A stretch of 64,000 bases of DNA. Origin: Streptantibioticus parmotrematis (GTDB taxonomy: Bacteria; Actinomycetota; Actinomycetes; Streptomycetales; Streptomycetaceae). How positions within the stretch are numbered: position 1 is the stretch's first letter; each line of letters begins with the position of its first letter. Below are positions 1 through 64,000 of this stretch, in pieces. The stretch spans positions 62,001-126,000 of the forward strand of contig NZ_JAINVZ010000021.1 in the NCBI RefSeq assembly GCF_019890615.1, in the 5' to 3' direction. Made by a program: the position numbers and the translations under genes. The notes under the pieces were generated by a model. It had not been told where the DNA came from, made no database searches, and saw nothing but the letters and a program-made list of their open reading frames with translations.

Positions 1-166
1 CGGGCACCGCCCGGCGCAGCTCGGCGAAGTGCGACCGCCCCTGGGCCATCAGCACGGCGATGATCACACCGGTCCAGCGCTTGCCGAGCAGCGTGAAGAC
101 GCGGGTGATTCCCTGGTCGATCGCGTTGCACTCCTGAGGATCCCGCATGGGCCCATCGTACTGCAT
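1..166 (-). CDS. HxlR-family winged-helix regulator, N-terminal part (cut by window start)
   Basis: Only the first ~55 codons are present. They read MQYDGPMRDPQECN, then a segment with LLGKRWTGVIIAVLM and SHFAELRR. A cysteine just before the first helix, followed by GKRWT and F-x-ELRR, is the hallmark of HxlR/DUF24 MarR-like regulators, where the Cys often senses quinones, aldehydes or oxidants. The start is ATG at 166 or, in frame, ATG at 148. The gene is divergent from an azoreductase, a common pairing in which the regulator represses the flavoenzyme. That regulatory role is inferred from context. Confidence 0.75.
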   Translation of the reverse strand, partial: MQYDGPMRDPQECNAIDQGITRVFTLLGKRWTGVIIAVLMAQGRSHFAELRRAVP

Positions 167-255
167 CGTTCGCAGTCACTATATTTTTGTTAGTAGGTGT
201 GGTATCTCTAGTGGAGGTAAGGATTTCAACTAACTGGGCCCCATGGAGGACCGTC
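167..255. promoter_or_regulatory. Divergent promoter/operator between HxlR regulator and azoreductase
   Basis: The 89-bp gap is clearly AT-richer than its surroundings. It contains the inverted repeat GTTAGT (189-194) / ACTAAC (229-234) and further TAGT-type half-sites between. The spacing suits binding by a dimeric winged-helix protein such as the adjacent HxlR regulator. Operator function is inferred; no promoter boxes are assigned. Confidence 0.4.
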
Positions 256-903
256 ATGGCCACCCTGCTGCACATCGACTCCTCGCTGAACGGCGACAAC
301 TCCGCCTCGCGTGCCGTCACCGCCACCTTCCGCAAGGAATGGGAGGCCCAGCACCCGGGCGGCACGGTGATCTACCGCGATCTCGCAGCCGAGCCCCTGC
401 CGCACCTCGACACGGCCGCCGCGAGCGCGGGCTTCGCCGACCCGGCCACCCACACCCCGGAGCAGGCGGAGGGGTTCGCCCTGCGGGTGAAGCTGGCGGA
501 GGAGCTGGAGCGGGCCGACGCGGTGCTCATCGGCGCGCCGATGTACAACTTCACGATCCCCTCCACCCTGAAGGCGTGGCTGGACCAGGTCATCCTCATG
601 GGACGCACTTCCGGTGAGAACCCCTCCGCCAAGGGCACCCCGGCCATCGTCGTGGCCAGCCGCGGCGGCGGTTACGGGCCGGGCACCCCCCGCGAGAGCT
701 TCGAGTTCGTCACCACTTACCTGGACAAGGCGCTGAACGGCGCCCTCGGCCTGGACGTGGAGTTCATCATCCCCGAGCTGACGCTGGCCCGCGTCAACCC
801 GGCGATGGCCGAGCTGGTCGAGCTGGCGGACGCGTCGGCGGCCAAGGCCCACGAGACCGCGACCACCCGCGCCAAGGAGCTGGCCGCCCGCCTGGCAGCC
901 TGA
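256..903 (+). CDS. azoR: FMN-dependent NADH:quinone oxidoreductase / azoreductase
   Basis: The 215-residue protein has a flavodoxin-like fold of the AzoR/NQO family, which reduces quinones (and azo dyes) by two electrons using NAD(P)H and FMN in the cytoplasm. Visible motifs are the FMN-phosphate loop HIDSSLNGDNSASR near residues 6-19, PMYNFTIPSTLKAWLDQV at 95-112 and SRGGGY at 135-140. ATG 256 was chosen because GGAGGA lies five bases upstream and the family N-terminus starts here; an in-frame start at 187 would add an unrelated leader. It is divergent from an HxlR-type regulator, so induction by electrophiles or quinones is likely. Confidence 0.88.
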   Translation: MATLLHIDSSLNGDNSASRAVTATFRKEWEAQHPGGTVIYRDLAAEPLPHLDTAAASAGFADPATHTPEQAEGFALRVKLAEELERADAVLIGAPMYNFTIPSTLKAWLDQVILMGRTSGENPSAKGTPAIVVASRGGGYGPGTPRESFEFVTTYLDKALNGALGLDVEFIIPELTLARVNPAMAELVELADASAAKAHETATTRAKELAARLAA

Positions 904-942
904 TCCGGGACGGCCGACCGGTCGGCCGAACCACCGAACGAG

Positions 943-988
943 CACGGCGAAGGGCCGCGCGGAACACTCCGCACGGCCCTTCGCCGTG
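943..988 (+). terminator. Terminator after azoreductase
   Basis: A 14-bp perfect stem (CACGGCGAAGGGCC / GGCCCTTCGCCGTG) with an 18-nt loop lies 40 bases after the azoR stop. A 16-bp perfect palindrome (GGCCGACCGGTCGGCC, 912-927) precedes it. No T-tract follows, as is usual in Streptomyces. Confidence 0.7.
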
Positions 989-1033
989 ATCCGGCTCACC
1001 GCCGGCCCTCGCCCCCTCGACGGCCGGCGGCCA

Positions 1034-1135
1034 CGTCAACGACGGCGGCGCTGTCATCCGTACGGAAAGCGGCACCGTCAACGACGGCGGCGCCGTCAGC
1101 CGTGCGGAAAGGCGCCGTCATCCGTCGGAAAGAAG
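1034..1135. repeat. Short tandem direct repeat, ~42-bp unit
   Basis: Two near-identical 42-bp units begin CGTCAACGACGGCGGCG (1034 and 1076) and each contains CCGT-x-CGGAAAG. A third, partial unit (GGCGCCGTCATCCGTCGGAAAG) follows from about 1111. They fill the gap downstream of the terD-like gene and encode nothing recognisable. Confidence 0.6.
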
Positions 1136-1139
1136 ACCC

Positions 1140-1715
1140 TCACAGCGTCACGCCGAAGTCGCGGGCGATGCCGACCAGGCCGGACGCGTAGCCCTGACCG
1201 ATCGCGCGGAACTTCCACTCCGCGCCGTTGCGGTACAGCTCGCCGAAGACCATCGCGGTCTCGGTGGAGGCGTCCTCCGTGAGGTCGTAGCGCGCCAGCT
1301 CCTTGCCGTCCGCCTGGTTGACGACGCGGATGAACGCGTTGCGCACCTGTCCGAAGCTCTGGCCGCGGCCCTCGGCCTCGTAGATGGAGACCGGGAAGAC
1401 GATCTTGTCGACCTCGGGCGCGACGGCCGCGAGGTTCACCTTGATCGCCTCGTCGTCGCCCTCGCCCTCACCGGTGAGGTTGTCGCCGGTGTGCTCGACG
1501 GCGCCGTCGGGGCTCTTGAGGTTGTTGAAGAAGACGAAGTGCCCGTTGGACAGCACCTTGCCGCCGCCGTCCAGCATCAGCGCGCTCGCGTCCAGGTCGA
1601 AGTCGGTCCCGGTGGTGGTGCGCACGTCCCAGCCCAGCCCCACGGTGACCGCGGTCAGACCCGGGGCCTCCTTGGTCAGCGAGACGTTGCCGCCCTTGGT
1701 GAGGCTGACACCCAT
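1140..1715 (-). CDS. TerD-family calcium-binding stress protein
   Basis: The 191 residues match the usual TerD-domain length. The protein opens [20 protein letters not shown] and carries [11 protein letters not shown] near residues 39-48, FVFFNNL at 60-66 and the acidic GEGEGDDE at 82-89; these form the paired Ca2+ sites of TerD. The family is cytoplasmic and linked to tellurite resistance and general stress, and Streptomyces carry many copies with developmental roles. ATG 1715 starts the family N-terminus; an upstream in-frame start (1781) would add 22 unrelated residues. It appears to be monocistronic. Confidence 0.88.
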
Positions 1716-1860
1716 TACGACACCCCGCACAATCCGGCGTGGGCCACGCCACTTGACGATTCCTTTGCCCACCCCGCCCAACGACCGCCCGCCCGGTGAG
1801 GTTCCCGCGCGACGAACCGTCGAGGCCCCCGGCGCGATCCGCGCCCCCCGGCGAAGGCCC

Positions 1861-1899
1861 CGTCAACGGACCCGTACACCCCCGTCAACGGACCCGTAC
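1861..1899. repeat. Direct repeat CGTCAACGGACCCGTAC x2
   Basis: Two 17-bp copies start at 1861 and 1883, between the terD-like gene and the tRNA-Leu terminator. Function is unknown; they look like a small slippage duplication. Confidence 0.6.
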
Positions 1900-1908
1900 A
1901 ACGAAGAA

Positions 1909-1940
1909 GACCCCCGCTCCGGATCTCCGGAGCGGGGGTC
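1909..1940 (-). terminator. Terminator of tRNA-Leu
   Basis: A perfect 12-bp stem (GACCCCCGCTCC / GGAGCGGGGGTC) with an 8-nt loop starts 8 bp beyond the tRNA-Leu 3' end. On the minus strand a pyrimidine-rich TCTTCTTCGTTG follows. Confidence 0.8.
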
Positions 1941-1948
1941 TCACTCTG

Positions 1949-2032
1949 TGCGCGAGGGGGGAGTTGAACCCCCACGCCCTTTCGGGCACTGGAACCTGAA
2001 TCCAGCGCGTCTGCCTATTCCGCCACCCGCGC
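1949..2032 (-). tRNA. tRNA-Leu (anticodon CAG)
   Basis: On the minus strand the gene starts GCGCGGGTGGCGGAATAGG. It has a class-II long variable arm (TGCCCGAAAGGGCGT), anticodon loop TTCAGGT with CAG, T-arm GGGGGTTCAACTCCCCC and 3' acceptor CTCGCGC plus discriminator A. The acceptor stem pairs fully, with one G-U. The 84-nt length fits tRNA-Leu. The terminal CCA is not encoded. Confidence 0.93.
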
Positions 2033-2471
2033 ATTGGGTGCTGCCGTTCGATTCTGCCACACTTTCCGAGCCGTTCTTGCTGGCCTTCGGAACCGGTGGG
2101 AGCGCCTCCCGACGTCCTGAAGACTAGCACGTCATCCGGGGTGGATTCACATCCGTTCCCGGGGGCAGGGCTCCAGGGGGCAGGGGGCCGGACCTGTCCA
2201 CACGGGACCTTGCGGGACACTGACAGGAGCCGCATCTACCATCCCTGTGAAGACGACGGCACCGCAGTACGACGAACGTCACCGCAGCACGACAACCGGA
2301 CGGAAGGCTTCCGTCCGACCCGCGTCGGGGCCGCGGTGTGTGAGGGTCGACACTGTTGTAGTCGATGGCTGAGGGGAACCACCTGATTTCCCGTCGCGTG
2401 GATACGATCAGTAAGCAGTACGAAGCGAGAACCGCACCGTACGGAAGCGGAACCGAGGAAGGAGGTGCCCC
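2033..2471. other. Non-coding gap with the fhaA operon promoter region
   Basis: I see no convincing gene here. The last ~100 bases are locally AT-richer (around TGTTGTAGTCGATGG and GGATACGATCAG) and probably hold the promoter of the fhaA-pknB operon; no -10/-35 pair is assigned. A strong ribosome binding site AAGGAGGT sits at the end, just before GTG 2472. Confidence 0.4.
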
Positions 2472-3335
2472 GTGGGAGTACTGAAGCGCTTCGAGCAGCG
2501 ACTCGAAGGTCTCGTCAACGGCACCTTCGCCAAGGTGTTCAAGTCCGAGGTCCAGCCGGTCGAGATCGCGGGCGCGCTCCAGCGTGAGTGCGACAACAAC
2601 GCGACGATCTGGAACCGCGACCGCACGGTCGTGCCCAACGACTTCATCGTCGAACTGAGCCCCTCCGACCACGAGCGCCTGAGCCCCTACGCGACCCAGC
2701 TCGGCGACGAGCTGTCCAGCATGGTCGCGGACTACGCCAAGCAGCAGCGGTACACCTTCCTGGGCCCGATCAAGGTGCACCTGGAGAAGGCCGACGACCT
2801 CGACACCGGGCTGTACCGGGTGCGCAGCCGCACGCTGGCGACCAGCGAGTCGCAGCCGCACGCCGCCGAGGCCCGCCAGTCCCACGACGCCGGGCAGTAC
2901 CCGCCGTCCGGCGGCCGGCCGGCCGGTCGTCAGCAGCGGCCCGGGGGCTACGGCTACCCCCCGCAGCCCGCCTCCCCGCCGCCCATGCCGGCCGGTCCGC
3001 CGCCCGGGCGCGGCTCGGTGACCCGGCTGCCGGGCACCGGCGACCCGTCGTCCACCGCCCGGCGGTGGATCGAGATCAACGGCAACCGCCACCAGATCTC
3101 CGGCTCCACCCTGGTGCTGGGCCGCAGCACCGAAGCGGACGTGCGGATCGACGACCCCGGGGTCTCCCGCAAGCACTGCGAGATCCGCGTCGGATCGCCC
3201 TCGATGGTCCAGGACCTCGGCTCCACCAACGGCATCGTGGTGGACGGGCAGCACACCCAGCGCGCTACGCTCCGCGACGGCTCACGCATCGTCGTGGGCA
3301 GTACCACCATCGTGTACCGGCAAGCCGAAGGGTGA
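2472..3335 (+). CDS. fhaA: FhaA: DUF3662 + FHA domain protein
   Basis: The 287 residues form an N-terminal DUF3662 domain (about 1-120, GVLKRFEQRLEGLVNGTFAK onward), a Pro/Gly/Gln-rich linker (about 140-185) and a C-terminal FHA domain (about 200-282). The FHA domain shows GRST (217-220), SRKH (232-235) and DLGSTNG (248-254), the phosphothreonine-binding loops. In mycobacteria FhaA (Rv0020c) is a PknB substrate and binds the phosphorylated pseudokinase domain of MviN/MurJ, so it connects kinase signalling to peptidoglycan precursor export. Here it heads a six-gene operon ending in pknB. GTG 2472 has the RBS AAGGAGGT. Confidence 0.95.
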   Translation: MGVLKRFEQRLEGLVNGTFAKVFKSEVQPVEIAGALQRECDNNATIWNRDRTVVPNDFIVELSPSDHERLSPYATQLGDELSSMVADYAKQQRYTFLGPIKVHLEKADDLDTGLYRVRSRTLATSESQPHAAEARQSHDAGQYPPSGGRPAGRQQRPGGYGYPPQPASPPPMPAGPPPGRGSVTRLPGTGDPSSTARRWIEINGNRHQISGSTLVLGRSTEADVRIDDPGVSRKHCEIRVGSPSMVQDLGSTNGIVVDGQHTQRATLRDGSRIVVGSTTIVYRQAEG

Positions 3336-3345
3336 AGCGGGGGCA

Positions 3346-3855
3346 ATGTCAGAGCTGACCCTGACGGTCATGCGGTTGGGCTTTCTCGCCGTGTTGTGGC
3401 TGTTCGTCATCGTCGCGGTGCAGGTCATCCGTAGTGATCTGTTCGGAACCAAGGTGACGCAGCGCGCCGCCCGGCGCGCGGAGAGCGGCCAGCGTCCGCC
3501 GCAGCAGCGCCAGCAGGCCGCGCCCGCCCCGCAGCGCCAGCAGAACCGCCAGCGCCGGGGCGCGCCGAGCAAGCTCGTCGTCACCGAGGGTTCGCTGACG
3601 GGTACGACCGTCGCACTCCAGGGCCAGACCATCACCCTCGGCCGGGCACACGATTCGACCATCGTGCTCGACGACGACTACGCGTCGTCGCGGCATGCCA
3701 GGATCTATCCGGACCGCGACGGTCAGTGGATCGTCGAGGACCTCGGATCCACCAACGGCACCTACCTGGACCGCGCGCGGCTCACCACACCGACGCCCAT
3801 TCCGCCCGGTGCCCCGATCCGCATCGGCAAGACCGTCATCGAGCTGCGGAAGTAG
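3346..3855 (+). CDS. fhaB: FhaB: membrane-anchored FHA domain protein
   Basis: The 169 residues comprise one N-terminal membrane helix (about 7-28, LGFLAVLWLFVIVAVQVI), a Q/R/P-rich linker and a cytoplasmic FHA domain (about 76-168) with LGR (98-100), SSRHARI (114-120) and DLGSTNG (132-138). The FhaB/FipA family recruits threonine-phosphorylated partners to the divisome or growing pole. It lies 10 bp after fhaA and before the phosphatase gene, the standard actinobacterial order. Confidence 0.93.
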   Translation: MSELTLTVMRLGFLAVLWLFVIVAVQVIRSDLFGTKVTQRAARRAESGQRPPQQRQQAAPAPQRQQNRQRRGAPSKLVVTEGSLTGTTVALQGQTITLGRAHDSTIVLDDDYASSRHARIYPDRDGQWIVEDLGSTNGTYLDRARLTTPTPIPPGAPIRIGKTVIELRK

Positions 3856-3942
3856 TCGCACTATGAGCCAGCGGAGCGAGCGAGCGCGACCGAGAGGGTG
3901 GGCAGCGTGCGGATGTACCCCGAGCCGACGGGCGAGGTGCGC

Positions 3943-5544
3943 ATGAGTCTGTCCCTGCGCTTCGCCGCCGGGTCCCACGTGGGCATGATCCGCGAGCACA
4001 ACGAGGACTCCGGCTACGCCGGCCCGCGGCTGCTCGCGATCGCCGACGGCATGGGCGGCCAGGCGGCCGGCGAGGTCGCCAGCTCCGAGGTCATCTCCAC
4101 CCTCGTCACCCTCGACGACGACGTGCCCGGCTCCGACGTGCTCACTTCCCTCGGCGAGGCCGTGCAGCGCGCCAACGACCAGCTGCGCGACATGGTCGAG
4201 GAGGACCCGCAGCTGGAGGGCATGGGCTGCACGCTCACCGCGATGCTGTGGACCGGGCAGCGGCTCGGCATGGTGCACATCGGCGACTCCCGCGGCTACC
4301 TGCTGCGCGACGGGGTGCTGACGCAGATCACCCAGGACCACACCTGGGTGCAGCGGCTGGTCGACGAGGGCCGGATCACCGAGGAGGAGGCCGGCACCCA
4401 CCCGCAGCGCTCCTTGCTGATGCGCGCGCTGGACGGCCGCGGCCAGGTGGAGCCCGACCTGTCGATCCGCGAGGTCCGGGTCGGCGACCGCTACCTGATC
4501 TGCTCCGACGGCCTGTCCGGCGTCGTCAGCCACCAGACCCTCGAAGAGACGCTCGCCAGCTACCAGGGCCCCTACGAGACGGTGCAGGAGCTGATCCAGC
4601 TCGCGCTGCGCGGCGGCGGCCCGGACAACATCACCTGCATCGTGGCCGACGTCCTGGACGCCGAGGACGGCGACACCCTGGCCGGCCAGCTCGACGAGAA
4701 CCCGGTCGTGGTCGGCGCCGTCGCGGAGAACCCGCACGGCCTGGCCGACCCCCGCCACCTCCAGACCCCCGCGGGCCGCGCCTCCGGCCTCGGCCGCGGC
4801 ACGCCTCAGCAACCGCAGGCGCCGCAGGGCGCGTTCGGCCCGCCGGAGGGCGGCGACGAGGCGACGCAGGCCCCGCTGGGCAGCTTCGGACCGTACGACG
4901 AGTCGGCGGCGTCGGCAGCGTCGGAGGGCCACGCCAAGCCCCGGCGCAAGCGCAAGTGGCCCAAGCGCACCGCGATCGCGATCGCGGTCCTCGCGGTCAT
5001 CGGCGGCGGGCTGTACGGCGGCTACCGATGGACCCAGACGCAGTACTACGTGGGCGCCAACGGCGACCACGTAGCCGTCTACCAGGGCATCAACCAGAGC
5101 CTGCTGGGGCTGAACCTCTCCAAGGTGCACACCGACCACCCGGAGATCGAACTCAAGTACCTGCCGACCTACCAGCGCAGCCAGGTGCAGAGCACCATGG
5201 GCGTCACCAGCCTCACCCAGGCGAACGCGGAGGCGGGCGACCTCGGCAAGCAGGCCACCGTCTGCCGGATCGTCGCCGAGAGCAAGCAGAAGACGCCCGT
5301 CACCGGCGGGAAGACCAACGGGAAGACCAGCGGCACGACCGGCACCAAGGACGGCGCCACGACCGGCGGCCAGGCCACCCCGAACGGGTCCACCGTCAGC
5401 ACCGACGCGGCCGGGAACACCACGGGCCACGGCACGCCCGGCACCACCTCCCCGTCCGCCAAGCCGAGCCCGAGCCCGTCGGCGCCGGCACTCTCCGCCG
5501 ACGAGCAGAAGCTGGCGCAGCAGTGCGGCACCGGCCAGCAGTAG
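3943..5544 (+). CDS. pstP: PP2C-type Ser/Thr phosphatase PstP
   Basis: The 533-residue protein has a cytoplasmic PP2C domain (about 5-238) with the metal-binding motifs NEDS (20-23), ADGMGGQ (34-40), GDSRGY (114-119), SDGLSG (188-193) and GGPDN (225-229). A Pro/Gly-rich linker, one membrane helix (about 342-362) and a Thr/Gly/Ser-rich extracellular tail follow. It reverses PknB-type phosphorylation of FHA proteins, PBPs and other wall factors. ATG 3943 has GAGG five bases upstream; in-frame GTG 3898 and ATG 3913 are alternatives that would add up to 15 residues. It is co-transcribed with fhaA/fhaB. Confidence 0.93.
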   Translation: MSLSLRFAAGSHVGMIREHNEDSGYAGPRLLAIADGMGGQAAGEVASSEVISTLVTLDDDVPGSDVLTSLGEAVQRANDQLRDMVEEDPQLEGMGCTLTAMLWTGQRLGMVHIGDSRGYLLRDGVLTQITQDHTWVQRLVDEGRITEEEAGTHPQRSLLMRALDGRGQVEPDLSIREVRVGDRYLICSDGLSGVVSHQTLEETLASYQGPYETVQELIQLALRGGGPDNITCIVADVLDAEDGDTLAGQLDENPVVVGAVAENPHGLADPRHLQTPAGRASGLGRGTPQQPQAPQGAFGPPEGGDEATQAPLGSFGPYDESAASAASEGHAKPRRKRKWPKRTAIAIAVLAVIGGGLYGGYRWTQTQYYVGANGDHVAVYQGINQSLLGLNLSKVHTDHPEIELKYLPTYQRSQVQSTMGVTSLTQANAEAGDLGKQATVCRIVAESKQKTPVTGGKTNGKTSGTTGTKDGATTGGQATPNGSTVSTDAAGNTTGHGTPGTTSPSAKPSPSPSAPALSADEQKLAQQCGTGQQ

Positions 5545-5566
5545 CAGCAGGAGGGAGCGGCCCGCA

Positions 5567-6967
5567 GTGAGCAGCGTCAGCAACACCACCACCATCAGCT
5601 CGGTCGGGGCACCGAACCGGCGCAACACCGAGCTGTTGATGCTCCTGTTCGCGGTGGCGATCCCGGTGCTCGCCTACGCCAACGTCGGCCTGGCCAAGAA
5701 CGGCTCGGTCCCCGCCGGAATGCTCGGCTACGGCCTCGGCCTCGGGCTGATCGCGGGCGTCGCGCACGTGATGGTGCGCAAGTTCGCGCCGTACGCCGAC
5801 CCGTTGATGCTGCCGATCGCGACGTTGCTCAACGGACTCGGACTGGTGCTGATCTACCGGCTCGACCTGGAGCCGTCGATCACCACCAAGGCGCTCGGCG
5901 GGCCGCGGGCGCCGGGGCAGCTGATGTGGTCGGCGCTGGCGGTCGCGCTGTTCGTGGCGGTGCTGGTGTTCCTCAAGGACCACCGCATCCTCCAGCGCTA
6001 CACCTACATCTCCGGGGTGGCCGCGCTGCTGCTGCTGGTCGCGCCGATGTTCTTCCCCGCGGTCAACGGCTCGAAGCTGTGGATCATCATCCCGGGCCTC
6101 GGTTCCATCCAGCCCGGTGAGTTCGCCAAGATCATCCTGGCGATCTTCTTCTCCGGTTATCTGATGGTCAAGCGGGACGCGCTCGCGCTGGCCAGCCGCC
6201 GCTTCATGGGCCTGTACCTGCCGCGCGGCCGCGACCTCGGCCCGATCCTGGTGATCTGGGCGCTGAGCATGATGATCCTGGTCGTCGAGACCGACCTGGG
6301 CTCCACGCTGCTGTACTTCGGCCTGTTCGTGGTGATGCTCTACGTCGCCACCGAGCGCACCAGCTGGATCGTCTTCGGCCTGCTGCTGGCCGCGGGCGGC
6401 GCCACGGTCGTCGGACTGACCTCGCCGCACGTGAAGGTCCGCGTCGACCAGTGGCTCAACCCCTTCGCCGGCATCGCCCAGCACGGCGCCACCGAGGCGG
6501 CCCAGGTGATGTGGTCGTTCGGTTCCGGCGGCGTGCTCGGCTCGGGCCTGGGCCAGGGCTACTCCCGCCTGATCGGCGGCATCGGCGTGAAGTCCGACTA
6601 CATCCTCGCCACCGTCGGCGAGGAACTGGGCCTGTGCGGCCTGATGGCGATCCTGCTGCTGTACGGCCTGCTGGTGGAACGCGGTGTGCGCACCGCGCTG
6701 GCCGCCCGCGACCCGTTCGGCAAGCTGCTGGCGATCGGGCTGTCCAGCGCGATGGCCCTCCAGGTCTTCGTCGTCGCGGGCGGCGTGACCGGCCTGATCC
6801 CGCTGACCGGTATGACCATGCCGTTCCTCGCCCAGGGCGGTTCCTCCGTGGTCGCCAACTGGGCGCTGGTCGCGATCCTGCTGAGGATCAGCGACACCGC
6901 GCGCCGCCCGGCGCCCGCGCCCGCCTCGTCCCCCGACGCCGAGCCGACCCAGGTGGTCCGCCTGTGA
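5567..6967 (+). CDS. rodA: SEDS-family peptidoglycan glycosyltransferase (RodA/FtsW type)
   Basis: The 466-residue polytopic protein has about ten or more hydrophobic segments and the SEDS signatures VRVDQWLNPF, GQGYSRLIGGIGVKSDYILA and ATVGEELGL. SEDS proteins polymerise glycan strands from lipid II and work with a class B PBP. Here the partner gene overlaps it by four bases (GTGA at 6964), so the two products are translationally coupled. GTG 5567 has an AGGAGGGAG ribosome site. Position in the fhaA-pknB operon identifies it as the RodA-type paralogue, not divisome FtsW. Confidence 0.92.
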   Translation: MSSVSNTTTISSVGAPNRRNTELLMLLFAVAIPVLAYANVGLAKNGSVPAGMLGYGLGLGLIAGVAHVMVRKFAPYADPLMLPIATLLNGLGLVLIYRLDLEPSITTKALGGPRAPGQLMWSALAVALFVAVLVFLKDHRILQRYTYISGVAALLLLVAPMFFPAVNGSKLWIIIPGLGSIQPGEFAKIILAIFFSGYLMVKRDALALASRRFMGLYLPRGRDLGPILVIWALSMMILVVETDLGSTLLYFGLFVVMLYVATERTSWIVFGLLLAAGGATVVGLTSPHVKVRVDQWLNPFAGIAQHGATEAAQVMWSFGSGGVLGSGLGQGYSRLIGGIGVKSDYILATVGEELGLCGLMAILLLYGLLVERGVRTALAARDPFGKLLAIGLSSAMALQVFVVAGGVTGLIPLTGMTMPFLAQGGSSVVANWALVAILLRISDTARRPAPAPASSPDAEPTQVVRL

Positions 6968-8421
6968 ACAAGCCCCTGCGCCGAGTCGCCATATTCTGCG
7001 GCCTGCTGATCTTCGCCCTGCTGCTGCGCGACAACTGGATCCAGTTCGTCGAGGCCGACTCGCTCAAGAACGACACGCACAACCGCCGGGTGCAGATCGA
7101 GGAGTACGCCAAGCCGCGCGGCGACATCATCGTGGACGGCAAGGCGGTCACCGGCCACACCACCACCTCCGGCAGCGACTTCAAGTACAAGCGCACCTAC
7201 ACCGACGGCCCGATGTGGGCGCCGGTGACCGGGTTCGCCTCGCAGGCCTTCGGCACCACGATGCTGGAGGGCGTCGAGGACAAGATCCTCACCGGCGACG
7301 ACGACCGGCTGTTCTTCAACCGGACCATCGACATGCTCACCGGCAAGCAGCAGCAGGGCGGTGACGTGGTGACCACGCTCAACGCCAAGGCGCAGGCCGC
7401 CGCGTTCAACGGGCTGGGGAACAAGAAGGGCGCGGTCGCCGCGATCAACCCGCAGACCGGCGCGATCCTGGCGCTGGCCAGCACCCCGTCGTACGACCCG
7501 GCGAGCATCGCCGGGAACTCGACCCAGGACTCCCAGAACTGGACGAAGCTGGTCAACGACCCCAACCAGCCGATGCTCAACCGGGCGCTGCGGCAGACCT
7601 ACCCGCCCGGCTCCACGTTCAAGATCGTGACGGCGGCGGCGGCGCTGGACAACGGCCTGTACAGCAACATCGACACGCCGACCGACTCCCCGCTGCCGTA
7701 CACCCTGCCCGGCACCAGCACCGTGCTGAACAACGAGGGCGACATCCCCTGCAAGAACGCCACGCTGATGGTGGCGCTGCAGTACTCCTGCAACACCGTC
7801 TTCGGCAAGATCGGCGCCGACCTGGGGCAGAGCAAGATGCTGGCCGAGGCGAAGAAGTTCGGCTTCGACTCCACCACCGACACCCCGGTGCGCACGGTGG
7901 CCAGCAACTTCGACAGCAAGACGATGTACCCGTCGCAGACCGCGCTGTCCTCGATCGGCCAGTTCGACACCGCGGCCACCCCGCTGCAGATGGCGATGGT
8001 CGCCGGTGCGGTCGCCGACGACGGCAAGCTGATGCAGCCGTACATGGTCGACCAGCTGCGGGCGCCCAACCTGAGCGTCGTCGACCAGACGAGCCCGAAG
8101 CAGATGAGCCAGGCGATGACCCCGGAGACCGCGCAGAAGCTCCAGCAGATGATGGAGAACGTGGTGAACAAGGGCACCGGCACCATGGCGCAGATCCCCG
8201 GCGTCACCGTCGGCGGCAAGACCGGTACCGCGCAGCACGGCGTCGCCAACAGCGCGCTGCCGTACGCGTGGTTCATCAGCTACGCCAAGACCGACCAGGG
8301 CTCCCCGGTCGCGGTCGCGGTCGTCGTGGAGGACGGCAACGCCAACCGTGACGACATCTCCGGTGGCGGCCTGGCCGCCCCGATCGCCAAGTCCGTCATG
8401 GAGGCCGTCCTGAACAAGTGA
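6964..8421 (+). CDS. pbpA: Class B penicillin-binding protein PbpA (transpeptidase)
   Basis: The 485 residues start with a single N-terminal membrane anchor (about 8-22), then a pedestal domain and a transpeptidase domain with the three active-site motifs: STFK (217-220, nucleophile Ser217), SCN (275-277) and KTG (419-421). It cross-links peptidoglycan stems outside the membrane. The GTG start overlaps the rodA stop (GTGA), which matches the SEDS-bPBP pairing. The length is typical of actinobacterial PbpA. Confidence 0.94.
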   Translation: MNKPLRRVAIFCGLLIFALLLRDNWIQFVEADSLKNDTHNRRVQIEEYAKPRGDIIVDGKAVTGHTTTSGSDFKYKRTYTDGPMWAPVTGFASQAFGTTMLEGVEDKILTGDDDRLFFNRTIDMLTGKQQQGGDVVTTLNAKAQAAAFNGLGNKKGAVAAINPQTGAILALASTPSYDPASIAGNSTQDSQNWTKLVNDPNQPMLNRALRQTYPPGSTFKIVTAAAALDNGLYSNIDTPTDSPLPYTLPGTSTVLNNEGDIPCKNATLMVALQYSCNTVFGKIGADLGQSKMLAEAKKFGFDSTTDTPVRTVASNFDSKTMYPSQTALSSIGQFDTAATPLQMAMVAGAVADDGKLMQPYMVDQLRAPNLSVVDQTSPKQMSQAMTPETAQKLQQMMENVVNKGTGTMAQIPGVTVGGKTGTAQHGVANSALPYAWFISYAKTDQGSPVAVAVVVEDGNANRDDISGGGLAAPIAKSVMEAVLNK

Positions 8422-8665
8422 CCCGGGTCACTTGGGTTCCGCGCGGGCCACGGCAAACCGGCCGGCCGGAAGTGAATCCGCTCACGTCCGACTTCTACGA
8501 AGCGTCCGTTTTCGCACGTCACGGTACCGGTCGCGTATCGGCTCGCGGTCGGGGCCCGGATCGCCGTGAGGCGGCCGGTACGGTATGGCCGAGCGCGGTG
8601 TGCGTCATGGACGCGGCACCGGACCCGACGGGAACCTCCGGAAAAGGGAGAGGCTGGAACTGACT

Positions 8666-10678
8666 ATGGAAGAGCCGCGTCGCCTCGGCGGCCGGTACGA
8701 GCTGGGCTCGGTGCTCGGCCGCGGCGGCATGGCCGAGGTCTACCTCGCCCATGACACCCGTCTCGGTCGCACCGTCGCTGTGAAGACGCTGCGGGCGGAC
8801 CTCGCTCGTGACCCGTCGTTCCAGGCCCGGTTCCGCCGGGAGGCCCAGTCGGCCGCCTCGCTCAACCATCCCGCGATCGTCGCGGTCTACGACACCGGCG
8901 AGGACTACGTCGACGGGGTCTCGATCCCGTACATCGTCATGGAGTACGTGGACGGCTCCACGTTGCGCGAGCTGCTGCACTCCGGGCGCAAGCTGCTGCC
9001 CGAGCGCTCACTGGAGATGACCGTCGGCATCCTCCAGGCGCTGGAGTACTCGCACCGCAACGGCATCGTCCACCGCGACATCAAGCCGGCGAACGTGATG
9101 CTCACGCGCACCGGCCAGGTCAAGGTCATGGACTTCGGCATCGCCCGCGCGATGGGCGACTCCGGCATGACCATGACGCAGACCGCGGCGGTCATCGGCA
9201 CCGCGCAGTACCTCTCGCCCGAGCAGGCCAAGGGCGAGGCCGTGGACGCGCGCTCCGACCTGTACTCCACCGGCTGCCTGCTGTACGAACTGCTGACCGT
9301 ACGACCGCCGTTCGTCGGCGACTCGCCGGTCGCGGTCGCCTACCAGCACGTCCGCGAGGACCCGCAGCCGCCCAGCGTCTACGACCCCGAGGTCACGCCC
9401 GAGATGGACGCGATCGTCCTGAAGGCGCTGACCAAGGACCCCGACTACCGCTACCAGAGCGCCGACGAGATGCGCGCCGACATCGAGGCCTACCTCGACG
9501 GCCAGCCGGTCGGCGCCACCGCCGCGATGGGCGCGGTCGGCTACGGCTACGCGGGCGGCGGGTACGGCGACGGCGCCGCGACCACCGCGCTGCCCGCGCA
9601 GGACGGCGGCCCGAAGACCTCGATGCTGCCGCCGATGCGCGACGACGACGGGGGCTACGGCTACGACGACGACCGGCAGGGCAGGCGGCGCCAGCAGAAG
9701 AAGAACCACACCTCGACGGTGCTGCTGGCGGTCGCCGCGGTGCTGGTGCTGATCGGTGCCATCTTCATCGGCAAGTCGCTCTTCTCCGGCTCCGCCAACG
9801 ACGGCATCAACGCGCCCAACCTCACCGGCGAGACGATGGCCCAGGCCAGGACGTCGGTGTCCAACGTGGGCCTGAAGGTGGCCGAGGGCGGCACCGACTA
9901 CTGCGACCAGGACAAGGGCAAGATCTGCTCGCAGAACCCGTCGCCTGACTCCTCGGTCTCCAAGGGCGCGACGATCACGGTGACCGTCTCCAAGGGCGCC
10001 AAGCCGATCGCGATCCCCGACGAGTCGGGCCAGAACGTCGACACGGCCAAGCAGGACCTCCAGTCCAAGGGCTTCACCAACATCCAGACCAAGGCGGACG
10101 ACGGCAACTCGGGCAAGCCCGCCAACACCGTGGTCTCCCAGGACCCGACGGCCGGCACCGACGTCGCCAAGGACGCCAAGATCACGCTGACCTACGCGGC
10201 CGCGCCGCAGCAGCAGACGGTGCCCAACGTGGTCGGCAACCAGTTCGACGCGGCCAAGCAGCAGCTGACCAGCCTGGGCTTCCAGGTCGTGGAGTCCGAC
10301 GCGCAGTCCAACCAGCCGTCCGGCCAGGTCATCGCCCAGTCCCCGGGCGCCAACTCCCAGGCGAACGACGGCGCGACGATCACCCTGACGGTCTCCAAGG
10401 GCGGCCAGCAGAGCACCCTGCCCAGCGACATCGTGGGCAAGAAGCTCAGCGACGTGCAGTCGGAGCTGTCCGGGCTCAACCTCAGCATCCAGACCTCCGG
10501 CCCGAACGACGGCAAGGCCATCGTCGTCGGCAGCAACCCGCAGCCGGGCAGCCAGGTCACCCAGGGCCAGACCGTCACGTTGCAGACCATGGACAACCCG
10601 GCCGGTGGCAACGGCGGGAATGGCTGGAACGGCGACGGTGGTGATGACGGGGGTGTCATCGGGGGCGGCCTCGGGTGA
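8666..10678 (+). CDS. pknB: PASTA-domain Ser/Thr protein kinase PknB
   Basis: This is a 670-residue receptor kinase. The N-terminal kinase domain has GRGGMAEVY (18-26), Lys40 in VAVK, HRDIKPANVM (136-145), DFG (156-158), and an activation segment with TQTAAVIGTAQYLSPEQ. A juxtamembrane linker, one membrane helix (about 351-369) and four extracellular PASTA repeats (about 380-660) follow. PASTA domains bind muropeptides or lipid II; the kinase phosphorylates wall-synthesis proteins and is opposed by PstP. ATG 8666 starts the conserved N-terminus; an earlier in-frame start (8585) would add 27 unconserved residues. The C-terminal tail is Gly/Asn/Asp-rich. Confidence 0.95.
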   Translation: MEEPRRLGGRYELGSVLGRGGMAEVYLAHDTRLGRTVAVKTLRADLARDPSFQARFRREAQSAASLNHPAIVAVYDTGEDYVDGVSIPYIVMEYVDGSTLRELLHSGRKLLPERSLEMTVGILQALEYSHRNGIVHRDIKPANVMLTRTGQVKVMDFGIARAMGDSGMTMTQTAAVIGTAQYLSPEQAKGEAVDARSDLYSTGCLLYELLTVRPPFVGDSPVAVAYQHVREDPQPPSVYDPEVTPEMDAIVLKALTKDPDYRYQSADEMRADIEAYLDGQPVGATAAMGAVGYGYAGGGYGDGAATTALPAQDGGPKTSMLPPMRDDDGGYGYDDDRQGRRRQQKKNHTSTVLLAVAAVLVLIGAIFIGKSLFSGSANDGINAPNLTGETMAQARTSVSNVGLKVAEGGTDYCDQDKGKICSQNPSPDSSVSKGATITVTVSKGAKPIAIPDESGQNVDTAKQDLQSKGFTNIQTKADDGNSGKPANTVVSQDPTAGTDVAKDAKITLTYAAAPQQQTVPNVVGNQFDAAKQQLTSLGFQVVESDAQSNQPSGQVIAQSPGANSQANDGATITLTVSKGGQQSTLPSDIVGKKLSDVQSELSGLNLSIQTSGPNDGKAIVVGSNPQPGSQVTQGQTVTLQTMDNPAGGNGGNGWNGDGGDDGGVIGGGLG

Positions 10679-10740
10679 CGAACTGAGCTGACGCTCGGCC
10701 CACCCCGTGCCGCCGGAATCCGCCCGGCACCGCAGCACAC

Positions 10741-10789
10741 GAGAAGGGGCCGTCGGCGGGAGTACTCCTCCCGCCGACGGCCCCTTCTC
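10741..10789. terminator. Bidirectional terminator between pknB and sortase gene
   Basis: A perfect 22-bp stem (10741-10762 with 10768-10789) around a 5-nt loop TACTC lies between two convergent genes. It probably ends transcription from both sides. Confidence 0.88.
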
Positions 10790-10843
10790 CGTACCCGCCG
10801 TTCACGCGCCTTGGCCGTACGTGCCGTTCACGCGCCGTGCGGC

Positions 10844-11608
10844 TCAGCGCAGTTCGGGGGGCGGGGTGCGCTTGGCGTCGACCTTCTCGGTGCGCACCAG
10901 CTTGCCCCAGACCACGTACCGGTACAGCGAGGTGTAGACCGGTGTGCAGGTGGTCAGCGTGATGTAGCGGCCCGGCGCCTTCACGCCGGACTCCTTGGGG
11001 ATCTGGTCGATCACGTGGACGTCGTACTTCGAGGTCTGCGGCAGGATCGCGTAGACCCGGTAGACGAACCAGGTGTCCCGGTCCTCGAAGACGATCGGGT
11101 CGCCCTTCTTGATCTTGTCGATGTTGTGGAACTTGGCGCCGTGCCCGTCCCGGTGCGCGGCGACCGCGAAGTTGCCGGTCGTGTCCCACGGCATCGCGGC
11201 CTTCGCCGGGTCGGTGTAGTACCCCGCCACGCCCTCGTTGAGCACCGGGACCGAGGTGCCCTTCTTGACCAGCACCTCGTAGCCCTTGCCCATCGCGGGC
11301 ACGTGCAGGAAGCCGATGCCGGCCCCGGTGTCGAGCGGTCCCGGACTGCCGTCCGGCTGCTTCGCCCAGCTCTGCCGCACCTTGGCGGCCTCGTGCTGCT
11401 CCTGGCGGTCGGCGACGACGTTCGTCCACCACAGCGAGTAGACGACGAAGAGCGCGAGGACCAGGCCGACGGTGATCAGGACCTCGCCGAAGACGCTTAT
11501 CGCGAAGCCGATCCTGCCGCGTGTCCGGGCGCGGGGCAGCCGCACCGCGTTCCCCGCCCCCTCGTCCCTGGCGTCCTCGGTGCCCTTGTCGTGCTCGGTG
11601 GTCGCCAC
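10844..11608 (-). CDS. Class E sortase
   Basis: The 254-residue protein has one N-terminal membrane helix (about 34-59) and an extracellular sortase domain with catalytic His152 (AAHRDGHG), Cys221 (TLTTCTP) and Arg230. The TLTTC pentapeptide and the length fit class E sortases, which in Streptomyces join LAxTG-type proteins such as chaplins to peptidoglycan. It is the last gene of a minus-strand run with a second sortase and pabA. Which substrates each of the two enzymes uses cannot be told from sequence. Confidence 0.92.
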   Translation of the reverse strand: MATTEHDKGTEDARDEGAGNAVRLPRARTRGRIGFAISVFGEVLITVGLVLALFVVYSLWWTNVVADRQEQHEAAKVRQSWAKQPDGSPGPLDTGAGIGFLHVPAMGKGYEVLVKKGTSVPVLNEGVAGYYTDPAKAAMPWDTTGNFAVAAHRDGHGAKFHNIDKIKKGDPIVFEDRDTWFVYRVYAILPQTSKYDVHVIDQIPKESGVKAPGRYITLTTCTPVYTSLYRYVVWGKLVRTEKVDAKRTPPPELR

Positions 11609-11640
11609 CGGTCACCTCGTTCTGTTGTTGTCCTGCGTGC

Positions 11641-13023
11641 TCAGCCGCCTTGCAGTGCCGCGGGGGTTCCCTGGCTGCGCGGTTGCTCGGCGACCATCTT
11701 TCCCCACACGATCATCCGGAACTCACTGGTGAACTCCGGTGTGCAGGTGGTCAGGGTGATGTAGCGGCCCGGCTTGGTGAAGCCGGAGCCCGGCGGCACC
11801 GGCTCGATGACGCTGACGTTCGTCGGCGAGGTCTGCGGCAGCGCGCTGGTGATCTGGTACGTGTAGTACATCCCGCGGGTCTCGACCACGACCTTGTCGC
11901 CGGGGACCAGCTTGTTGATGTAACGGAACGGCTCACCATGGGTGTTGCGGTGACCGGCGAGCGCGAAGTTGCCGGTCTTGGCCCACGGCATCGCGGTCTC
12001 CTGGGCGCCGTCGTAGTGCCCGACCTCGCCCTTGTCCAGGATCTTGGTCTTGTCCACGCCCTCGGCGATCGGCGCCTTCACGTCCAGCTTGGGGATGTAG
12101 ATGATCGCGAAGACCGTGCCCGAAGGGAACTTGTCCGGCTCGCCCGCGTCGGACGAGGCCGTGCTCTGGCTCCACTGGCTCTGCAGGTGCTTCGTGGCGC
12201 TGCCCGCCGCCTCGTGGGCGAGGACGTTGGTGTACCAGAGCTGGTAGACGACGAACAGCAGCATCAACACCCCGATGGTGATGAAGAGTTCGCCGGTGAC
12301 GCGGCTGGCGACGACGAGCGGGCTCTCCTTGGCGGCCCGGGCCGCCCGGCGGGCCTCCAGACGGGAGGCGGGCCTCGGGGGGCCGTCCTGGGGTGATGCG
12401 GGGTGCTCGGAGTGCTGCTCAGGGCGGTCCGCGGTGACCGGGCGCCTGCGGCCGCCGTGCTTCGCCGCCTTGCGGCGCTCGGCGCGACCACCGGGGGGCG
12501 GTGCCACGGGAGTTGGCGTCGCGGGCGCCGATGTCGCGGGGGCGGGCGCGGGAACGGGGACGGCCGCCGGGGGCGTCGAGTCCGCCTCGAAGCGCGGGAG
12601 TTCGGCGGTCGCGTCGGGGGCTGGGGCCGGGGTGCGTACGGGGGCGGGCTCGGGGGGCGCCTGCGGCTCCGGCGCGTACGTCTCGTACGCGGGCGGCGCC
12701 GGGGGGTGCTGCGCCTGTTCCCGCGCCTGGCCCTGCGCCTGGCCCTGCGGCGGTACGGGCCTGCGGGGGCGCTGCGGACGGGCCTGCGCGCCGGGCTGCT
12801 GCTGCGGGGCGAACCACGGACTGCCCTGGGATATCCCGCTGTTGGCGGCGGGCGCGGCAGGGGCGGGCGCGGGCGCGGGTGCGGCCGGGCGCGGTGCCTG
12901 GCGGCCGGGCAGCGGATCGCTCAGCGGGTCGGCGAGCTGGTCGACGGCGGCCGCGAACTCGGCGGTGTCCTCGTACGACGGCGGGCCCGCCGCACCCCCC
13001 GGCTCCGGCCGCACCGCGGTCAC
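11641..13023 (-). CDS. Class E sortase with long Pro/Ala-rich cytoplasmic extension
   Basis: The 460-residue protein has the catalytic core in its C-terminal half: LAGHRNTHG (His), TLTTCTPEFTSEFR (Cys and Arg). The first ~230 residues are low-complexity (Pro, Ala, Gln, Arg), followed by the membrane helix (ELFITIGVLMLLFVVYQLWY). The extension should face the cytoplasm and is absent from the neighbouring sortase. GTG 13023 overlaps the pabA stop (GTGA), so translation is likely coupled; an in-frame start at 13125 lies inside pabA and is less likely. Confidence 0.9.
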   Translation of the reverse strand: MTAVRPEPGGAAGPPSYEDTAEFAAAVDQLADPLSDPLPGRQAPRPAAPAPAPAPAAPAANSGISQGSPWFAPQQQPGAQARPQRPRRPVPPQGQAQGQAREQAQHPPAPPAYETYAPEPQAPPEPAPVRTPAPAPDATAELPRFEADSTPPAAVPVPAPAPATSAPATPTPVAPPPGGRAERRKAAKHGGRRRPVTADRPEQHSEHPASPQDGPPRPASRLEARRAARAAKESPLVVASRVTGELFITIGVLMLLFVVYQLWYTNVLAHEAAGSATKHLQSQWSQSTASSDAGEPDKFPSGTVFAIIYIPKLDVKAPIAEGVDKTKILDKGEVGHYDGAQETAMPWAKTGNFALAGHRNTHGEPFRYINKLVPGDKVVVETRGMYYTYQITSALPQTSPTNVSVIEPVPPGSGFTKPGRYITLTTCTPEFTSEFRMIVWGKMVAEQPRSQGTPAALQGG

Positions 13024-13679
13024 GCCGTGGTCCCGCCGACCACCGGCGCCAGCCCCGCCGATCGTTCGACGGCGCCGGTGTCGCCGCAGACGGCGAGCCA
13101 GTTGGCGAGCATCCGGTGACCCCACTCGGTGAGCACCGACTCCGGGTGGAACTGCACGCCCTCGACCGGCAGGTCACGGTGTCTCAGCCCCATCACCACG
13201 CCGTCGCCCGGGCCGGTGCCGGTCCACGCGGTGACTTCCAACTCCGGCGGCACGGTGGCCGGTTCGACCGCGAGCGAGTGGTAGCGCGTCGCGGTGTACG
13301 GCGAGGGGAGCCCGGCGAAGACGCCGCAGCCCGCGTGCGAGACCCGGGAGGTCTTTCCGTGCAGCAGCTCGGGGGCACGGTCGACCACGCCGCCGTAGGC
13401 CACCGCGATCGACTGGAGGCCCAGGCAGACGCCGAAGACCGGCACCCCGGCCTCGGCGCAGTGCCGGACCATCTCGACGCAGACCCCGGCCTCTTCGGGG
13501 GTGCCGGGTCCGGGCGAGAGCAGCACTCCGTCGAAGCCCGACGTCGCGTGGTCGAGGGTGACCTCGTCGTTGCGCAGCACCTCGCACTCGGCGCCGAGCT
13601 GGTAGAGGTACTGGACCAGGTTGAACACGAAGCTGTCGTAGTTGTCGACGACGAGGATCCGTGCGTGCGTCGTACTCAT
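13020..13679 (-). CDS. pabA: Class I glutamine amidotransferase, PabA/TrpG type
   Basis: The 219-residue protein supplies ammonia for amination of chorismate (anthranilate or 4-amino-4-deoxychorismate synthase component II). The nucleophile is Cys85 in GVCLGLQS, with His178 and Glu180 in FHPES completing the triad; LLSPGPGTP (53-61) forms the oxyanion loop. ATG 13679 overlaps the stop of the upstream small membrane protein (ATGA). Whether its partner is PabB or TrpE cannot be decided here, as neither is in the window. The sortase-flanked position is the usual Streptomyces order. Confidence 0.9.
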   Translation of the reverse strand: MSTTHARILVVDNYDSFVFNLVQYLYQLGAECEVLRNDEVTLDHATSGFDGVLLSPGPGTPEEAGVCVEMVRHCAEAGVPVFGVCLGLQSIAVAYGGVVDRAPELLHGKTSRVSHAGCGVFAGLPSPYTATRYHSLAVEPATVPPELEVTAWTGTGPGDGVVMGLRHRDLPVEGVQFHPESVLTEWGHRMLANWLAVCGDTGAVERSAGLAPVVGGTTA

Positions 13680-13852
13680 CAGCCCGCGCTGCCTCCGCCG
13701 TTCACCGTCACGTCGTTGAACGGAAGGAGCGGCTCCGCCCAGGGGAACACCCACTGGAACAGGACGAAGACGATCGCCACGGCGAGTACGAGCGAGATCA
13801 GCGCCTTCGCCCACACGTTGCCCGGCAGATGCCGCCAGATCCAGCCGTACAT
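13679..13852 (-). CDS. Small single-pass membrane protein (57 aa)
   Basis: The 57 residues start MYGWIWRHLPGNVWAKALIS and have one strong hydrophobic helix (about 17-38, ending FVLFQWVFPW), then a short polar tail. I do not recognise a named family; similar tiny membrane proteins are commonly found next to pabA in Streptomyces. It overlaps pabA by ATGA, which argues that it is really translated. Confidence 0.7.
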   Translation of the reverse strand: MYGWIWRHLPGNVWAKALISLVLAVAIVFVLFQWVFPWAEPLLPFNDVTVNGGGSAG

Positions 13853-13985
13853 TCGGTGCCTTCCTTCCGGTTCCGCACCAGAGTAAGGGGAGACGGGGGG
13901 CACGGGTGGGCCACCCGGGCAAAGCTCTCGGCATCCCTTGACCAACCGGCCGGATTCGCGGTCCGGGCGGCCCGGCGGCCTCCCG

Positions 13986-14762
13986 TCAGCTCGCGGGCTG
14001 CGCGTAGTGCAGGCCCACCGTTCCGGTGTAGCCGGGCAGCGTGGTGCGCTGGTCCGCGACGGACTTCCAGCCCAGTCCGTACGCGGTCACGTACTGCCGG
14101 TAGTTGATGATCGACGGGTCGGCGTCGAGCGCGCTGCGAAGTCTGTTCTGGTCACCCACAGCGGTGATGACATAGGGCGGCGAGTAGACGCGGCCCTGGA
14201 GGATCAGGGTGTTGCCGACGCAGCGGACCGCGCTGGTGGAGATCAGCCGCTGGTCCATCACCTTGATCCCCTGGGCGCCGCCCCGCCACAGCGCGTTGAC
14301 GACCGCCTGGAGGTCCTGCTGGTGCACGACGAGGTCGTCGGGCTGCGGCTCGGGGACGCCGGGGATGCGGGCGGTGGCGTTGGGCGGCGCGTCGTTCAGC
14401 GTGACGGTCAGGCCGGGGCCGGTCAGCGCGGTGAGGCCGGCCGCCTGCTCCAGGGCCTGGGTGCGGCGCTGGTCGGCGGTGCTCTGCCCGCCCTCGCGGT
14501 GCGCCAGCCCGTCGACCTGGGAGTGCAGCGCCGCCAACTGCCGGTCGAGGTCGGCGTTCTGCTGGCTCTTGGACTGGATCAGGTCCGAGGTGCGCTGGAG
14601 GGTGGCGTCACTGCGGATGTTGGTGCCGTGCGAGGTGTCGTAGCTGGTCCAGAAGATCACTCCGGCGAGGGCGAACACCGCGGCGGAGAGTACTTTGGGA
14701 AGTACCGAACGGCGAGCGGGGCCGCCGGGGCCACCTGCTCGGGTGCCTCCCGGATTGCTCAT
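13986..14762 (-). CDS. DUF881 family membrane-anchored protein
   Basis: The 258 residues have a positively charged N-terminus, one membrane helix (about 22-40), a coiled-coil-like segment (IQSKSQQNADLDRQLAALHSQVDGL) and the DUF881 domain (about 85-250), with GPGLTVTLNDAP and NALWRGGAQGIKVMDQRL. DUF881 proteins lie beside crgA and septum genes in actinobacteria; no biochemical role is assigned. It is divergent from crgA. Confidence 0.88.
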   Translation of the reverse strand: MSNPGGTRAGGPGGPARRSVLPKVLSAAVFALAGVIFWTSYDTSHGTNIRSDATLQRTSDLIQSKSQQNADLDRQLAALHSQVDGLAHREGGQSTADQRRTQALEQAAGLTALTGPGLTVTLNDAPPNATARIPGVPEPQPDDLVVHQQDLQAVVNALWRGGAQGIKVMDQRLISTSAVRCVGNTLILQGRVYSPPYVITAVGDQNRLRSALDADPSIINYRQYVTAYGLGWKSVADQRTTLPGYTGTVGLHYAQPAS

Positions 14763-14900
14763 GGGACCCTTATCTCCTTCGCACCCGCGGAAGCACTACG
14801 CTAACGGACGCCCGGGGGCGGCGCCGCCGCGCTCCCGCCCGGCGACAGACATCAGATTCCGCCCTGCGCGTCCCGCAGCGCATCGACAGGAGAGTCCCTC

Positions 14901-15155
14901 GTGCCGAAGTCACGGATCCGCAAGAAGGCCGACTTCACCCCGCCGCCCCAGAAGGGCACCGCGATCAAACTGCACAGCGGGCGCGGCTGGGTGGCCCCCC
15001 TGATGCTGGCGCTGTTCCTGATCGGCCTGGCCTGGATCGTCATCTTCTACGTGACCACCGGCAGCTACCCGGTCGAGGCGATCGGCAACTGGAACATCGT
15101 GATCGGGTTCGGCTTCATCGCGGGCGGGTTCGTCGTCTCGACGCAGTGGAAGTAG
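14901..15155 (+). CDS. crgA: Septation protein CrgA
   Basis: The 84-residue protein starts [17 protein letters not shown] and has two membrane helices (about 33-52 and 65-80). The basic N-terminus with PKSRxRKK is typical of CrgA. In Streptomyces CrgA inhibits premature FtsZ-ring formation and coordinates sporulation septation. GTG 14901 has AGGAGAG upstream. Confidence 0.94.
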
Positions 15156-15309
15156 CCCACGCGGTGGGCGGGGCCCCGGAACGGGGCAGGACACGGGCCT
15201 GAGGCGACCGCCTCGGGCCCGTGGCGTCCCGCGCGCGTCGGGCCACGGGGCGCCCGTGCCCACGGTGGCCGCGTCGCGAGCCGCCCTGGCCGTCAACCTT
15301 CCGCCTCAC

Positions 15310-15498
15310 TTGTCCACAGAGTTATCCACAGGGACATCCACAGTGGGGAAAAGGTCGGAAGATCTGTGGATAACCTCCACGGCGTTGACGCCGGTGTGAT
15401 CGGTCGTACACGGTGATCTTGCTGGGCAAACAAGGGTTCGGACCGGCGCCCCGCCGTTGCCCACACCGTGCACAGGGCCCCGCACGGTCTGTGGATAA
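15310..15498. promoter_or_regulatory. Cluster of DnaA boxes outside oriC
   Basis: Three perfect TTATCCACA boxes occur at 15322-15330 (+), 15365-15373 (-) and 15490-15498 (-). Variants are TTGTCCACA (15310-15318), ACATCCACA (15334-15342) and TTGCCCACA (15457-15465). They fill the crgA-rhomboid gap of about 430 bp, which has no gene. High-affinity DnaA-box clusters near oriC are known in S. coelicolor to titrate DnaA and restrain initiation; that this is the equivalent is inference. Confidence 0.8.
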
Positions 15499-15553
15499 GT
15501 CGTACGAACGAGGGGATGGCCTGCCCGGGCGCCCCCATCCGGGGGAACGAGCG

Positions 15554-15598
15554 GGTCAGCCGTTGATGCGGAAACCGGCGGTCAGCCGTTGATGCGGA
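15554..15598. repeat. 19-bp direct duplication at the 3' end of the rhomboid gene
   Basis: GGTCAGCCGTTGATGCGGA occurs at 15554-15572 and 15580-15598, offset 26 bp. The inner copy holds the last codons and stop of the rhomboid gene; the outer copy duplicates them downstream. Confidence 0.85.
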
Positions 15599-16433
15599 CC
15601 ATGCCCGCGTAGACCACGCCGATGATCACCGCGAGCATGACCACGCAGGTCGCCCACTGCACCACGTCCCGGCGCTCGCGCGGCGCGTGCACCATCCCGT
15701 AGCCGACCACCGCGCCGGTGACCAGCCCGCCGATGTGCGCCCGCCAGTCGATGCCGCTCATGGTGAAGGTGAAGACCAGGTTGAGCACGATCAGGATGGC
15801 GATCGGCCGCAGGTCCGCCTTGACCCGCCGCATCAGCACGAAGAGCGCGCCCAGCAGGCCGAAGATCGCACCGGACGCCCCGAGGCCGAGCTCGTTGGAG
15901 GGCGCCAGCAGGAACGACAGCGCGCTGCCGCCGAGCCCCGCGAGCAGGTAGACCGCCAGGTAGCGCAGACGGCCGAGCGCGGCCTCGACCGGCGGGCCGA
16001 TCCACCACAGGGACAGCATGTTCAGCGCGATGTGCGGCACCTGCTGGTGCAGGAAGACCGCGGTCAGCAGCCGGTACCACTGGCCGTCGGCGATGCCGAC
16101 GACGTGGCCCGACGCCGGGTCGTACGCCTTGCCGATCAGCCCGAGGTCGGTCACCAGGGCGTTGCCGTACGCCTGTACGGCGAGGAAGACGGCCACGTTG
16201 ATCCCGATGAGGATCATGGTGACCAGGCGCGGGTTGGTGGCCACCGAGCCGCCTGCGATGGTGCGCGGCTGGACCCGCACCTGGGCGCGCCGGGTGTCGG
16301 CCACGCACTCGGGGCACTGGAAGCCGACCGAGGCGCTGACCATGCACTCCGGGCATATCGGCCGGTCGCAGCGGGAGCAGCGCACACCGGTCTCGCGCTC
16401 CGGATGCCGGTAGCAGCAGACCGCCTGTTCCAT
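15582..16433 (-). CDS. Rhomboid-family intramembrane serine protease
   Basis: The 283-residue protein begins with a cysteine-rich zinc-ribbon-like region (CCYRH, CSRC, CPEC, CPEC within 6-43) and continues as a rhomboid domain with at least six membrane helices. Catalytic Ser187 lies in GASGAIFG (185-192) and His233 in RAHIGG; His134 and Asn138 form the oxyanion site. It cleaves membrane-spanning substrates, which are unknown here. It lies between crgA and the cyclophilin gene, its usual Streptomyces position. Confidence 0.93.
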   Translation of the reverse strand: MEQAVCCYRHPERETGVRCSRCDRPICPECMVSASVGFQCPECVADTRRAQVRVQPRTIAGGSVATNPRLVTMILIGINVAVFLAVQAYGNALVTDLGLIGKAYDPASGHVVGIADGQWYRLLTAVFLHQQVPHIALNMLSLWWIGPPVEAALGRLRYLAVYLLAGLGGSALSFLLAPSNELGLGASGAIFGLLGALFVLMRRVKADLRPIAILIVLNLVFTFTMSGIDWRAHIGGLVTGAVVGYGMVHAPRERRDVVQWATCVVMLAVIIGVVYAGMVRING

Positions 16434-16487
16434 GGCTCCTCTTCCCCGCTTCCCCGCGTTTCCTGCGATGTCCCGGTGACGAACGTC

Positions 16488-16516
16488 GCCCCGCCCGTCA
16501 TACGGACGGGCGGGGC
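16488..16516 (-). terminator. Terminator after cyclophilin gene
   Basis: An 11-bp perfect stem (GCCCCGCCCGT / ACGGGCGGGGC) with a 7-nt loop lies about 40 bp beyond the cyclophilin stop and upstream of the rhomboid gene on the same strand. Confidence 0.7.
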
Positions 16517-16557
16517 TGTGAAGTTCCCGTGGCCGCCCTTTCGGGTGGCCTGCGGCG

Positions 16558-17085
16558 TCAGCGGGTCTCGATCACGACCGACTGGATGACCACGTCGTTG
16601 ACCGGACGGTCGGTGCGCGGGTTGGTCTGGGTGGTCGCGATGGTGTCCACGACCTTCTGGCTCGCCTCGTCGGCGACCTCGCCGAAGATGGTGTGCTTGC
16701 CGGTCAGCCAGGTGGTGGGCGAGACCGTGACGAAGAACTGCGAGCCGTTGGTGCCCGGGCCGGCGTTGGCCATCGCGAGCAGGTAGGGCTTGTTGAAGGC
16801 GAGGTCCGGGTGGAACTCGTCGGCGAACTTGTAGCCCGGGCCGCCGGTGCCGTTGCCCAGCGGGTCGCCGCCCTGGATCATGAACCCCTCGATGACCCGG
16901 TGGAAGACCGTGCCGTCGTACAGACGCGCGTTGGTCTTCTGACCGGTGTTCGGGTCGATCCACTCGCGCTCGCCGTTGGCGAGCTCGACGAAGTTCTTCA
17001 CCGTCTTGGGGGCGTGGTCCGGCAGGAGCCGGACGACGATGTCCCCCTGGTTGGTCTTGAGGGTGGCGTAGAGCTGCTCGGCCAC
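16558..17085 (-). CDS. ppiA: Cyclophilin-type peptidyl-prolyl cis-trans isomerase
   Basis: The 175-residue cytoplasmic cyclophilin begins VAEQLYATLKTNQGDIVVRL. It has FHRVIEGFMIQGGDP (catalytic Arg and Phe), GTGGPGYKFADEF and GPGTNGSQFFVT. It speeds proline isomerisation during folding. GTG 17085 follows a GGAAGG ribosome site; an in-frame start at 17310 would add 75 unrelated residues. Confidence 0.93.
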   Translation of the reverse strand: MAEQLYATLKTNQGDIVVRLLPDHAPKTVKNFVELANGEREWIDPNTGQKTNARLYDGTVFHRVIEGFMIQGGDPLGNGTGGPGYKFADEFHPDLAFNKPYLLAMANAGPGTNGSQFFVTVSPTTWLTGKHTIFGEVADEASQKVVDTIATTQTNPRTDRPVNDVVIQSVVIETR

Positions 17086-17299
17086 GGCGTACCTTCCATA
17101 GACTTCACTGACAACCACGAATCCTCGCACGTCCCGGCCCCGCTCCGGCGAACCGGTGGCGGCCGCCCGCGACACACGCCGTGCCCCGGATGCCCGAGCA
17201 CGCATGCCGTAACGAGGGCGAACAGGCATGATCTCTATTCGGGCGGAAAGGCGAAAAGCCAGTACGCCACCGTCGTACGCCACCGAGGAGGAGGTACTC

Positions 17300-18031
17300 G
17301 TGACCCGCACAGACAGCGCGCGCCACGCAGCCGCGACGACGAAGGAAAGCGTGCGGCACGCTGCGGAGGTGGTGGCACCCTACGTCGGTACGGCGAAGGA
17401 CACCGCCGCCCACTATGCCGACGAGGCCCGGCGCAGGATCAGCCCCAAGGTCGCGGCGGCCGCGGGCCAGGCGAAGGACACGGCACTGGCGCAGTACGAC
17501 AGCTACGTCGCCCCGCGCGTGGCGCAGGCCAAGGACGCGGTGCCGCCCAAGGTGGCGGCGACCACCGCGACCGCAGCCCGGCGCACCCGTGCCGCCGCCC
17601 AGCAAGCCGCGCAGCAGGCCGCCGACTACACCGCGCCCCGCGTGAACCAGGCCGTCGACTCGGCCCGGTCCGCCGCGGAGCCGGTGCGCGAGGAGGCCGT
17701 CGCCCGTGCCGGGGCCGCGCTCGCCGCACTGCGCGGGCAGGTGTCGGCCGCCGAGGTCGAGAAGCTGGTCAGGAAGCACCAGCGGCGCGGCCGGGTCGGC
17801 CGGTTCGCCAAGCGGACGCTGGTGCTGGGCGCGCTGGCCGGTGCCGGGTTCGCCGCCTGGCGCTGGTGGAGCAAGCAGACCAACCCGGACTGGCTGGTCG
17901 AGGCACCGTCCGCGACCGAGCCGCTGGAGGACGAGGCGCGTTCCGTGCCCGGCGACACGGAGCTGGACCCGGAGGTGCGCCGCAAGCAGGCCGAGGAGGC
18001 CGCCCACCGCGCGGAGGGCGGCGAGGACTGA
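17300..18031 (+). CDS. DUF5324-type alanine-rich repeat membrane protein
   Basis: The 243 residues start VTRTDSARHAAATTKESVRH. Ala/Lys/Arg-rich amphipathic repeats with recurring (Y)xxPR/PKVAxA(K)DAV units (about 20-130) resemble LEA-like or DUF5324 proteins. One hydrophobic stretch (about 175-195, LVLGALAGAGFAAWRWW) and an acidic tail follow. Function is unknown. GTG 17300 has the RBS GAGGAGGAGGT. Confidence 0.75.
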   Translation: MTRTDSARHAAATTKESVRHAAEVVAPYVGTAKDTAAHYADEARRRISPKVAAAAGQAKDTALAQYDSYVAPRVAQAKDAVPPKVAATTATAARRTRAAAQQAAQQAADYTAPRVNQAVDSARSAAEPVREEAVARAGAALAALRGQVSAAEVEKLVRKHQRRGRVGRFAKRTLVLGALAGAGFAAWRWWSKQTNPDWLVEAPSATEPLEDEARSVPGDTELDPEVRRKQAEEAAHRAEGGED

Positions 18032-18100
18032 GTCCTCGGCGTCCTCGGCCTCCGGGTTCGCGTAGGACGACGGCGTGGGGTGCGGGGCCTGTCCGGTCCC

Positions 18101-18158
18101 GCACCCTCGCGCTGTCCTGCGTGCCGTATCCCGCCCTCGCGCTGTCCTGCGTGCCCTG
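18101..18158. repeat. Direct repeat CCCTCGCGCTGTCCTGCGTG x2
   Basis: Two 20-bp-plus copies, about 33 bp apart, lie between the DUF5324 gene and the MFS gene. This looks like a slippage duplication; no function is evident. Confidence 0.6.
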
Positions 18159-18168
18159 CTCGCCCCGC

Positions 18169-19815
18169 CTAGTGCCGGCCGCGGCCCTGTGACGCCGCGT
18201 GCTCGGACGTGCGGGCAGGCGCCCGGCCCGGCCCAGCGTGGGTCTGCGGTCCCTGGTCCTGATCGACGTCCTCGATGACCGCCGGCACGCCACGTAGGGC
18301 GAAGAGCGCCGCGACCGCGCCCAGCAGGAGCAGCGCCGCACCGGCGAGGGTCGTCACGTGGACCGCGTGGGTGAACGCCAGCTTCGCGCCCGCCACGAAC
18401 GACCGCCCCGCCTGCCCCGGCAGCGTCGCGCCCGCCTGCACCCCGCCGCTGACCGACTCCCGCGCGAGGTGCGCGGCGGAGACCGGAAGGCGCGCGGGCA
18501 GCGTCAGACCGCCGCGGTAGACGGCGGACAGTACGGAGCCCAGGACCGCGATGCCCAGCGCGCCCCCGAGTTCCTGCGCGGTCTCCGAGACGGCGGCGGC
18601 CGCGCCCGTACGGTCCCTGGGCGCCGCGGCGAGCACGGTGTCCGAGGTGACGGCGATGGTGAGGATGATCCCGCAGCCGTTGACGACCACGACCGGCAGG
18701 AACGCCCAGTAGTCGGAGTGCGGCGTCATCGTGCCGAGCCCCGCGGTGCTGACCGCCATCAGGAACAGGCCGATCGCCACCACTCGGGCCCGCCCGATCC
18801 GCGGCACCAGCACGGCCGCCAGCGGCGCCGCGGCCACGGCGGACAGCGGTCCCGGCAACAGCGCCAGGCTCGCCACCAGCGGGGACCAGCCGCGTACGGT
18901 CTGGAAGTAGAGCGAGAAGGCGAGCGACAGCGTCGAGGACGCGAACATCGTCACCGTCGTCGAGCCGACCGCGCCGCTGAACGCCGGATTACGGAAGAGC
19001 CGCAGGTCCAGCAGGGGTTCCTCGAGCCGTGCCTGCCGCCGTACGAAGACCGTGAGCGCGGCCAGCCCGACGGCTCCGGCGAGCCAGGCGGAGGTGACGT
19101 GGGCGCCGTTCACGCCGAGCGTCTTGATCGCGTAGATCAGCCCCAGCAGCCCGACCACCGACAACGGCACGCTCAACCGGTCCAGTCTGCCCGGCCGGGG
19201 GTTGCGCGACTCGGGCAGCACGACCGCGCCGACGAGCACCACGAGCGCCATGACGGGCACGTTGATCAGGAAGACCGATCCCCACCAGAAGTGGTCGAGC
19301 AGCAGGCCGCCGACGACCGGCCCGAGCGCGAAGCTCGCGGCGCCGGTACCGCCGCTGATCCCGATCGCCATGGTGCGTTCCTTCGGATCGGTGAAGGCGT
19401 TGCGCACCAGGGAGAGCGTCGAGGGCAGGACCATCGCCCCGGCCGCCCCGAGCAGCACACGGGCCGCGATGAGCGTCGCGGCACCGGAGGCGTAGGCGGT
19501 GGCCAGCGACGCGGCGCCGAACGCGGTGGCGCCCAGCAGCAGCATCCGTTTGCGCCCGAAGCGGTCACCGAGGTTGCCCATGAGCACCATCAGGCCGGCC
19601 ATCGCGAAGCCGTAGCTGTCGGCGATCCAGAGAAGTTGGGTGGCGGACGGGTCGAGGGCCTTGACCAGTGACGGGATGGCGTAGTTCAGGACGCTGTTGT
19701 CGATCCCGAGCAGCATGCCGGCGACGCAGCACACGGCCAGCGTGGCCCACCGCGTCCTGGCGCCGGGCGACGCGCCGCCCGGTTCGTTCTTCTCGCGTGT
19801 CTCGTTCGTCGTCAT
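18169..19815 (-). CDS. MFS drug-efflux transporter, DHA2 (14-TMS) family
   Basis: The 548-residue transporter has about 14 hydrophobic helices. Motifs include GIDNSVLNYAIPSLVKAL in TM1, GNLGDRFGRKRMLLLG (motif A, loop 2-3) and ARVLLGAAGAMVLPSTLSLV. These fit QacA/SmvA/LfrA-type proton antiporters that export cationic drugs and dyes. ATG 19815 starts the conserved N-terminus; longer in-frame reading has no family match. It sits just downstream of, and on the same strand as, the large SARP regulator, which may control it. Confidence 0.9.
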   Translation of the reverse strand: MTTNETREKNEPGGASPGARTRWATLAVCCVAGMLLGIDNSVLNYAIPSLVKALDPSATQLLWIADSYGFAMAGLMVLMGNLGDRFGRKRMLLLGATAFGAASLATAYASGAATLIAARVLLGAAGAMVLPSTLSLVRNAFTDPKERTMAIGISGGTGAASFALGPVVGGLLLDHFWWGSVFLINVPVMALVVLVGAVVLPESRNPRPGRLDRLSVPLSVVGLLGLIYAIKTLGVNGAHVTSAWLAGAVGLAALTVFVRRQARLEEPLLDLRLFRNPAFSGAVGSTTVTMFASSTLSLAFSLYFQTVRGWSPLVASLALLPGPLSAVAAAPLAAVLVPRIGRARVVAIGLFLMAVSTAGLGTMTPHSDYWAFLPVVVVNGCGIILTIAVTSDTVLAAAPRDRTGAAAAVSETAQELGGALGIAVLGSVLSAVYRGGLTLPARLPVSAAHLARESVSGGVQAGATLPGQAGRSFVAGAKLAFTHAVHVTTLAGAALLLLGAVAALFALRGVPAVIEDVDQDQGPQTHAGPGRAPARTSEHAASQGRGRH

Positions 19816-19905
19816 GCGGGCCAGCGTGCGAGCCCCCGCTGACCGCGCCCGCACCGTCCGCTGACGGGAGCTGACGGGGGGCTGACGGGTGTGATGGGGG
19901 GGGCC

Positions 19906-19972
19906 GACTGGTGGCGCGGGATGACGGACGGCCGACCGGGGGCGCGGGATGACGGACAGCCGACGGATGCCG
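19906..19972. repeat. Imperfect direct repeat between MFS and SARP genes
   Basis: The unit GGCGCGGGATGACGGAC-(G/A)-GCCGAC occurs twice, about 33 bp apart. It precedes the MFS start and follows the regulator stop, so it could lie in a promoter or operator region. Significance is uncertain. Confidence 0.5.
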
Positions 19973-19988
19973 GGGCGGGCGGGGCGGT

Positions 19989-22900
19989 CTACGCGGCCCC
20001 GTCCGGCTCGGCCAGTCGTCGGCCCAGCGCCGCGTACGCACCGGCCGCGTCGAGCCCCGCGCCCCGGTCGTGGGCGGTCGCGTAGGCCTCCGCGCCCAGC
20101 GCCTCGCGCGTCGCGGCCTCGGTGACGGCGGCGTCGGGGCCCGCCACGACCTGCATGCCGCGCAGGGCACGGGCGATCCCCAGCAGTTCCGCCGCGCGTT
20201 CCGGGGCGCCGTCGAGCAGGGCCAGGTCGGCGGCGGCGTCCGCCACGGTGGCGGTGAACGGCCGGTTGCGGTCGGTCTGCGGAGCCCCGTAGGCCTCGCG
20301 GTAGCACGCCCTCGCACGGTCCCGCCGCCCACGCGCCGCGTGCAGGCGGCCACGGCAGACCAGGGTCTCGGTGCGGCTGACGTCGCCCGCGAACCACGCG
20401 GGCAGGCTCTCGGCCGCCGCCCGGTCGCACCAGCGGTCCGCCTCCTCCAGTTCGCCGCGCAGCCGGGCGGACTCGGCCAGCCCCAGGTGGGCCACGGCCA
20501 GGAACTCCGTGGTGCCGATCCGCCGGGCCAGGTCCGCGGCGGCCCGGAAGTCCGCGCACGCGGCGTCGTGATCGAGCGCCCGCAGTCGGCAGTGCCCGCG
20601 ATGGCACAGCAGATCAGCCCTGCTCTCGACCGCCTCCAGCTCGTCGGCGAGCGCCATCGCCTCGTCGATCAGCCGTACCGCGCGCGGCAGTTCGCCGCGT
20701 ACGGACAGAAACGACGCGAGATGGCTGCTGGCCAGCGCCTCGCCCCAACGATCTCCGAGTTCACGGAACTTGTCACGCGCGAGCGTGAACTCCCTTTCCA
20801 CGACGTCGGCGTGGCCCAGCACCATCCAGTTCTGGTAGGCGACACCGATGTGGTTGAGCGCCTGGAACCAGGGGTCGGTCTCCATGAGCGCGAGTGCCGC
20901 CTCCTGACGGACGTAGGTCTCCTCGTCCGGCACCCCCGCGAACGGCGCCCACAGCAGGAACATCACGGGATACCGCACGGGGCCGCGTTCCACGGTCACC
21001 CGCACGGACTTCAGGTGCTCGGCCAGTTCCCGCTGGTCGGCCACGTCCGGCGCCGCGGTCATGACGCACAGCGCGAACTCCTCCTCCAGCCCCTCCGGCG
21101 CTCGCGGCCCCACCGCCGTCACCAACTGCCTTGCCGGAACGGCGCCTTCGTACCGTGAACCGCGCAGCAGCCAGTACGTCGAGAGCGCGGCGACCAGCCG
21201 CATGCCGGTCGCCGTGTCACCGTCCGCGACGCAGCGGTGCAGCGCGGCGTGGAGGTTGTCGTGGTCGCCCGACAGCCGCCGGAGCCAGTCGAGTTGTCCG
21301 GCCCGCCGCAGCCGCGGTTCCGCGGTGACCGCCAGGTCCAGGAAGTACGCGGCGTGCCGCCGGCGCGCCGCGGCGGTCCCGTGGGCCTCGGCGAGCCGCT
21401 CGGCGCCGTAGGAGCGGATGGTCTCCAGCATCCGGTAACGCGCCTCGCCACCGCCGTCCGGCTGATGGGCCACCACCAACGACTTGTCCACCAGCGAGTC
21501 GACGAGGTCCAGCACGTCCCCGGGGTCGATCGGTTCACCGGAAACGGCACCGGGGGGAGCGCCGTCGCGGGCCCCCTGCGCCGGGTCCGCGCAGACCGCC
21601 TCCGCCGCCTCCAGCGTCCAGCCGCCCGCGAAGACCGAGGCGCGACTCAGCATCACGCGTTCCGGCCCGGTCAGCAGGTCCCAGCTCCAGTCGATGACAC
21701 CTCGCAGGGTGCGCTGCCTGGGCTGGGCGGTGCGGCTGCCCCGGGACAGCAGCCGGAACATCTCGGAGGACCGCAGAGGGGGCCCGGACTCCACCTCGGG
21801 CGGCGGGCCGAGCCGGTCGGCGATCTCACCGGCGGACAGCGACCGCAGCCGGGCGGCGGCCAGTTCGAGGGCGAGCGGCTGTCCGTCGAGCGCGGCGCAG
21901 ATCCGCAGCACCGCTTCGCGCTCGTCGTCCAGCGAGAACGTGGGCCGTACCGCGGCGGCGCGTTCCACGAAGAGCCGCACCGCGGGGAAGTCGGCCACCC
22001 CGTCCGTCGCGGCGCCGAGCGGCGGAAGCGCCAACGGGGGTACGGGACAGAGGGTTTCACCGGTGATACCGAAGGCCTCCCGGCTCGTGGCCAGGATCCT
22101 GAGCGAAGGGCACCGGGTGAGCAGGGTCTCGACGAGCCCGGCGGCGGCCTCGATGAGGTGCTCGCAGTTGTCCAGCACGAGCAGCGCCGGCCGCTCCGCG
22201 AGCGCGGCCGCCAGTCGGCTCACGGGATCCTGTGCGGGGCCGTTCGGGGTGAGCAGCCCCACCTCGCGCAGGCCCAGCGCCCCCAGCAGCGCCTGCGGCA
22301 GGTCGACGCCGTCGGTGACCCCGGCCAGCGGCACGAAGCACACCTCGCCGTCGAACCGGCCTGCGGCCTCGATCGACAATCGCGTCTTGCCCGCGCCGCC
22401 GGGACCGGTCAGCGTGACGAGCCGGGAGCCATGCAAACGCCCCGCGATGAGCGCGAGTTCGCTCTCGCGCCCCACGAAGCTGGTCAGCTGAGCGGGGAGC
22501 GCTGTTTCACGTGAAACACCCGGATGGGTCGCGGTCGGGCGGGTCGATGTTTCACGTGAAACACGTCCCGCACTCCCCTCGGAGGTCTCCCCTCGCAACA
22601 CCGCGAGGTGCGCGGCGGCCAGCTCCTCCCCCGGATCGACCCCCAGGCTCTCCGCCAACGTCTCCCGGGCGGTCTCGTAGACGGCCAGGGCGTCCGCCTG
22701 CCGCCCGTCGGCGGCCAGCGCACGCATCAGCTGCGCCGTCAGCCGCTCCCGCAGCGGATGTGCGGCGACCAGCTCCCGCAGTTCCGCCACGAGGTCGCGA
22801 TGCCCGCCGAGCGCCAGATCGGCCGCCACCCGGTCCTCCACCGCACCCAGCCGCAGTTCCTCCAGCCGGACCACCTGCGCCGCGGCGAACGGCGCCTCCC

Positions 22901-23312
22901 CGACGTCCGCGAGCGCGTCCCCGCGCCAGAGCCCCAGCGCCTCGCGCAGCAGCGCGGCGGCCCGCGCCGCCTCCCCGGCCGCCAGCGCCTCACGCCCCTG
23001 CCCGGCGAGCCGCTCGAACCGGTGCACGTCGACCTCGTCGCGATCGACGGCCAGCCGGTAGCCACCCGGCCGGTTCTCGATCGCTTCCCCCAACGCGGCC
23101 CGCAGCCGCGACACCTGGGACTGAAGGGCGTTGCCGACCCCGGCGGGCGGCTCGTCCCCGTAGATCCCGTCGATCAGCCGCTGCGTCGCGACGACCCGCC
23201 CGGCGTCCAGCAGCAGCATCGCGAGCAGAGCGCGCCGCCCGTACCCCCCGACAGCCACCCCCCGCCCATCAGCCCGCCGAGCCCACGTCCCCCCGAGAAT
23301 CCCAAATCGCAC
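19989..23312 (-). CDS. Large SARP/AfsR-like transcription regulator (wHTH-BTAD-NB-ARC-TPR)
   Basis: The 1107-residue protein has an OmpR-type DNA-binding domain (about 1-90), a bacterial transcriptional activation domain (about 95-240), an NB-ARC/STAND ATPase with P-loop GPGGAGKT (303-310) and LLVLDNCEHL (Walker B), then a long helical TPR-type sensor half. AfsR-like regulators switch on secondary metabolism or export when ATP and ligand bind. Two parS palindromes are read in frame as VSRET (251-255 and 266-270) in the linker between BTAD and ATPase. The MFS gene lies 170 bp downstream. The ligand is unknown. Confidence 0.9.
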   Translation of the reverse strand: MRFGILGGTWARRADGRGVAVGGYGRRALLAMLLLDAGRVVATQRLIDGIYGDEPPAGVGNALQSQVSRLRAALGEAIENRPGGYRLAVDRDEVDVHRFERLAGQGREALAAGEAARAAALLREALGLWRGDALADVGEAPFAAAQVVRLEELRLGAVEDRVAADLALGGHRDLVAELRELVAAHPLRERLTAQLMRALAADGRQADALAVYETARETLAESLGVDPGEELAAAHLAVLRGETSEGSAGRVSRETSTRPTATHPGVSRETALPAQLTSFVGRESELALIAGRLHGSRLVTLTGPGGAGKTRLSIEAAGRFDGEVCFVPLAGVTDGVDLPQALLGALGLREVGLLTPNGPAQDPVSRLAAALAERPALLVLDNCEHLIEAAAGLVETLLTRCPSLRILATSREAFGITGETLCPVPPLALPPLGAATDGVADFPAVRLFVERAAAVRPTFSLDDEREAVLRICAALDGQPLALELAAARLRSLSAGEIADRLGPPPEVESGPPLRSSEMFRLLSRGSRTAQPRQRTLRGVIDWSWDLLTGPERVMLSRASVFAGGWTLEAAEAVCADPAQGARDGAPPGAVSGEPIDPGDVLDLVDSLVDKSLVVAHQPDGGGEARYRMLETIRSYGAERLAEAHGTAAARRRHAAYFLDLAVTAEPRLRRAGQLDWLRRLSGDHDNLHAALHRCVADGDTATGMRLVAALSTYWLLRGSRYEGAVPARQLVTAVGPRAPEGLEEEFALCVMTAAPDVADQRELAEHLKSVRVTVERGPVRYPVMFLLWAPFAGVPDEETYVRQEAALALMETDPWFQALNHIGVAYQNWMVLGHADVVEREFTLARDKFRELGDRWGEALASSHLASFLSVRGELPRAVRLIDEAMALADELEAVESRADLLCHRGHCRLRALDHDAACADFRAAADLARRIGTTEFLAVAHLGLAESARLRGELEEADRWCDRAAAESLPAWFAGDVSRTETLVCRGRLHAARGRRDRARACYREAYGAPQTDRNRPFTATVADAAADLALLDGAPERAAELLGIARALRGMQVVAGPDAAVTEAATREALGAEAYATAHDRGAGLDAAGAYAALGRRLAEPDGAA
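22504..22517. other. parS site (ParB binding), first of a pair inside the SARP gene
   Basis: Perfect GTTTCACGTGAAAC, extended to the 16-bp palindrome TGTTTCACGTGAAACA (22503-22518). It is read through as Val-Ser-Arg-Glu-Thr in the minus-strand gene. It lies about 26 kb from oriC. Confidence 0.93.
22549..22562. other. parS site (ParB binding), second of a pair inside the SARP gene
   Basis: Perfect GTTTCACGTGAAAC (16-bp palindrome 22548-22563), exactly 45 bp from its neighbour, so both sites keep the same reading frame and encode VSRET. Confidence 0.93.
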
Positions 23313-23516
23313 ACAGCCGATTCTTCCCCACCGCCCAGGGCCCCCGCAGGCCCGCGGCCACGGGATTCACCGGTGCCCGCGCCGCCGGAACTCCTTCGCG
23401 AGCGCGCCCCGCGCAACAGCGTCGTGGCAACGGGGCCGCGTCGCCACGGCGCCGACATCACCCACGCGAAAAAGCTCCCCGACCCGCGTTTCCGCAGTTC
23501 AGGGAGCATCTGAGGA

Positions 23517-23540
23517 GTGGAGCCTAGGGGAGTCGAACCC
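23517..23540 (-). repeat. attL-like core (copy of tRNA-Ala 3' end)
   Basis: The 24 bp are identical to the last part of tRNA-Ala at 33895-33918 and include the T-arm and acceptor 3' strand. The rest of the tRNA is missing here. Sequence outside it (23489-23503) also resembles that beside the right core, at the same 13-bp distance. Confidence 0.88.
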
Positions 23541-23642
23541 GAAATTGTTACCCATCTGACCTGCGGAAACGCCGAAGAATCGGATATTCGGCCCCGTTTC
23601 CATCTCCCTGCACCCTGCTCCATCCGCCTCGGTCAGACTCCC

Positions 23643-23660
23643 GTGCTGACACGTCAGCAC
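23643..23660. repeat. Island-end palindrome GTGCTGACACGTCAGCAC
   Basis: Arms GTGCTGAC/GTCAGCAC extend outward to 11 bp with flanking CCC/GGG. A near-identical palindrome lies near the other island end at 33815-33832. It may be an integrase-arm, excisionase or repressor site. Confidence 0.65.
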
Positions 23661-23919
23661 GGGCCTGGAACACATTGCTGAAGAGAATCTCCGCTCATGA
23701 TCAAGCCCGTACTCATCATGCCCGTCGGATGATATGCGTCCGCTCAAGACCCATTGCACAAGTGAAAGCATCGATGAAGGCTCCAGACGGCGTCGACACC
23801 GGGGCATACACGAAAATCAGGACAGGCCCACGCGGGCACTGATCGCGGCAGGATCAGCGATTGATGGCAGCGTCGTAACTGGCTGACTCACGCGCAGTGC
23901 CGGACTTCGTCAAGCGGCT

Positions 23920-24396
23920 GCCGCACGACTGGCCGGCGAGGAGCAAGCTATGCAGCACGACACGCTGGCGAGCAACAGGCCCAGGCCGTCTTGAAGACGG
24001 TGCAGCAGACCCTGGAAGCACAGGCCAGGGCGCAGCAGCTGGAAGCCAAGCGCGACGTACGTGGCCTTCCTGCAAGCCGCCCAAGCGCTCATCGAAGACC
24101 GAAAGCGCGACCGAGGCGCTTTGGACAAGGTGCTCCTCGCCGAGGCTCAGCGGCCGTACCAGGTCCTGCGGCTGGACGGACCCGACAATGTTGCGACGCA
24201 TGGGCACTTCCTGATGCAGGCGATCATCGACTCCATGGATGACCGCTCGGTGGGCGCAGCTGCGATCGACCACTGCCTGCACCAGCACGTCACCGTGGCA
24301 CAGCGCCAACTTCAGGAACCGTGGTGCTGGATGGGCGGAAGCCGTAACTCCTGGATCGCAGGCGGGACGCCCGTACCCCCTGCCACCGGGACCTGA
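23920..24396 (+). pseudogene. Frameshifted remnant of a short hypothetical protein
   Basis: Two open stretches in different frames read as one protein. The first gives SYAARHAGEQQAQAVLKTV to LEAKRD; after a 1-2 nt shift near 24056 the second gives YVAFLQAAQALIEDRKRDRG and continues to about 24396. The LEAKRDxYVAFLQAA pattern resembles small Streptomyces proteins of unknown function with (K/R)R-x-AYxxFL motifs. Upstream frames are also broken. It is probably a dead cargo gene. Confidence 0.4.
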
Positions 24397-24399
24397 GGC

Positions 24400-24901
24400 G
24401 AACCAAGGTCGCATCACAATGAGGCGGCCGCTCGTTCACCAGGAACGTTACGCGATGATCCCCATGAGCAGGGGCTATGCCAAGATCCCCGCTACACCAC
24501 TCGGTCTCTCGGTGGGACACCATCCGTTCGATGCGATGGTTCTCGACTTCATGCCTCGGGGCGAGCTGCGGCTGGCAGCCTGCCCGCCTCAAGGACCTTG
24601 CCAGCGGATCACCGTCGACTACCTTCGTGTCGGGGGCGCCTGAACCGTGGCTCAGGACGACTACGCCCACCTTCAGGTGATCAAACCATCTGACGATACG
24701 GGGTCGTGAGTCCGGCGGCCCTCACACCGTTATCCACAGCCTGCAAACCATGCAGATCTCCGCCGGTACAGTGGGTTCGCTGCCCAGCGTTGCGCTAAGC
24801 GAGAATCGGACGTGATCTGTAGCGGAGAGTAGCGGGTTTAGGGATGGGGATCGCGTAGGGACAGCACTGGCGACCTAACGTGCTACTTGGTGGATGGAGA
24901 C
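24400..24901. other. Gap without a supported gene
   Basis: Short open stretches on both strands here have no recognisable motifs. One perfect DnaA box, TTATCCACA, lies at 24730-24738. The ~100 bp before 24902 probably contain the promoter of the methyltransferase operon. Confidence 0.4.
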
Positions 24902-25963
24902 ATGGAGCGTTTGGAAACACCGGTCACGCGAGAGACCTCCGTCATGGGTGAGGGTGTCTCAGTGAGGCAAGCACCCCTGCCACCAGGTCGTGCGTCCGTT
25001 GACGATGGCAAGTTGAAGGACACACCAGCGAACCGGGCGCTGCATCCCGTGGTGACACCGCAGGCTCTCTTTACGGATCCAGAACTGATTGACCACGCCT
25101 ACTACGCTGACGAGAAGGCTGTCGTGCTCCGCGACGACGTCCGCGCCGGGCTACGCAAATTGATCGATGCGGGAATCAAAGTCGACTGCATTGTGACTTC
25201 GCCGCCCTACTACGGGCAGCGTGATTACGGATACGATGGTCAACTCGGCCTCGAAGAGCGCCCACAACAGTTCATCGACAACCTGGTGGAAGTATTCCAG
25301 CTGTGTTGGGAGGTTCTCAGCGATACTGGTTCGCTGTGGATCAACATCGGTGACACCTACTGGAGTGGCAAGGGCGCGCATAAGAGCGGTGAAGCCAAGC
25401 AAGGGGCGCGACGCTTCGGAATCAGACCTCAAGACCGGCCCGGAGATGGCACGTGGGCGCGGCCGAAGCAGTTGCTTCTAATCCCTCATAGGCTTGCTAT
25501 CGCTCTGCAGGACGCCGGCTGGCTTGTCCGCAACGACAATGTGTGGGTGAAGCCCAATCCTGTTCCAGACCAGGTACGTGATCGCTGCTCAATCTCGCAC
25601 GAGTACGTGTTCCATTTTACGAAGAGCCGGTGGTACTACTTTGATCGCCTTCCTGTAGGGCGGAAGCAAGAGAAGACGGGGAGCGTGTTGCCGCCGCTCG
25701 ATACGTGGGATGCGCGAACTGCCTCTGGTAACGGAGGGAAGCATCGAGCGACCTTCTCTGATGACCTCGTGAGCATCCCGATCTTGGCTTCGACGCCACC
25801 CGATGGAATTGTTCTGGATCCATTCAATGGGTCAGGAACTTCTATGTTGTTCGCTAGAGCACGTGGATTTCGGTCAATTGGGATCGACCGTAGCGAGGAC
25901 TACTGCGAGCATGTTGCAGATGAGCTCAAGAGCCTAGACAGTCAACTCCACCTGGAGCCGTAG
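24902..25963 (+). CDS. Site-specific DNA methyltransferase (beta class, N4-cytosine or N6-adenine)
   Basis: The 353-residue protein has motif IV TSPPYYGQRDYG (99-110) early and the AdoMet-binding DPFNGSGTSMLF with GIDRSEDY near 306-330 late, the permuted beta-class order. TSPPY, rather than DPPY, favours cytosine-N4 methylation, but adenine-N6 cannot be excluded. It heads a tight operon with an unknown protein, a McrB-like and a McrC-like protein, so it most likely marks host DNA against their cleavage. ATG 24902 was chosen; TTG 24887, GTG 24890 and a later ATG are possible. There is no target-recognition domain of type I kind. Confidence 0.85.
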   Translation: MERLETPVTRETSVMGEGVSVRQAPLPPGRASVDDGKLKDTPANRALHPVVTPQALFTDPELIDHAYYADEKAVVLRDDVRAGLRKLIDAGIKVDCIVTSPPYYGQRDYGYDGQLGLEERPQQFIDNLVEVFQLCWEVLSDTGSLWINIGDTYWSGKGAHKSGEAKQGARRFGIRPQDRPGDGTWARPKQLLLIPHRLAIALQDAGWLVRNDNVWVKPNPVPDQVRDRCSISHEYVFHFTKSRWYYFDRLPVGRKQEKTGSVLPPLDTWDARTASGNGGKHRATFSDDLVSIPILASTPPDGIVLDPFNGSGTSMLFARARGFRSIGIDRSEDYCEHVADELKSLDSQLHLEP

Positions 25964-25964
25964 G

Positions 25965-26666
25965 GTGCCGATTTACCTGTCGAAATCCGACCTCAAAGAA
26001 TCTGTTCGCCGTCTCGGTGAATCGTCGGCTGCATCTCGGCTTGGCGACTTCCTTGTCTTCAAAAGGGCTCTAGAAATCAGAAAGCGTGAGGCGCAGGCGG
26101 GAGGGCCTGAGCCCACTGATGTAGTCACGGGCACTAAGTCTTCCCACTTCGTTAGAGCGATCAGGGAACTAACCTCGTGTCATTCAGATTTGGAGGAAGA
26201 GGTTAAAGCTGGGAACCCGTACTTTGTTCCATTCGGGGCTATGCGTGAGGACAGTCGGGGCTACCGTTCTCATAAATACCCGTCAAATGGCCCGTCTGAC
26301 ACGGCTAGTCGCTGGCAGACTCGTGCCACGCCGCCGTTCAGGCTGGTGCCCGGGACTAGCCCAAAAGCCTTCCGGTTCGAGGAGCGCAGCAAGCAAGAGT
26401 TGGTGTCGTTCTTCATTGTCAAGAATGCGCAAGCTCATTTTTCAGGTGAGCGACCGCGGATAATTGATACTGCCATGTGGTGGTTCCGATTTACTGATCT
26501 TGAGGAAAGATTTCAGCACGAGCCGACCGAGGAGGAGCTGATTGATGCAGCTATCGCCGACCTCGGACTAAATCATGCTGAACTCCATGCCTTGTTTACT
26601 GCGAGCAATGAGAACCCACTCGATTTGGCGTCGCAAGTCGAATCGACGACCGCCGAGGAGTCCTTG
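25965..26666 (+). CDS. Unrecognised 234-aa protein in methyltransferase-McrBC operon
   Basis: I do not recognise the family. The protein is soluble, with no signal or membrane helix. Features include a basic N-terminus (SKSDLKESVRRLGES), an Arg/Lys-rich centre, IIDTAMWWFRFTDLEERF near 165-182 and an acidic helical C-terminus (PTEEELIDAAIADLGLNHAELHALF). GTG 25965 follows the methyltransferase stop by one base, and its stop overlaps the McrB-like start (GTGA), so it is translationally locked into the system. A role as specificity subunit, adaptor or regulator is possible but is inference only. End coordinate given to the last base before the overlap; the stop codon is TGA at 26667-26669. Confidence 0.75.
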
Positions 26667-27889
26667 TGACGCATGCCTTCGCCGATATGCTCGCCGATCC
26701 AGCGGAATACCTCCCAGCGGCCCCTCAGCCTCGAGCTTCGACACCACTTTCCACCCCAACGTCGACTTCCGCAGCACCACCCGCAAACCTTGCAGAGCAG
26801 ATAGAACATGTCGCGCAGTACGTAGCAACCCGGGGCTTCGTGTTCGACCCTTGGCAAATTGCCGCGTTCATTACAGCTGTGCGTACCAAGCCGTTTGTGA
26901 TTCTGGCCGGTATCTCGGGAACCGGAAAGACCAAGCTACCTAGGCTTGTGGCTGAGGCGACGGGAGCTAAATGTATCACCATCCCTGTCCGCCCAGACTG
27001 GACTGACAGCAGTGATCTGATCGGCTTTGAACGACTCGATGGTTCGTTTCAACCCGGAGAGCTGTTGCGTGTTGCTCGCCAAGCGCAGGAGCATCCCGAG
27101 CAACAGTTCTTCTTCGTATTGGACGAGATGAACATTGCGCGGGTTGAGTATTATCTAGCTGAAGTGCTTAGCCACTTGGAGAACCGTAGTCCGGACTCTG
27201 ACGGCCGAGTTATGTCCGACCCCTTGGCCCCCCAGTTGATTGATTCAGCTGCGAATGAATGGGCGCAGGTGCGGCTGCCAGATAATCTGTGCCTCGTTGG
27301 CTCTGTCAACATGGATGAGACCACGTATGGCTTCTCCAAGAAAGTTCTTGACCGTGCTTTCGTGATTGAGTTCTCGCAAGTCGACTTGTCTGCAGTGAAG
27401 CCAGCGAATGGGCAATCTGTACAATCACCCCAATGGGAAAGCTCTCACTGGAAGGCTCGTGCGCTCTCGCTAAGCAGTCATCCCGACTGTGATACTGAAG
27501 CTGTTGCCTCTATCATCGAAACCTTGACAGAGGTCAATGGGATTCTGGAGCAAGGCCAGCTTCAATTCGGCTATCGGGTGCGCGATGAAATCACCATGTT
27601 CTGCCTCGCAGCGAAGGATTGCGCAGACCTGTTTGCTACCTCCGACTCAGGAACGGTCGATCCGCTTGATCTCGCCATCGCGATGAAGGTGCTGCCACGA
27701 GTACAGGGTGGAGGAGCGACCATCCGGAACGTACTCGACGGCCTCCACGTTTGGGCATCTCCATCTTCAGAGGAGGAAGCTCATGGATTGCCCTCGGGCA
27801 ACGATTCTCAGTACCCATTCTGCGCTGACCGACTGGAGCTCATGTTGCGACGTTTGCAGGAAACGGGCTTCACTAACTTCTGGCTGTAG
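26666..27889 (+). CDS. McrB-like AAA+ ATPase/GTPase (restriction motor)
   Basis: The 407 residues comprise an N-terminal region of ~75 residues and an AAA+ domain with Walker A GISGTGKT (82-89), Walker B plus the McrB-type signature LDEMNIARVEYY (152-163), sensor-1 region GSVNMDETT (212-220) and Arg230 in VLDRAF. This matches the motor subunit of McrBC-type restriction enzymes, which translocates DNA and activates the McrC nuclease. It lacks the large N-terminal methyl-reading domain of E. coli McrB. GTG 26666 overlaps the preceding stop, and the nuclease gene follows after 3 bp. Confidence 0.88.
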   Translation: MTHAFADMLADPAEYLPAAPQPRASTPLSTPTSTSAAPPANLAEQIEHVAQYVATRGFVFDPWQIAAFITAVRTKPFVILAGISGTGKTKLPRLVAEATGAKCITIPVRPDWTDSSDLIGFERLDGSFQPGELLRVARQAQEHPEQQFFFVLDEMNIARVEYYLAEVLSHLENRSPDSDGRVMSDPLAPQLIDSAANEWAQVRLPDNLCLVGSVNMDETTYGFSKKVLDRAFVIEFSQVDLSAVKPANGQSVQSPQWESSHWKARALSLSSHPDCDTEAVASIIETLTEVNGILEQGQLQFGYRVRDEITMFCLAAKDCADLFATSDSGTVDPLDLAIAMKVLPRVQGGGATIRNVLDGLHVWASPSSEEEAHGLPSGNDSQYPFCADRLELMLRRLQETGFTNFWL

Positions 27890-27892
27890 CGC

Positions 27893-29713
27893 ATGGTAAC
27901 CGGACGTTTGCTTCAAGTCGTTACGCCATTCGCGACTATGGAGATCCATGGGCCGCGACGGGCACGCTGGGCTCTCTCAACTCCGTCGGACGTTGAGCCA
28001 CGCCTCGAGGTTGAGGCATCGACTGGCTCAGCCGGCGTGCAGGTGGTGGGACATTCTGACTCTGCCTCGGGGATAACAGGGGGAGAATTCCCACATTTCT
28101 TCGAGGATACTACTTATCGGATAAGAGTTAAGTCCCATATTCCGGGAAGATCCCCGGTGCTAGCCCACCGCGATCCGCTGCTACTTAATTCCATCGACTC
28201 CTATCCAGAGGACTTGATGTGCGCCGGGTCAGTGAATTTTGGTCGACAGGTTGGTTTGTGCACACTGGAGGTGGGTGTCGGGCACGAAACATTGCGGCTG
28301 ACAATCGAGATTTTCCCTGCCAAGATTGACTATGCTACTGATTACCAGAACCTGCTCTCCGATGTAGCAGGTACGTCTCGGGCGCTTGCGTTGGAGTATC
28401 TGCGAGCCACATATCAGACGGGTGAAGCTCGTGACGTTCGAGATGCGACCAGTCTCGATTGGCTAACGCTGTTGCGCAATGAGATCAGCCTGCTTGATCG
28501 ATCAATCCGGTACGTTAATGAACACCCGCACAGAGCGCTGAGTCGTGAGATTGACTATGTACGCGCCGACCGCATCAAGCGGGCAGACGCGACCATCCGC
28601 GATGCGATCGTTCGAGGCCGTGGGCGGGGTCCCTGGACTAAGCTGCCAGGCGCTGGCCGCATCCGAAGCATTCTGCCAGCATCCCGCAGCCGCGAAACCT
28701 TGGATACCGCTGAACACCGGTGGCTTCGTCTGCAACTCGCTCTGATCCACGATCGACTATCAGACATCCATGCCACTGTGTCCGCGGAGCTGGAACGGAC
28801 CCGGAGAGGTGGAGGCGCCGCGCCAGCAAGGCTGGTAGCTGAGGAGGAGGAGGTTGCCGGCTTCTCTCGGAGTATCTCGGAGCTGCTGGCACTTCCGCTG
28901 TTCGACAATATAACGGAGCCTCCTCCATCAGGCTTCGCTTCGCTCACGCTGCTGAGTGGTATCGGGTACGGCGAAGCTCATCGTGTGATCATGGTGTTGA
29001 GGCTTGGGCTGTCGATCCGAGGCGAATCCTTTGACCTATCAGTCATGGATGTTCATGGCCTGTACGAAACTTGGTGTTACCTCGAAGTTCTGAGGATTGT
29101 TTTGGCGAAGATGGGTGGATCCGCCGACCTTTCGACCTTGTTGAGAGTGGAAGAGAATGGCATTCGGGTACGCCTTGCTCAGGGGCGACGCACGACCGTT
29201 ACATGTAAATCACCCACTGTCACACTCGATGTTTCTTACAACGATCACTACCGAGGGCTAACGGGGCTGCAGAAACCGGATATCGCTCTTAAATTTCGGA
29301 ATGATGGCTGGCCAGATCTGCTCGTTTTGCTTGATGCGAAGTATCGACTGGATGCTTCAGACGGCTACCGGCATCAATTCGGCTGCCCGGGTCCTCCAAT
29401 TGATGCCATTAACGCCCTTCATCGTTATAGGGATGCGATCGTAGTTGTTCGAGGAGAAAGCAAAACTCGTCCCGTTGTGAAGGGGGCGGCACTATTTCCT
29501 CTATCCAGCGCTGCGTCTTCAGAATTTCCTAACTCGAAACTTCGTGAGGCCCTCGAATCGCTTGGAATTGGGGCACTTCCTTTCTTGCCGGGAAACGTAC
29601 AACATGTTGAGGATTGGCTGGATGGACTACTGTCACTCGCACCGGAAGACCTTGCTGTGCCCGGTCCTCCGTTTGCAGGCCTGGCTGAGAGACGTAGCCG
29701 AGGTTTGGAGTGA
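27893..29713 (+). CDS. McrC-like nuclease: DUF2357 + PD-(D/E)XK domain
   Basis: The 606-residue protein has an N-terminal beta-rich region, a DUF2357 section (with IFPAKIDYATDYQNLLSDV near 140-160) and a C-terminal nuclease core with LQKPDIAL (Asp about 462) and LLDAKYR (Asp-Ala-Lys about 480-482), the PD-(D/E)XK metal site. McrC-type proteins with DUF2357 serve as the cutting subunit beside McrB ATPases, as in LlaJI. Codons are AT-richer than in the chromosomal core, consistent with transfer. ATG 27893 starts 3 bp after the McrB-like stop. Confidence 0.87.
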   Translation: MVTGRLLQVVTPFATMEIHGPRRARWALSTPSDVEPRLEVEASTGSAGVQVVGHSDSASGITGGEFPHFFEDTTYRIRVKSHIPGRSPVLAHRDPLLLNSIDSYPEDLMCAGSVNFGRQVGLCTLEVGVGHETLRLTIEIFPAKIDYATDYQNLLSDVAGTSRALALEYLRATYQTGEARDVRDATSLDWLTLLRNEISLLDRSIRYVNEHPHRALSREIDYVRADRIKRADATIRDAIVRGRGRGPWTKLPGAGRIRSILPASRSRETLDTAEHRWLRLQLALIHDRLSDIHATVSAELERTRRGGGAAPARLVAEEEEVAGFSRSISELLALPLFDNITEPPPSGFASLTLLSGIGYGEAHRVIMVLRLGLSIRGESFDLSVMDVHGLYETWCYLEVLRIVLAKMGGSADLSTLLRVEENGIRVRLAQGRRTTVTCKSPTVTLDVSYNDHYRGLTGLQKPDIALKFRNDGWPDLLVLLDAKYRLDASDGYRHQFGCPGPPIDAINALHRYRDAIVVVRGESKTRPVVKGAALFPLSSAASSEFPNSKLREALESLGIGALPFLPGNVQHVEDWLDGLLSLAPEDLAVPGPPFAGLAERRSRGLE

Positions 29714-29834
29714 TCACGCTCGGAGAATTTTTGACCAGGTGGGAATCCCTTTGCGAGTCGACGAGGAAGGGTTCGCTTGCCGTGGCGGGGACGCAATTAC
29801 CGCAACTACTAACCTAAGCATGCCGGTTATCTAG
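29652..29834 (+). CDS. Possible short ORF overlapping the McrC-like gene end
   Basis: A +1-frame reading from TTG 29652 gives about 60 residues (LLCPVLRLQAWLRDVAEVWS ... ATTNLSMPVI), overlapping the McrC-like gene by ~60 bp and the convergent nuclease gene by ~20 bp. It has helical character but no motif and no clear ribosome site. It may be a small extra subunit, or chance. Confidence 0.22.
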   Translation: MLCPVLRLQAWLRDVAEVWSDHARRIFDQVGIPLRVDEEGFACRGGDAITATTNLSMPVI

Positions 29835-30797
29835 ATATTTCATCCAGGAGGCTTCGCTCAGTTCGTGGTCCAAGTATCGGATCCTGAGTGTCTGGGCAAC
29901 GGTTCGTTGGTATTTTGACGTCGCCGTCATCCTCATTTGGGAGACTAGTTGGTCCAAACTTGCCACCTTTATGAGATCCGGCCTATTGAGTGCTTCTCGA
30001 TACAGTTCTGCCATTTTAGGTGCCGATTGGTCGCCAGGGTGATGTAGGACAAGAATGATAGGAAGTTCCCCTCCTTTGTGAGTGGTGAGCCAAAGATCGG
30101 CGGCTAGGGCATGACATCGAAGCAATTGGTTGACTGGTCGAGATTGACTTTTTCGGCCACTTAGATCCCATAGTCCAGTTTCGTTTGCTAGCGCTTGATA
30201 TTTAGGATTCACGGAAACATTCAAATGACGACTGTTGAAACGGTCGGAATACTTGACTTCGACAGCAAGGCCGAGGGGGCCGCTTTCGGTTTCGAGATGG
30301 ATCCACGCATCCAGCCTTGTCATGTCTCCGAGGTGAAGGCTGCGCCTCTGAGGAGCAAACTCGACATCCATCTTGGTAACCCGATTGATGTTCATGCAAA
30401 TTAGGCCGCTTATGGAGCGAGCGGCCCAGTCAGGGTCTTCCTTCAAGGGGGCCAGGAGATTGATAGTCAACGCTTGACTGGATGTTAGATATCCTGTACA
30501 GCGAATAGGGTCAATCCCCCAGCCCTCGCGCCGGCGTGTTCGGTAGAGATTCTCTGCTGAAAGCGTCGTGAAGTTCTTCCCGGCTACGGCGTCTTCGGGA
30601 TGTAGAATGCTGCCCCTCGGTCGACCTCCGGAGTGGGGTTCAGTATTCCCATATCTCGGAAGTTTTAGTATGTGCCGGCGGTACCATGATTGATGGAATC
30701 TAACCCGTGCCCGGTTTCCTGATTCTCCCGGGGCTTGCGGGCCGATATCCTGGATATCGGAGGGACTCGCAGTCGGGTTTGATGAGGCATTGGCCAT
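29814..30797 (-). CDS. PD-(D/E)XK nuclease-like protein (resembles PGN_0703-type putative restriction endonucleases)
   Basis: The 327 residues start MANASSNPTASPSD and contain RVRFHQSWYRRHIL near 31-44 and a nuclease-like core: Asp163 in MTRLDAWIHLET and Glu180-x-Lys182 in LAVEVKYSD. This D...ExK layout is the PD-(D/E)XK metal site. The FHQSW(Y/W)R start and overall layout remind me of the PGN_0703 group of putative restriction endonucleases; that assignment is from memory. The gene runs convergently into the McrBC-like operon, as if part of the same defence cargo. ATG 30797 has GGAG upstream; a longer in-frame start at 30995 is less likely. Confidence 0.65.
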   Translation of the reverse strand: MANASSNPTASPSDIQDIGPQAPGESGNRARVRFHQSWYRRHILKLPRYGNTEPHSGGRPRGSILHPEDAVAGKNFTTLSAENLYRTRRREGWGIDPIRCTGYLTSSQALTINLLAPLKEDPDWAARSISGLICMNINRVTKMDVEFAPQRRSLHLGDMTRLDAWIHLETESGPLGLAVEVKYSDRFNSRHLNVSVNPKYQALANETGLWDLSGRKSQSRPVNQLLRCHALAADLWLTTHKGGELPIILVLHHPGDQSAPKMAELYREALNRPDLIKVASLDQLVSQMRMTATSKYQRTVAQTLRIRYLDHELSEASWMKYLDNRHA

Positions 30798-31040
30798 TCT
30801 GGTACTCCGATGTGGTGCGGCGCGTCCTATACTTTCCGACCTTATCCGATTACGGAGGGCGTTTTGGGCTCCGGATGCCGCCTCCACTTGTAGGGGGTGG
30901 TGACATGTGGAGCCGTTCCTGGAAGGCTTGCTTCTCTGACGTCTGAGCTTGGGTTCGTTTGACGGCCTACGGGAGTCGAGCCTGGCTGTCGCCACTCGGC
31001 GGCCGGCATGTGGTCGCGGCGGGAACTCGGTCTTCCCCTA

Positions 31041-31909
31041 AGGCGTGTTGCAGAAGGCTGTGACTTTGCAGGTCAGGACCCGGTCATTGCCGTTCTGATC
31101 ACACGGCCAGGGCGAGGTTGTGCATGTGGGCGACGGCTTGGACTGCGTGGTGGAGGCCGTCGCCATACTGCCGGCAGTCACGGAGAATCTTGTAGTTCTT
31201 CAGCCGGCCGATCGCATGCTCGCCCTCGCACGGACCCGGCGATGCTCCGCGTTGTCGGCTTCCTCGCCAGCCAGCAGGGCCCGGCCGGGTCGTTTGCGGT
31301 GCGGGACTACCAAGCCGGTGTTGATATAGGCGCCGTCGCCGAACACGGTCACGCCCTGACACCGCTGCGGAAGACCGGAGTCGCGCCACACATGAGCGTC
31401 GGCCCTGTTGCCCGGCGCCGGACGAGCGGCCGCCACGACCAGGCGAGTGTCGGCATCGATGATGACCTGCACGTTCGCGGAGAACCGGTAGTTGCGGCTA
31501 GAGGAACCGACCTTGTGGTCCCGGACCGGGACCAGCGTGCCGTCCACGATCCACAACCGGTCCGCGGCATCGACGGGACGTGCGGCCGACTCGAGCGCGA
31601 GGAGGGGCCGTAACCGTTGGATGACCCTGCACACCGTGGCCGGCGAAACCCCGAAGAGCGGCGCCAGCTGCCGCATGGTGAGGTTCGTCCGGTAGTAGAC
31701 AGCCACCAGCAGCACCCGGTCAGCAAGCGGCAGACACCATCGACGCCCGATACGCGGCCCGTCCCCACCCCGCTCCCGCACCACCTTCAGCAACCCCTCT
31801 AACTGCTTCATCCGCAGCCCCGTAAACGTCTTCACCCACGACGGCTCAGCTCTCAAAACCCCAGCCATACAAAGGAAATGCCCAGATCGCAGCCTTCTGC
31901 AACACGCTT
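31041..31909 (-). mobile_element. IS5-family-like insertion sequence (inactivated)
   Basis: The element is bounded by inverted repeats with the 18-bp perfect core GCGTGTTGCAGAAGGCTG (31043-31060) and its complement (31890-31907), giving about 870 bp, the usual IS5-family size. It carries one broken transposase. No convincing target duplication is visible; the flanks read CTAA on the left and TTAG on the right. Confidence 0.82.
31099..31868 (-). pseudogene. IS5-family DDE transposase, frameshifted
   Basis: The first 200 residues are intact from MAGVLRAEPSWVKTF, with the HTH (MRQLAPLFGVSPATVCRVI) and two catalytic Asp motifs (WIVDGTLVP and VFGDGAYIN). Near 31220 one base is missing, so the frame ends early; the next frame continues EHAIGRLKNYKILRDC to a stop at 31099 and holds the catalytic Glu. 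The break falls within the Glu motif and lacks a slippery run, so this looks like inactivation and not programmed frameshifting. Confidence 0.8.
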
Positions 31910-31957
31910 TAGCCTCGCGGTTTTGGTTGGGGTGATGAGGGTGTCACTGATCATCGG

Positions 31958-32777
31958 TCACCGGGTGGTTTCGTTCCGTGGGCGTGCTGGAGGCCCGGCG
32001 CGGTGGTCGGGTTCTCCAGGGTCCTTCGGGTTGTGGGCGGGCAGTTGGGGTGTCGGTGAGCCGGCTGGTCGGGGCAATGCGTCGAGGCGGTGGAAGGCGT
32101 CGGCGAGTTCGTTTCTCCATGGCCAGGTCGCCGATATGCGCCGGTGGACGCGGCGGCCGCCGCGGGTGAGGCGGGCGGCGACGTGCAGCAGCCGGTAGCG
32201 GGGCTTCTTGGGCTCTGCGGTGGCCAGTTCGCCGTCAGGGAGCAGGACGAGCATCCAGGCGAGCAGGTCGATCGCCGCGAGGGACAGTTCGAGCCAGGCG
32301 GTGTTGATCGCGAAGTCGCGGGAGGGGAAGCGGCCGAATCCGGTGGTCTTGCCGCACCGGATGCAGTTCTCGACGGTGGCATGGCCGCGGTGGCGGACCT
32401 CCAGGAACTGGCGGACCCGCCGCGGGAGTACGGGGTGTCGGTGAGGAACACCTGATGCCTCAGCCCCTCGTCCTGATCGAACAGGGAGAGCTGGGCGCCG
32501 GGGTGCAGGCGTTCGCGGCGCACGATGATGTGGGTGCCCGCCGGATAGTCGGTCAGGTTGACCATGCCGGTCAGCTCGGCGACCTCAGCACCGGCACGGA
32601 GCGTCCCGTCCTGGTCCAGTGCTGGATGCCACAGATGGTCGGGCAGTTGGCGGATCGCGCGGCGGTCAGCCCGGTGATATCGGCGAGATCCGCGAGCAAC
32701 CACGCCCCAGCGTGCCCGACCACCCCCATCCCATCGGCAGTGACCTGGACCTTGGGACGCAACCCGATATCCTGCAC
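31958..32777 (-). pseudogene. Decayed IS1380-family transposase
   Basis: Pieces in different frames align with one IS1380-type transposase: GLRPKVQVTADGMGVVGHAG (32777 downward), a middle part with LTDYPAGTHIIVRRERLHPG and FLTDTPYSRG, and the C-terminus MLVLLPDGELATAEPKKPRY to about 31958. At least two frameshifts and an internal deletion (the coding length is well below the usual ~450 residues) make it inactive. It abuts the IS5-like element, showing repeated insertion into the island. Confidence 0.72.
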
Positions 32778-33044
32778 GTAGAGAGTGCCCTTTGCTTGGA
32801 CCGACAGAACCCCTCAACAAGATTCATCGTCCCAGGTCAGGAAGGCACTTTCGTCTTTCCGACCCACTCACAGCTGCACCCAAGTGAAACGGCGAGGCTA
32901 GGGCGGCAGCTGGAAGACGGTCAGCCAGTCCCGGCCGGCGAGTGACGGTGTGAAGTACCACGAGAAGTTGGACAGCGGATGTTTACACTGCGGGGGTGAG
33001 GTCCTGCGTGATCAAGACCCTCGTTTCGAGTGGGGTGAACAGCC

Positions 33045-33611
33045 TCAGCGAATCTTCTTGAAGTTGGTACGCACAGTCACCGCAACCCCCGCGATGGAGA
33101 ACCCGATCTCCTCACCGAACCGGTAGGGCACAGCCGAGGTGTACTCGTCCCCCTTCGGTTCCCGGTAGAGCACGCACTCCCCGGTCAGCACGTCCACGAT
33201 CAGATACGTCGAGATCCCACGCGCCGCGTACTGGTTGAGCTTACGCCCGTAGTCCTGCCCGACCGTTGAGCGCGAAACGCTTTCCGCGACGAAGTGCACA
33301 TGCTCCTGATCGACAAAGGCGTCTCCGGGGCCGAGTACGCCCGCATCCACCACCAGCACATCCGGCTCGGGCGTATAACCGTCCAACTCCGGCAGCACCC
33401 CCTTGTCCCGCGTGACATGCAGACCGGGCCCCCCACCCAGTTGCTCCGCCAACTGCGACCGGATCGAGTCGTCCGCGTCGCTGTGCGCCTCCGTAACAGG
33501 CGACATGTACAGACGTCCCTGATCAAACAGCAGCTTGGCCGCCTTGGGCAGCCTCATCGAACTGCGCACCTGCCGCAGCCACTGCGCATACTCCGGATAC
33601 ATCGCGGTCAT
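33045..33611 (-). CDS. Uma2-family (DUF820) putative PD-(D/E)XK nuclease
   Basis: The 188 residues start MTAMYPEYAQWLRQ. The layout is that of Uma2 proteins: PEPDVLVVD near 96-104, HVHFVAESVSRST near 120-132, and DYGRKLNQYAARGISTYLIVD near 134-154, giving the D...E-x(n)-K core. Uma2 proteins are abundant in Streptomyces and cyanobacteria; most have no known role. ATG 33611 follows GGGAGG; an in-frame start at 33656 is possible. It is the last island gene before attR and is GC-rich like the host, so it may have joined separately. Confidence 0.8.
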   Translation of the reverse strand: MTAMYPEYAQWLRQVRSSMRLPKAAKLLFDQGRLYMSPVTEAHSDADDSIRSQLAEQLGGGPGLHVTRDKGVLPELDGYTPEPDVLVVDAGVLGPGDAFVDQEHVHFVAESVSRSTVGQDYGRKLNQYAARGISTYLIVDVLTGECVLYREPKGDEYTSAVPYRFGEEIGFSIAGVAVTVRTNFKKIR

Positions 33612-33814
33612 CACGCCTCCCAGCCCGTCCCGAGACACCGCCATCGTACGGGCCAAGCACCTCTCACCGCCGGTCCGTGAACGGTGACCTCAGCCCCGGC
33701 CCCTCACGAAGATCCCCCACTCCGACCTCGCGGTACCAGGAAATCCACCAGGAGAACGAGAACCGGGAAATCCCTTGGAATCACTGGGCACCCGAACCCC
33801 CCGTCGGCACCGAC

Positions 33815-33832
33815 GTGCTGACATGTCAGCAC
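33815..33832. repeat. Island-end palindrome GTGCTGACATGTCAGCAC
   Basis: Perfect 18-bp palindrome, 62 bp inside the right att core; it matches 23643-23660 at the other end except for one central base. Confidence 0.7.
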
Positions 33833-33850
33833 AGAAAATCGGGACAAAAG

Positions 33851-33887
33851 AACCCCTCTGACCACATTTCCGCAGGTCAGAGGGGTT
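33851..33887 (-). terminator. Terminator of tRNA-Ala
   Basis: A perfect 13-bp stem (AACCCCTCTGACC / GGTCAGAGGGGTT) with an 11-nt loop starts 9 bp after the tRNA 3' end. Because it lies on the island side of the core, the island seems to have supplied it. Confidence 0.8.
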
Positions 33888-33895
33888 TACATGTG

Positions 33896-33968
33896 TGGAG
33901 CCTAGGGGAGTCGAACCCCTGACATCTGCCATGCAAAGACAGCGCTCTACCAACTGAGCTAAGGCCCC
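33896..33968 (-). tRNA. tRNA-Ala (anticodon TGC), island attachment site
   Basis: The minus-strand gene starts GGGGCCTTAGCTCAGTTGG and has anticodon loop TTGCATG (TGC), T-arm GGGGTTCGACTCCCC and 3' acceptor AGGCTCC plus A. All stems pair, with one G-U in the acceptor. CCA is not encoded. Its last 23-24 bases are the right attachment core of the island, so integration left the gene intact. Confidence 0.94.
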
Positions 33969-34087
33969 TCGGCACGGGAGGATCGCCGTGCCGGTGACCA
34001 GGGTACCGGGTGGGCGTGGGCATTCTGTACCCGGAATCGGGGCAGGCGTCCCTAGGATGGGTTTGCGGTCGTGAAGACGGGAGCCGG

Positions 34088-34654
34088 ATGGAGAGCTCGC
34101 CGCGGGAGGCGGTGCGGGAGCGGCAGCGGGAGTGGTACGGGGAGCCGCTGGGGGATCTGTTCCGGAGGATGATCGCCGGTCTGGGGCTGAACCAGGCCCG
34201 GCTGGCCGCCGTCCTGGGGCTGTCCGCGCCGATGCTGTCGCAGCTGATGAGCGGGCAGCGGGCCAAGATCGGCAACCCCGCCGTGATCCAGCGCATGCAG
34301 GCCCTGCTGGAGCTCGCCGCCGACGTGGCGGACGGCGCCGTGGCCGTCGGTGAGGTCGCCGGACGCATGGACGTGATCCGCGAGTCCGCAGGCGGCTCGC
34401 TGACCGGCACCACCGGCTCGGCCTCGAACGGCCTCGACGGCAGCCTCGGCCGCGGTGTGCGCCAAGCGCTTCCCGCCCGGTCCGTCGTCCGCGAGATCCA
34501 GGCCCTGCTGCGCTCGATGGGCTCGGCGCAGGAGCTGGTGACCGCCTCGGACGTCCTCGCGGCGGCCCACCCCGAGCTGGCAGAGTTCCTGAGGGTGTAC
34601 GGCGCGGGCCGCACCGACGACGCCCTCGCCCACTTCGAGGCCCACCAGGACTGA
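34088..34654 (+). CDS. Helix-turn-helix DNA-binding protein, partner of downstream kinase
   Basis: The 188-residue protein starts MESSPREAVRERQREWYGEP. An HTH (about 35-60) reads GLNQARLAAVLGLSAPMLSQ with LMSGQRAKIGNP. A C-terminal helical domain (about 135-185, REIQALLRSMGSAQELVTAS) follows. The kinase gene starts 14 bp later, so the pair is probably co-transcribed and the regulator may be its substrate (inference). ATG 34088 was chosen for its GAGCCGG lead and conserved start; 34010 would add 26 residues of leader. Confidence 0.85.
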   Translation: MESSPREAVRERQREWYGEPLGDLFRRMIAGLGLNQARLAAVLGLSAPMLSQLMSGQRAKIGNPAVIQRMQALLELAADVADGAVAVGEVAGRMDVIRESAGGSLTGTTGSASNGLDGSLGRGVRQALPARSVVREIQALLRSMGSAQELVTASDVLAAAHPELAEFLRVYGAGRTDDALAHFEAHQD

Positions 34655-34668
34655 CCAGGAGCCGCTGC

Positions 34669-35931
34669 ATGGGTGAGCTGTTCGCCGGGCGCTACGAGCT
34701 GGTCGACCCGATCGGGCGCGGCGGAGTGGGCGCCGTGTGGCGTGCCTGGGACCACCGGCGGCGGCGCTACGTCGCGGCGAAGGTGCTGCGGCAGTCCGAC
34801 GCGCACGCCCTGATCCGCTTCGTCCGTGAGCAGGCGCTGCGCATCGACCACCCGCACGTGCTGGCGCCGATGAGCTGGGCGGCCGACGACGAACAGGTGC
34901 TGTTCACCATGGAGTTGGTGCGCGGCGGCTCGCTGGCGCACCTGGTGGGGGACTACGGGCCGCTGGCGCCGCGCTACGTGTGCGTCCTGCTCGACCAGTT
35001 GCTCGCCGGGGTGACCGCGGTGCACGCGGAGGGCGTGGTGCACCGCGACATCAAGCCCGCCAACATCCTGCTGGAGGCCACCGGCACCGGTCGGCCGCAC
35101 TTACGCCTGTCCGACTTCGGGATCGCGATGCGCAAGGGCGAGCCGCGGCTGACCGACACCAACTACGTCGTCGGAACGCCGGGTTACTTCGCCCCCGAGC
35201 AACTGCTGGGCGCGGAGCCGGACTTCCCCGCCGACCTCTACGCGGTCGGGCTGGTCGCCCTCTTCCTGCTCACCGGCCGCAAGCCGGACGCTCAGGCCCT
35301 GGTCGAGCGCTACACCGCGCTCGGCGCCGTGCCCAACGCTCCGCTGGGGGTGCCGGAGCCGCTCTGGCAGGTCGTCGCGACGCTGCTCAACCCCGATCCG
35401 CAGGCCCGCTTCCGCACCGCGACCGGGGCGCGCAAGGCACTGGCGGCGGCCGTCGAACTGCTGCCGGAACCGGGGATCGACGACGAGCCGGTGGAGGTCT
35501 TCGACCAACTCGGGCCGCTGCCGGACGGGTTCGGTCCCGACGGCTCGCTCAGACCGCGCAGGACGGACGCCCAGGCTGCGCGGGACACCGCCGCCACCGG
35601 CACCACCGAAGGCCTCCGGCGCCCGCCGCTGCCGGTCCGCCGCGTCCCGGGGACCTCAGCGCCCGGCGCGTCCTTCCCCGGCAGGCCGTCCGCGTCGCCC
35701 CCGGCCCGCCTCGACGTCTACCGCATCGCGCCGCCCCGGCCCGCCCATCCCCCGCGCGCCGGCGACGCCGCGACCCGGCCGTACACCGCGGACCCGGGCG
35801 CCGTCGCGGTGCGCGAGCCGCGGACGGTCACCGTGCGGCAGGGGCCGTCCGCCAGGATCGTGGTCCCGGTGCTGCTGGTCGCCGCGCTCTGCTTCGCCGT
35901 CGGCATCTGGGCGCTCACCACGGCCGCGTGA
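34669..35931 (+). CDS. Membrane-anchored Ser/Thr protein kinase
   Basis: The 420 residues contain a kinase domain with IGRGGVGAVW (15-24), Lys38 (YVAAKVL), HRDIKPANIL (125-134), DFG (149-151) and NYVVGTPGYFAPEQ in the activation loop. A Pro-rich linker follows, and one C-terminal membrane helix (about 398-418) ends almost at the last residue, so there is no external sensor domain. All catalytic residues are present. It follows the HTH gene; regulation through that partner is plausible. Confidence 0.92.
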   Translation: MGELFAGRYELVDPIGRGGVGAVWRAWDHRRRRYVAAKVLRQSDAHALIRFVREQALRIDHPHVLAPMSWAADDEQVLFTMELVRGGSLAHLVGDYGPLAPRYVCVLLDQLLAGVTAVHAEGVVHRDIKPANILLEATGTGRPHLRLSDFGIAMRKGEPRLTDTNYVVGTPGYFAPEQLLGAEPDFPADLYAVGLVALFLLTGRKPDAQALVERYTALGAVPNAPLGVPEPLWQVVATLLNPDPQARFRTATGARKALAAAVELLPEPGIDDEPVEVFDQLGPLPDGFGPDGSLRPRRTDAQAARDTAATGTTEGLRRPPLPVRRVPGTSAPGASFPGRPSASPPARLDVYRIAPPRPAHPPRAGDAATRPYTADPGAVAVREPRTVTVRQGPSARIVVPVLLVAALCFAVGIWALTTAA

Positions 35932-35960
35932 AGTCCCGAGCGCTCACCACGGCCGCGCGA
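35910..35960. repeat. Direct repeat GCGCTCACCACGGCCGCG at kinase gene end
   Basis: The 18-bp sequence that ends the kinase gene (about 35910-35927) recurs after its stop (about 35940-35957). It is a small tandem duplication like that at the rhomboid 3' end. Confidence 0.6.
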
Positions 35961-35994
35961 GCCCCGAGCGCCGCCGACCGGGAACGTGCCGTGC

Positions 35995-37320
35995 CTACCC
36001 TGGAACGCGTCGCGCCCGCAGCACCCACGCCCCGATCCCCGCCACCAGCACCGTCCCCGCACCCAGTGCCGCGTACCCCAGCGCCCGCAACCGCGGACGC
36101 GCCGTCCCGGACGGGCCCGCCCCCGGCACCGCGACCCCCGTCACCCCGAAGCCCGTTCCGGTCAGCGCGCTCACGTAGCGGGGACCGGCCTGCGGCGCAC
36201 CGCTGACTGCCACGCGCAACGTGACCGGGACCGTTCCGCTCGTGTACGACGCCACCTGGGGGTGCACGCCGACCTGCACGTAGTACCAGCCCGCCACCGG
36301 CGAGCCGTTGACCCGCGGATCCTGGGACCAGCGGTTGGCGTAACGCACCGGCGGGGTCTGCGCGGTGACCGCCGCGGACGTTCCGGTGTACGAGGCCGCG
36401 TCGCCGCCCGCGTAGCCGCGCGCCGGGTCGTAGACGGTGACGCTCACGCCGCCGCCGGTGAAGCCGCCCGCCCGCGTGACGTGCGCGGCGCCGAAGGCCG
36501 CGGTGACGGAGAGGGACTGCCCCCAGTCGACGGGGACGCGGAAGTAGTGCGTGACGCCGGGCGCGAGGCGGTCGGTGTAGACGCCCGTACCCGGCACGCG
36601 GGCGGCGGCGTCCATCGCGACGGCGCCGGACAGCGGACGCGGTGCCGTGGTGACCGTGGGCGGGGGCGAGGAGACGAAGCCCTCCGGCGAACCGGCGCCC
36701 CCGCCCGCCGCGGCTCCCGAAGCCCCGGCCCCCGCCACACCCGGCTCGTTCATGAAGCGGATGTCCAGTGGCCAGACGTCCCCGGACGAGGTGCCGGCGC
36801 TGTCGCGCTCGACGACCAGCAGATAGGTGCCGGCCCCGTGGCAGGGCCCGTCCGCCCCGGCGACGCGACGGACGGCGCCTCCCACCGGGGCCGTGGCGTC
36901 GTCCGCGCCGAACCGTGCGTCGTACGCGTCGCACAGCGCGCCGCCCGAGCTCAACAGCCGCAGGCTGACACCGTCGATGAAGGAGACCCGGCTGCCCGGG
37001 CGGGGGACGGCGAAGACCGACAGGTACGCGGTGGAGGCGGCGTCCAGCCGTACCGCGTAGTACTTGGACTCACCCTTCGCGAGGCCGTCGCGGTAGGCGC
37101 GTCCCGTCTCCAGCCGGGGTGGATCGCCGGGACCCGCGCTGCCGTGCACCTCGACGCCGTCCGGGACCCAGACCGGCGTCGCCGCGGCGCCCGCGTCCGT
37201 GCTCGCCGCACGGGCGGATAACGCGAGCGGCGGCGCGGTCGCCGCCAGAGCCCCCAGAGCGGCCAGCGCCGCCAGAGCGGCCGGCAGCGCCAGGGCGGCG
37301 AACCGGTGGTGCCGTCTCAT
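35995..37320 (-). CDS. Secreted, C-terminally membrane-anchored protein of unknown function
   Basis: The 441 residues have a signal peptide (about 1-40, RRHHRF then Ala/Leu-rich, likely cut near ARA-AS), a large extracellular beta-rich region with internal similarity (two segments with YxxxLxxGxxxYYxVxLD/HYFRVPVDWGQSLSV), a Gly/Ala/Ser-rich linker, and a C-terminal helix (about 412-432) followed by RARRVPG. I recognise no enzyme motif. The architecture suggests a wall-facing binding or adhesion protein. It converges with the kinase gene. Confidence 0.75.
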   Translation of the reverse strand: MRRHHRFAALALPAALAALAALGALAATAPPLALSARAASTDAGAAATPVWVPDGVEVHGSAGPGDPPRLETGRAYRDGLAKGESKYYAVRLDAASTAYLSVFAVPRPGSRVSFIDGVSLRLLSSGGALCDAYDARFGADDATAPVGGAVRRVAGADGPCHGAGTYLLVVERDSAGTSSGDVWPLDIRFMNEPGVAGAGASGAAAGGGAGSPEGFVSSPPPTVTTAPRPLSGAVAMDAAARVPGTGVYTDRLAPGVTHYFRVPVDWGQSLSVTAAFGAAHVTRAGGFTGGGVSVTVYDPARGYAGGDAASYTGTSAAVTAQTPPVRYANRWSQDPRVNGSPVAGWYYVQVGVHPQVASYTSGTVPVTLRVAVSGAPQAGPRYVSALTGTGFGVTGVAVPGAGPSGTARPRLRALGYAALGAGTVLVAGIGAWVLRARRVPG

Positions 37321-37436
37321 ACCCCACCCCTCGAACCCCCCGAGCCCACGACCCCGCGATCCGCCGTCGTGCTGCGGCGAAGCTATTGATGTGCGAGGGC
37401 GAATTCAAGAGCGGGTGAGGCCCGGGCCGTGAGCGA

Positions 37437-37475
37437 GTGAGGCCCCGACCGCGCCTTGGGCGGTCGGGGCCTCAC
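37437..37475 (-). terminator. Terminator after DLW-39-type gene
   Basis: A perfect 16-bp stem (GTGAGGCCCCGACCGC / GCGGTCGGGGCCTCAC), 7-nt loop, 18 bp beyond the small gene's stop. Confidence 0.82.
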
Positions 37476-37492
37476 CGGAGAGTTGGGGGTTT

Positions 37493-37633
37493 TCAGGCGC
37501 TCGTGCCGGAACCCGCCGGTACGGAGTCCGTCGCCTCCGTCCACAGGTCCTGCTCGGCGCGGTCCGCCTGGATCTGGCGGTACACGAGGAGCCCGCCGAT
37601 GGCGGCCAGTGCGACCAGGAGAAGCTTCTTCAC
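37493..37633 (-). CDS. DLW-39-type micro-protein (46 aa)
   Basis: The 46-residue protein reads VKKLLLVALAAIGGLLVYRQ, then a QADRAEQDLWTEATD segment and a Pro/Ser/Ala-rich end. It is a single N-terminal membrane helix followed by the conserved D-L-W that names the actinobacterial DLW-39 family. Function is unknown. The GTG start is at 37633. The terminator just after it supports a real transcription unit. It lies near tRNA-Ile, its normal position. Confidence 0.8.
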   Translation of the reverse strand: MKKLLLVALAAIGGLLVYRQIQADRAEQDLWTEATDSVPAGSGTSA

Positions 37634-37952
37634 CGCGCGACCTCGTCCTTCTTGCGTTTGGGGATCCTCCGACGCGCCCGATGATACACACCGGCCGATA
37701 CCGAACAGTGACCTCCCCGCCCCCGGCGACGAGCGACCCCGTTTCGCGGCGAAGCCCACGCCACTCCCCAGCCACGCCCCCGTCGGCCCGCCCCGCAGAG
37801 AAGCCCGGGATCCAACGCTCCCGTCGGCCCGCCCCCGCAGAAATCCCACGCCACCCCGATCCAACGCCCCCGGAGCCCCGCCCCCGCAGAAGGGGGGTGC
37901 GGGTGGGCGAAGCCCCCCGCCACGCGCGGCGAAGCCGCGCAAAAACGACGAA
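37634..37952. other. Gap with GC-rich repeats, no gene
   Basis: About 320 bp between the DLW-39-type gene and the tRNA-Ile terminator. Three loose copies of a (G)CCCGCCCCCGCAGA-type unit occur between 37790 and 37895, alternating with CGATCCAACGC. The open frames here are low-complexity and not credible genes. Confidence 0.5.
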
Positions 37953-37990
37953 GGCGAGGAGGTCCACGCTTTCCGTGGACACGCCTCGCC
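37953..37990 (-). terminator. Terminator of tRNA-Ile
   Basis: A long interrupted stem (GGCGAGG-x-GGTCCACG / CGTGGAC-x-CGCCTCGCC) with loop CTTTC lies 11 bp past the tRNA 3' end. Confidence 0.7.
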
Positions 37991-38001
37991 TATCGCGTTC
38001 G

Positions 38002-38075
38002 TGGGGCTAACAGGACTTGAACCTGTGGCCTCTTCCTTATCAGGGAAGCGCTCTAACCGTCTGAGCTATAGCCCC
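38002..38075 (-). tRNA. tRNA-Ile (anticodon GAT)
   Basis: The minus-strand gene starts GGGGCTATAGCTCAGACGG and has anticodon loop CTGATAA (GAT), T-arm CAGGTTCAAGTCCTG and 3' acceptor TAGCCCC plus A. All stems pair. It is 74 nt, with no encoded CCA, in its usual place next to the gyrase region. Confidence 0.94.
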
Positions 38076-38132
38076 GCGCTGCACCGAAAGATTAGCGCAC
38101 GTGGGGCCATGTCCCAAAATCGGTTCCCGCCG

Positions 38133-38795
38133 CTACTCGTCCTCCGCCAGCGTGAGCTCCACGCCGCCCACGAAACCGGCGGAGAGGTTGTAGACGAACG
38201 ACCCCAGCGTGGCCAGCGCGGTCATCAGTACGACGTCGATCACGGCGATCACCGCCGTGAACATCACGACCCGCGGCAGCGACAGGAACGACTGGAGGTC
38301 GAACCCGCCCTGCGAACCCGAGCCGGTGGCGTCGCTGATGGTGCTGCCCACGGTGGAGAAGACACCGAGCGCGTCAAGCACCATCCACAGCACCGCGACC
38401 GCCACGACCGTGCAGATGCCCAGCGCGATCGAGAACAGGAAGCTGACCTTCATCACCGACCACGGATCGGCCTTGGCCACCCGCAGCCGGGCACTGCGGG
38501 TGCGCGGCGCGGTACGGGCCGCCGCCGGGCGGGGCTTGCGCACGCCCGGCGCACCGCTGCCGCCCACCGTCAGGCCCTGCCCGCCCTCCGTACCGGAAGG
38601 ACCGGAGCGGCCGGAAGAACCGGCGGCACCGGAGGGACCGGCGGCACCGGTCGGCGGCAGGGGAGAAGCGGAGCCGGCGCCCTCGGACGTGCCGGAAGCG
38701 CCCTGGGACGGCACGGTCGCGCCCTTGGGCGGGGCGTACGCCTGCGGCGGGTGGTGCGGCTGGGGCGGGCGGGCGCCGCCTCGGGTGTCTGTCAC
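38133..38795 (-). CDS. DUF3566 membrane protein
   Basis: The 220-residue protein has a Pro/Gly/Ser-rich N-terminal half and a C-terminal DUF3566 domain (about 110-220) with two membrane helices: VSFLFSIALGICTVVAVAVLWMVL and FTAVIAVIDVVLMTALATLGSFVY. DUF3566 proteins are almost always encoded directly downstream of gyrA in actinobacteria; no function is established. GTG 38795. Confidence 0.9.
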   Translation of the reverse strand: MTDTRGGARPPQPHHPPQAYAPPKGATVPSQGASGTSEGAGSASPLPPTGAAGPSGAAGSSGRSGPSGTEGGQGLTVGGSGAPGVRKPRPAAARTAPRTRSARLRVAKADPWSVMKVSFLFSIALGICTVVAVAVLWMVLDALGVFSTVGSTISDATGSGSQGGFDLQSFLSLPRVVMFTAVIAVIDVVLMTALATLGSFVYNLSAGFVGGVELTLAEDE

Positions 38796-38935
38796 GGTTG
38801 TCCCCCCACGGTGTGGGTCGTCGCGCTGTGGTCCCTGAGAGTCGTGCGATGCGGTGCCGACGGAGCCGGAGCGCCGCCCGCGAGGGCCGTCGCCCGCGCG
38901 TCACCCGAGGTGGCGTCCCCGGCTCCTGTCACGTC

Positions 38936-41563
<2,628 letters not shown>

Positions 41564-41608
41564 TGCTGGTCAAAGTCCTTTCGCGGTCCGGCTGTTCGGC
41601 AGGCCGAC

Positions 41609-44015
<2,407 letters not shown>

Positions 44016-44678
44016 TCACCCGTAGGTGTCACCCGGTCCCCTGCTGCCAGGGGCACGCAAGCGACCATAGGTACGGGTGGGGCCGGTGGGACCGAGGACC
44101 TTGATCAGCTTCACCGTGCCGTGGCCCAGGTCCGCGTTGAGCCGGGCGACCAGCTGCGGGGCGAGCAGCCTGAGCTGGGTCGCCCAGGCCGTCGCGTCGC
44201 ACCGCACGGTCAGCACCCGCTCGCGTTCGTCGTAGCTCTCCGGCTCGCAGTGCTTGGCCACCTCGTCGCCCACGATCTGCGGCCAGCGCCCCATCACGCC
44301 GCCCACCGCCGCCGGAGCCTCCCAGCCGCGTTCGGTGATCAGGCGGTTGATGGCGGCGCCCAACGGCAGCGGATCGCGTCCGTCGGCGCGGGCTCCGGAG
44401 CGCAGACCGCCGCGCCGGGCCTGCCGGCGTTCCTGGGCGGCGGCGCCACGGGCCCGGGCCTGCTCCTTGGCGGCGCGCAGGGCGACGCGGGCGAGATCGA
44501 CGCCGGACAGGGGGGTGCCGGAGCCAGCGGCGGACGCCGAGTCGGAGGCGGACGCCGAGTCGGAGGCGGACGCCGAGTCGGAGGCGGACGCCGAGTCGGA
44601 GGCGGACGCGGACGCGGGCGTGGCGGCGGGGCCCGGGCCGGACGCGGCGGGGCCGTCGGGCTGCTGCCGGCCGGTCAT
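44016..44678 (-). CDS. DUF721 family protein with Ser-Ala-Asp repeats
   Basis: The 220 residues have a DUF721 (DciA-like) domain (about 105-195: [20 protein letters not shown], then [16 protein letters not shown] and [12 protein letters not shown]). Actinobacterial DciA homologues load or support replicative helicase DnaB. Residues about 24-52 are a run of SASASD units encoded by an 18-bp tandem repeat. ATG 44678 overlaps the recF stop (ATGA). Confidence 0.9.
44530..44601. repeat. 18-bp tandem repeat x4 inside DUF721 gene
   Basis: Four exact copies of GCGGACGCCGAGTCGGAG, then a partial unit, encode (SDSASA)n. The unit is a multiple of three, so copy-number change keeps the frame. Confidence 0.9.
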
Positions 44679-45814
44679 ACGCGGTCCACCTCTCCGTCCG
44701 AGACCCGGAACCGCGCCCCGGACAGCGCCCCGGGCACGTCGTCGTCGACCGCCGCCGTCACGAGCACCTGCTCGCCCGGAGCCACCAGTTCCGCCAGCCG
44801 GTCCCTGCGCCGGGCGTCCAGCTCGGCGAAGACGTCGTCCAGGATCAGCACCGGTTCGCCGCCCGCGCGTTCGCCGTCGGCGCGCAGCAGCTCGTACGAG
44901 GCGAGCCGCAGCGCCAGCGCGTACGACCAGGACTCGCCGTGGCTCGCGTACCCCTTGGCGGGCAACTCCCCCAGTTTCAGGAGCAGATCGTCGCGGTGCG
45001 GCCCGACCAGCGTGACCCCGCGCTCGATCTCCTGCTTGCGCGCCCCCTCCAGCGCGCCCATCAGCACCTCGTACAGCTCCTCGCGCGAGCGCGCCCCGGC
45101 GGTCTCGCTGGACGGGCGGTACTCCAGGCCCACCGGGCCGCCACCGGGCGCCAGTTGCTCGTACGCCTTGTCGGTCAGCGGTTCCAGGCCCGCGACGAGG
45201 TCGAGCCGCTGGGCCAGCAACTCCGCTCCGTGGCGCGCCAGATGCTGGTCCCACACGTCCAGCGTGGACAGGTCCGCCCCGCGGCCGCCGCCGTGCCTGC
45301 GGGCCAGCGCGGCCGACTTCAGCAGGGTGTTGCGCTGCCGCAGCACCCGTTCGTAGTCCTGCCGCACCCCCGCCATCCGGGGCGCGCGCAGGGTGACCAG
45401 CTCGTCGAGGAACCGGCGGCGCTCGCCGGGATCGCCCTTGACCAGCGACAGGTCCTCCGGCGCGAACAGCACGGTACGGACGATCCCCAGCACGTCACGC
45501 GGGCGCACCTGCGAAGAGCGGTTGATCCGGGCGCGGTTGGCACGGCCCGGGTTGATCTCCAGTTCGACCAGCTGCTGCCGGTCCCCGTGGGCCACGGAGG
45601 CGCGCACCACCGCACGTTCGGCGCCCATCCGTACCAGCGGGGCGTCCGAGGCGACCCGGTGGCTGCCGAGGGTCGCCAGATAGCCGACCGCCTCGACGAG
45701 GTTGGTCTTGCCCTGCCCGTTCGGGCCCACGAAAGCGGTGACGCCCGGGTCGAGCGGTACCTCGACCCGGGCGTAGGAACGGAAGTCGGCGAGCGAGAGG
45801 TGCGCTACGTGCAT
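44675..45814 (-). CDS. recF: RecF DNA repair ATPase
   Basis: The 379-residue SMC-like ABC ATPase has Walker [10 protein letters not shown] (30-38), the ABC signature region near the C-terminal half and [21 protein letters not shown] (Walker B, D-loop). RecF helps load RecA at gaps with RecO/RecR. ATG 45814 ([14 protein letters not shown]) is the family start; GTG 45829 is an alternative. Confidence 0.95.
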
Positions 45815-45884
45815 CGCGTGCGGTGGCACTGGCGAAGTCGCCGGCGCCGGCCTCCTGTTCCTCTCGACATGCCTGCTGGCGTGG

Positions 45885-46775
45885 CTACTTGGACTTGTCC
45901 GCGCTGGCCTCGACCGCGTGACCGCCGAACTGGTTGCGCAGCGCCGCGATCATCTTCATCGACGGCGAGTCGTCCTGCCGCGAGGAGAAACGGGCGAACA
46001 GCGACGCGGTGATCGCCGGCAGCGGCACCGCGTGGTCGATCGCCGCCTCGACCGTCCAGCGGCCCTCGCCGGAGTCCTGCGCGAAGCCGCGCAGCTTCTC
46101 CAGGTGCTCGTCGTCGTCCAGCGCGTTGACCGCGAGGTCCAGCAGCCAGGAGCGGATGACGGTGCCCTCGCGCCAGGAACGGAAGACCTCGCGCACGTCG
46201 GTGACCGAGTCGACGGCCTCCAGCAGCTCCCAGCCCTCGGCGTACGCCTGCATCATCGCGTACTCGATGCCGTTGTGGACCATCTTGGCGAAGTGGCCGG
46301 CGCCGACCTTGCCCGCGTGCACCGAACCGAAGTCGCCCTCGGGCTTGAGCGCGTCGAAGATGGGCTGGACCTTCGCCACGTCCTTGGCGTCGCCGCCGTA
46401 CATCAGGGCGTAGCCGTTCTTCAGGCCCCAGACGCCGCCGGAGACACCGCAGTCGACGAACCCGATGCCGCGTTCGGCCAGTTCCGCCGCGTGCTTCTCG
46501 TCGTCCGTCCAGCGGGAGTTGCCGCCGTCGACCACGACGTCGCCGGGGGACAGCAGCCGGCCGAGCTCGTCGATCGTGGCCTGGGTGGGCTCGCCCGCCG
46601 GGACCATCACCCACACCACCCGCGGGCCCTGCAGCGCGTCCACCAGCGCCTTGAGGCTGGCGACGTCGGCGAGGTCCTGGTTGCGGTCGTACCCGACGAC
46701 GGTGTGGCCGGCGCGGCGGATGCGCTCGCGCATGTTGCCGCCCATCTTGCCGAGACCGATGAGACCGAGCTCCAT
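45885..46775 (-). CDS. gnd: 6-phosphogluconate dehydrogenase (short, NAD-type)
   Basis: The 296-residue protein starts [19 protein letters not shown] with a Rossmann GLGKMG, then [23 protein letters not shown] and [18 protein letters not shown] (catalytic Lys, substrate His-Asn). The ~300-residue length marks the short GndA/YqeC-like class, common between recF and dnaN in Streptomyces. It oxidatively decarboxylates 6-phosphogluconate to ribulose 5-phosphate. ATG 46775 preferred; a GTG lies directly before it. Confidence 0.93.
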
Positions 46776-46924
46776 CACTGATCCTTCGTTCGATGCGTGC
46801 CTGACCGTAGGTCCGAGCCTACGTCCCGGCCCGGCGCCGGGCGCGGCGGACGCTGCGACCGGACGCGAGCCGGGATCGGCGGGCGGGTGCGGGACGGGAC
46901 CGGCGGACGCGGGCGTGGGCCGGG

Positions 46925-48055
46925 TCAGCCCGACAGGCGCACCGGCATGATCAGGTACTTGTACGCGTCGTCCGCCTCGGTGTCGATCGCGGGGCGGCCG
47001 CTGAGCAGCGCGGGCTTGGTGGAGGTGGTGAACGACAGCTGCGCGACCGGGGAGTCGATGGCGCTCAGACCGTCCAGCAGGAAGGTCGGGTTGAACGCGA
47101 TCGAGATGTCGTCGCCCTCCAGCTGGGCGTCGACCCTTTCCACAGCCTGTGCGTCGTCGCTCGATCCGGCCTCCAGGGTCAGCACACCTGTGGAGAAGCT
47201 CAGCCGGATCGGGGTGTTGCGCTCGGCGACCAGCGCGACGCGCTTGACGGCCTCGACGAACGGCGCGGTCTCGATCACCGCGACCGAGGCGAACTCGGTC
47301 GGGAACAGCGTGCGGTACTTCGGCAGGTCGCCTTCGAGCAGCCGGGTCGTGGTGCGGCGGCCGGCGCCCTCGAAGCCGATCAGGCCCTCGCCCTGGCCCG
47401 CTCCGGCCAGCGCGATCGAGACGGTGTCACCGCTGGTCAGCGCCTTGGCGGTGTCCAGCAGGGTCTTGGCGGGGACCAGCGCGACGGCGGAGATGTCCGG
47501 CACCTCGGGCTTCCACAGGAACTCGCGGACGGCGAACCGGTAGCGGTCGGTGGCGGCGAGCGTGACGGTGTCGCCCTCGATCTCGATGCGGACACCGGTC
47601 AGCACCGGCAGGGTGTCGTCGCGGCCGGCGGCGACGGCGACCTGGGAGACGGCGGCGGCGAAGACCTCACCGGGGACGGAGCCGGAGGCGGTCGGCATCT
47701 GCGGCAGGGCCGGGTACTCCTCCACAGGCAGGGTGTGGAGTGTGAATCGCGAGCTGCCGCAGACCACGGTGACCCGCACGCCGTCGGTGGAGATCTCCAC
47801 AGGCCTGTTGGGAAGTGCCCGCGAGATGTCGGCGAGCAGGCGGCCGGAGACCAGGACCGTGCCCTCCTCGTCGATCTCCGCGTCGACGGAGACCCGGGCC
47901 GAGACCTCGTAGTCGAAGGCCGACAGGCTCAGCTGCCCTTCCTCGGCCTTCAGCAGCAGTCCGGCGAGGACCGGGGCCGGGGGGCGGGCCGGGAGACTCC
48001 GGGCTGCCCAGGCCACTGCATCCGCGAGTACGTCGCGCTCCACCCGGAACTTCAC
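46925..48055 (-). CDS. dnaN: DNA polymerase III beta subunit (sliding clamp)
   Basis: The 376 residues comprise three clamp folds: MKFRVERDVLADAVAWAARS at the N-terminus, GVRIEIEGDTVTLAATDRYRFA in domain II and the C-terminal YKYLIMPVRLSG typical of DnaN (PMR(L)). It tethers polymerase to DNA. It directly adjoins oriC and is transcribed away from it. Confidence 0.97.
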   Translation of the reverse strand: MKFRVERDVLADAVAWAARSLPARPPAPVLAGLLLKAEEGQLSLSAFDYEVSARVSVDAEIDEEGTVLVSGRLLADISRALPNRPVEISTDGVRVTVVCGSSRFTLHTLPVEEYPALPQMPTASGSVPGEVFAAAVSQVAVAAGRDDTLPVLTGVRIEIEGDTVTLAATDRYRFAVREFLWKPEVPDISAVALVPAKTLLDTAKALTSGDTVSIALAGAGQGEGLIGFEGAGRRTTTRLLEGDLPKYRTLFPTEFASVAVIETAPFVEAVKRVALVAERNTPIRLSFSTGVLTLEAGSSDDAQAVERVDAQLEGDDISIAFNPTFLLDGLSAIDSPVAQLSFTTSTKPALLSGRPAIDTEADDAYKYLIMPVRLSG

Positions 48056-48202
48056 CGGAACCGCCTCCTGCTGTTTCTGGCTTGCTGGCTGTCTGTGCCG
48101 ACCGTCCTCACGGCCATCTGCCGGAGAACAGTCTGACGCACACCGCTGACATCAGGTGCGGGTTGGGGTCAAGCCGGGACCTCGGGTCGCGGCGAGCTCG
48201 GA

Positions 48203-48823
48203 GCCCGGTTGTGCACAGGCCCGACTTCGATCTTGCTCGCTCGCTCTCTACGTGTAGTCGTAGTAATAGGGGGTGTGGATACCGTGGATAACCGGTTCCT
48301 GCCCAGGTCAGGGGTGATTTTTTATCCACCGCGCCTGTGGGTGGAGCCGGTGGACAACCCGGCTCCGCTGTGGACAGCCGGAAGTTGTGCACACCCGATG
48401 CACAGGTGACCCGGGGTTCTCCCCAGACTCGTCCCCAGGAATACCCACGTTGTCCCCAGGCCAATCCAGCACCTTGGTGTGACGGCTTTCACTCCATCCG
48501 GCGACGGGGCCCGTTTCGTTGCCGAACAGTGGACAGACCTGTGGAGAAGCTGTTCATAACTCCGGTCCGCCTGTGGGCGAGCGGTGGACAACCGCGAACA
48601 CCCTTGGTGGACAAGGTCGTTGTCCACAGTCTGTGGAGGAAGGTTAACCACATTTCCACACCCTTCTGACCAGCGGCGATGATCTTCCGGCGGACACCCC
48701 TGTGGAGGGATTCGGGACAACTCCGCTCTCCCCAGGCTGTGGACAGCGGATCCGGCCGGATTCTGTGGACGAAGGGGCCTCTGACCTGCGTATTCGAACA
48801 GCGGGGGGTGGGGGTGTGGATGG
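48203..48823. other. oriC: Chromosomal replication origin oriC
   Basis: The ~1.08-kb dnaN-dnaA gap has no gene and holds about 20 DnaA-box-like 9-mers. Among the clearest are TTGTGCACA (48209, 48385), TGTGGATAC (48274), CGTGGATAA (48283), TTATCCACC (48322), GGTGGACAA (48349, 48583, 48606), TGTGGACAG (48369, 48738), TTGTCCACA (48620) and TGTGGACGA (48764). They fall in two groups around a box-poor stretch near 48400-48525. This is the classic Streptomyces oriC layout, with no marked AT-rich unwinding element beyond short runs such as GATTTTTTATCC. Confidence 0.95.
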
Positions 48824-48845
48824 GCGGTCGGCGGGGGGCGCGGGT

Positions 48846-48882
48846 CCGGAGGCCCTCCGGAGGCCCTCCGGAGGCCCTCCGG
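48846..48882. repeat. 11-bp tandem repeat CCGGAGGCCCT x3
   Basis: Three exact copies (48846-48878) plus CCGG lie between oriC boxes and the dnaA terminator. They form palindromic GGAGGCCCTCC units. Confidence 0.8.
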
Positions 48883-49067
48883 CGGGCCGTCGAGGGGCCT
48901 TCGGAGGGCTTTCGGGGGCCGGAGAAGGCGGGCGGGTCCGGCAGGCTTCCGGGGTCGGAGAGGCGGCGCACCGGCACGCCTTCGGAGGCCGGAGCGGGGC
49001 CGGTGCGGCATCGCGGGGGGCGTCGGCGCGTGCGTCGGCGGCCGTCCGGGCGCAGCCCCCGAAACGC

Positions 49068-49105
49068 CGGTGGGCGTGGGGAGAACCTGCTCCCCACGCC
49101 CACCG
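49068..49105 (-). terminator. dnaA terminator
   Basis: A perfect 16-bp stem (49068-49083 with 49090-49105) with 6-nt loop AACCTG starts 27 bp past the dnaA stop and shields oriC from read-through. Confidence 0.85.
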
Positions 49106-49132
49106 ACAGGCCGGCCCCGGCGGGCCGGGCCG

Positions 49133-51103
49133 CTAGCTCTTGATGCGGTTGGTCAGCTCCGTGACCTGGTTGTAGATGGACCGCCGCTCCGCCATCAGCG
49201 CGCGGATCTTGCGGTCCGCGTGCATCACCGTCGTGTGGTCGCGGCCGCCGAACAGCGCGCCGATCTTCGGCAGCGACAGGTCCGTCAGCTCGCGGCACAG
49301 GTACATCGCGATCTGCCGCGCGGTGACCAGGACCCGGCTGCGCGAGGAGCCGCACAGGTCGTCCACCGTCAGCCCGAAGTACGCGGCCGTCTCCGCCATG
49401 ATCGCGTTGCCGGTGATCTCGGGCACCGCGTCCTCGCCGCCGGGGATCAGGTCCTTCAGGACGATCTCCGTCAACTGCAGGTCCACCGGCTGCCGGTTGA
49501 GGCTGGCGAAGGCGGTCACCCGGATCAACGCGCCTTCCAGCTCACGGATGTTGCGCGAGATCCGTGACGCGATGAACTCCAGCACCTCCGGCGGCGCGTT
49601 CAGCTGCTCCTGCACCGCCTTCTTGCGCAGGATCGCGATCCGGGTCTCCAGCTCGGGCGGCTGGACGTCGGTGATCAGGCCCCACTCGAAGCGGTTGCGC
49701 AGTCGGTCCTCCAGGGTGACCAGCTGCTTGGGCGGCCGGTCGGAGGAGAGCACGATCTGCTTGTTGGCGTTGTGCAGGGTGTTGAAGGTGTGGAAGAACT
49801 CCTCCTGCGTCGACTCCTTCTGGGCCAGGAACTGGATGTCGTCGACGAGCAGGATGTCCATCTCGCGGTAGCGCTTGCGGAAGGTGTCGCCCTTGCCATC
49901 GCGGATGGAGTTGATGAACTCGTTGGTGAACTCCTCCGAGCTGACGTACCGCACCCGGGTGCCCGGGTAGAGGCTGCGCGCGTAGTGCCCGATGGCGTGC
50001 AGCAGGTGCGTCTTGCCCAGGCCGGACTCGCCGTAGATGAACAGTGGGTTGTACGCCTTGGCCGGCGCCTCGGCGACCGCGACCGCCGCGGCGTGCGCGA
50101 AGCGGTTGGAGGCACCGATGACGAAGGTGTCGAAGAGGTACTTCGGGTTCAGCCGCGCGGTCGGCTCGCCGGGGCCCGGCGCGGGCGCCGGCTGCGCGGC
50201 CAGCGGACCGGGGGCACCGCTCGGGGCGGGCAGCGGGGGCTGCTCACCGGGGCGCACACCGCCGCCGGGGCGCTCCGGGAGCTGGTGCGCCGGGAGCTGG
50301 TGCGGCTGCGGGTAGCCGGACTGACGGCCGTAGCCGGGCTCGGCGTAGTCGTCCCGCTTGTACGCGTCGCGGTCGTCCCGCTTGTACTCGTCGCGCTTGC
50401 CGTAGTCCTTGCCGTACTCCTTGCGCGGACCGGGCGGCGTCGCGTTGCCGTACGGGTCGCGGTCGTCGTAGCCGTCGTGCAGCGGCTGCTGCCAGTCTCC
50501 GGAGTCCCCGTGCCCGCGGCCGTGCCCGTGACCGTGGTCCTGGCCGCGACCGGGTCCCTGCCCGCCAGGCCCTCCGGGGCCGGCCTGCCCGCCGCCGACC
50601 GCTCCGCCGCCGTACGGGTCGGCGCCGCCGGGGCGCGGCCAGGCGCCGGGCAGCTCGCGGCCGCCCGGGTAGTCGGGGTAGGCGCGCCGCATCGTGGGTT
50701 CGTCGTCGCCGCGCCCGTAGTCGTCGTACTCGTGCCGCTGCTCGCGACGCTGTTCGCCGTAGGACGGCGGGGCGGACGCCTGCTGGGGTACGGGGGCCGG
50801 GCGCTGCGGCGCGGGCCCCGACGCACCGGGATCGGCACTGGAGTCGACGGTGATCGCGATCCTGATCGGGCGGCCGAACTCGCGGCCCAGCCCCTCGGTG
50901 ATCACGTCCAACAGCCGGCCCTCCAGCACGCCCTTCGCGTACTCGTTGGGCGCGGCCAGCAGCGCGGTGTCGGCGACCAGGGCGAGCGCCTGGCAGGCGT
51001 TGAGCCAGCGGCGGTCCTTGGCGTCGACCCCCTGGCCGTCCGCGAGGAGCTGTTCGAGCACGCGCGGCCACACTGCGGCAAGATCGGCAGTCACATCGGC
51101 CAC
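49133..51103 (-). CDS. dnaA: Chromosomal replication initiator DnaA
   Basis: The 656-residue protein is longer than usual bacterial DnaA. Domain I is at about 1-95; domain II is a ~220-residue Gly/Pro/Asp/Tyr/Arg-rich disordered linker; domain III is AAA+ with Walker [16 protein letters not shown] (about 357-371), Walker [10 protein letters not shown] and [15 protein letters not shown]; domain IV ends in the DnaA-box reading helix ([27 protein letters not shown]). Long linkers are a Streptomyces trait. GTG 51103 gives [15 protein letters not shown], the family start. Confidence 0.97.
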
Positions 51104-51602
51104 AGTGCACGCTCTCTCGATCGGTCGGTGGGGTGGGCGGTCGGCTCTCGGTCGGAGCGGGCACCGGCTCCGCCCCTGGTACCCGGGCGTCCCCGGCCTC
51201 CCACGAAGGTGTGATTCCTGGGGTGTGCGGGAAAGATGCCGGGTTGGGCCGGAGTCACCTGGGTTCGGCCACGGTAGTCAGCGCCGCATACGTGGTTCAA
51301 GTCGTTGTCCACAGGGTGTGTACAAATGTGCCATGCCCGGGCGGGCTCTGGTTCCGTGGGAGGGGTCGGCGCGTCGCGGCTCCGGCGCGGTTTGACCGGA
51401 TGGCGTAGCCCCGCGTACCGTGGCGAGGTCGAGTTGTCGATGGCTGCTGCCGCCTGCCTTACGAAGGGCACAGACCACCTCGAGTGGCTGGATCAGCGGT
51501 GCACCTAGGGCGTATCGCGAGACTTCGTGGGCGCACGGTGACAGCCAAGCGACGCCCCACGCCCGTCTCGACCGAGACGACAAGCATTCCTGGAGTCCCC
51601 GA
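51104..51602. promoter_or_regulatory. Divergent dnaA / rpmH promoter region
   Basis: About 500 bp without a gene. A perfect-consensus TTGTCCACA box lies at 51305-51313, in a locally AT-rich spot (GTGTGTACAAATGTGCC follows), consistent with autoregulation of dnaA. The rpmH leader occupies the right end. No -10/-35 boxes are assigned. Confidence 0.6.
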
Positions 51603-51740
51603 GTGAGCAAGCGCACCTTCCAGCCGAACAACCGCCGCCGCGCGAAGACCCACGGCTTCCGGCTGCGCATGCGCACCCGTGCCGGTCGCGCCATCCTCGC
51701 GTCGCGCCGCAGCAAGGGCCGCGCGCGCCTGTCCGCCTGA
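51603..51740 (+). CDS. rpmH: Ribosomal protein L34
   Basis: The 45-residue basic protein starts [20 protein letters not shown] and ends SKGRARLSA, the full conserved L34 sequence. GTG 51603 with GGAG upstream. It starts the rpmH-rnpA-yidD-yidC-jag-rsmG run. Confidence 0.97.
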
Positions 51741-51758
51741 GTTCGCACGGGTCATGCT

Positions 51759-52136
51759 GTGCTGCCCACCGAGAACCGGCTGAGGCGGCGCCAGGACTTC
51801 GCGACCGCGGTACGACGCGGGCGCCGGGCCGGACGCCCGCTGCTCGTCGTGCACCTGCGAGAAGGTCAGACCACGGACCCGCACGCTGCGGGGGGGAGTG
51901 CTCCCCCGGCGCGTGCGGGTTTCGTCGTGAGCAAGGCCGTCGGTGGTGCCGTCCAGCGCAACCTGGTCAAGCGGCGCCTGCGGCATCTCGTGCGCGATCG
52001 GCTCTCCGTGCTGCCCGCGGGTAGCCTGGTGGTGGTACGGGCACTGCCAGGCGCCGGTACCGCGGATCACACAGCCCTGGCCCGCGACCTGGACGCCGCA
52101 CTGCGGCGGCTACTGGGGGGAGGGGGCGTGAAGTGA
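51759..52136 (+). CDS. rnpA: Ribonuclease P protein component
   Basis: The 125-residue basic protein begins [20 protein letters not shown]. The RNR-type motif [20 protein letters not shown] (about 62-81) binds pre-tRNA and RNase P RNA. It supports 5' maturation of tRNAs. GTG 51759; its stop overlaps the yidD start (GTGA). Confidence 0.95.
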
Positions 52137-52465
52137 AGTATCCGTTGATGTGGCTGATCAAGCTGTACCAGTGGACCATCAGCCCGCTCCTCGGGCCGGT
52201 CTGCAAGTACTACCCCTCCTGTTCCCACTACGGGTACCAGGCCATCGCCACGCACGGGGCGGTGAAGGGCACGGCCCTGACCGTCTGGCGCGTCCTGCGA
52301 TGCAACCCGTGGTCCCTCGGCGGCGTGGATCACGTGCCGCCCCGCAAACGCCCGCCGTGGCACGCTCGGCTTCGCCAAGCCCTGCGGAAGACCCCCAGCG
52401 GCCAGCCGGCCGCTGACGCCGACCGGGCCGCCGAGACCCAGCCCACTGCCCAAGGAGCCTGTTAA
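52133..52465 (+). CDS. yidD: Membrane protein insertion efficiency factor YidD
   Basis: The 110 residues have the YidD core: [20 protein letters not shown], then [11 protein letters not shown], and [17 protein letters not shown]. The C-terminal ~40 residues are an unconserved Ala/Pro-rich tail. It assists YidC. Overlaps rnpA; yidC starts at the next base after its stop. Confidence 0.94.
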
Positions 52466-53665
52466 GTGGGAACGATTCTGAGTCCCCTCTACACCGCTGT
52501 TTCCTGGATCATCGTCCAGTTCCACTCGCTGTACAGCCTGGTCTTCGATCCGGACAGCGGCTGGGCGTGGGGGCTGTCCATCGTCTCGCTGGTGGTGCTG
52601 ATCCGCATCTGCCTGATCCCGCTGTTCGTCAAGCAGATCAAGGCGACGCGGAACATGCAGGTGCTCCAGCCGAAGATGAAGGCGATCCAGGAGCGCTACA
52701 AGAACGACAAGCAGCGCCAGTCCGAAGAGATGATGAAGCTGTACCGGGAGTCGGGTACCAACCCGCTCTCGAGCTGCTTGCCGATCATCGTCCAGTCGCC
52801 GTTCTTCATGTCGCTGTACGGCGTGCTGCACAACATCGCCAGCGGTCACCAGGTCGGCGTGATCCACGCGAACCTGCTGGACAGCGCGCGTAAGGCGCAC
52901 ATCTTCGGTGCCCCGCTGTCGGTCAAGTTCACCGACAGCGCCAGCAAGATCACCTCGCTCGGCGCCTCGGCGACCGATGTGCGGATCGTCACGATCGTCA
53001 TGATCATCCTGATGTCGGCGTCGCAGTTCTACACTCAGCGCCAGCTGATGACCAAGAACGTCGACATGACGGTGAAGACGCCGTTCATGCAGCAGCAGAA
53101 GATGCTGATGTACGTCTTCCCCGTGATGTTCGCCGTCTTCGGCATCAACTTCCCCGTCGGTGTCCTGGTCTACTGGCTGACCACCAACGTGTGGACCATG
53201 GGTCAGCAGATGGTCGTCATCCGCCGCAACCCCACCCCGGGCAGCATCGCGTTCAAGGAGCGCCAGGAGCGCCTGAAGGCCAAGGGCAAGCTGGACGAGG
53301 AGCCGGCCGCCAAGGCCCGCACCGCCGAGGGCGGCCAGCCGGTCCGCCGCCAGCAGCCGAAGCGGCAGACCAAGGCCCAGCGCCAGCACACCGGCGGTGC
53401 CGCCGGCACGACCGGTGCGGCCTCCTCCGTGGACTCGTCCGGATCCGGTGGCTCGACCGCCGCGTCCTCCGGCTCGTCCGACTCCTCGGCCTCTGGTTCC
53501 GACTCGGGTTCCGCCTCCGCCGACGGAGCCGGGACGAAGAAGGAGACTCCGGCCAAGGACGCCCCTGCCAAGGGCGCGGCCAAGCCGGGGAAGTCCTCGG
53601 GCGGCACCAAGGCCGGGCCGCAGCGCAAGGGCCAGCAGCGGCCCAAGCACCCGTCGAAGAAGTAG
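52466..53665 (+). CDS. yidC: Membrane protein insertase YidC
   Basis: The 399-residue Oxa1/Alb3/YidC-type protein has five main hydrophobic segments in the first ~270 residues, with conserved [15 protein letters not shown] and [19 protein letters not shown]. The Ser/Gly/Lys-rich cytoplasmic tail (about 285-399) contains [10 protein letters not shown] and a terminal basic cluster, typical of ribosome-binding tails. GTG 52466 follows the yidD stop without a gap. Confidence 0.95.
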
Positions 53666-53788
53666 TCCGCGGCGCTCCAGCCCCGCCGCGCGGCGCCCGT
53701 GGTACGGCGTCCGGTGGTACAGCGCACGCACGCAGGATCCGGGCGCCGGATCCGCAGCACGGATCCGCATATGGATAGGAGTCCATCC

Positions 53789-54295
53789 GTGACGGAAGGC
53801 AACACCCCCGTCGTCGAGGGCGAGGACGCCCTGACCCGCCTGGAGCAGGAAGGCGAGATCGCCGCCGACTACCTCGAAGGGCTGCTGGACATCGCCGACC
53901 TCGACGGTGACATCGACATGGACGTCGAGGGCGATCGGGCCGCCGTCTCGATCGTCGGTGACTCGGGCCGCGACCTGCAGAAGCTGGTCGGCCGGGACGG
54001 CGAGGTGCTGGAGGCGCTCCAGGAGCTGACCCGTCTCGCGGTGCACCGGGAGACCGGCGACCGCAGCCGCCTGATGCTGGACATCGGCGGATTCCGGGCC
54101 CGTAAGCGCGCCGAGCTGACGGAGCTGGGCACCAAGGCGGCCCAGGACGCCAAGACCTCCGGTGAGCCGGTCAAGCTGCGGCCGATGACCCCGTTCGAAC
54201 GCAAGGTCGTGCACGACGCGGTGGCGGCGGCCGGGCTGCGCAGCGAGTCGGAGGGCGAGGAGCCCCAGCGCAGGGTGGTCGTCCTACCGGCCTGA
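53789..54295 (+). CDS. jag: Jag/KhpB R3H-domain RNA-binding protein
   Basis: The 168 residues have an acidic N-terminus, a KH-like domain (about 35-100, including VGRDGEVLEALQELTRLAV) and an R3H domain (about 105-155, KLRPMTPFERKVVHDAV). The protein binds RNA and is linked in other bacteria to cell elongation and division. GTG 53789 has AGGAG seven bases before it; 53699 would add 30 residues encoded by a GGATCC-rich leader. Confidence 0.9.
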   Translation: MTEGNTPVVEGEDALTRLEQEGEIAADYLEGLLDIADLDGDIDMDVEGDRAAVSIVGDSGRDLQKLVGRDGEVLEALQELTRLAVHRETGDRSRLMLDIGGFRARKRAELTELGTKAAQDAKTSGEPVKLRPMTPFERKVVHDAVAAAGLRSESEGEEPQRRVVVLPA

Positions 54296-54341
54296 CCGCG
54301 GTAGGTGGGGCCCGCCCCGGCTCCGTTCCTCATGTGAATTC

Positions 54342-54401
54342 CTCCAGGCCCCGCCTGCGGTTCGGGAAGGCTCCCGACCATGACGCAGGCGGGGCCTGGA
54401 G
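54342..54401 (+). terminator. Hairpin between jag and rsmG
   Basis: A perfect 17-bp stem (CTCCAGGCCCCGCCTGC with its complement at 54385-54401) and 26-nt loop lie between the two genes. It may separate or attenuate transcription within the cluster. Confidence 0.65.
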
Positions 54402-54464
54402 CTGTCAGCCTGGTAGTGAGCGGATTCCTCCACTGCGATCCGCCGTAACCGAAGGGACGTCCCC

Positions 54465-55199
54465 GTGACGGAGGCAGCAGCCGAGCTTCCCCCCGCACCC
54501 GAGCAGGCGCGCGAGATCTTCGGCGATCGGTTCGCCGACGCCGTGCGGTACGCCGAGCTGCTCGCCGACGCCGGGGTGCGCCGGGGACTGATCGGGCCCC
54601 GCGAGGTGCCCCGGCTGTGGGAGCGCCACCTGCTGAACTGCGCCGTGCTCTCCGACGTGGTGCCGGACGGGGTCTCGGTGTGCGACGTCGGCTCCGGCGC
54701 CGGTCTGCCGGGCATTCCGCTGGCGCTGGCCAGGGGCGACCTGCGGATCACCCTGCTGGAACCGCTCCTGCGCCGCACGACCTTTCTGGAGGAGGTCGTC
54801 TCCCTGCTCGGGCTGGACAACGTCGAGGTGGTGCGGGGCCGTGCCGAGGAGATGATCGGCCATCTGCCGCAGGTGGACGTGGTCACGGCCCGCGCGGTCG
54901 CTCCGCTGGACCGGCTGGCCGGCTGGGGTCTGCCGCTGCTGCGGCCGCATGGCGAGATGCTCGCGCTGAAGGGCGACACCGCGGAAGAGGAGCTGAAGGC
55001 GGCGCGTGCGGCGCTGGATCGGCTCGGCGCGGTGGACACCGGTGTGGTCCTGGCGGGCTCCGGCCTGGTCGATCCCCCGTCAACTGTCGTGCGCGTACTG
55101 GTCGGTGAGAGCCCTGGTGGCGTTCGGGCGGCCACACGGCGTGCCAAGGCCGCCCGCGCGAACCGCCCGGTGCGCAGCGGCAACCGTCACCGCCGCTGA
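54465..55199 (+). CDS. rsmG: 16S rRNA (guanine527-N7)-methyltransferase RsmG
   Basis: The 244-residue AdoMet methyltransferase has motif [17 protein letters not shown] (about 73-88), [11 protein letters not shown] and [11 protein letters not shown]. Loss of RsmG gives low-level streptomycin resistance and, in Streptomyces, raised antibiotic production. A basic C-terminal tail ([20 protein letters not shown]) extends it. GTG 54465. Confidence 0.95.
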
Positions 55200-55374
55200 C
55201 CCGGTTACCGCGATCGCCACCATCGCTGACTCGGTGGCCGCGAGCGCGACCTTTGCTGACGCGGTGGTTGAGCCGCGACCGGCTCCGCGCGGGCCTGGCT
55301 GTGCTCCATACAAACGGCCAAACCTACATATTTCGGAGTGTCGTGGAGTAAGCGGGCGCCGCCCTGTGCATCGT

Positions 55375-55388
55375 GTTTCACGTGAAAC
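55375..55388. other. parS site upstream of parA
   Basis: Perfect GTTTCACGTGAAAC in the rsmG-parA gap, about 6 kb from oriC. It may also influence parA transcription through ParB binding. Confidence 0.93.
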
Positions 55389-55471
55389 GTCGCTCCTTGC
55401 TGCCAGGAATCCTCAGTCGTGGCTGCGCCGCGGCCGAAGCGCGCTCGCGTAAGCCCAACCAGGTGACGGAT

Positions 55472-55498
55472 CTATCCACAAACGCAGATTCATCCACA
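55472..55498. promoter_or_regulatory. Two DnaA-box-like sites before parA
   Basis: CTATCCACA (55472-55480) and TCATCCACA (55490-55498) differ from consensus in the first two or three bases and lie 35-60 bp before the chosen parA start. They could couple parAB expression to DnaA level; this is inference. Confidence 0.4.
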
Positions 55499-55534
55499 GG
55501 AGACCGGACCTCACTGGTTCACAACCCGGAAAGC

Positions 55535-56632
55535 ATGGCAGGCTCTTCGCATCACGAGCTTGCAGTCGAGGAGAGTGAACCCTTGCGGTCCGACGCCAAT
55601 GCCGCGGGACCGATGACCGACCCGGTCCCCGGCCCCCGTAGCGAATCGACAGGGGGCGATGTTTCACGTGAAACGCTGCCCCCCATGGACGACACCCCGA
55701 TCGGCCGGGCCGCCCAACTGGCCGTGGAGGCGCTGGGACGGGCCGGAGAAGGCCTCCCCCGCCCGGACCAGACCCGAGTGATGGTGGTCGCCAACCAGAA
55801 GGGCGGGGTCGGCAAGACCACGACCACGGTGAACCTCGCCGCCTCGCTCGCTCTGCACGGCGGCCGGGTCCTCGTGGTCGACCTGGACCCCCAGGGCAAC
55901 GCGTCCACCGCGCTGGGCATTGACCACCACGCCGAAGTGCCGTCCATCTACGACGTGTTGGTGGAAGGCAAGCCGCTGTCCGACGTGGTCCAGCCGGTCC
56001 ATGACGTCGAAGGCCTCTTCTGCGCGCCCGCCACCATCGACCTGGCCGGCGCCGAGATCGAGTTGGTCTCCCTGGTGGCCCGTGAGAGCCGCCTTCAGCG
56101 TGCCATCGAGGCGTACGAACAACCGCTGGACTACATCCTCATCGACTGCCCGCCCTCCCTCGGCCTGTTGACGGTCAACGCGCTGGTCGCCGGTGCCGAA
56201 GTGCTGATCCCCATCCAGTGCGAGTACTACGCGCTGGAGGGACTGGGTCAGCTCCTGCGGAACGTCGACCTCGTACGTGGCCACCTCAATCCGAAGCTGC
56301 ACGTCTCGACCATCCTGCTGACCATGTACGACGGCCGTACCCGGCTCGCCGCCCAGGTCGCGGAAGAGGTCCGCAGCCACTTCGGTGCCGAGGTGCTGCG
56401 CACCAGCATCCCGCGCTCGGTCCGCATTTCCGAGGCGCCCAGCTACGGGCAGACGGTGCTGACCTACGACCCGGGCTCCAGTGGCGCGCTGTCCTACCTG
56501 GAGGCGGCGCGTGAGATGGCACTGCGGGGAGCCGGCGGCGGACTCAACGTCGAATACGACGGCCAGGACGCGCACATCGCTCGCCAGAACAATGAGTACG
56601 GCCAGCACAGCATGTCGGAGGGGATCAAGTGA
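55535..56632 (+). CDS. parA: Chromosome-partitioning ATPase ParA
   Basis: The 365 residues comprise a disordered N-terminus of ~80 residues and a ParA/Soj ATPase with the deviant Walker A KGGVGKTT (89-96), Walker A' DLDPQGNAS and [10 protein letters not shown]. It drives segregation of ParB-parS complexes during sporulation septation and anchors them at the tip. ATG 55535 is favoured; the frame is open back to 55373 but would start inside a parS site. A further parS (55661-55674) is read as VSRET at 43-47. parB overlaps by four bases. Confidence 0.93.
55661..55674. other. parS site inside parA
   Basis: Perfect GTTTCACGTGAAAC, encoding Val-Ser-Arg-Glu-Thr in the non-conserved N-terminal part of ParA. 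Confidence 0.93.
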
Positions 56633-57759
56633 GCGAGCGACGCAGGGGATTGGGCCGAGGGCTCGGTGCCTTGATCCCCGCAGCACCGAGCGGCGACAAG
56701 TCCGCGGCCAAGGGGGCGGGAAACACCTCGCCGTCGGCCGTGCCGGTGCTGACCCAGGAACGCGGCGTCGCGGCGGCCAAGGTCGCCGGTCTGCCGGACC
56801 ACGGTGACCGGGCGGTCTCCCCTGTGGTGGACATCCCTGTTTCACGTGAAACAGAGCCGGCGGTGTCGTCGACCTCGGAATCGATGGCCCCGGTCGCCGG
56901 TGCCCACTTCGCCGAGCTGCCGATCGACGCGATCAAGCCCAATCCTCGCCAGCCGCGTGACGTCTTCGACGAGGACGCCTTGGCCGAGCTGGTGACCTCC
57001 ATCAAGGAGGTGGGCCTGCTCCAGCCGGTCGTGGTGCGCCAGACCGGGCCGTCCGCGTACGAACTCATCATGGGTGAGCGCCGCTGGCGTGCCTGCCGTG
57101 AGAGCGGTCTGACGCGGATCCCGGCGATCGTCCGCGCCACCGACGACGAGAAGCTGCTCCTCGACGCGCTGCTGGAGAACCTGCACCGCGCGCAGCTGAA
57201 CCCACTGGAAGAAGCCGCGGCCTACGACCAGCTGCTCCAGGACTTCAAGTGCACCCATGAGGAGCTGGCCGACCGCATCGGACGGTCCCGCTCCCAGGTC
57301 TCCAACACGCTGCGGCTGCTGAAGCTCTCCGCTCCGGTCCAGCGCCGGGTGGCAGCGGGCGTGCTGTCCGCCGGACACGCCCGCGCGCTGCTCGCGCTGG
57401 ACGACGTCCAGGAGCAGGACCGCCTGGCGCAGCGCATCGTGGCCGAAGGGCTGTCGGTGCGCTCCGTCGAGGAGATCGTCACCTTGATGGCGTCGGAACC
57501 GAGCGCGGCGAAGAAGTCGAAGGGGCCACGTGCGGGTCGTCGGTTGTCGCCCGCCCTCAGCGACCTCGCCTCGCGGCTGTCGGACCGCTTCGACACCCGG
57601 GTGAAGGTGGACCTGGGACAGCGCAAGGGAAAGATCGTCGTCGAGTTCGCGTCGATAGAGGATCTGGAGCGCATTCTCGGCACCATCGCCCCGGGAGAGG
57701 GGCGGGTTCTGGAACAGAGCCTTGCCGAGGCCGGGTCGGAGTCTGACGCGGAGGCGTGA
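56629..57759 (+). CDS. parB: Chromosome-partitioning CTPase/DNA-binding protein ParB
   Basis: The 376-residue protein has a ParB/Srx CTPase domain (about 95-190) with [18 protein letters not shown] and the CTP-binding [10 protein letters not shown], the HTH ([20 protein letters not shown], about 215-235) that reads parS, and a C-terminal dimerisation domain. It loads at parS and spreads to form the segregation complex. GTG 56629 overlaps the parA stop. It contains a parS site in its own N-terminal linker. Confidence 0.96.
56839..56852. other. parS site inside parB
   Basis: Perfect GTTTCACGTGAAAC, read as VSRET at about residues 71-75 of ParB. Confidence 0.93.
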
Positions 57760-57794
57760 GGCTGCGCCCGGCGACTGACGGTCGCCGGGTGGAG

Positions 57795-57844
57795 AGTGAA
57801 GGGCGGTTGGTGTTCCCCGCGGGGAACACCAACCGCCCTTCACT
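57795..57844. terminator. parB terminator: 50-bp perfect palindrome
   Basis: All 25 bases of each arm pair, centred at 57819/57820 on GGTGTTCCCC|GGGGAACACC-type sequence (hairpin loop must open at the centre). It starts 36 bp after the parB stop and should block transcription both ways. Confidence 0.85.
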
Positions 57845-58013
57845 CGTCCTGGGACGGGTTGGCTGCCGGCTTCCCGCGGTCCCGGGAGTCTCGGTGTCCG
57901 AGTGGTCTCGGCCCGGTTACGATGCGGATGGGTAGGGCGCATCCCCGCGCTCGCTCCGGTGCGTCACCAGCGCGGCCGGGGCGCTCGGACACACAGAGAT
58001 GAGGTCTGGACCC

Positions 58014-58631
58014 ATGGGCCGCCGACTCGTTCCGCTCACTCTGGACAACCTCTCCGACCTGCCCAAGCGCTGCCGCGCCTGCGTCTACTGGGAACTCGAT
58101 CCCGTCAGCGGCGAGGCAGCTGCCCAGGCCGGAAAGCCGGAGCTGGAGAAGGAGGCCTGGATCTCCGCCGTGCTCCTCGAATGGGGATCGTGCGGCCGGG
58201 TGGTCTACGTGGACGACGTCCCGGCCGGCTTCGTGCTCTACGCCCCGCCCGCCTACGTGCCGCGTGCGACGGCGTTCCCCACGAGCCCGGTCTCGCCGGA
58301 TGCCGTGCAGTTGATGACCTCGCGGATTCTGCCGGGCTACCAGGGGCAGGGCCTGGGACGGGTGCTGGTGCAGACGGTGGCCAAGGACCTTGTCCGGCGT
58401 GGCTTCAAGGCCATTGAGGCGTTCGGCGACGCCCGCTGGGAGGAGCCCGCGTGCCTGCTGCCCGCCGACCACCTGACGGCGGTGGGCTTCAAGACGGTGC
58501 GACCGCATCCTCGCTATCCGCGGTTGCGCCTCGATCTGCGGTCGACTCTGTCGTGGAAGGAGGACGTCGAGATGGCCATCGACCGCCTCCTGGGTGCCGT
58601 GCAGAAGGAGCCGGCACTGCGCCCGCTGTAG
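58014..58631 (+). CDS. GNAT-family N-acetyltransferase
   Basis: The 205-residue protein starts MGRRLVPLTLDNLSDLPKRC. The acetyl-CoA loop is in ILPGYQGQGLGRVLVQTV (about 105-122), preceded by a substrate half with conserved RACVYWELDP. Substrate is unknown. The gene is regularly found after parB in Streptomyces. ATG 58014 has GAGGTCTGG upstream; ATG 57999 is an alternative. Confidence 0.88.
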   Translation: MGRRLVPLTLDNLSDLPKRCRACVYWELDPVSGEAAAQAGKPELEKEAWISAVLLEWGSCGRVVYVDDVPAGFVLYAPPAYVPRATAFPTSPVSPDAVQLMTSRILPGYQGQGLGRVLVQTVAKDLVRRGFKAIEAFGDARWEEPACLLPADHLTAVGFKTVRPHPRYPRLRLDLRSTLSWKEDVEMAIDRLLGAVQKEPALRPL

Positions 58632-58664
58632 AAGGCGCCGCACGCTTCGGCGACCTGAGACGCG

Positions 58665-58695
58665 AACAGGCCCACCCGCGAGGGGTGGGCCTGTT
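58665..58695. terminator. Hairpin between GNAT and trxA genes
   Basis: A 13-bp stem (AACAGGCCCACCC / GGGTGGGCCTGTT) with 5-nt loop sits between convergent genes and partly overlaps a parS site. Confidence 0.75.
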
Positions 58696-58706
58696 TCACG
58701 TGAAAC
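58693..58706. other. parS site between GNAT and trxA genes
   Basis: Perfect GTTTCACGTGAAAC in the convergent gap, sharing three bases with the terminator stem. Confidence 0.93.
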
Positions 58707-58716
58707 AGCGCGTCGG

Positions 58717-59040
58717 TCAGCCGATGAAGTCGCTGAGGTCGCGCTCGAGGGCGGCCTTCGGCTTGGCGCCGACGATCGTCTTCACGACGTCGCCGCCCTT
58801 GTAGACGTTGAGCATCGGGATCGACAGCACGCCGTACTTGGCCGCCGTTTCCGGGTTCTGGTCGATGTTGATCTTGACGATCTCGAGCTTCTCGCCGTGC
58901 TCGGCGGCGATGGCCTCCAGCGACGGAGCGATCTGGCGGCACGGACCGCACCAGTCGGCCCAGAAGTCGACGAGCACGGGCTTGTCGCTCTTGAGGACGT
59001 CCTCCTCGAACGTCGCGTCGGTCACGGCCTTGAGCGCCAT
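58717..59040 (-). CDS. trxA: Thioredoxin
   Basis: The 107-residue protein has active site WCGPC (30-34) and cis-proline in SIPML. It is the cytoplasmic disulfide reductant, recharged by TrxB encoded just upstream. ATG 59040 has GAGGAGAAAG before it; 59046 adds two residues. Confidence 0.96.
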   Translation of the reverse strand: MALKAVTDATFEEDVLKSDKPVLVDFWADWCGPCRQIAPSLEAIAAEHGEKLEIVKINIDQNPETAAKYGVLSIPMLNVYKGGDVVKTIVGAKPKAALERDLSDFIG

Positions 59041-59101
59041 GGTCACTTTCTCCTCTGGTTGTGCGGTGCGGGGGACGGTGGGTGGGTCAGGCGACGGTTG
59101 G

Positions 59102-60079
59102 TCAGACGGTGGCGGCCGTCTTCTCCGGCTCGGCGGTCTTCTCCGAGTCGGTGAGCGCGGCGAGGTGGCGCTCGGCGTCCAGAGCGGCCGAGCAGCCGGT
59201 GCCGGCGGCGGTGATCGCCTGGCGGTAGGTGTGGTCGACTACGTCGCCGGCCGCGAAGACGCCTGTCACGTTGGTGCGCGTGCTGGGGGCGTCCACGGTG
59301 AGGTAGCCGTCGTCGTCCAGTGTCAGCTGGCCCTTGAACAGCTCGGTGCGCGGGTCGTGGCCGATCGCGATGAACAGGCCGGTCACCGGCAGCTCGGACG
59401 TGGCGCCGGTGCGGACGTTGCGCAGGGTCAGGCCGGAGAGCTTGCCGTCGCCGTGGATCTCGGAGACCTCGCTGTCCCAGACGAAGGAGATCTTCGGGTC
59501 GGCGATCGCCCGCTCCTGCATCGCCTTGGAGGCGCGCAGGGTGTCACGGCGGTGGACGACGGTCACGGACTTGGCGAACCGGGAGAGGAAGGTGGCCTCC
59601 TCCATCGCGGTGTCGCCGCCGCCGATGACAGCGATGTCCTGGTCCTTGAAGAAGAACCCGTCACACGTGGCACACCAGGAGACACCGCGGCCGGAGAGCG
59701 CGTCCTCGTTGGGCAGGTTCAGCTTACGGTGCTGCGAGCCGGTCGTGACGATGACCGCCCGGGCGAGGTGCACGGTGCCGGTCGAGTCGGTGACCTTCTT
59801 GATGTCGCCGGTGAGGTCGACCTCGGTCACGTCGTCCGGGACCAGCTCGGCGCCGAAGCGTTCGGCCTGGGCGCGCATGTTGTCCATGAGGTCCGGGCCC
59901 ATGATGCCGTCACGGAAGCCGGGGAAGTTCTCGACCTCGGTCGTGTTCATCAGCGCGCCACCGGCGGTCACCGAGCCCTCGAAGACGAGTGGCTTCAGGG
60001 AGGCCCGGGCGGTGTAGAGCGCGGCGGTGTAGCCCGCCGGTCCGGACCCGATGACGATCACGTTGCGGACATCGCTCAC
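59102..60079 (-). CDS. trxB: Thioredoxin reductase
   Basis: The 325-residue flavoprotein has the FAD site GSGPAG (11-16), redox-active CATC (136-139) and NADPH-binding [11 protein letters not shown]. It passes electrons from NADPH to thioredoxin. It lies 61 bp upstream of trxA, on the same strand and beside the SigM-type pair, as in mycobacteria. Confidence 0.96.
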
Positions 60080-60210
60080 GGCTGTCTTCCTCGTCTCTGA
60101 CGACTACTGCTGCGGAACCCTCGCGGGGACGTCTCACCCCGCCTAACGGATCCTACGGCGCGGGCATTCCCGGGCTGTCCACCGCTGCGGCGTGCCCGGT
60201 GCCGCGTACG

Positions 60211-61098
60211 TCAGCGCCGGTAGGTCTGCTCGGCCAGGACCGTGCCCGTCCCGGACGGCGAGGCGCTCTCACAGGCCGCGTCCACCACATACGCGTCGAC
60301 GTGGGAGGGGTCGGCCGGATGCGGCAGGACCAGCAGATAGGAGGAGTGTCCGTCGTAGCTGCCCCGGGTGAAGGCGATCGGGGTGTCCGAACGCCCGGTG
60401 GCCTTGAGCACACACCCCGGCACCGGCGGCGTGGCCTGGGTGGCGAACGGTGTGTTCTGTCCCACGTGGGCGTTGGGCTTCATGGACGAGGCGCTTCCTG
60501 CGGCCCCGAGCAGCTGGTGGACCCGGGTGGGCAACTGCGTTCCGGAGAAGGTGCCGACCTGCGCGGGATGCGGACTGCCCGCGACGTCACCGCCGGACCC
60601 GGACGACCCCAAGGACGTGACCAGGATCCCGCCGAGGCCCAGCACGGCGGCGGTACAGGCGGCTGCCAGCACGACGCGTACCCGGCGGCGCTTGGGCCGA
60701 CCCCGTCCGGGACCGGTGGCGGACGGCGCGTGCCCCGCCGGACGGTCGGCCGCGGGCGCTGTTTCACGTGAAACACGCGCACCACGATCCCCGGGCCGCC
60801 CCTCGGCAGCCTTCGACGACTCCGGTGTGCTGGCGTTGACCAGCGCTTCGGCAGCCAGCGCGGCGTCGATGCGCCGTGCCACGTCGTCCGGCATGCGCGG
60901 CACCCCGGGGAGGGTACCCAGCAGACCACGGATCTCGTCGAGCGAGTCACGGACGTCGGCGCACAGCTCGCAGGCCGCGAGGTGGTCGCGCAACTGGGCG
61001 CTCTGCTCGGGAGACAGGATGCCTTCCGAGAGGGCCGAGATCTCCGAGACCTCGGGATGGACCTGGGCGGATCCGTGCGTGCCGGGCGTGGATGTCAC
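60211..61098 (-). CDS. Membrane-spanning anti-sigma factor (zf-HC2), partner of SigM-type sigma
   Basis: The 295 residues have an N-terminal zinc-type anti-sigma domain with HLAACELCADV (H-x3-C-x2-C) at about 38-48, a Pro/Arg-rich linker, a membrane helix (about 147-168) and an extracellular Ser/Gly-rich domain of ~125 residues. It should hold the sigma factor inactive at the membrane until an external or redox cue. GTG 61098 overlaps the sigma gene stop (GTGA). A parS site is read as VSRET in the linker. Confidence 0.88.
   Translation of the reverse strand: MTSTPGTHGSAQVHPEVSEISALSEGILSPEQSAQLRDHLAACELCADVRDSLDEIRGLLGTLPGVPRMPDDVARRIDAALAAEALVNASTPESSKAAEGRPGDRGARVSRETAPAADRPAGHAPSATGPGRGRPKRRRVRVVLAAACTAAVLGLGGILVTSLGSSGSGGDVAGSPHPAQVGTFSGTQLPTRVHQLLGAAGSASSMKPNAHVGQNTPFATQATPPVPGCVLKATGRSDTPIAFTRGSYDGHSSYLLVLPHPADPSHVDAYVVDAACESASPSGTGTVLAEQTYRR
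60761..60774. other. parS site inside anti-sigma gene
   Basis: Perfect GTTTCACGTGAAAC, encoding VSRET in the linker before the membrane helix. Confidence 0.93.
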
Positions 61099-61787
61099 TG
61101 CTGCCCACCTCCACCCTTCACGGCGTCCTGACGATTCGCTGCCGTCCCTTGGACGGATGCCGCCTGCGTGCGGTTCCTTCCCCCGCCCCGGCCTGCGCTA
61201 TCCCTGTCGGCGGCACGCAGGTGGGTGAGGAGCGGCAGCAGCCGGGCACGGCCGCGGGCGCAGCGGCTCTTGACCGTCCCCGGGGGCACATCGAGGATCC
61301 GCGCGGCCTCCGCGACCGGGTAGCCCTGCATGTCCACCAGCACCAGAGCGGCCCGCTGATCGGGCGGCAGGGTGCCGAGGGCGCCGATCAGCTCCCGGTG
61401 CAGCTCCCCGCGCTCGGCCGGGGCGGCCGCGGACTCGTGGGGTTCGAGCAGCGACTCCAGCTGGTCGGTGTCGGACACGGCGTCGGTGCGCCGCGAGGCG
61501 GCCTTGCGGGCCCGGTCGAGGCAGGCGTTGACCGTGATCCGGTGCAGCCAGGTGGTCACCGCCGACTGGCCCCGGAAGGTGTGCGCGGCCCGGAACGCCG
61601 AGACGAACGCGTCCTGGACCGCGTCGGCCGCCTCCTCGGGATCGCCGAGCGTGCGTACCGCGACGGCCCAGAGCCGGTCCCGGTGCCGCCTGGCCAGCTC
61701 GCCGAAGGCGTCGGGGTCACCCGCCACATGCCGGGCCAGGAGTTCCGCGTCGTCGGACTCCTGCGGCGGGCCCTCGCCCAACGTCAC
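61095..61787 (-). CDS. sigM: ECF sigma factor, SigM type
   Basis: The 230-residue ECF sigma has region 2 (about 20-90: ELARRHRDRLWAVAVRTLGD, AADAVQDAFVSAFR, TWLHRITVNACLDRARK) and region 4 (about 125-185: LPPDQRAALVLVDMQGYPVA, VPPGTVKSRCARGRARL). A polar tail follows. Its linkage to an anti-sigma gene and trxBA matches the sigM locus of mycobacteria and Streptomyces. It probably controls an envelope or redox stress regulon. Confidence 0.9.
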   Translation of the reverse strand: MTLGEGPPQESDDAELLARHVAGDPDAFGELARRHRDRLWAVAVRTLGDPEEAADAVQDAFVSAFRAAHTFRGQSAVTTWLHRITVNACLDRARKAASRRTDAVSDTDQLESLLEPHESAAAPAERGELHRELIGALGTLPPDQRAALVLVDMQGYPVAEAARILDVPPGTVKSRCARGRARLLPLLTHLRAADRDSAGRGGGRNRTQAASVQGTAANRQDAVKGGGGQQ

Positions 61788-61811
61788 GCGCCCCCTCCTC
61801 GTACGGGTGGC

Positions 61812-63539
61812 TCAGCCGGTGAATGACACTTCGGCGATGCCCTGCTTGAAGCCGGGGCTGCTGAAGCCGTCAGCCCCGGCCTTCGGCACGGCCGTCAACC
61901 ACAGCACAACGTAGCGCGTCGAGACGGGACTGCTCACCGACAGCTTCGCATTGGTGGTGTCGGTTGTGACAGTGCCCAGTTTGTGGAGGCTGGAGGGGGA
62001 TGCCGCGGTGGTGAGCGAATCGGCCGCGTAAAGGGTGGCGGTCGTGTAGCTGCCTCCGTAGTGGAAGGTCAGCGAGGCGCTGCCGACCTTCTGGGCGGAA
62101 CCGAGGTCGTAGACGATGCCGACGCCCGCCTTGAACGGGGCGAGGACCGGACCGGAGTCGAAGGACTTGGTGTGCCAGTACGTGGACGGGTTGCCGTCGT
62201 AGGACAGGCCGACGTCGCCCGGATCCTCGGTGATCCCGTCGGGCGCGTACTCCTGCGCCCCGACGATGCGCAGCGGCTGGTTCGTCACGTGACCGGCGCC
62301 CCCGGTCGCACTGCCCTTCTGCGGCTGGACGGACGGTGTGGGAGCCGGGGTGTTCTCGCGGTTCATCAGAGTGTCGGCGACCTGCCAGCTGCCCAGGCCG
62401 AGGGCGGCGATCAGCAGCGCGGCGACCCCCCACTTGAGGACCTTGCCGGTCCGCCCGGCCAGCGGGGGCGGCGGAGGCTGGGTGGCGTGCGCGATCGGAC
62501 GGGTCGCGGCAGGCTGAGCGGGCCGGGCGGGCGGCTGCCGGTAGCCGGCCTGCGGGAACGCCGGGGCGGTCGGCTCCGGGGGCCGGATGCGCGGCAGCGC
62601 CGCGACCGCCTTGGCCAGCTCCTCAGGCGTCGTGCAGGGCTGTTCCTGGCGCGACGGGGTGGCCCCGTCGTTGACCAGCGCCCGCATCGCCAGCTCGGCC
62701 AGCCCGCGGTGCACGCCGGCTCGCACCTGGTCCGGGGCGACCAAGCCGAGGTCCTCCGGGAGGCCGGTGAGCCCGTGGGCGTCCTCCTGGTACGGCCAGC
62801 GGGCGGTCAGCGCCGCGTACAGCAGGGCCCCGATCGCCTCGGTGTCGGTGCGCTTGGGGCGGTCCGAGGTGACGCCCCGCAGGGCGGCGGCGACGGCGAG
62901 CCCGCGGATACGGTACTGGCCGGACTCGGAACGCAGCACGCAGCCGGGGCTGAGCAGCAGATGTGACAGGCCCTCACGGTGGGCGGCGGTCATGGCCTGG
63001 GCGACCTGGCTGACGAGCTGGTAGGCGTCGTACGCCTCCATCGGCCCGGCGGCCAGTACGGCGCTCAGCTCCGTGGCGTCCGGCAGCCACTCGTGGACGA
63101 CGTAGACGAGGTCGTTCTCCTCGACCGCGTCGAGCACCTGCACGAAGCGCGGGTCACCCAGCAGAGCGGAGGAGCGGGCGGCGGACAGGACGGAACGTGC
63201 TCTCGGGTGGTCGGCGGGCAGCAGGTGGACGCCGACCGCGCGGCGCAGCTTCTCGTCGACGGCGCGCCAACTGCTGAAGCCCTCAAGGCGGGTGACGCAT
63301 TCCTCGAGACGGTAGCGGCGGGCGAGCTTGTGGCCGCTGTGGAGTTCGGGTGGTTCGGGGGTCGGCGTGCTCGGCGCGGTCTCCTCGATGCTGGTCTGCT
63401 CCGCGTCCTGTCCCCCAGCGCCCTGGGTTTCGCTCTGGCCCTTGTCGCTGTCGCCCGTGACCCCGCCCGCACCGGCGGCGAGCGGCGCCTCGCCGCTCTC
63501 GTTGGCCACGTCGACGGCAGCCGTGCTGCGCTCCGCCAC
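61812..63539 (-). CDS. Membrane pseudokinase with extracellular discoidin-like domain (MurJ partner)
   Basis: The 575 residues have an acidic N-terminus, a protein-kinase fold (about 70-310) lacking catalysis, a Pro-rich linker, a membrane helix (about 365-385) and an extracellular beta-rich domain (about 420-575). The VAIK Lys is replaced in VGVHLLP, the HRD loop reads SHLLLSPG and DFG is replaced by RGLA. In mycobacteria the same pseudokinase is fused to MviN/MurJ and, when phosphorylated by PknB, binds FhaA; here it is a separate gene next to murJ. GTG 63539 favoured; 63602 possible. Confidence 0.87.
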   Translation of the reverse strand: MAERSTAAVDVANESGEAPLAAGAGGVTGDSDKGQSETQGAGGQDAEQTSIEETAPSTPTPEPPELHSGHKLARRYRLEECVTRLEGFSSWRAVDEKLRRAVGVHLLPADHPRARSVLSAARSSALLGDPRFVQVLDAVEENDLVYVVHEWLPDATELSAVLAAGPMEAYDAYQLVSQVAQAMTAAHREGLSHLLLSPGCVLRSESGQYRIRGLAVAAALRGVTSDRPKRTDTEAIGALLYAALTARWPYQEDAHGLTGLPEDLGLVAPDQVRAGVHRGLAELAMRALVNDGATPSRQEQPCTTPEELAKAVAALPRIRPPEPTAPAFPQAGYRQPPARPAQPAATRPIAHATQPPPPPLAGRTGKVLKWGVAALLIAALGLGSWQVADTLMNRENTPAPTPSVQPQKGSATGGAGHVTNQPLRIVGAQEYAPDGITEDPGDVGLSYDGNPSTYWHTKSFDSGPVLAPFKAGVGIVYDLGSAQKVGSASLTFHYGGSYTTATLYAADSLTTAASPSSLHKLGTVTTDTTNAKLSVSSPVSTRYVVLWLTAVPKAGADGFSSPGFKQGIAEVSFTG

Positions 63540-63659
63540 CGTCGTTCCTGCCTCCCCATCCGTTGCACGCTCTGTCTTCAAGCCAAGGACAATTGTGCCC
63601 ACAGTCCGCCGTCATGCACGACACATGGCGACGGGCGATGGTTGCCCGCCGATGCCGCC

Positions 63660-64000
63660 TCAGCGCCCCAGACGACCGCGCACCATACCCACCATGGCGG
63701 TCATCTCCTCGATCCGCATCCGACGGGCGGCCACGTAGAAGACGGCCAGAAGTACCACGCCACCACCGACGACCGCGGCCAGCGAACCGGTGAATCCGTA
63801 CCCCAGCACTCCGGTGATACCGAACGCCGCAGCCCCTCCCACCAGGGCGGCAGGCAGGCTGGCACCGATCAGGCGGGCATAGGTGCGCATCACGCGGGCA
63901 CCGTCGAGGTCGCCGCCGATGCGGTTGCGCAGTCGCTTCACGGCCACGCCGACGCCCACCAGGTAGGCCAGCCCGTACGAGGCGGCCATGCCGGTCACGG
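63660..64000 (-). CDS. murJ: Lipid II flippase MurJ/MviN, C-terminal part (cut by window end)
   Basis: Only the last ~113 residues are present: helices AASYGLAYLVGVGVAV, then LIGASLPAALVGGAAAFGIT and LAAVVGGGVVLLAVFYVAARR. The helix pattern and place next to the pseudokinase identify the MurJ/MviN C-terminus. The frame is open through the window end. MurJ moves lipid II outward for wall synthesis. Confidence 0.8.
   Translation of the reverse strand, partial: VTGMAASYGLAYLVGVGVAVKRLRNRIGGDLDGARVMRTYARLIGASLPAALVGGAAAFGITGVLGYGFTGSLAAVVGGGVVLLAVFYVAARRMRIEEMTAMVGMVRGRLGR

Follow-up and report, generated by a model that had tools for sequence, protein, structure and literature searches.

Within the 64-kb stretch of DNA that was analysed as a whole (hereafter the window), the septation regulator gene crgA on the plus strand and a rhomboid gene on the minus strand converge, and a cluster of DnaA boxes sits between them, 3' of both genes. 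The features of the locus, and the oriC box field used for comparison, are as follows.

14901–15155, plus strand: crgA, encoding the septation regulator CrgA (PF06781, E 1e-27)
15310–15318, plus strand: predicted DnaA box TTGTCCACA, a sequence match
15322–15330, plus strand: DnaA box TTATCCACA, a perfect match, 12 bp after the box at 15310
15334–15342, plus strand: weak box ACATCCACA, third step of the 12-bp tandem; its minus-strand reading is box II of the triad in the match to profile R1
15334–15381, minus strand, opposite to crgA: best match in the window to profile R1 (described below), E 0.0043
15344–15352, minus strand: weak box TTTTCCCCA, which faces the box at 15334 head-to-head and is box I of the triad
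15365–15373, minus strand: DnaA box TTATCCACA, a perfect match
15385–15400, minus strand: TTGACGCCGGTGTGAT, proposed to correspond in Streptomycetaceae to the palindrome ATTACACnnGTGTAAT
15457–15465, plus strand: weak box TTGCCCACA, a sequence match
15490–15498, minus strand: outer DnaA box TTATCCACA, which is TTATCCACA or TTGTCCACA in relatives
15582–16433, minus strand: rhomboid gene (PF01694, E 6e-37), convergent to crgA
48209–48772, strand not assigned: oriC box field, with zero perfect TTATCCACA

The original prediction had described three perfect boxes and three variants within 190 bp, between crgA and a rhomboid gene. All six were found in place, the two Pfam matches confirm the identity of the neighbours, and the minus-strand TTTTCCCCA at 15344–15352 is an additional variant absent from that description. 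The box at 15310 counts as a full box, because a review gives TTGTCCACA as the strong DnaA box of S. coelicolor (PMC4285127). Four perfect copies of TTATCCACA occur in the window, the fourth standing alone at 24730, whereas 0.05 would be expected in a shuffled window and none of 100 shuffles reached four. The whole-genome count (7.40 Mb) is 27 perfect copies, and the crgA cluster is the only place in the genome where three of them lie within 190 bp; a random scatter of 27 boxes would give about 6e-6 such places. The poverty of oriC in perfect boxes, also claimed originally, is real: the region at about 48.2–48.8 kb contains a single perfect TTGTCCACA together with many boxes that deviate by one mismatch, and is without any perfect TTATCCACA. 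The cluster lies 33–34 kb from oriC/dnaA, the match to the C-terminal part of dnaA being about 34 kb off. Two other sites were seen in the window: upstream of dnaA, at 51305–51325, TTGTCCACA and TTGTACACA face each other and are probably autoregulatory boxes, and beyond oriC, at 55472–55498, there is a tandem pair CTATCCACA/TCATCCACA, perhaps a site like the S. coelicolor cluster H24. A small minus-strand ORF across the cluster (15293–15538) was rejected for want of a Pfam match, and a promoter reading of the TTGAC conserved in Streptomycetaceae was rejected since it has no conserved -10 at promoter spacing.

Conservation was analysed within the Streptomycetaceae by one CrgA scan of 84,980 species genomes, which gave 80 named CrgA loci (all Streptomycetaceae judging by their titles; one is titled Streptosporangium and two are unclassified assemblies). 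At least three copies of TTRTCCACA lie directly 3' of crgA in 80 of the 80 loci, and boxes were also present in 15 of 15 further Streptomycetaceae loci from the class sample described below. The pair TTATCCACA-N15..45-TGTGGATAA was present as a single copy in 13 of the 16 Streptomycetaceae genomes examined, against zero for a control pattern, and was located at crgA wherever its position was checked; the three genomes without it have the same boxes, spaced slightly wider. The segments AGATCTGTGGATAAC and TTGACGCCGGTGTGACC, between or beside the boxes, are likewise conserved in the family, and the box at 15365 is unchanged in 94 distinct Streptomycetaceae sequences, a set anchored on this box itself.

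To describe the region across the class Actinomycetes, we used a sample of 197 genomes, from 132 of which the crgA flank was taken. TTRTCCACA was found within 300 nt 3' of crgA in 75 of the 117 non-Streptomycetaceae genomes, with 0.24 expected from shuffles, and the control regions of all families gave 1/131 upstream of crgA and 1/131 at 300–600 nt downstream. Outside the Streptomycetaceae, most Actinomycetes carry 3' of crgA a 54-bp composite of a 16-bp palindrome, ATTACACnnGTGTAAT, and a DnaA-box triad, in which the palindrome is directly followed by a box, then by a middle box, which may point either way, and, about 22 nt on, by a final TGTGGAYAAC, whose offset is 21–22 nt in 71 of 95 loci. 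The palindrome with a correctly spaced box was detected in 82/117 genomes, representing 23 of 31 families, and in 0/20 shuffles; since the motif had been defined on the same 117 genomes that were counted, a hold-out test was made. Many families retain just one strong box. Boxes and palindrome are both absent in two sampled genomes (family f37), and in f17 the palindrome is absent and the boxes are present. A conserved facing pair TTATCCACA/TGTGGATAA was observed in genus g35 of f17 (L142:7675-7870, L144:7906-8052, L147:5039-5072), directly behind a DnaN-like gene in the case of the L142 copy and 30–34 kb from crgA in two genomes.

The hold-out test relied on R1, a sequence-only profile of 42 sequences from which Streptomycetaceae were excluded, and on family f18, with 35 genomes, two of which had contributed to R1. 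The profile matched 33 of the 35 genomes; in all 33 the best match follows the CrgA match on the same strand at a distance of 27–492 nt, and genome-wide just three weak additional matches were found. In one f18 genome (G017, L150:5015-5103) we also noted that a 90-bp stretch holds four perfect TTATCCACA; dnaA is about 36 kb away. The search was extended, with stricter filters, to a phylum sample of 90 genomes spread over Actinomycetota, where 16 of 17 R1 matches are located behind crgA and ten of the matched genomes lie outside the class. Conservation in relatives, which the original prediction had proposed as a check, is therefore strong in the Streptomycetaceae and, as the composite, in most Actinomycetes, and it extends to some non-Actinomycetes genomes in which a related composite stands behind crgA. 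Of the 43 genomes that have crgA, 15 gave a match, and of the 47 that lack it none did (Fisher p 3e-6), a contrast that is partly phylogeny because the latter are at the same time the more distant genomes, and in which 15/43 is a lower bound, since the stricter filters also missed the window's own genome. The module is 3' of crgA in every lineage that carries it, and the R1 matches place it in both orientations among lineages.

In other Streptomycetaceae R1 gave similar matches, the best of them lying antisense to crgA. The minus-strand order in the window is the palindrome-like GATCACACCGGCGTCAA, a strong box, the weak TTTTCCCCA 21 nt on and opposite boxes at 31 and 43. On this strand TTGACGCCGGTGTGAT agrees with ATTACACnnGTGTAAT at 10 of 14 positions; it lies about 11 nt from the box at 15365, a nearly fixed distance, and is the sole exact site in the genome. 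With weak scores and a shared order, the Streptomycetaceae module seems to be the class composite, inverted and enlarged with extra strong boxes. The window's own genome has a second cluster in the pheA–serS gap (contig C4 21067-21393; L123:4868-5194), which R1 matches with E 1e-5 and which shares the 12-bp tandem and the +0/-23 core with the crgA cluster, so that the two clusters seem, from their sequences, to have a common core.

The clusters D78, H69 and H24 of S. coelicolor are comparable: several strong boxes in a short stretch, less than about 100 kb from oriC and outside oriC, are also what is found here. These clusters were reportedly described by Smulczyk-Krawczyszyn et al. in 2006 (J Bacteriol 188:6184), in a work said to concern titration in one species and not known to include the palindrome, the fixed triad or the phylum-wide tie to crgA, and deletion of D78 is said to raise ori/end ratios. 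We take H69 to be, in all probability, the S. coelicolor copy of the crgA/rhomboid cluster, crgA being presumably SCO3854 on cosmid H69, and D78 to be the pheA/serS cluster, whose probable counterpart is the one found between these genes in our genome, because the S. coelicolor gene numbering suggests so. Within the genus, therefore, the cluster is probably already known as H69.

Reviews describe S. coelicolor and B. subtilis as keeping untimely initiation in check through clusters of DnaA boxes close to oriC (PMC4585315, PMC5742627), and this function, proposed for the module, is the only respect in which we liken the B. subtilis clusters to it. The core of the E. coli DARS sites has three boxes, with box I head-to-head with box II and box III in tandem with box II (PMC10380432, PMC5742627). 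The number and order of the boxes in the module are those of the DARS1/DARS2 core; its offsets, however, are +0/-10/-22 or -23, or the mirror image, while those of DARS2, read from the E. coli sequence, are +0/-14/-26, and no IHF or Fis sites are known for the crgA module. Searching the E. coli DARS2 locus with R1 gave no match, and owing to this and to the spacing we rejected membership among the DARS, even though the module could still act in a DARS-like manner. With E. coli datA it has in common an intergenic, origin-proximal box cluster with a site for a partner protein, thought to restrain initiation, but datA, whose DnaA boxes surround an IHF site, requires IHF and promotes DnaA-ATP hydrolysis, whereas the predicted partner site of the module is the palindrome; for the IHF-like proteins of actinobacteria no consensus site is known.

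When one mismatch is tolerated, a genome contains between one and three copies of the palindrome, and a reading as a parS-like multi-copy site was rejected for this reason. It is present as TTACACnnGTGTAA in the nrdR promoters of f19, f28 and f14 (L242-L251, L259, near position 2000), where it adjoins a DnaA-like box resembling CTGTCCACA; in the window's own genome, nrdR has neither a DnaA box nor an obvious palindrome at its promoter. Upstream of whiB-like genes of several families (L252, L253, L257, L260-L263, L265, L277) the palindrome is often followed by GTCAAG, with no evident DnaA box alongside, and one f4 genome has a one-mismatch copy between a jag-like gene and rsmG (L272:1501). Judged from sequence, the sites 3' of crgA and at the nrdR and whiB-like genes look like a very small replication–division regulon. 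As for the binding protein, our guess is WhiA: a WhiA ChIP paper (PMC3781837) mentions nrdR 12 times and the motif GACAC 22 times, and GACAC is found in the palindrome half-site in some lineages only. The conserved stretch TTGAC-N6-GTGAC was also considered as a site for MtrA, since its 11-nt period fits a GTnAC direct repeat; we disfavour this reading because the element is palindromic over the class, and crgA is not mentioned in the body text of the MtrA papers that were searched.

Given the observed boxes, geometry, conservation and place of the module, we consider it moderately probable that it is a chromosomal DnaA control site, with a set place behind crgA, close to oriC. Rather than a local oddity, it probably represents an ancient site governing DNA replication or the coupling of replication to cell division. 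DnaA would occupy the two head-to-head boxes and the third, tandem box, as well as the extra strong boxes of the Streptomycetaceae, and a second protein on the adjacent palindrome would form a nucleoprotein complex with it. This complex might hold or convert DnaA and in this way restrain initiation at oriC once the site is duplicated, like datA and D78, with the palindrome protein, WhiA being the first guess, providing an input from the division programme. The convergent genes and the occurrence of both orientations fit such a DNA-level site; the exceptions in f37 and f17 are points against it, as are the weak R1 scores behind the inverted Streptomycetaceae form, and the tie to crgA may, like the palindromes in nrdR and whiB-like promoters, be a sign of gene regulation instead.

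That explanation is the main rival, though we find it rather unlikely: DnaA and the palindrome protein would control transcription at the crgA 3' end and so tie crgA to replication, by a roadblock, by an antisense promoter into crgA or by an effect on the downstream gene. The phylum-wide association with crgA and the promoter palindromes speak in its favour, as do f4 and f11, in which the next gene, judged by eye, seems codirectional and starts nearby, but the module is flanked by convergent genes in most families, its orientation flips between lineages and the Streptomycetaceae have no conserved -10 at promoter spacing. A rhomboid homologue is convergent to crgA in 90 of the 91 loci where one was found. 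Being 3' of both convergent genes, the cluster is no ordinary promoter of either, and a simple promoter effect on crgA or the rhomboid gene is unlikely. The link to septation proposed in the original prediction thus fails as an ordinary promoter effect, and is indirectly supported by the way the module follows crgA and by the recurrence of the palindrome at whiB-like and nrdR promoters.

We regard as improbable a plain titration store, in which the number of strong boxes near oriC alone would matter. The extra strong boxes of the Streptomycetaceae and the published D78 phenotype (PMC4585315, PMC5742627) speak for it, and the titration near oriC originally proposed agrees with the S. coelicolor reviews, but a plain store leaves unexplained the palindrome and the order and spacing of boxes that are fixed over many families, many of which keep one strong box. 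Still less probable is that another protein mainly binds the boxes or that the site has another chromosomal role, such as segregation or nucleoid anchoring: the palindrome is outwardly parS-like, yet the motifs are textbook DnaA boxes and the few palindromes per genome are also found at promoters. An artefact of chance or composition is already refuted by the shuffles, the upstream and downstream controls, the hold-out family and the phylum sample.

To return to the DnaA control site, a wider reading that we offer tentatively is that DnaA and a division regulator, perhaps WhiA, couple initiation to division on the 54-bp module throughout the phylum, the palindromes at nrdR, a gene of dNTP supply, and at whiB-like promoters forming with it a small replication–division regulon that would be previously unrecognised. 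As far as we know from a limited literature check, the fixed palindrome composite across the phylum is undescribed. The coordination of replication with division is poorly understood in actinobacteria, and the reviews treat DnaA control sites of the E. coli type and, for two Gram-positive species, box clusters, giving no common structure. A short module that most of the class retains, in each case behind a septation gene, is a precise target: one small edit of it could probe replication control, crgA control and their coupling, and the palindrome provides a means of tracking down the partner protein.
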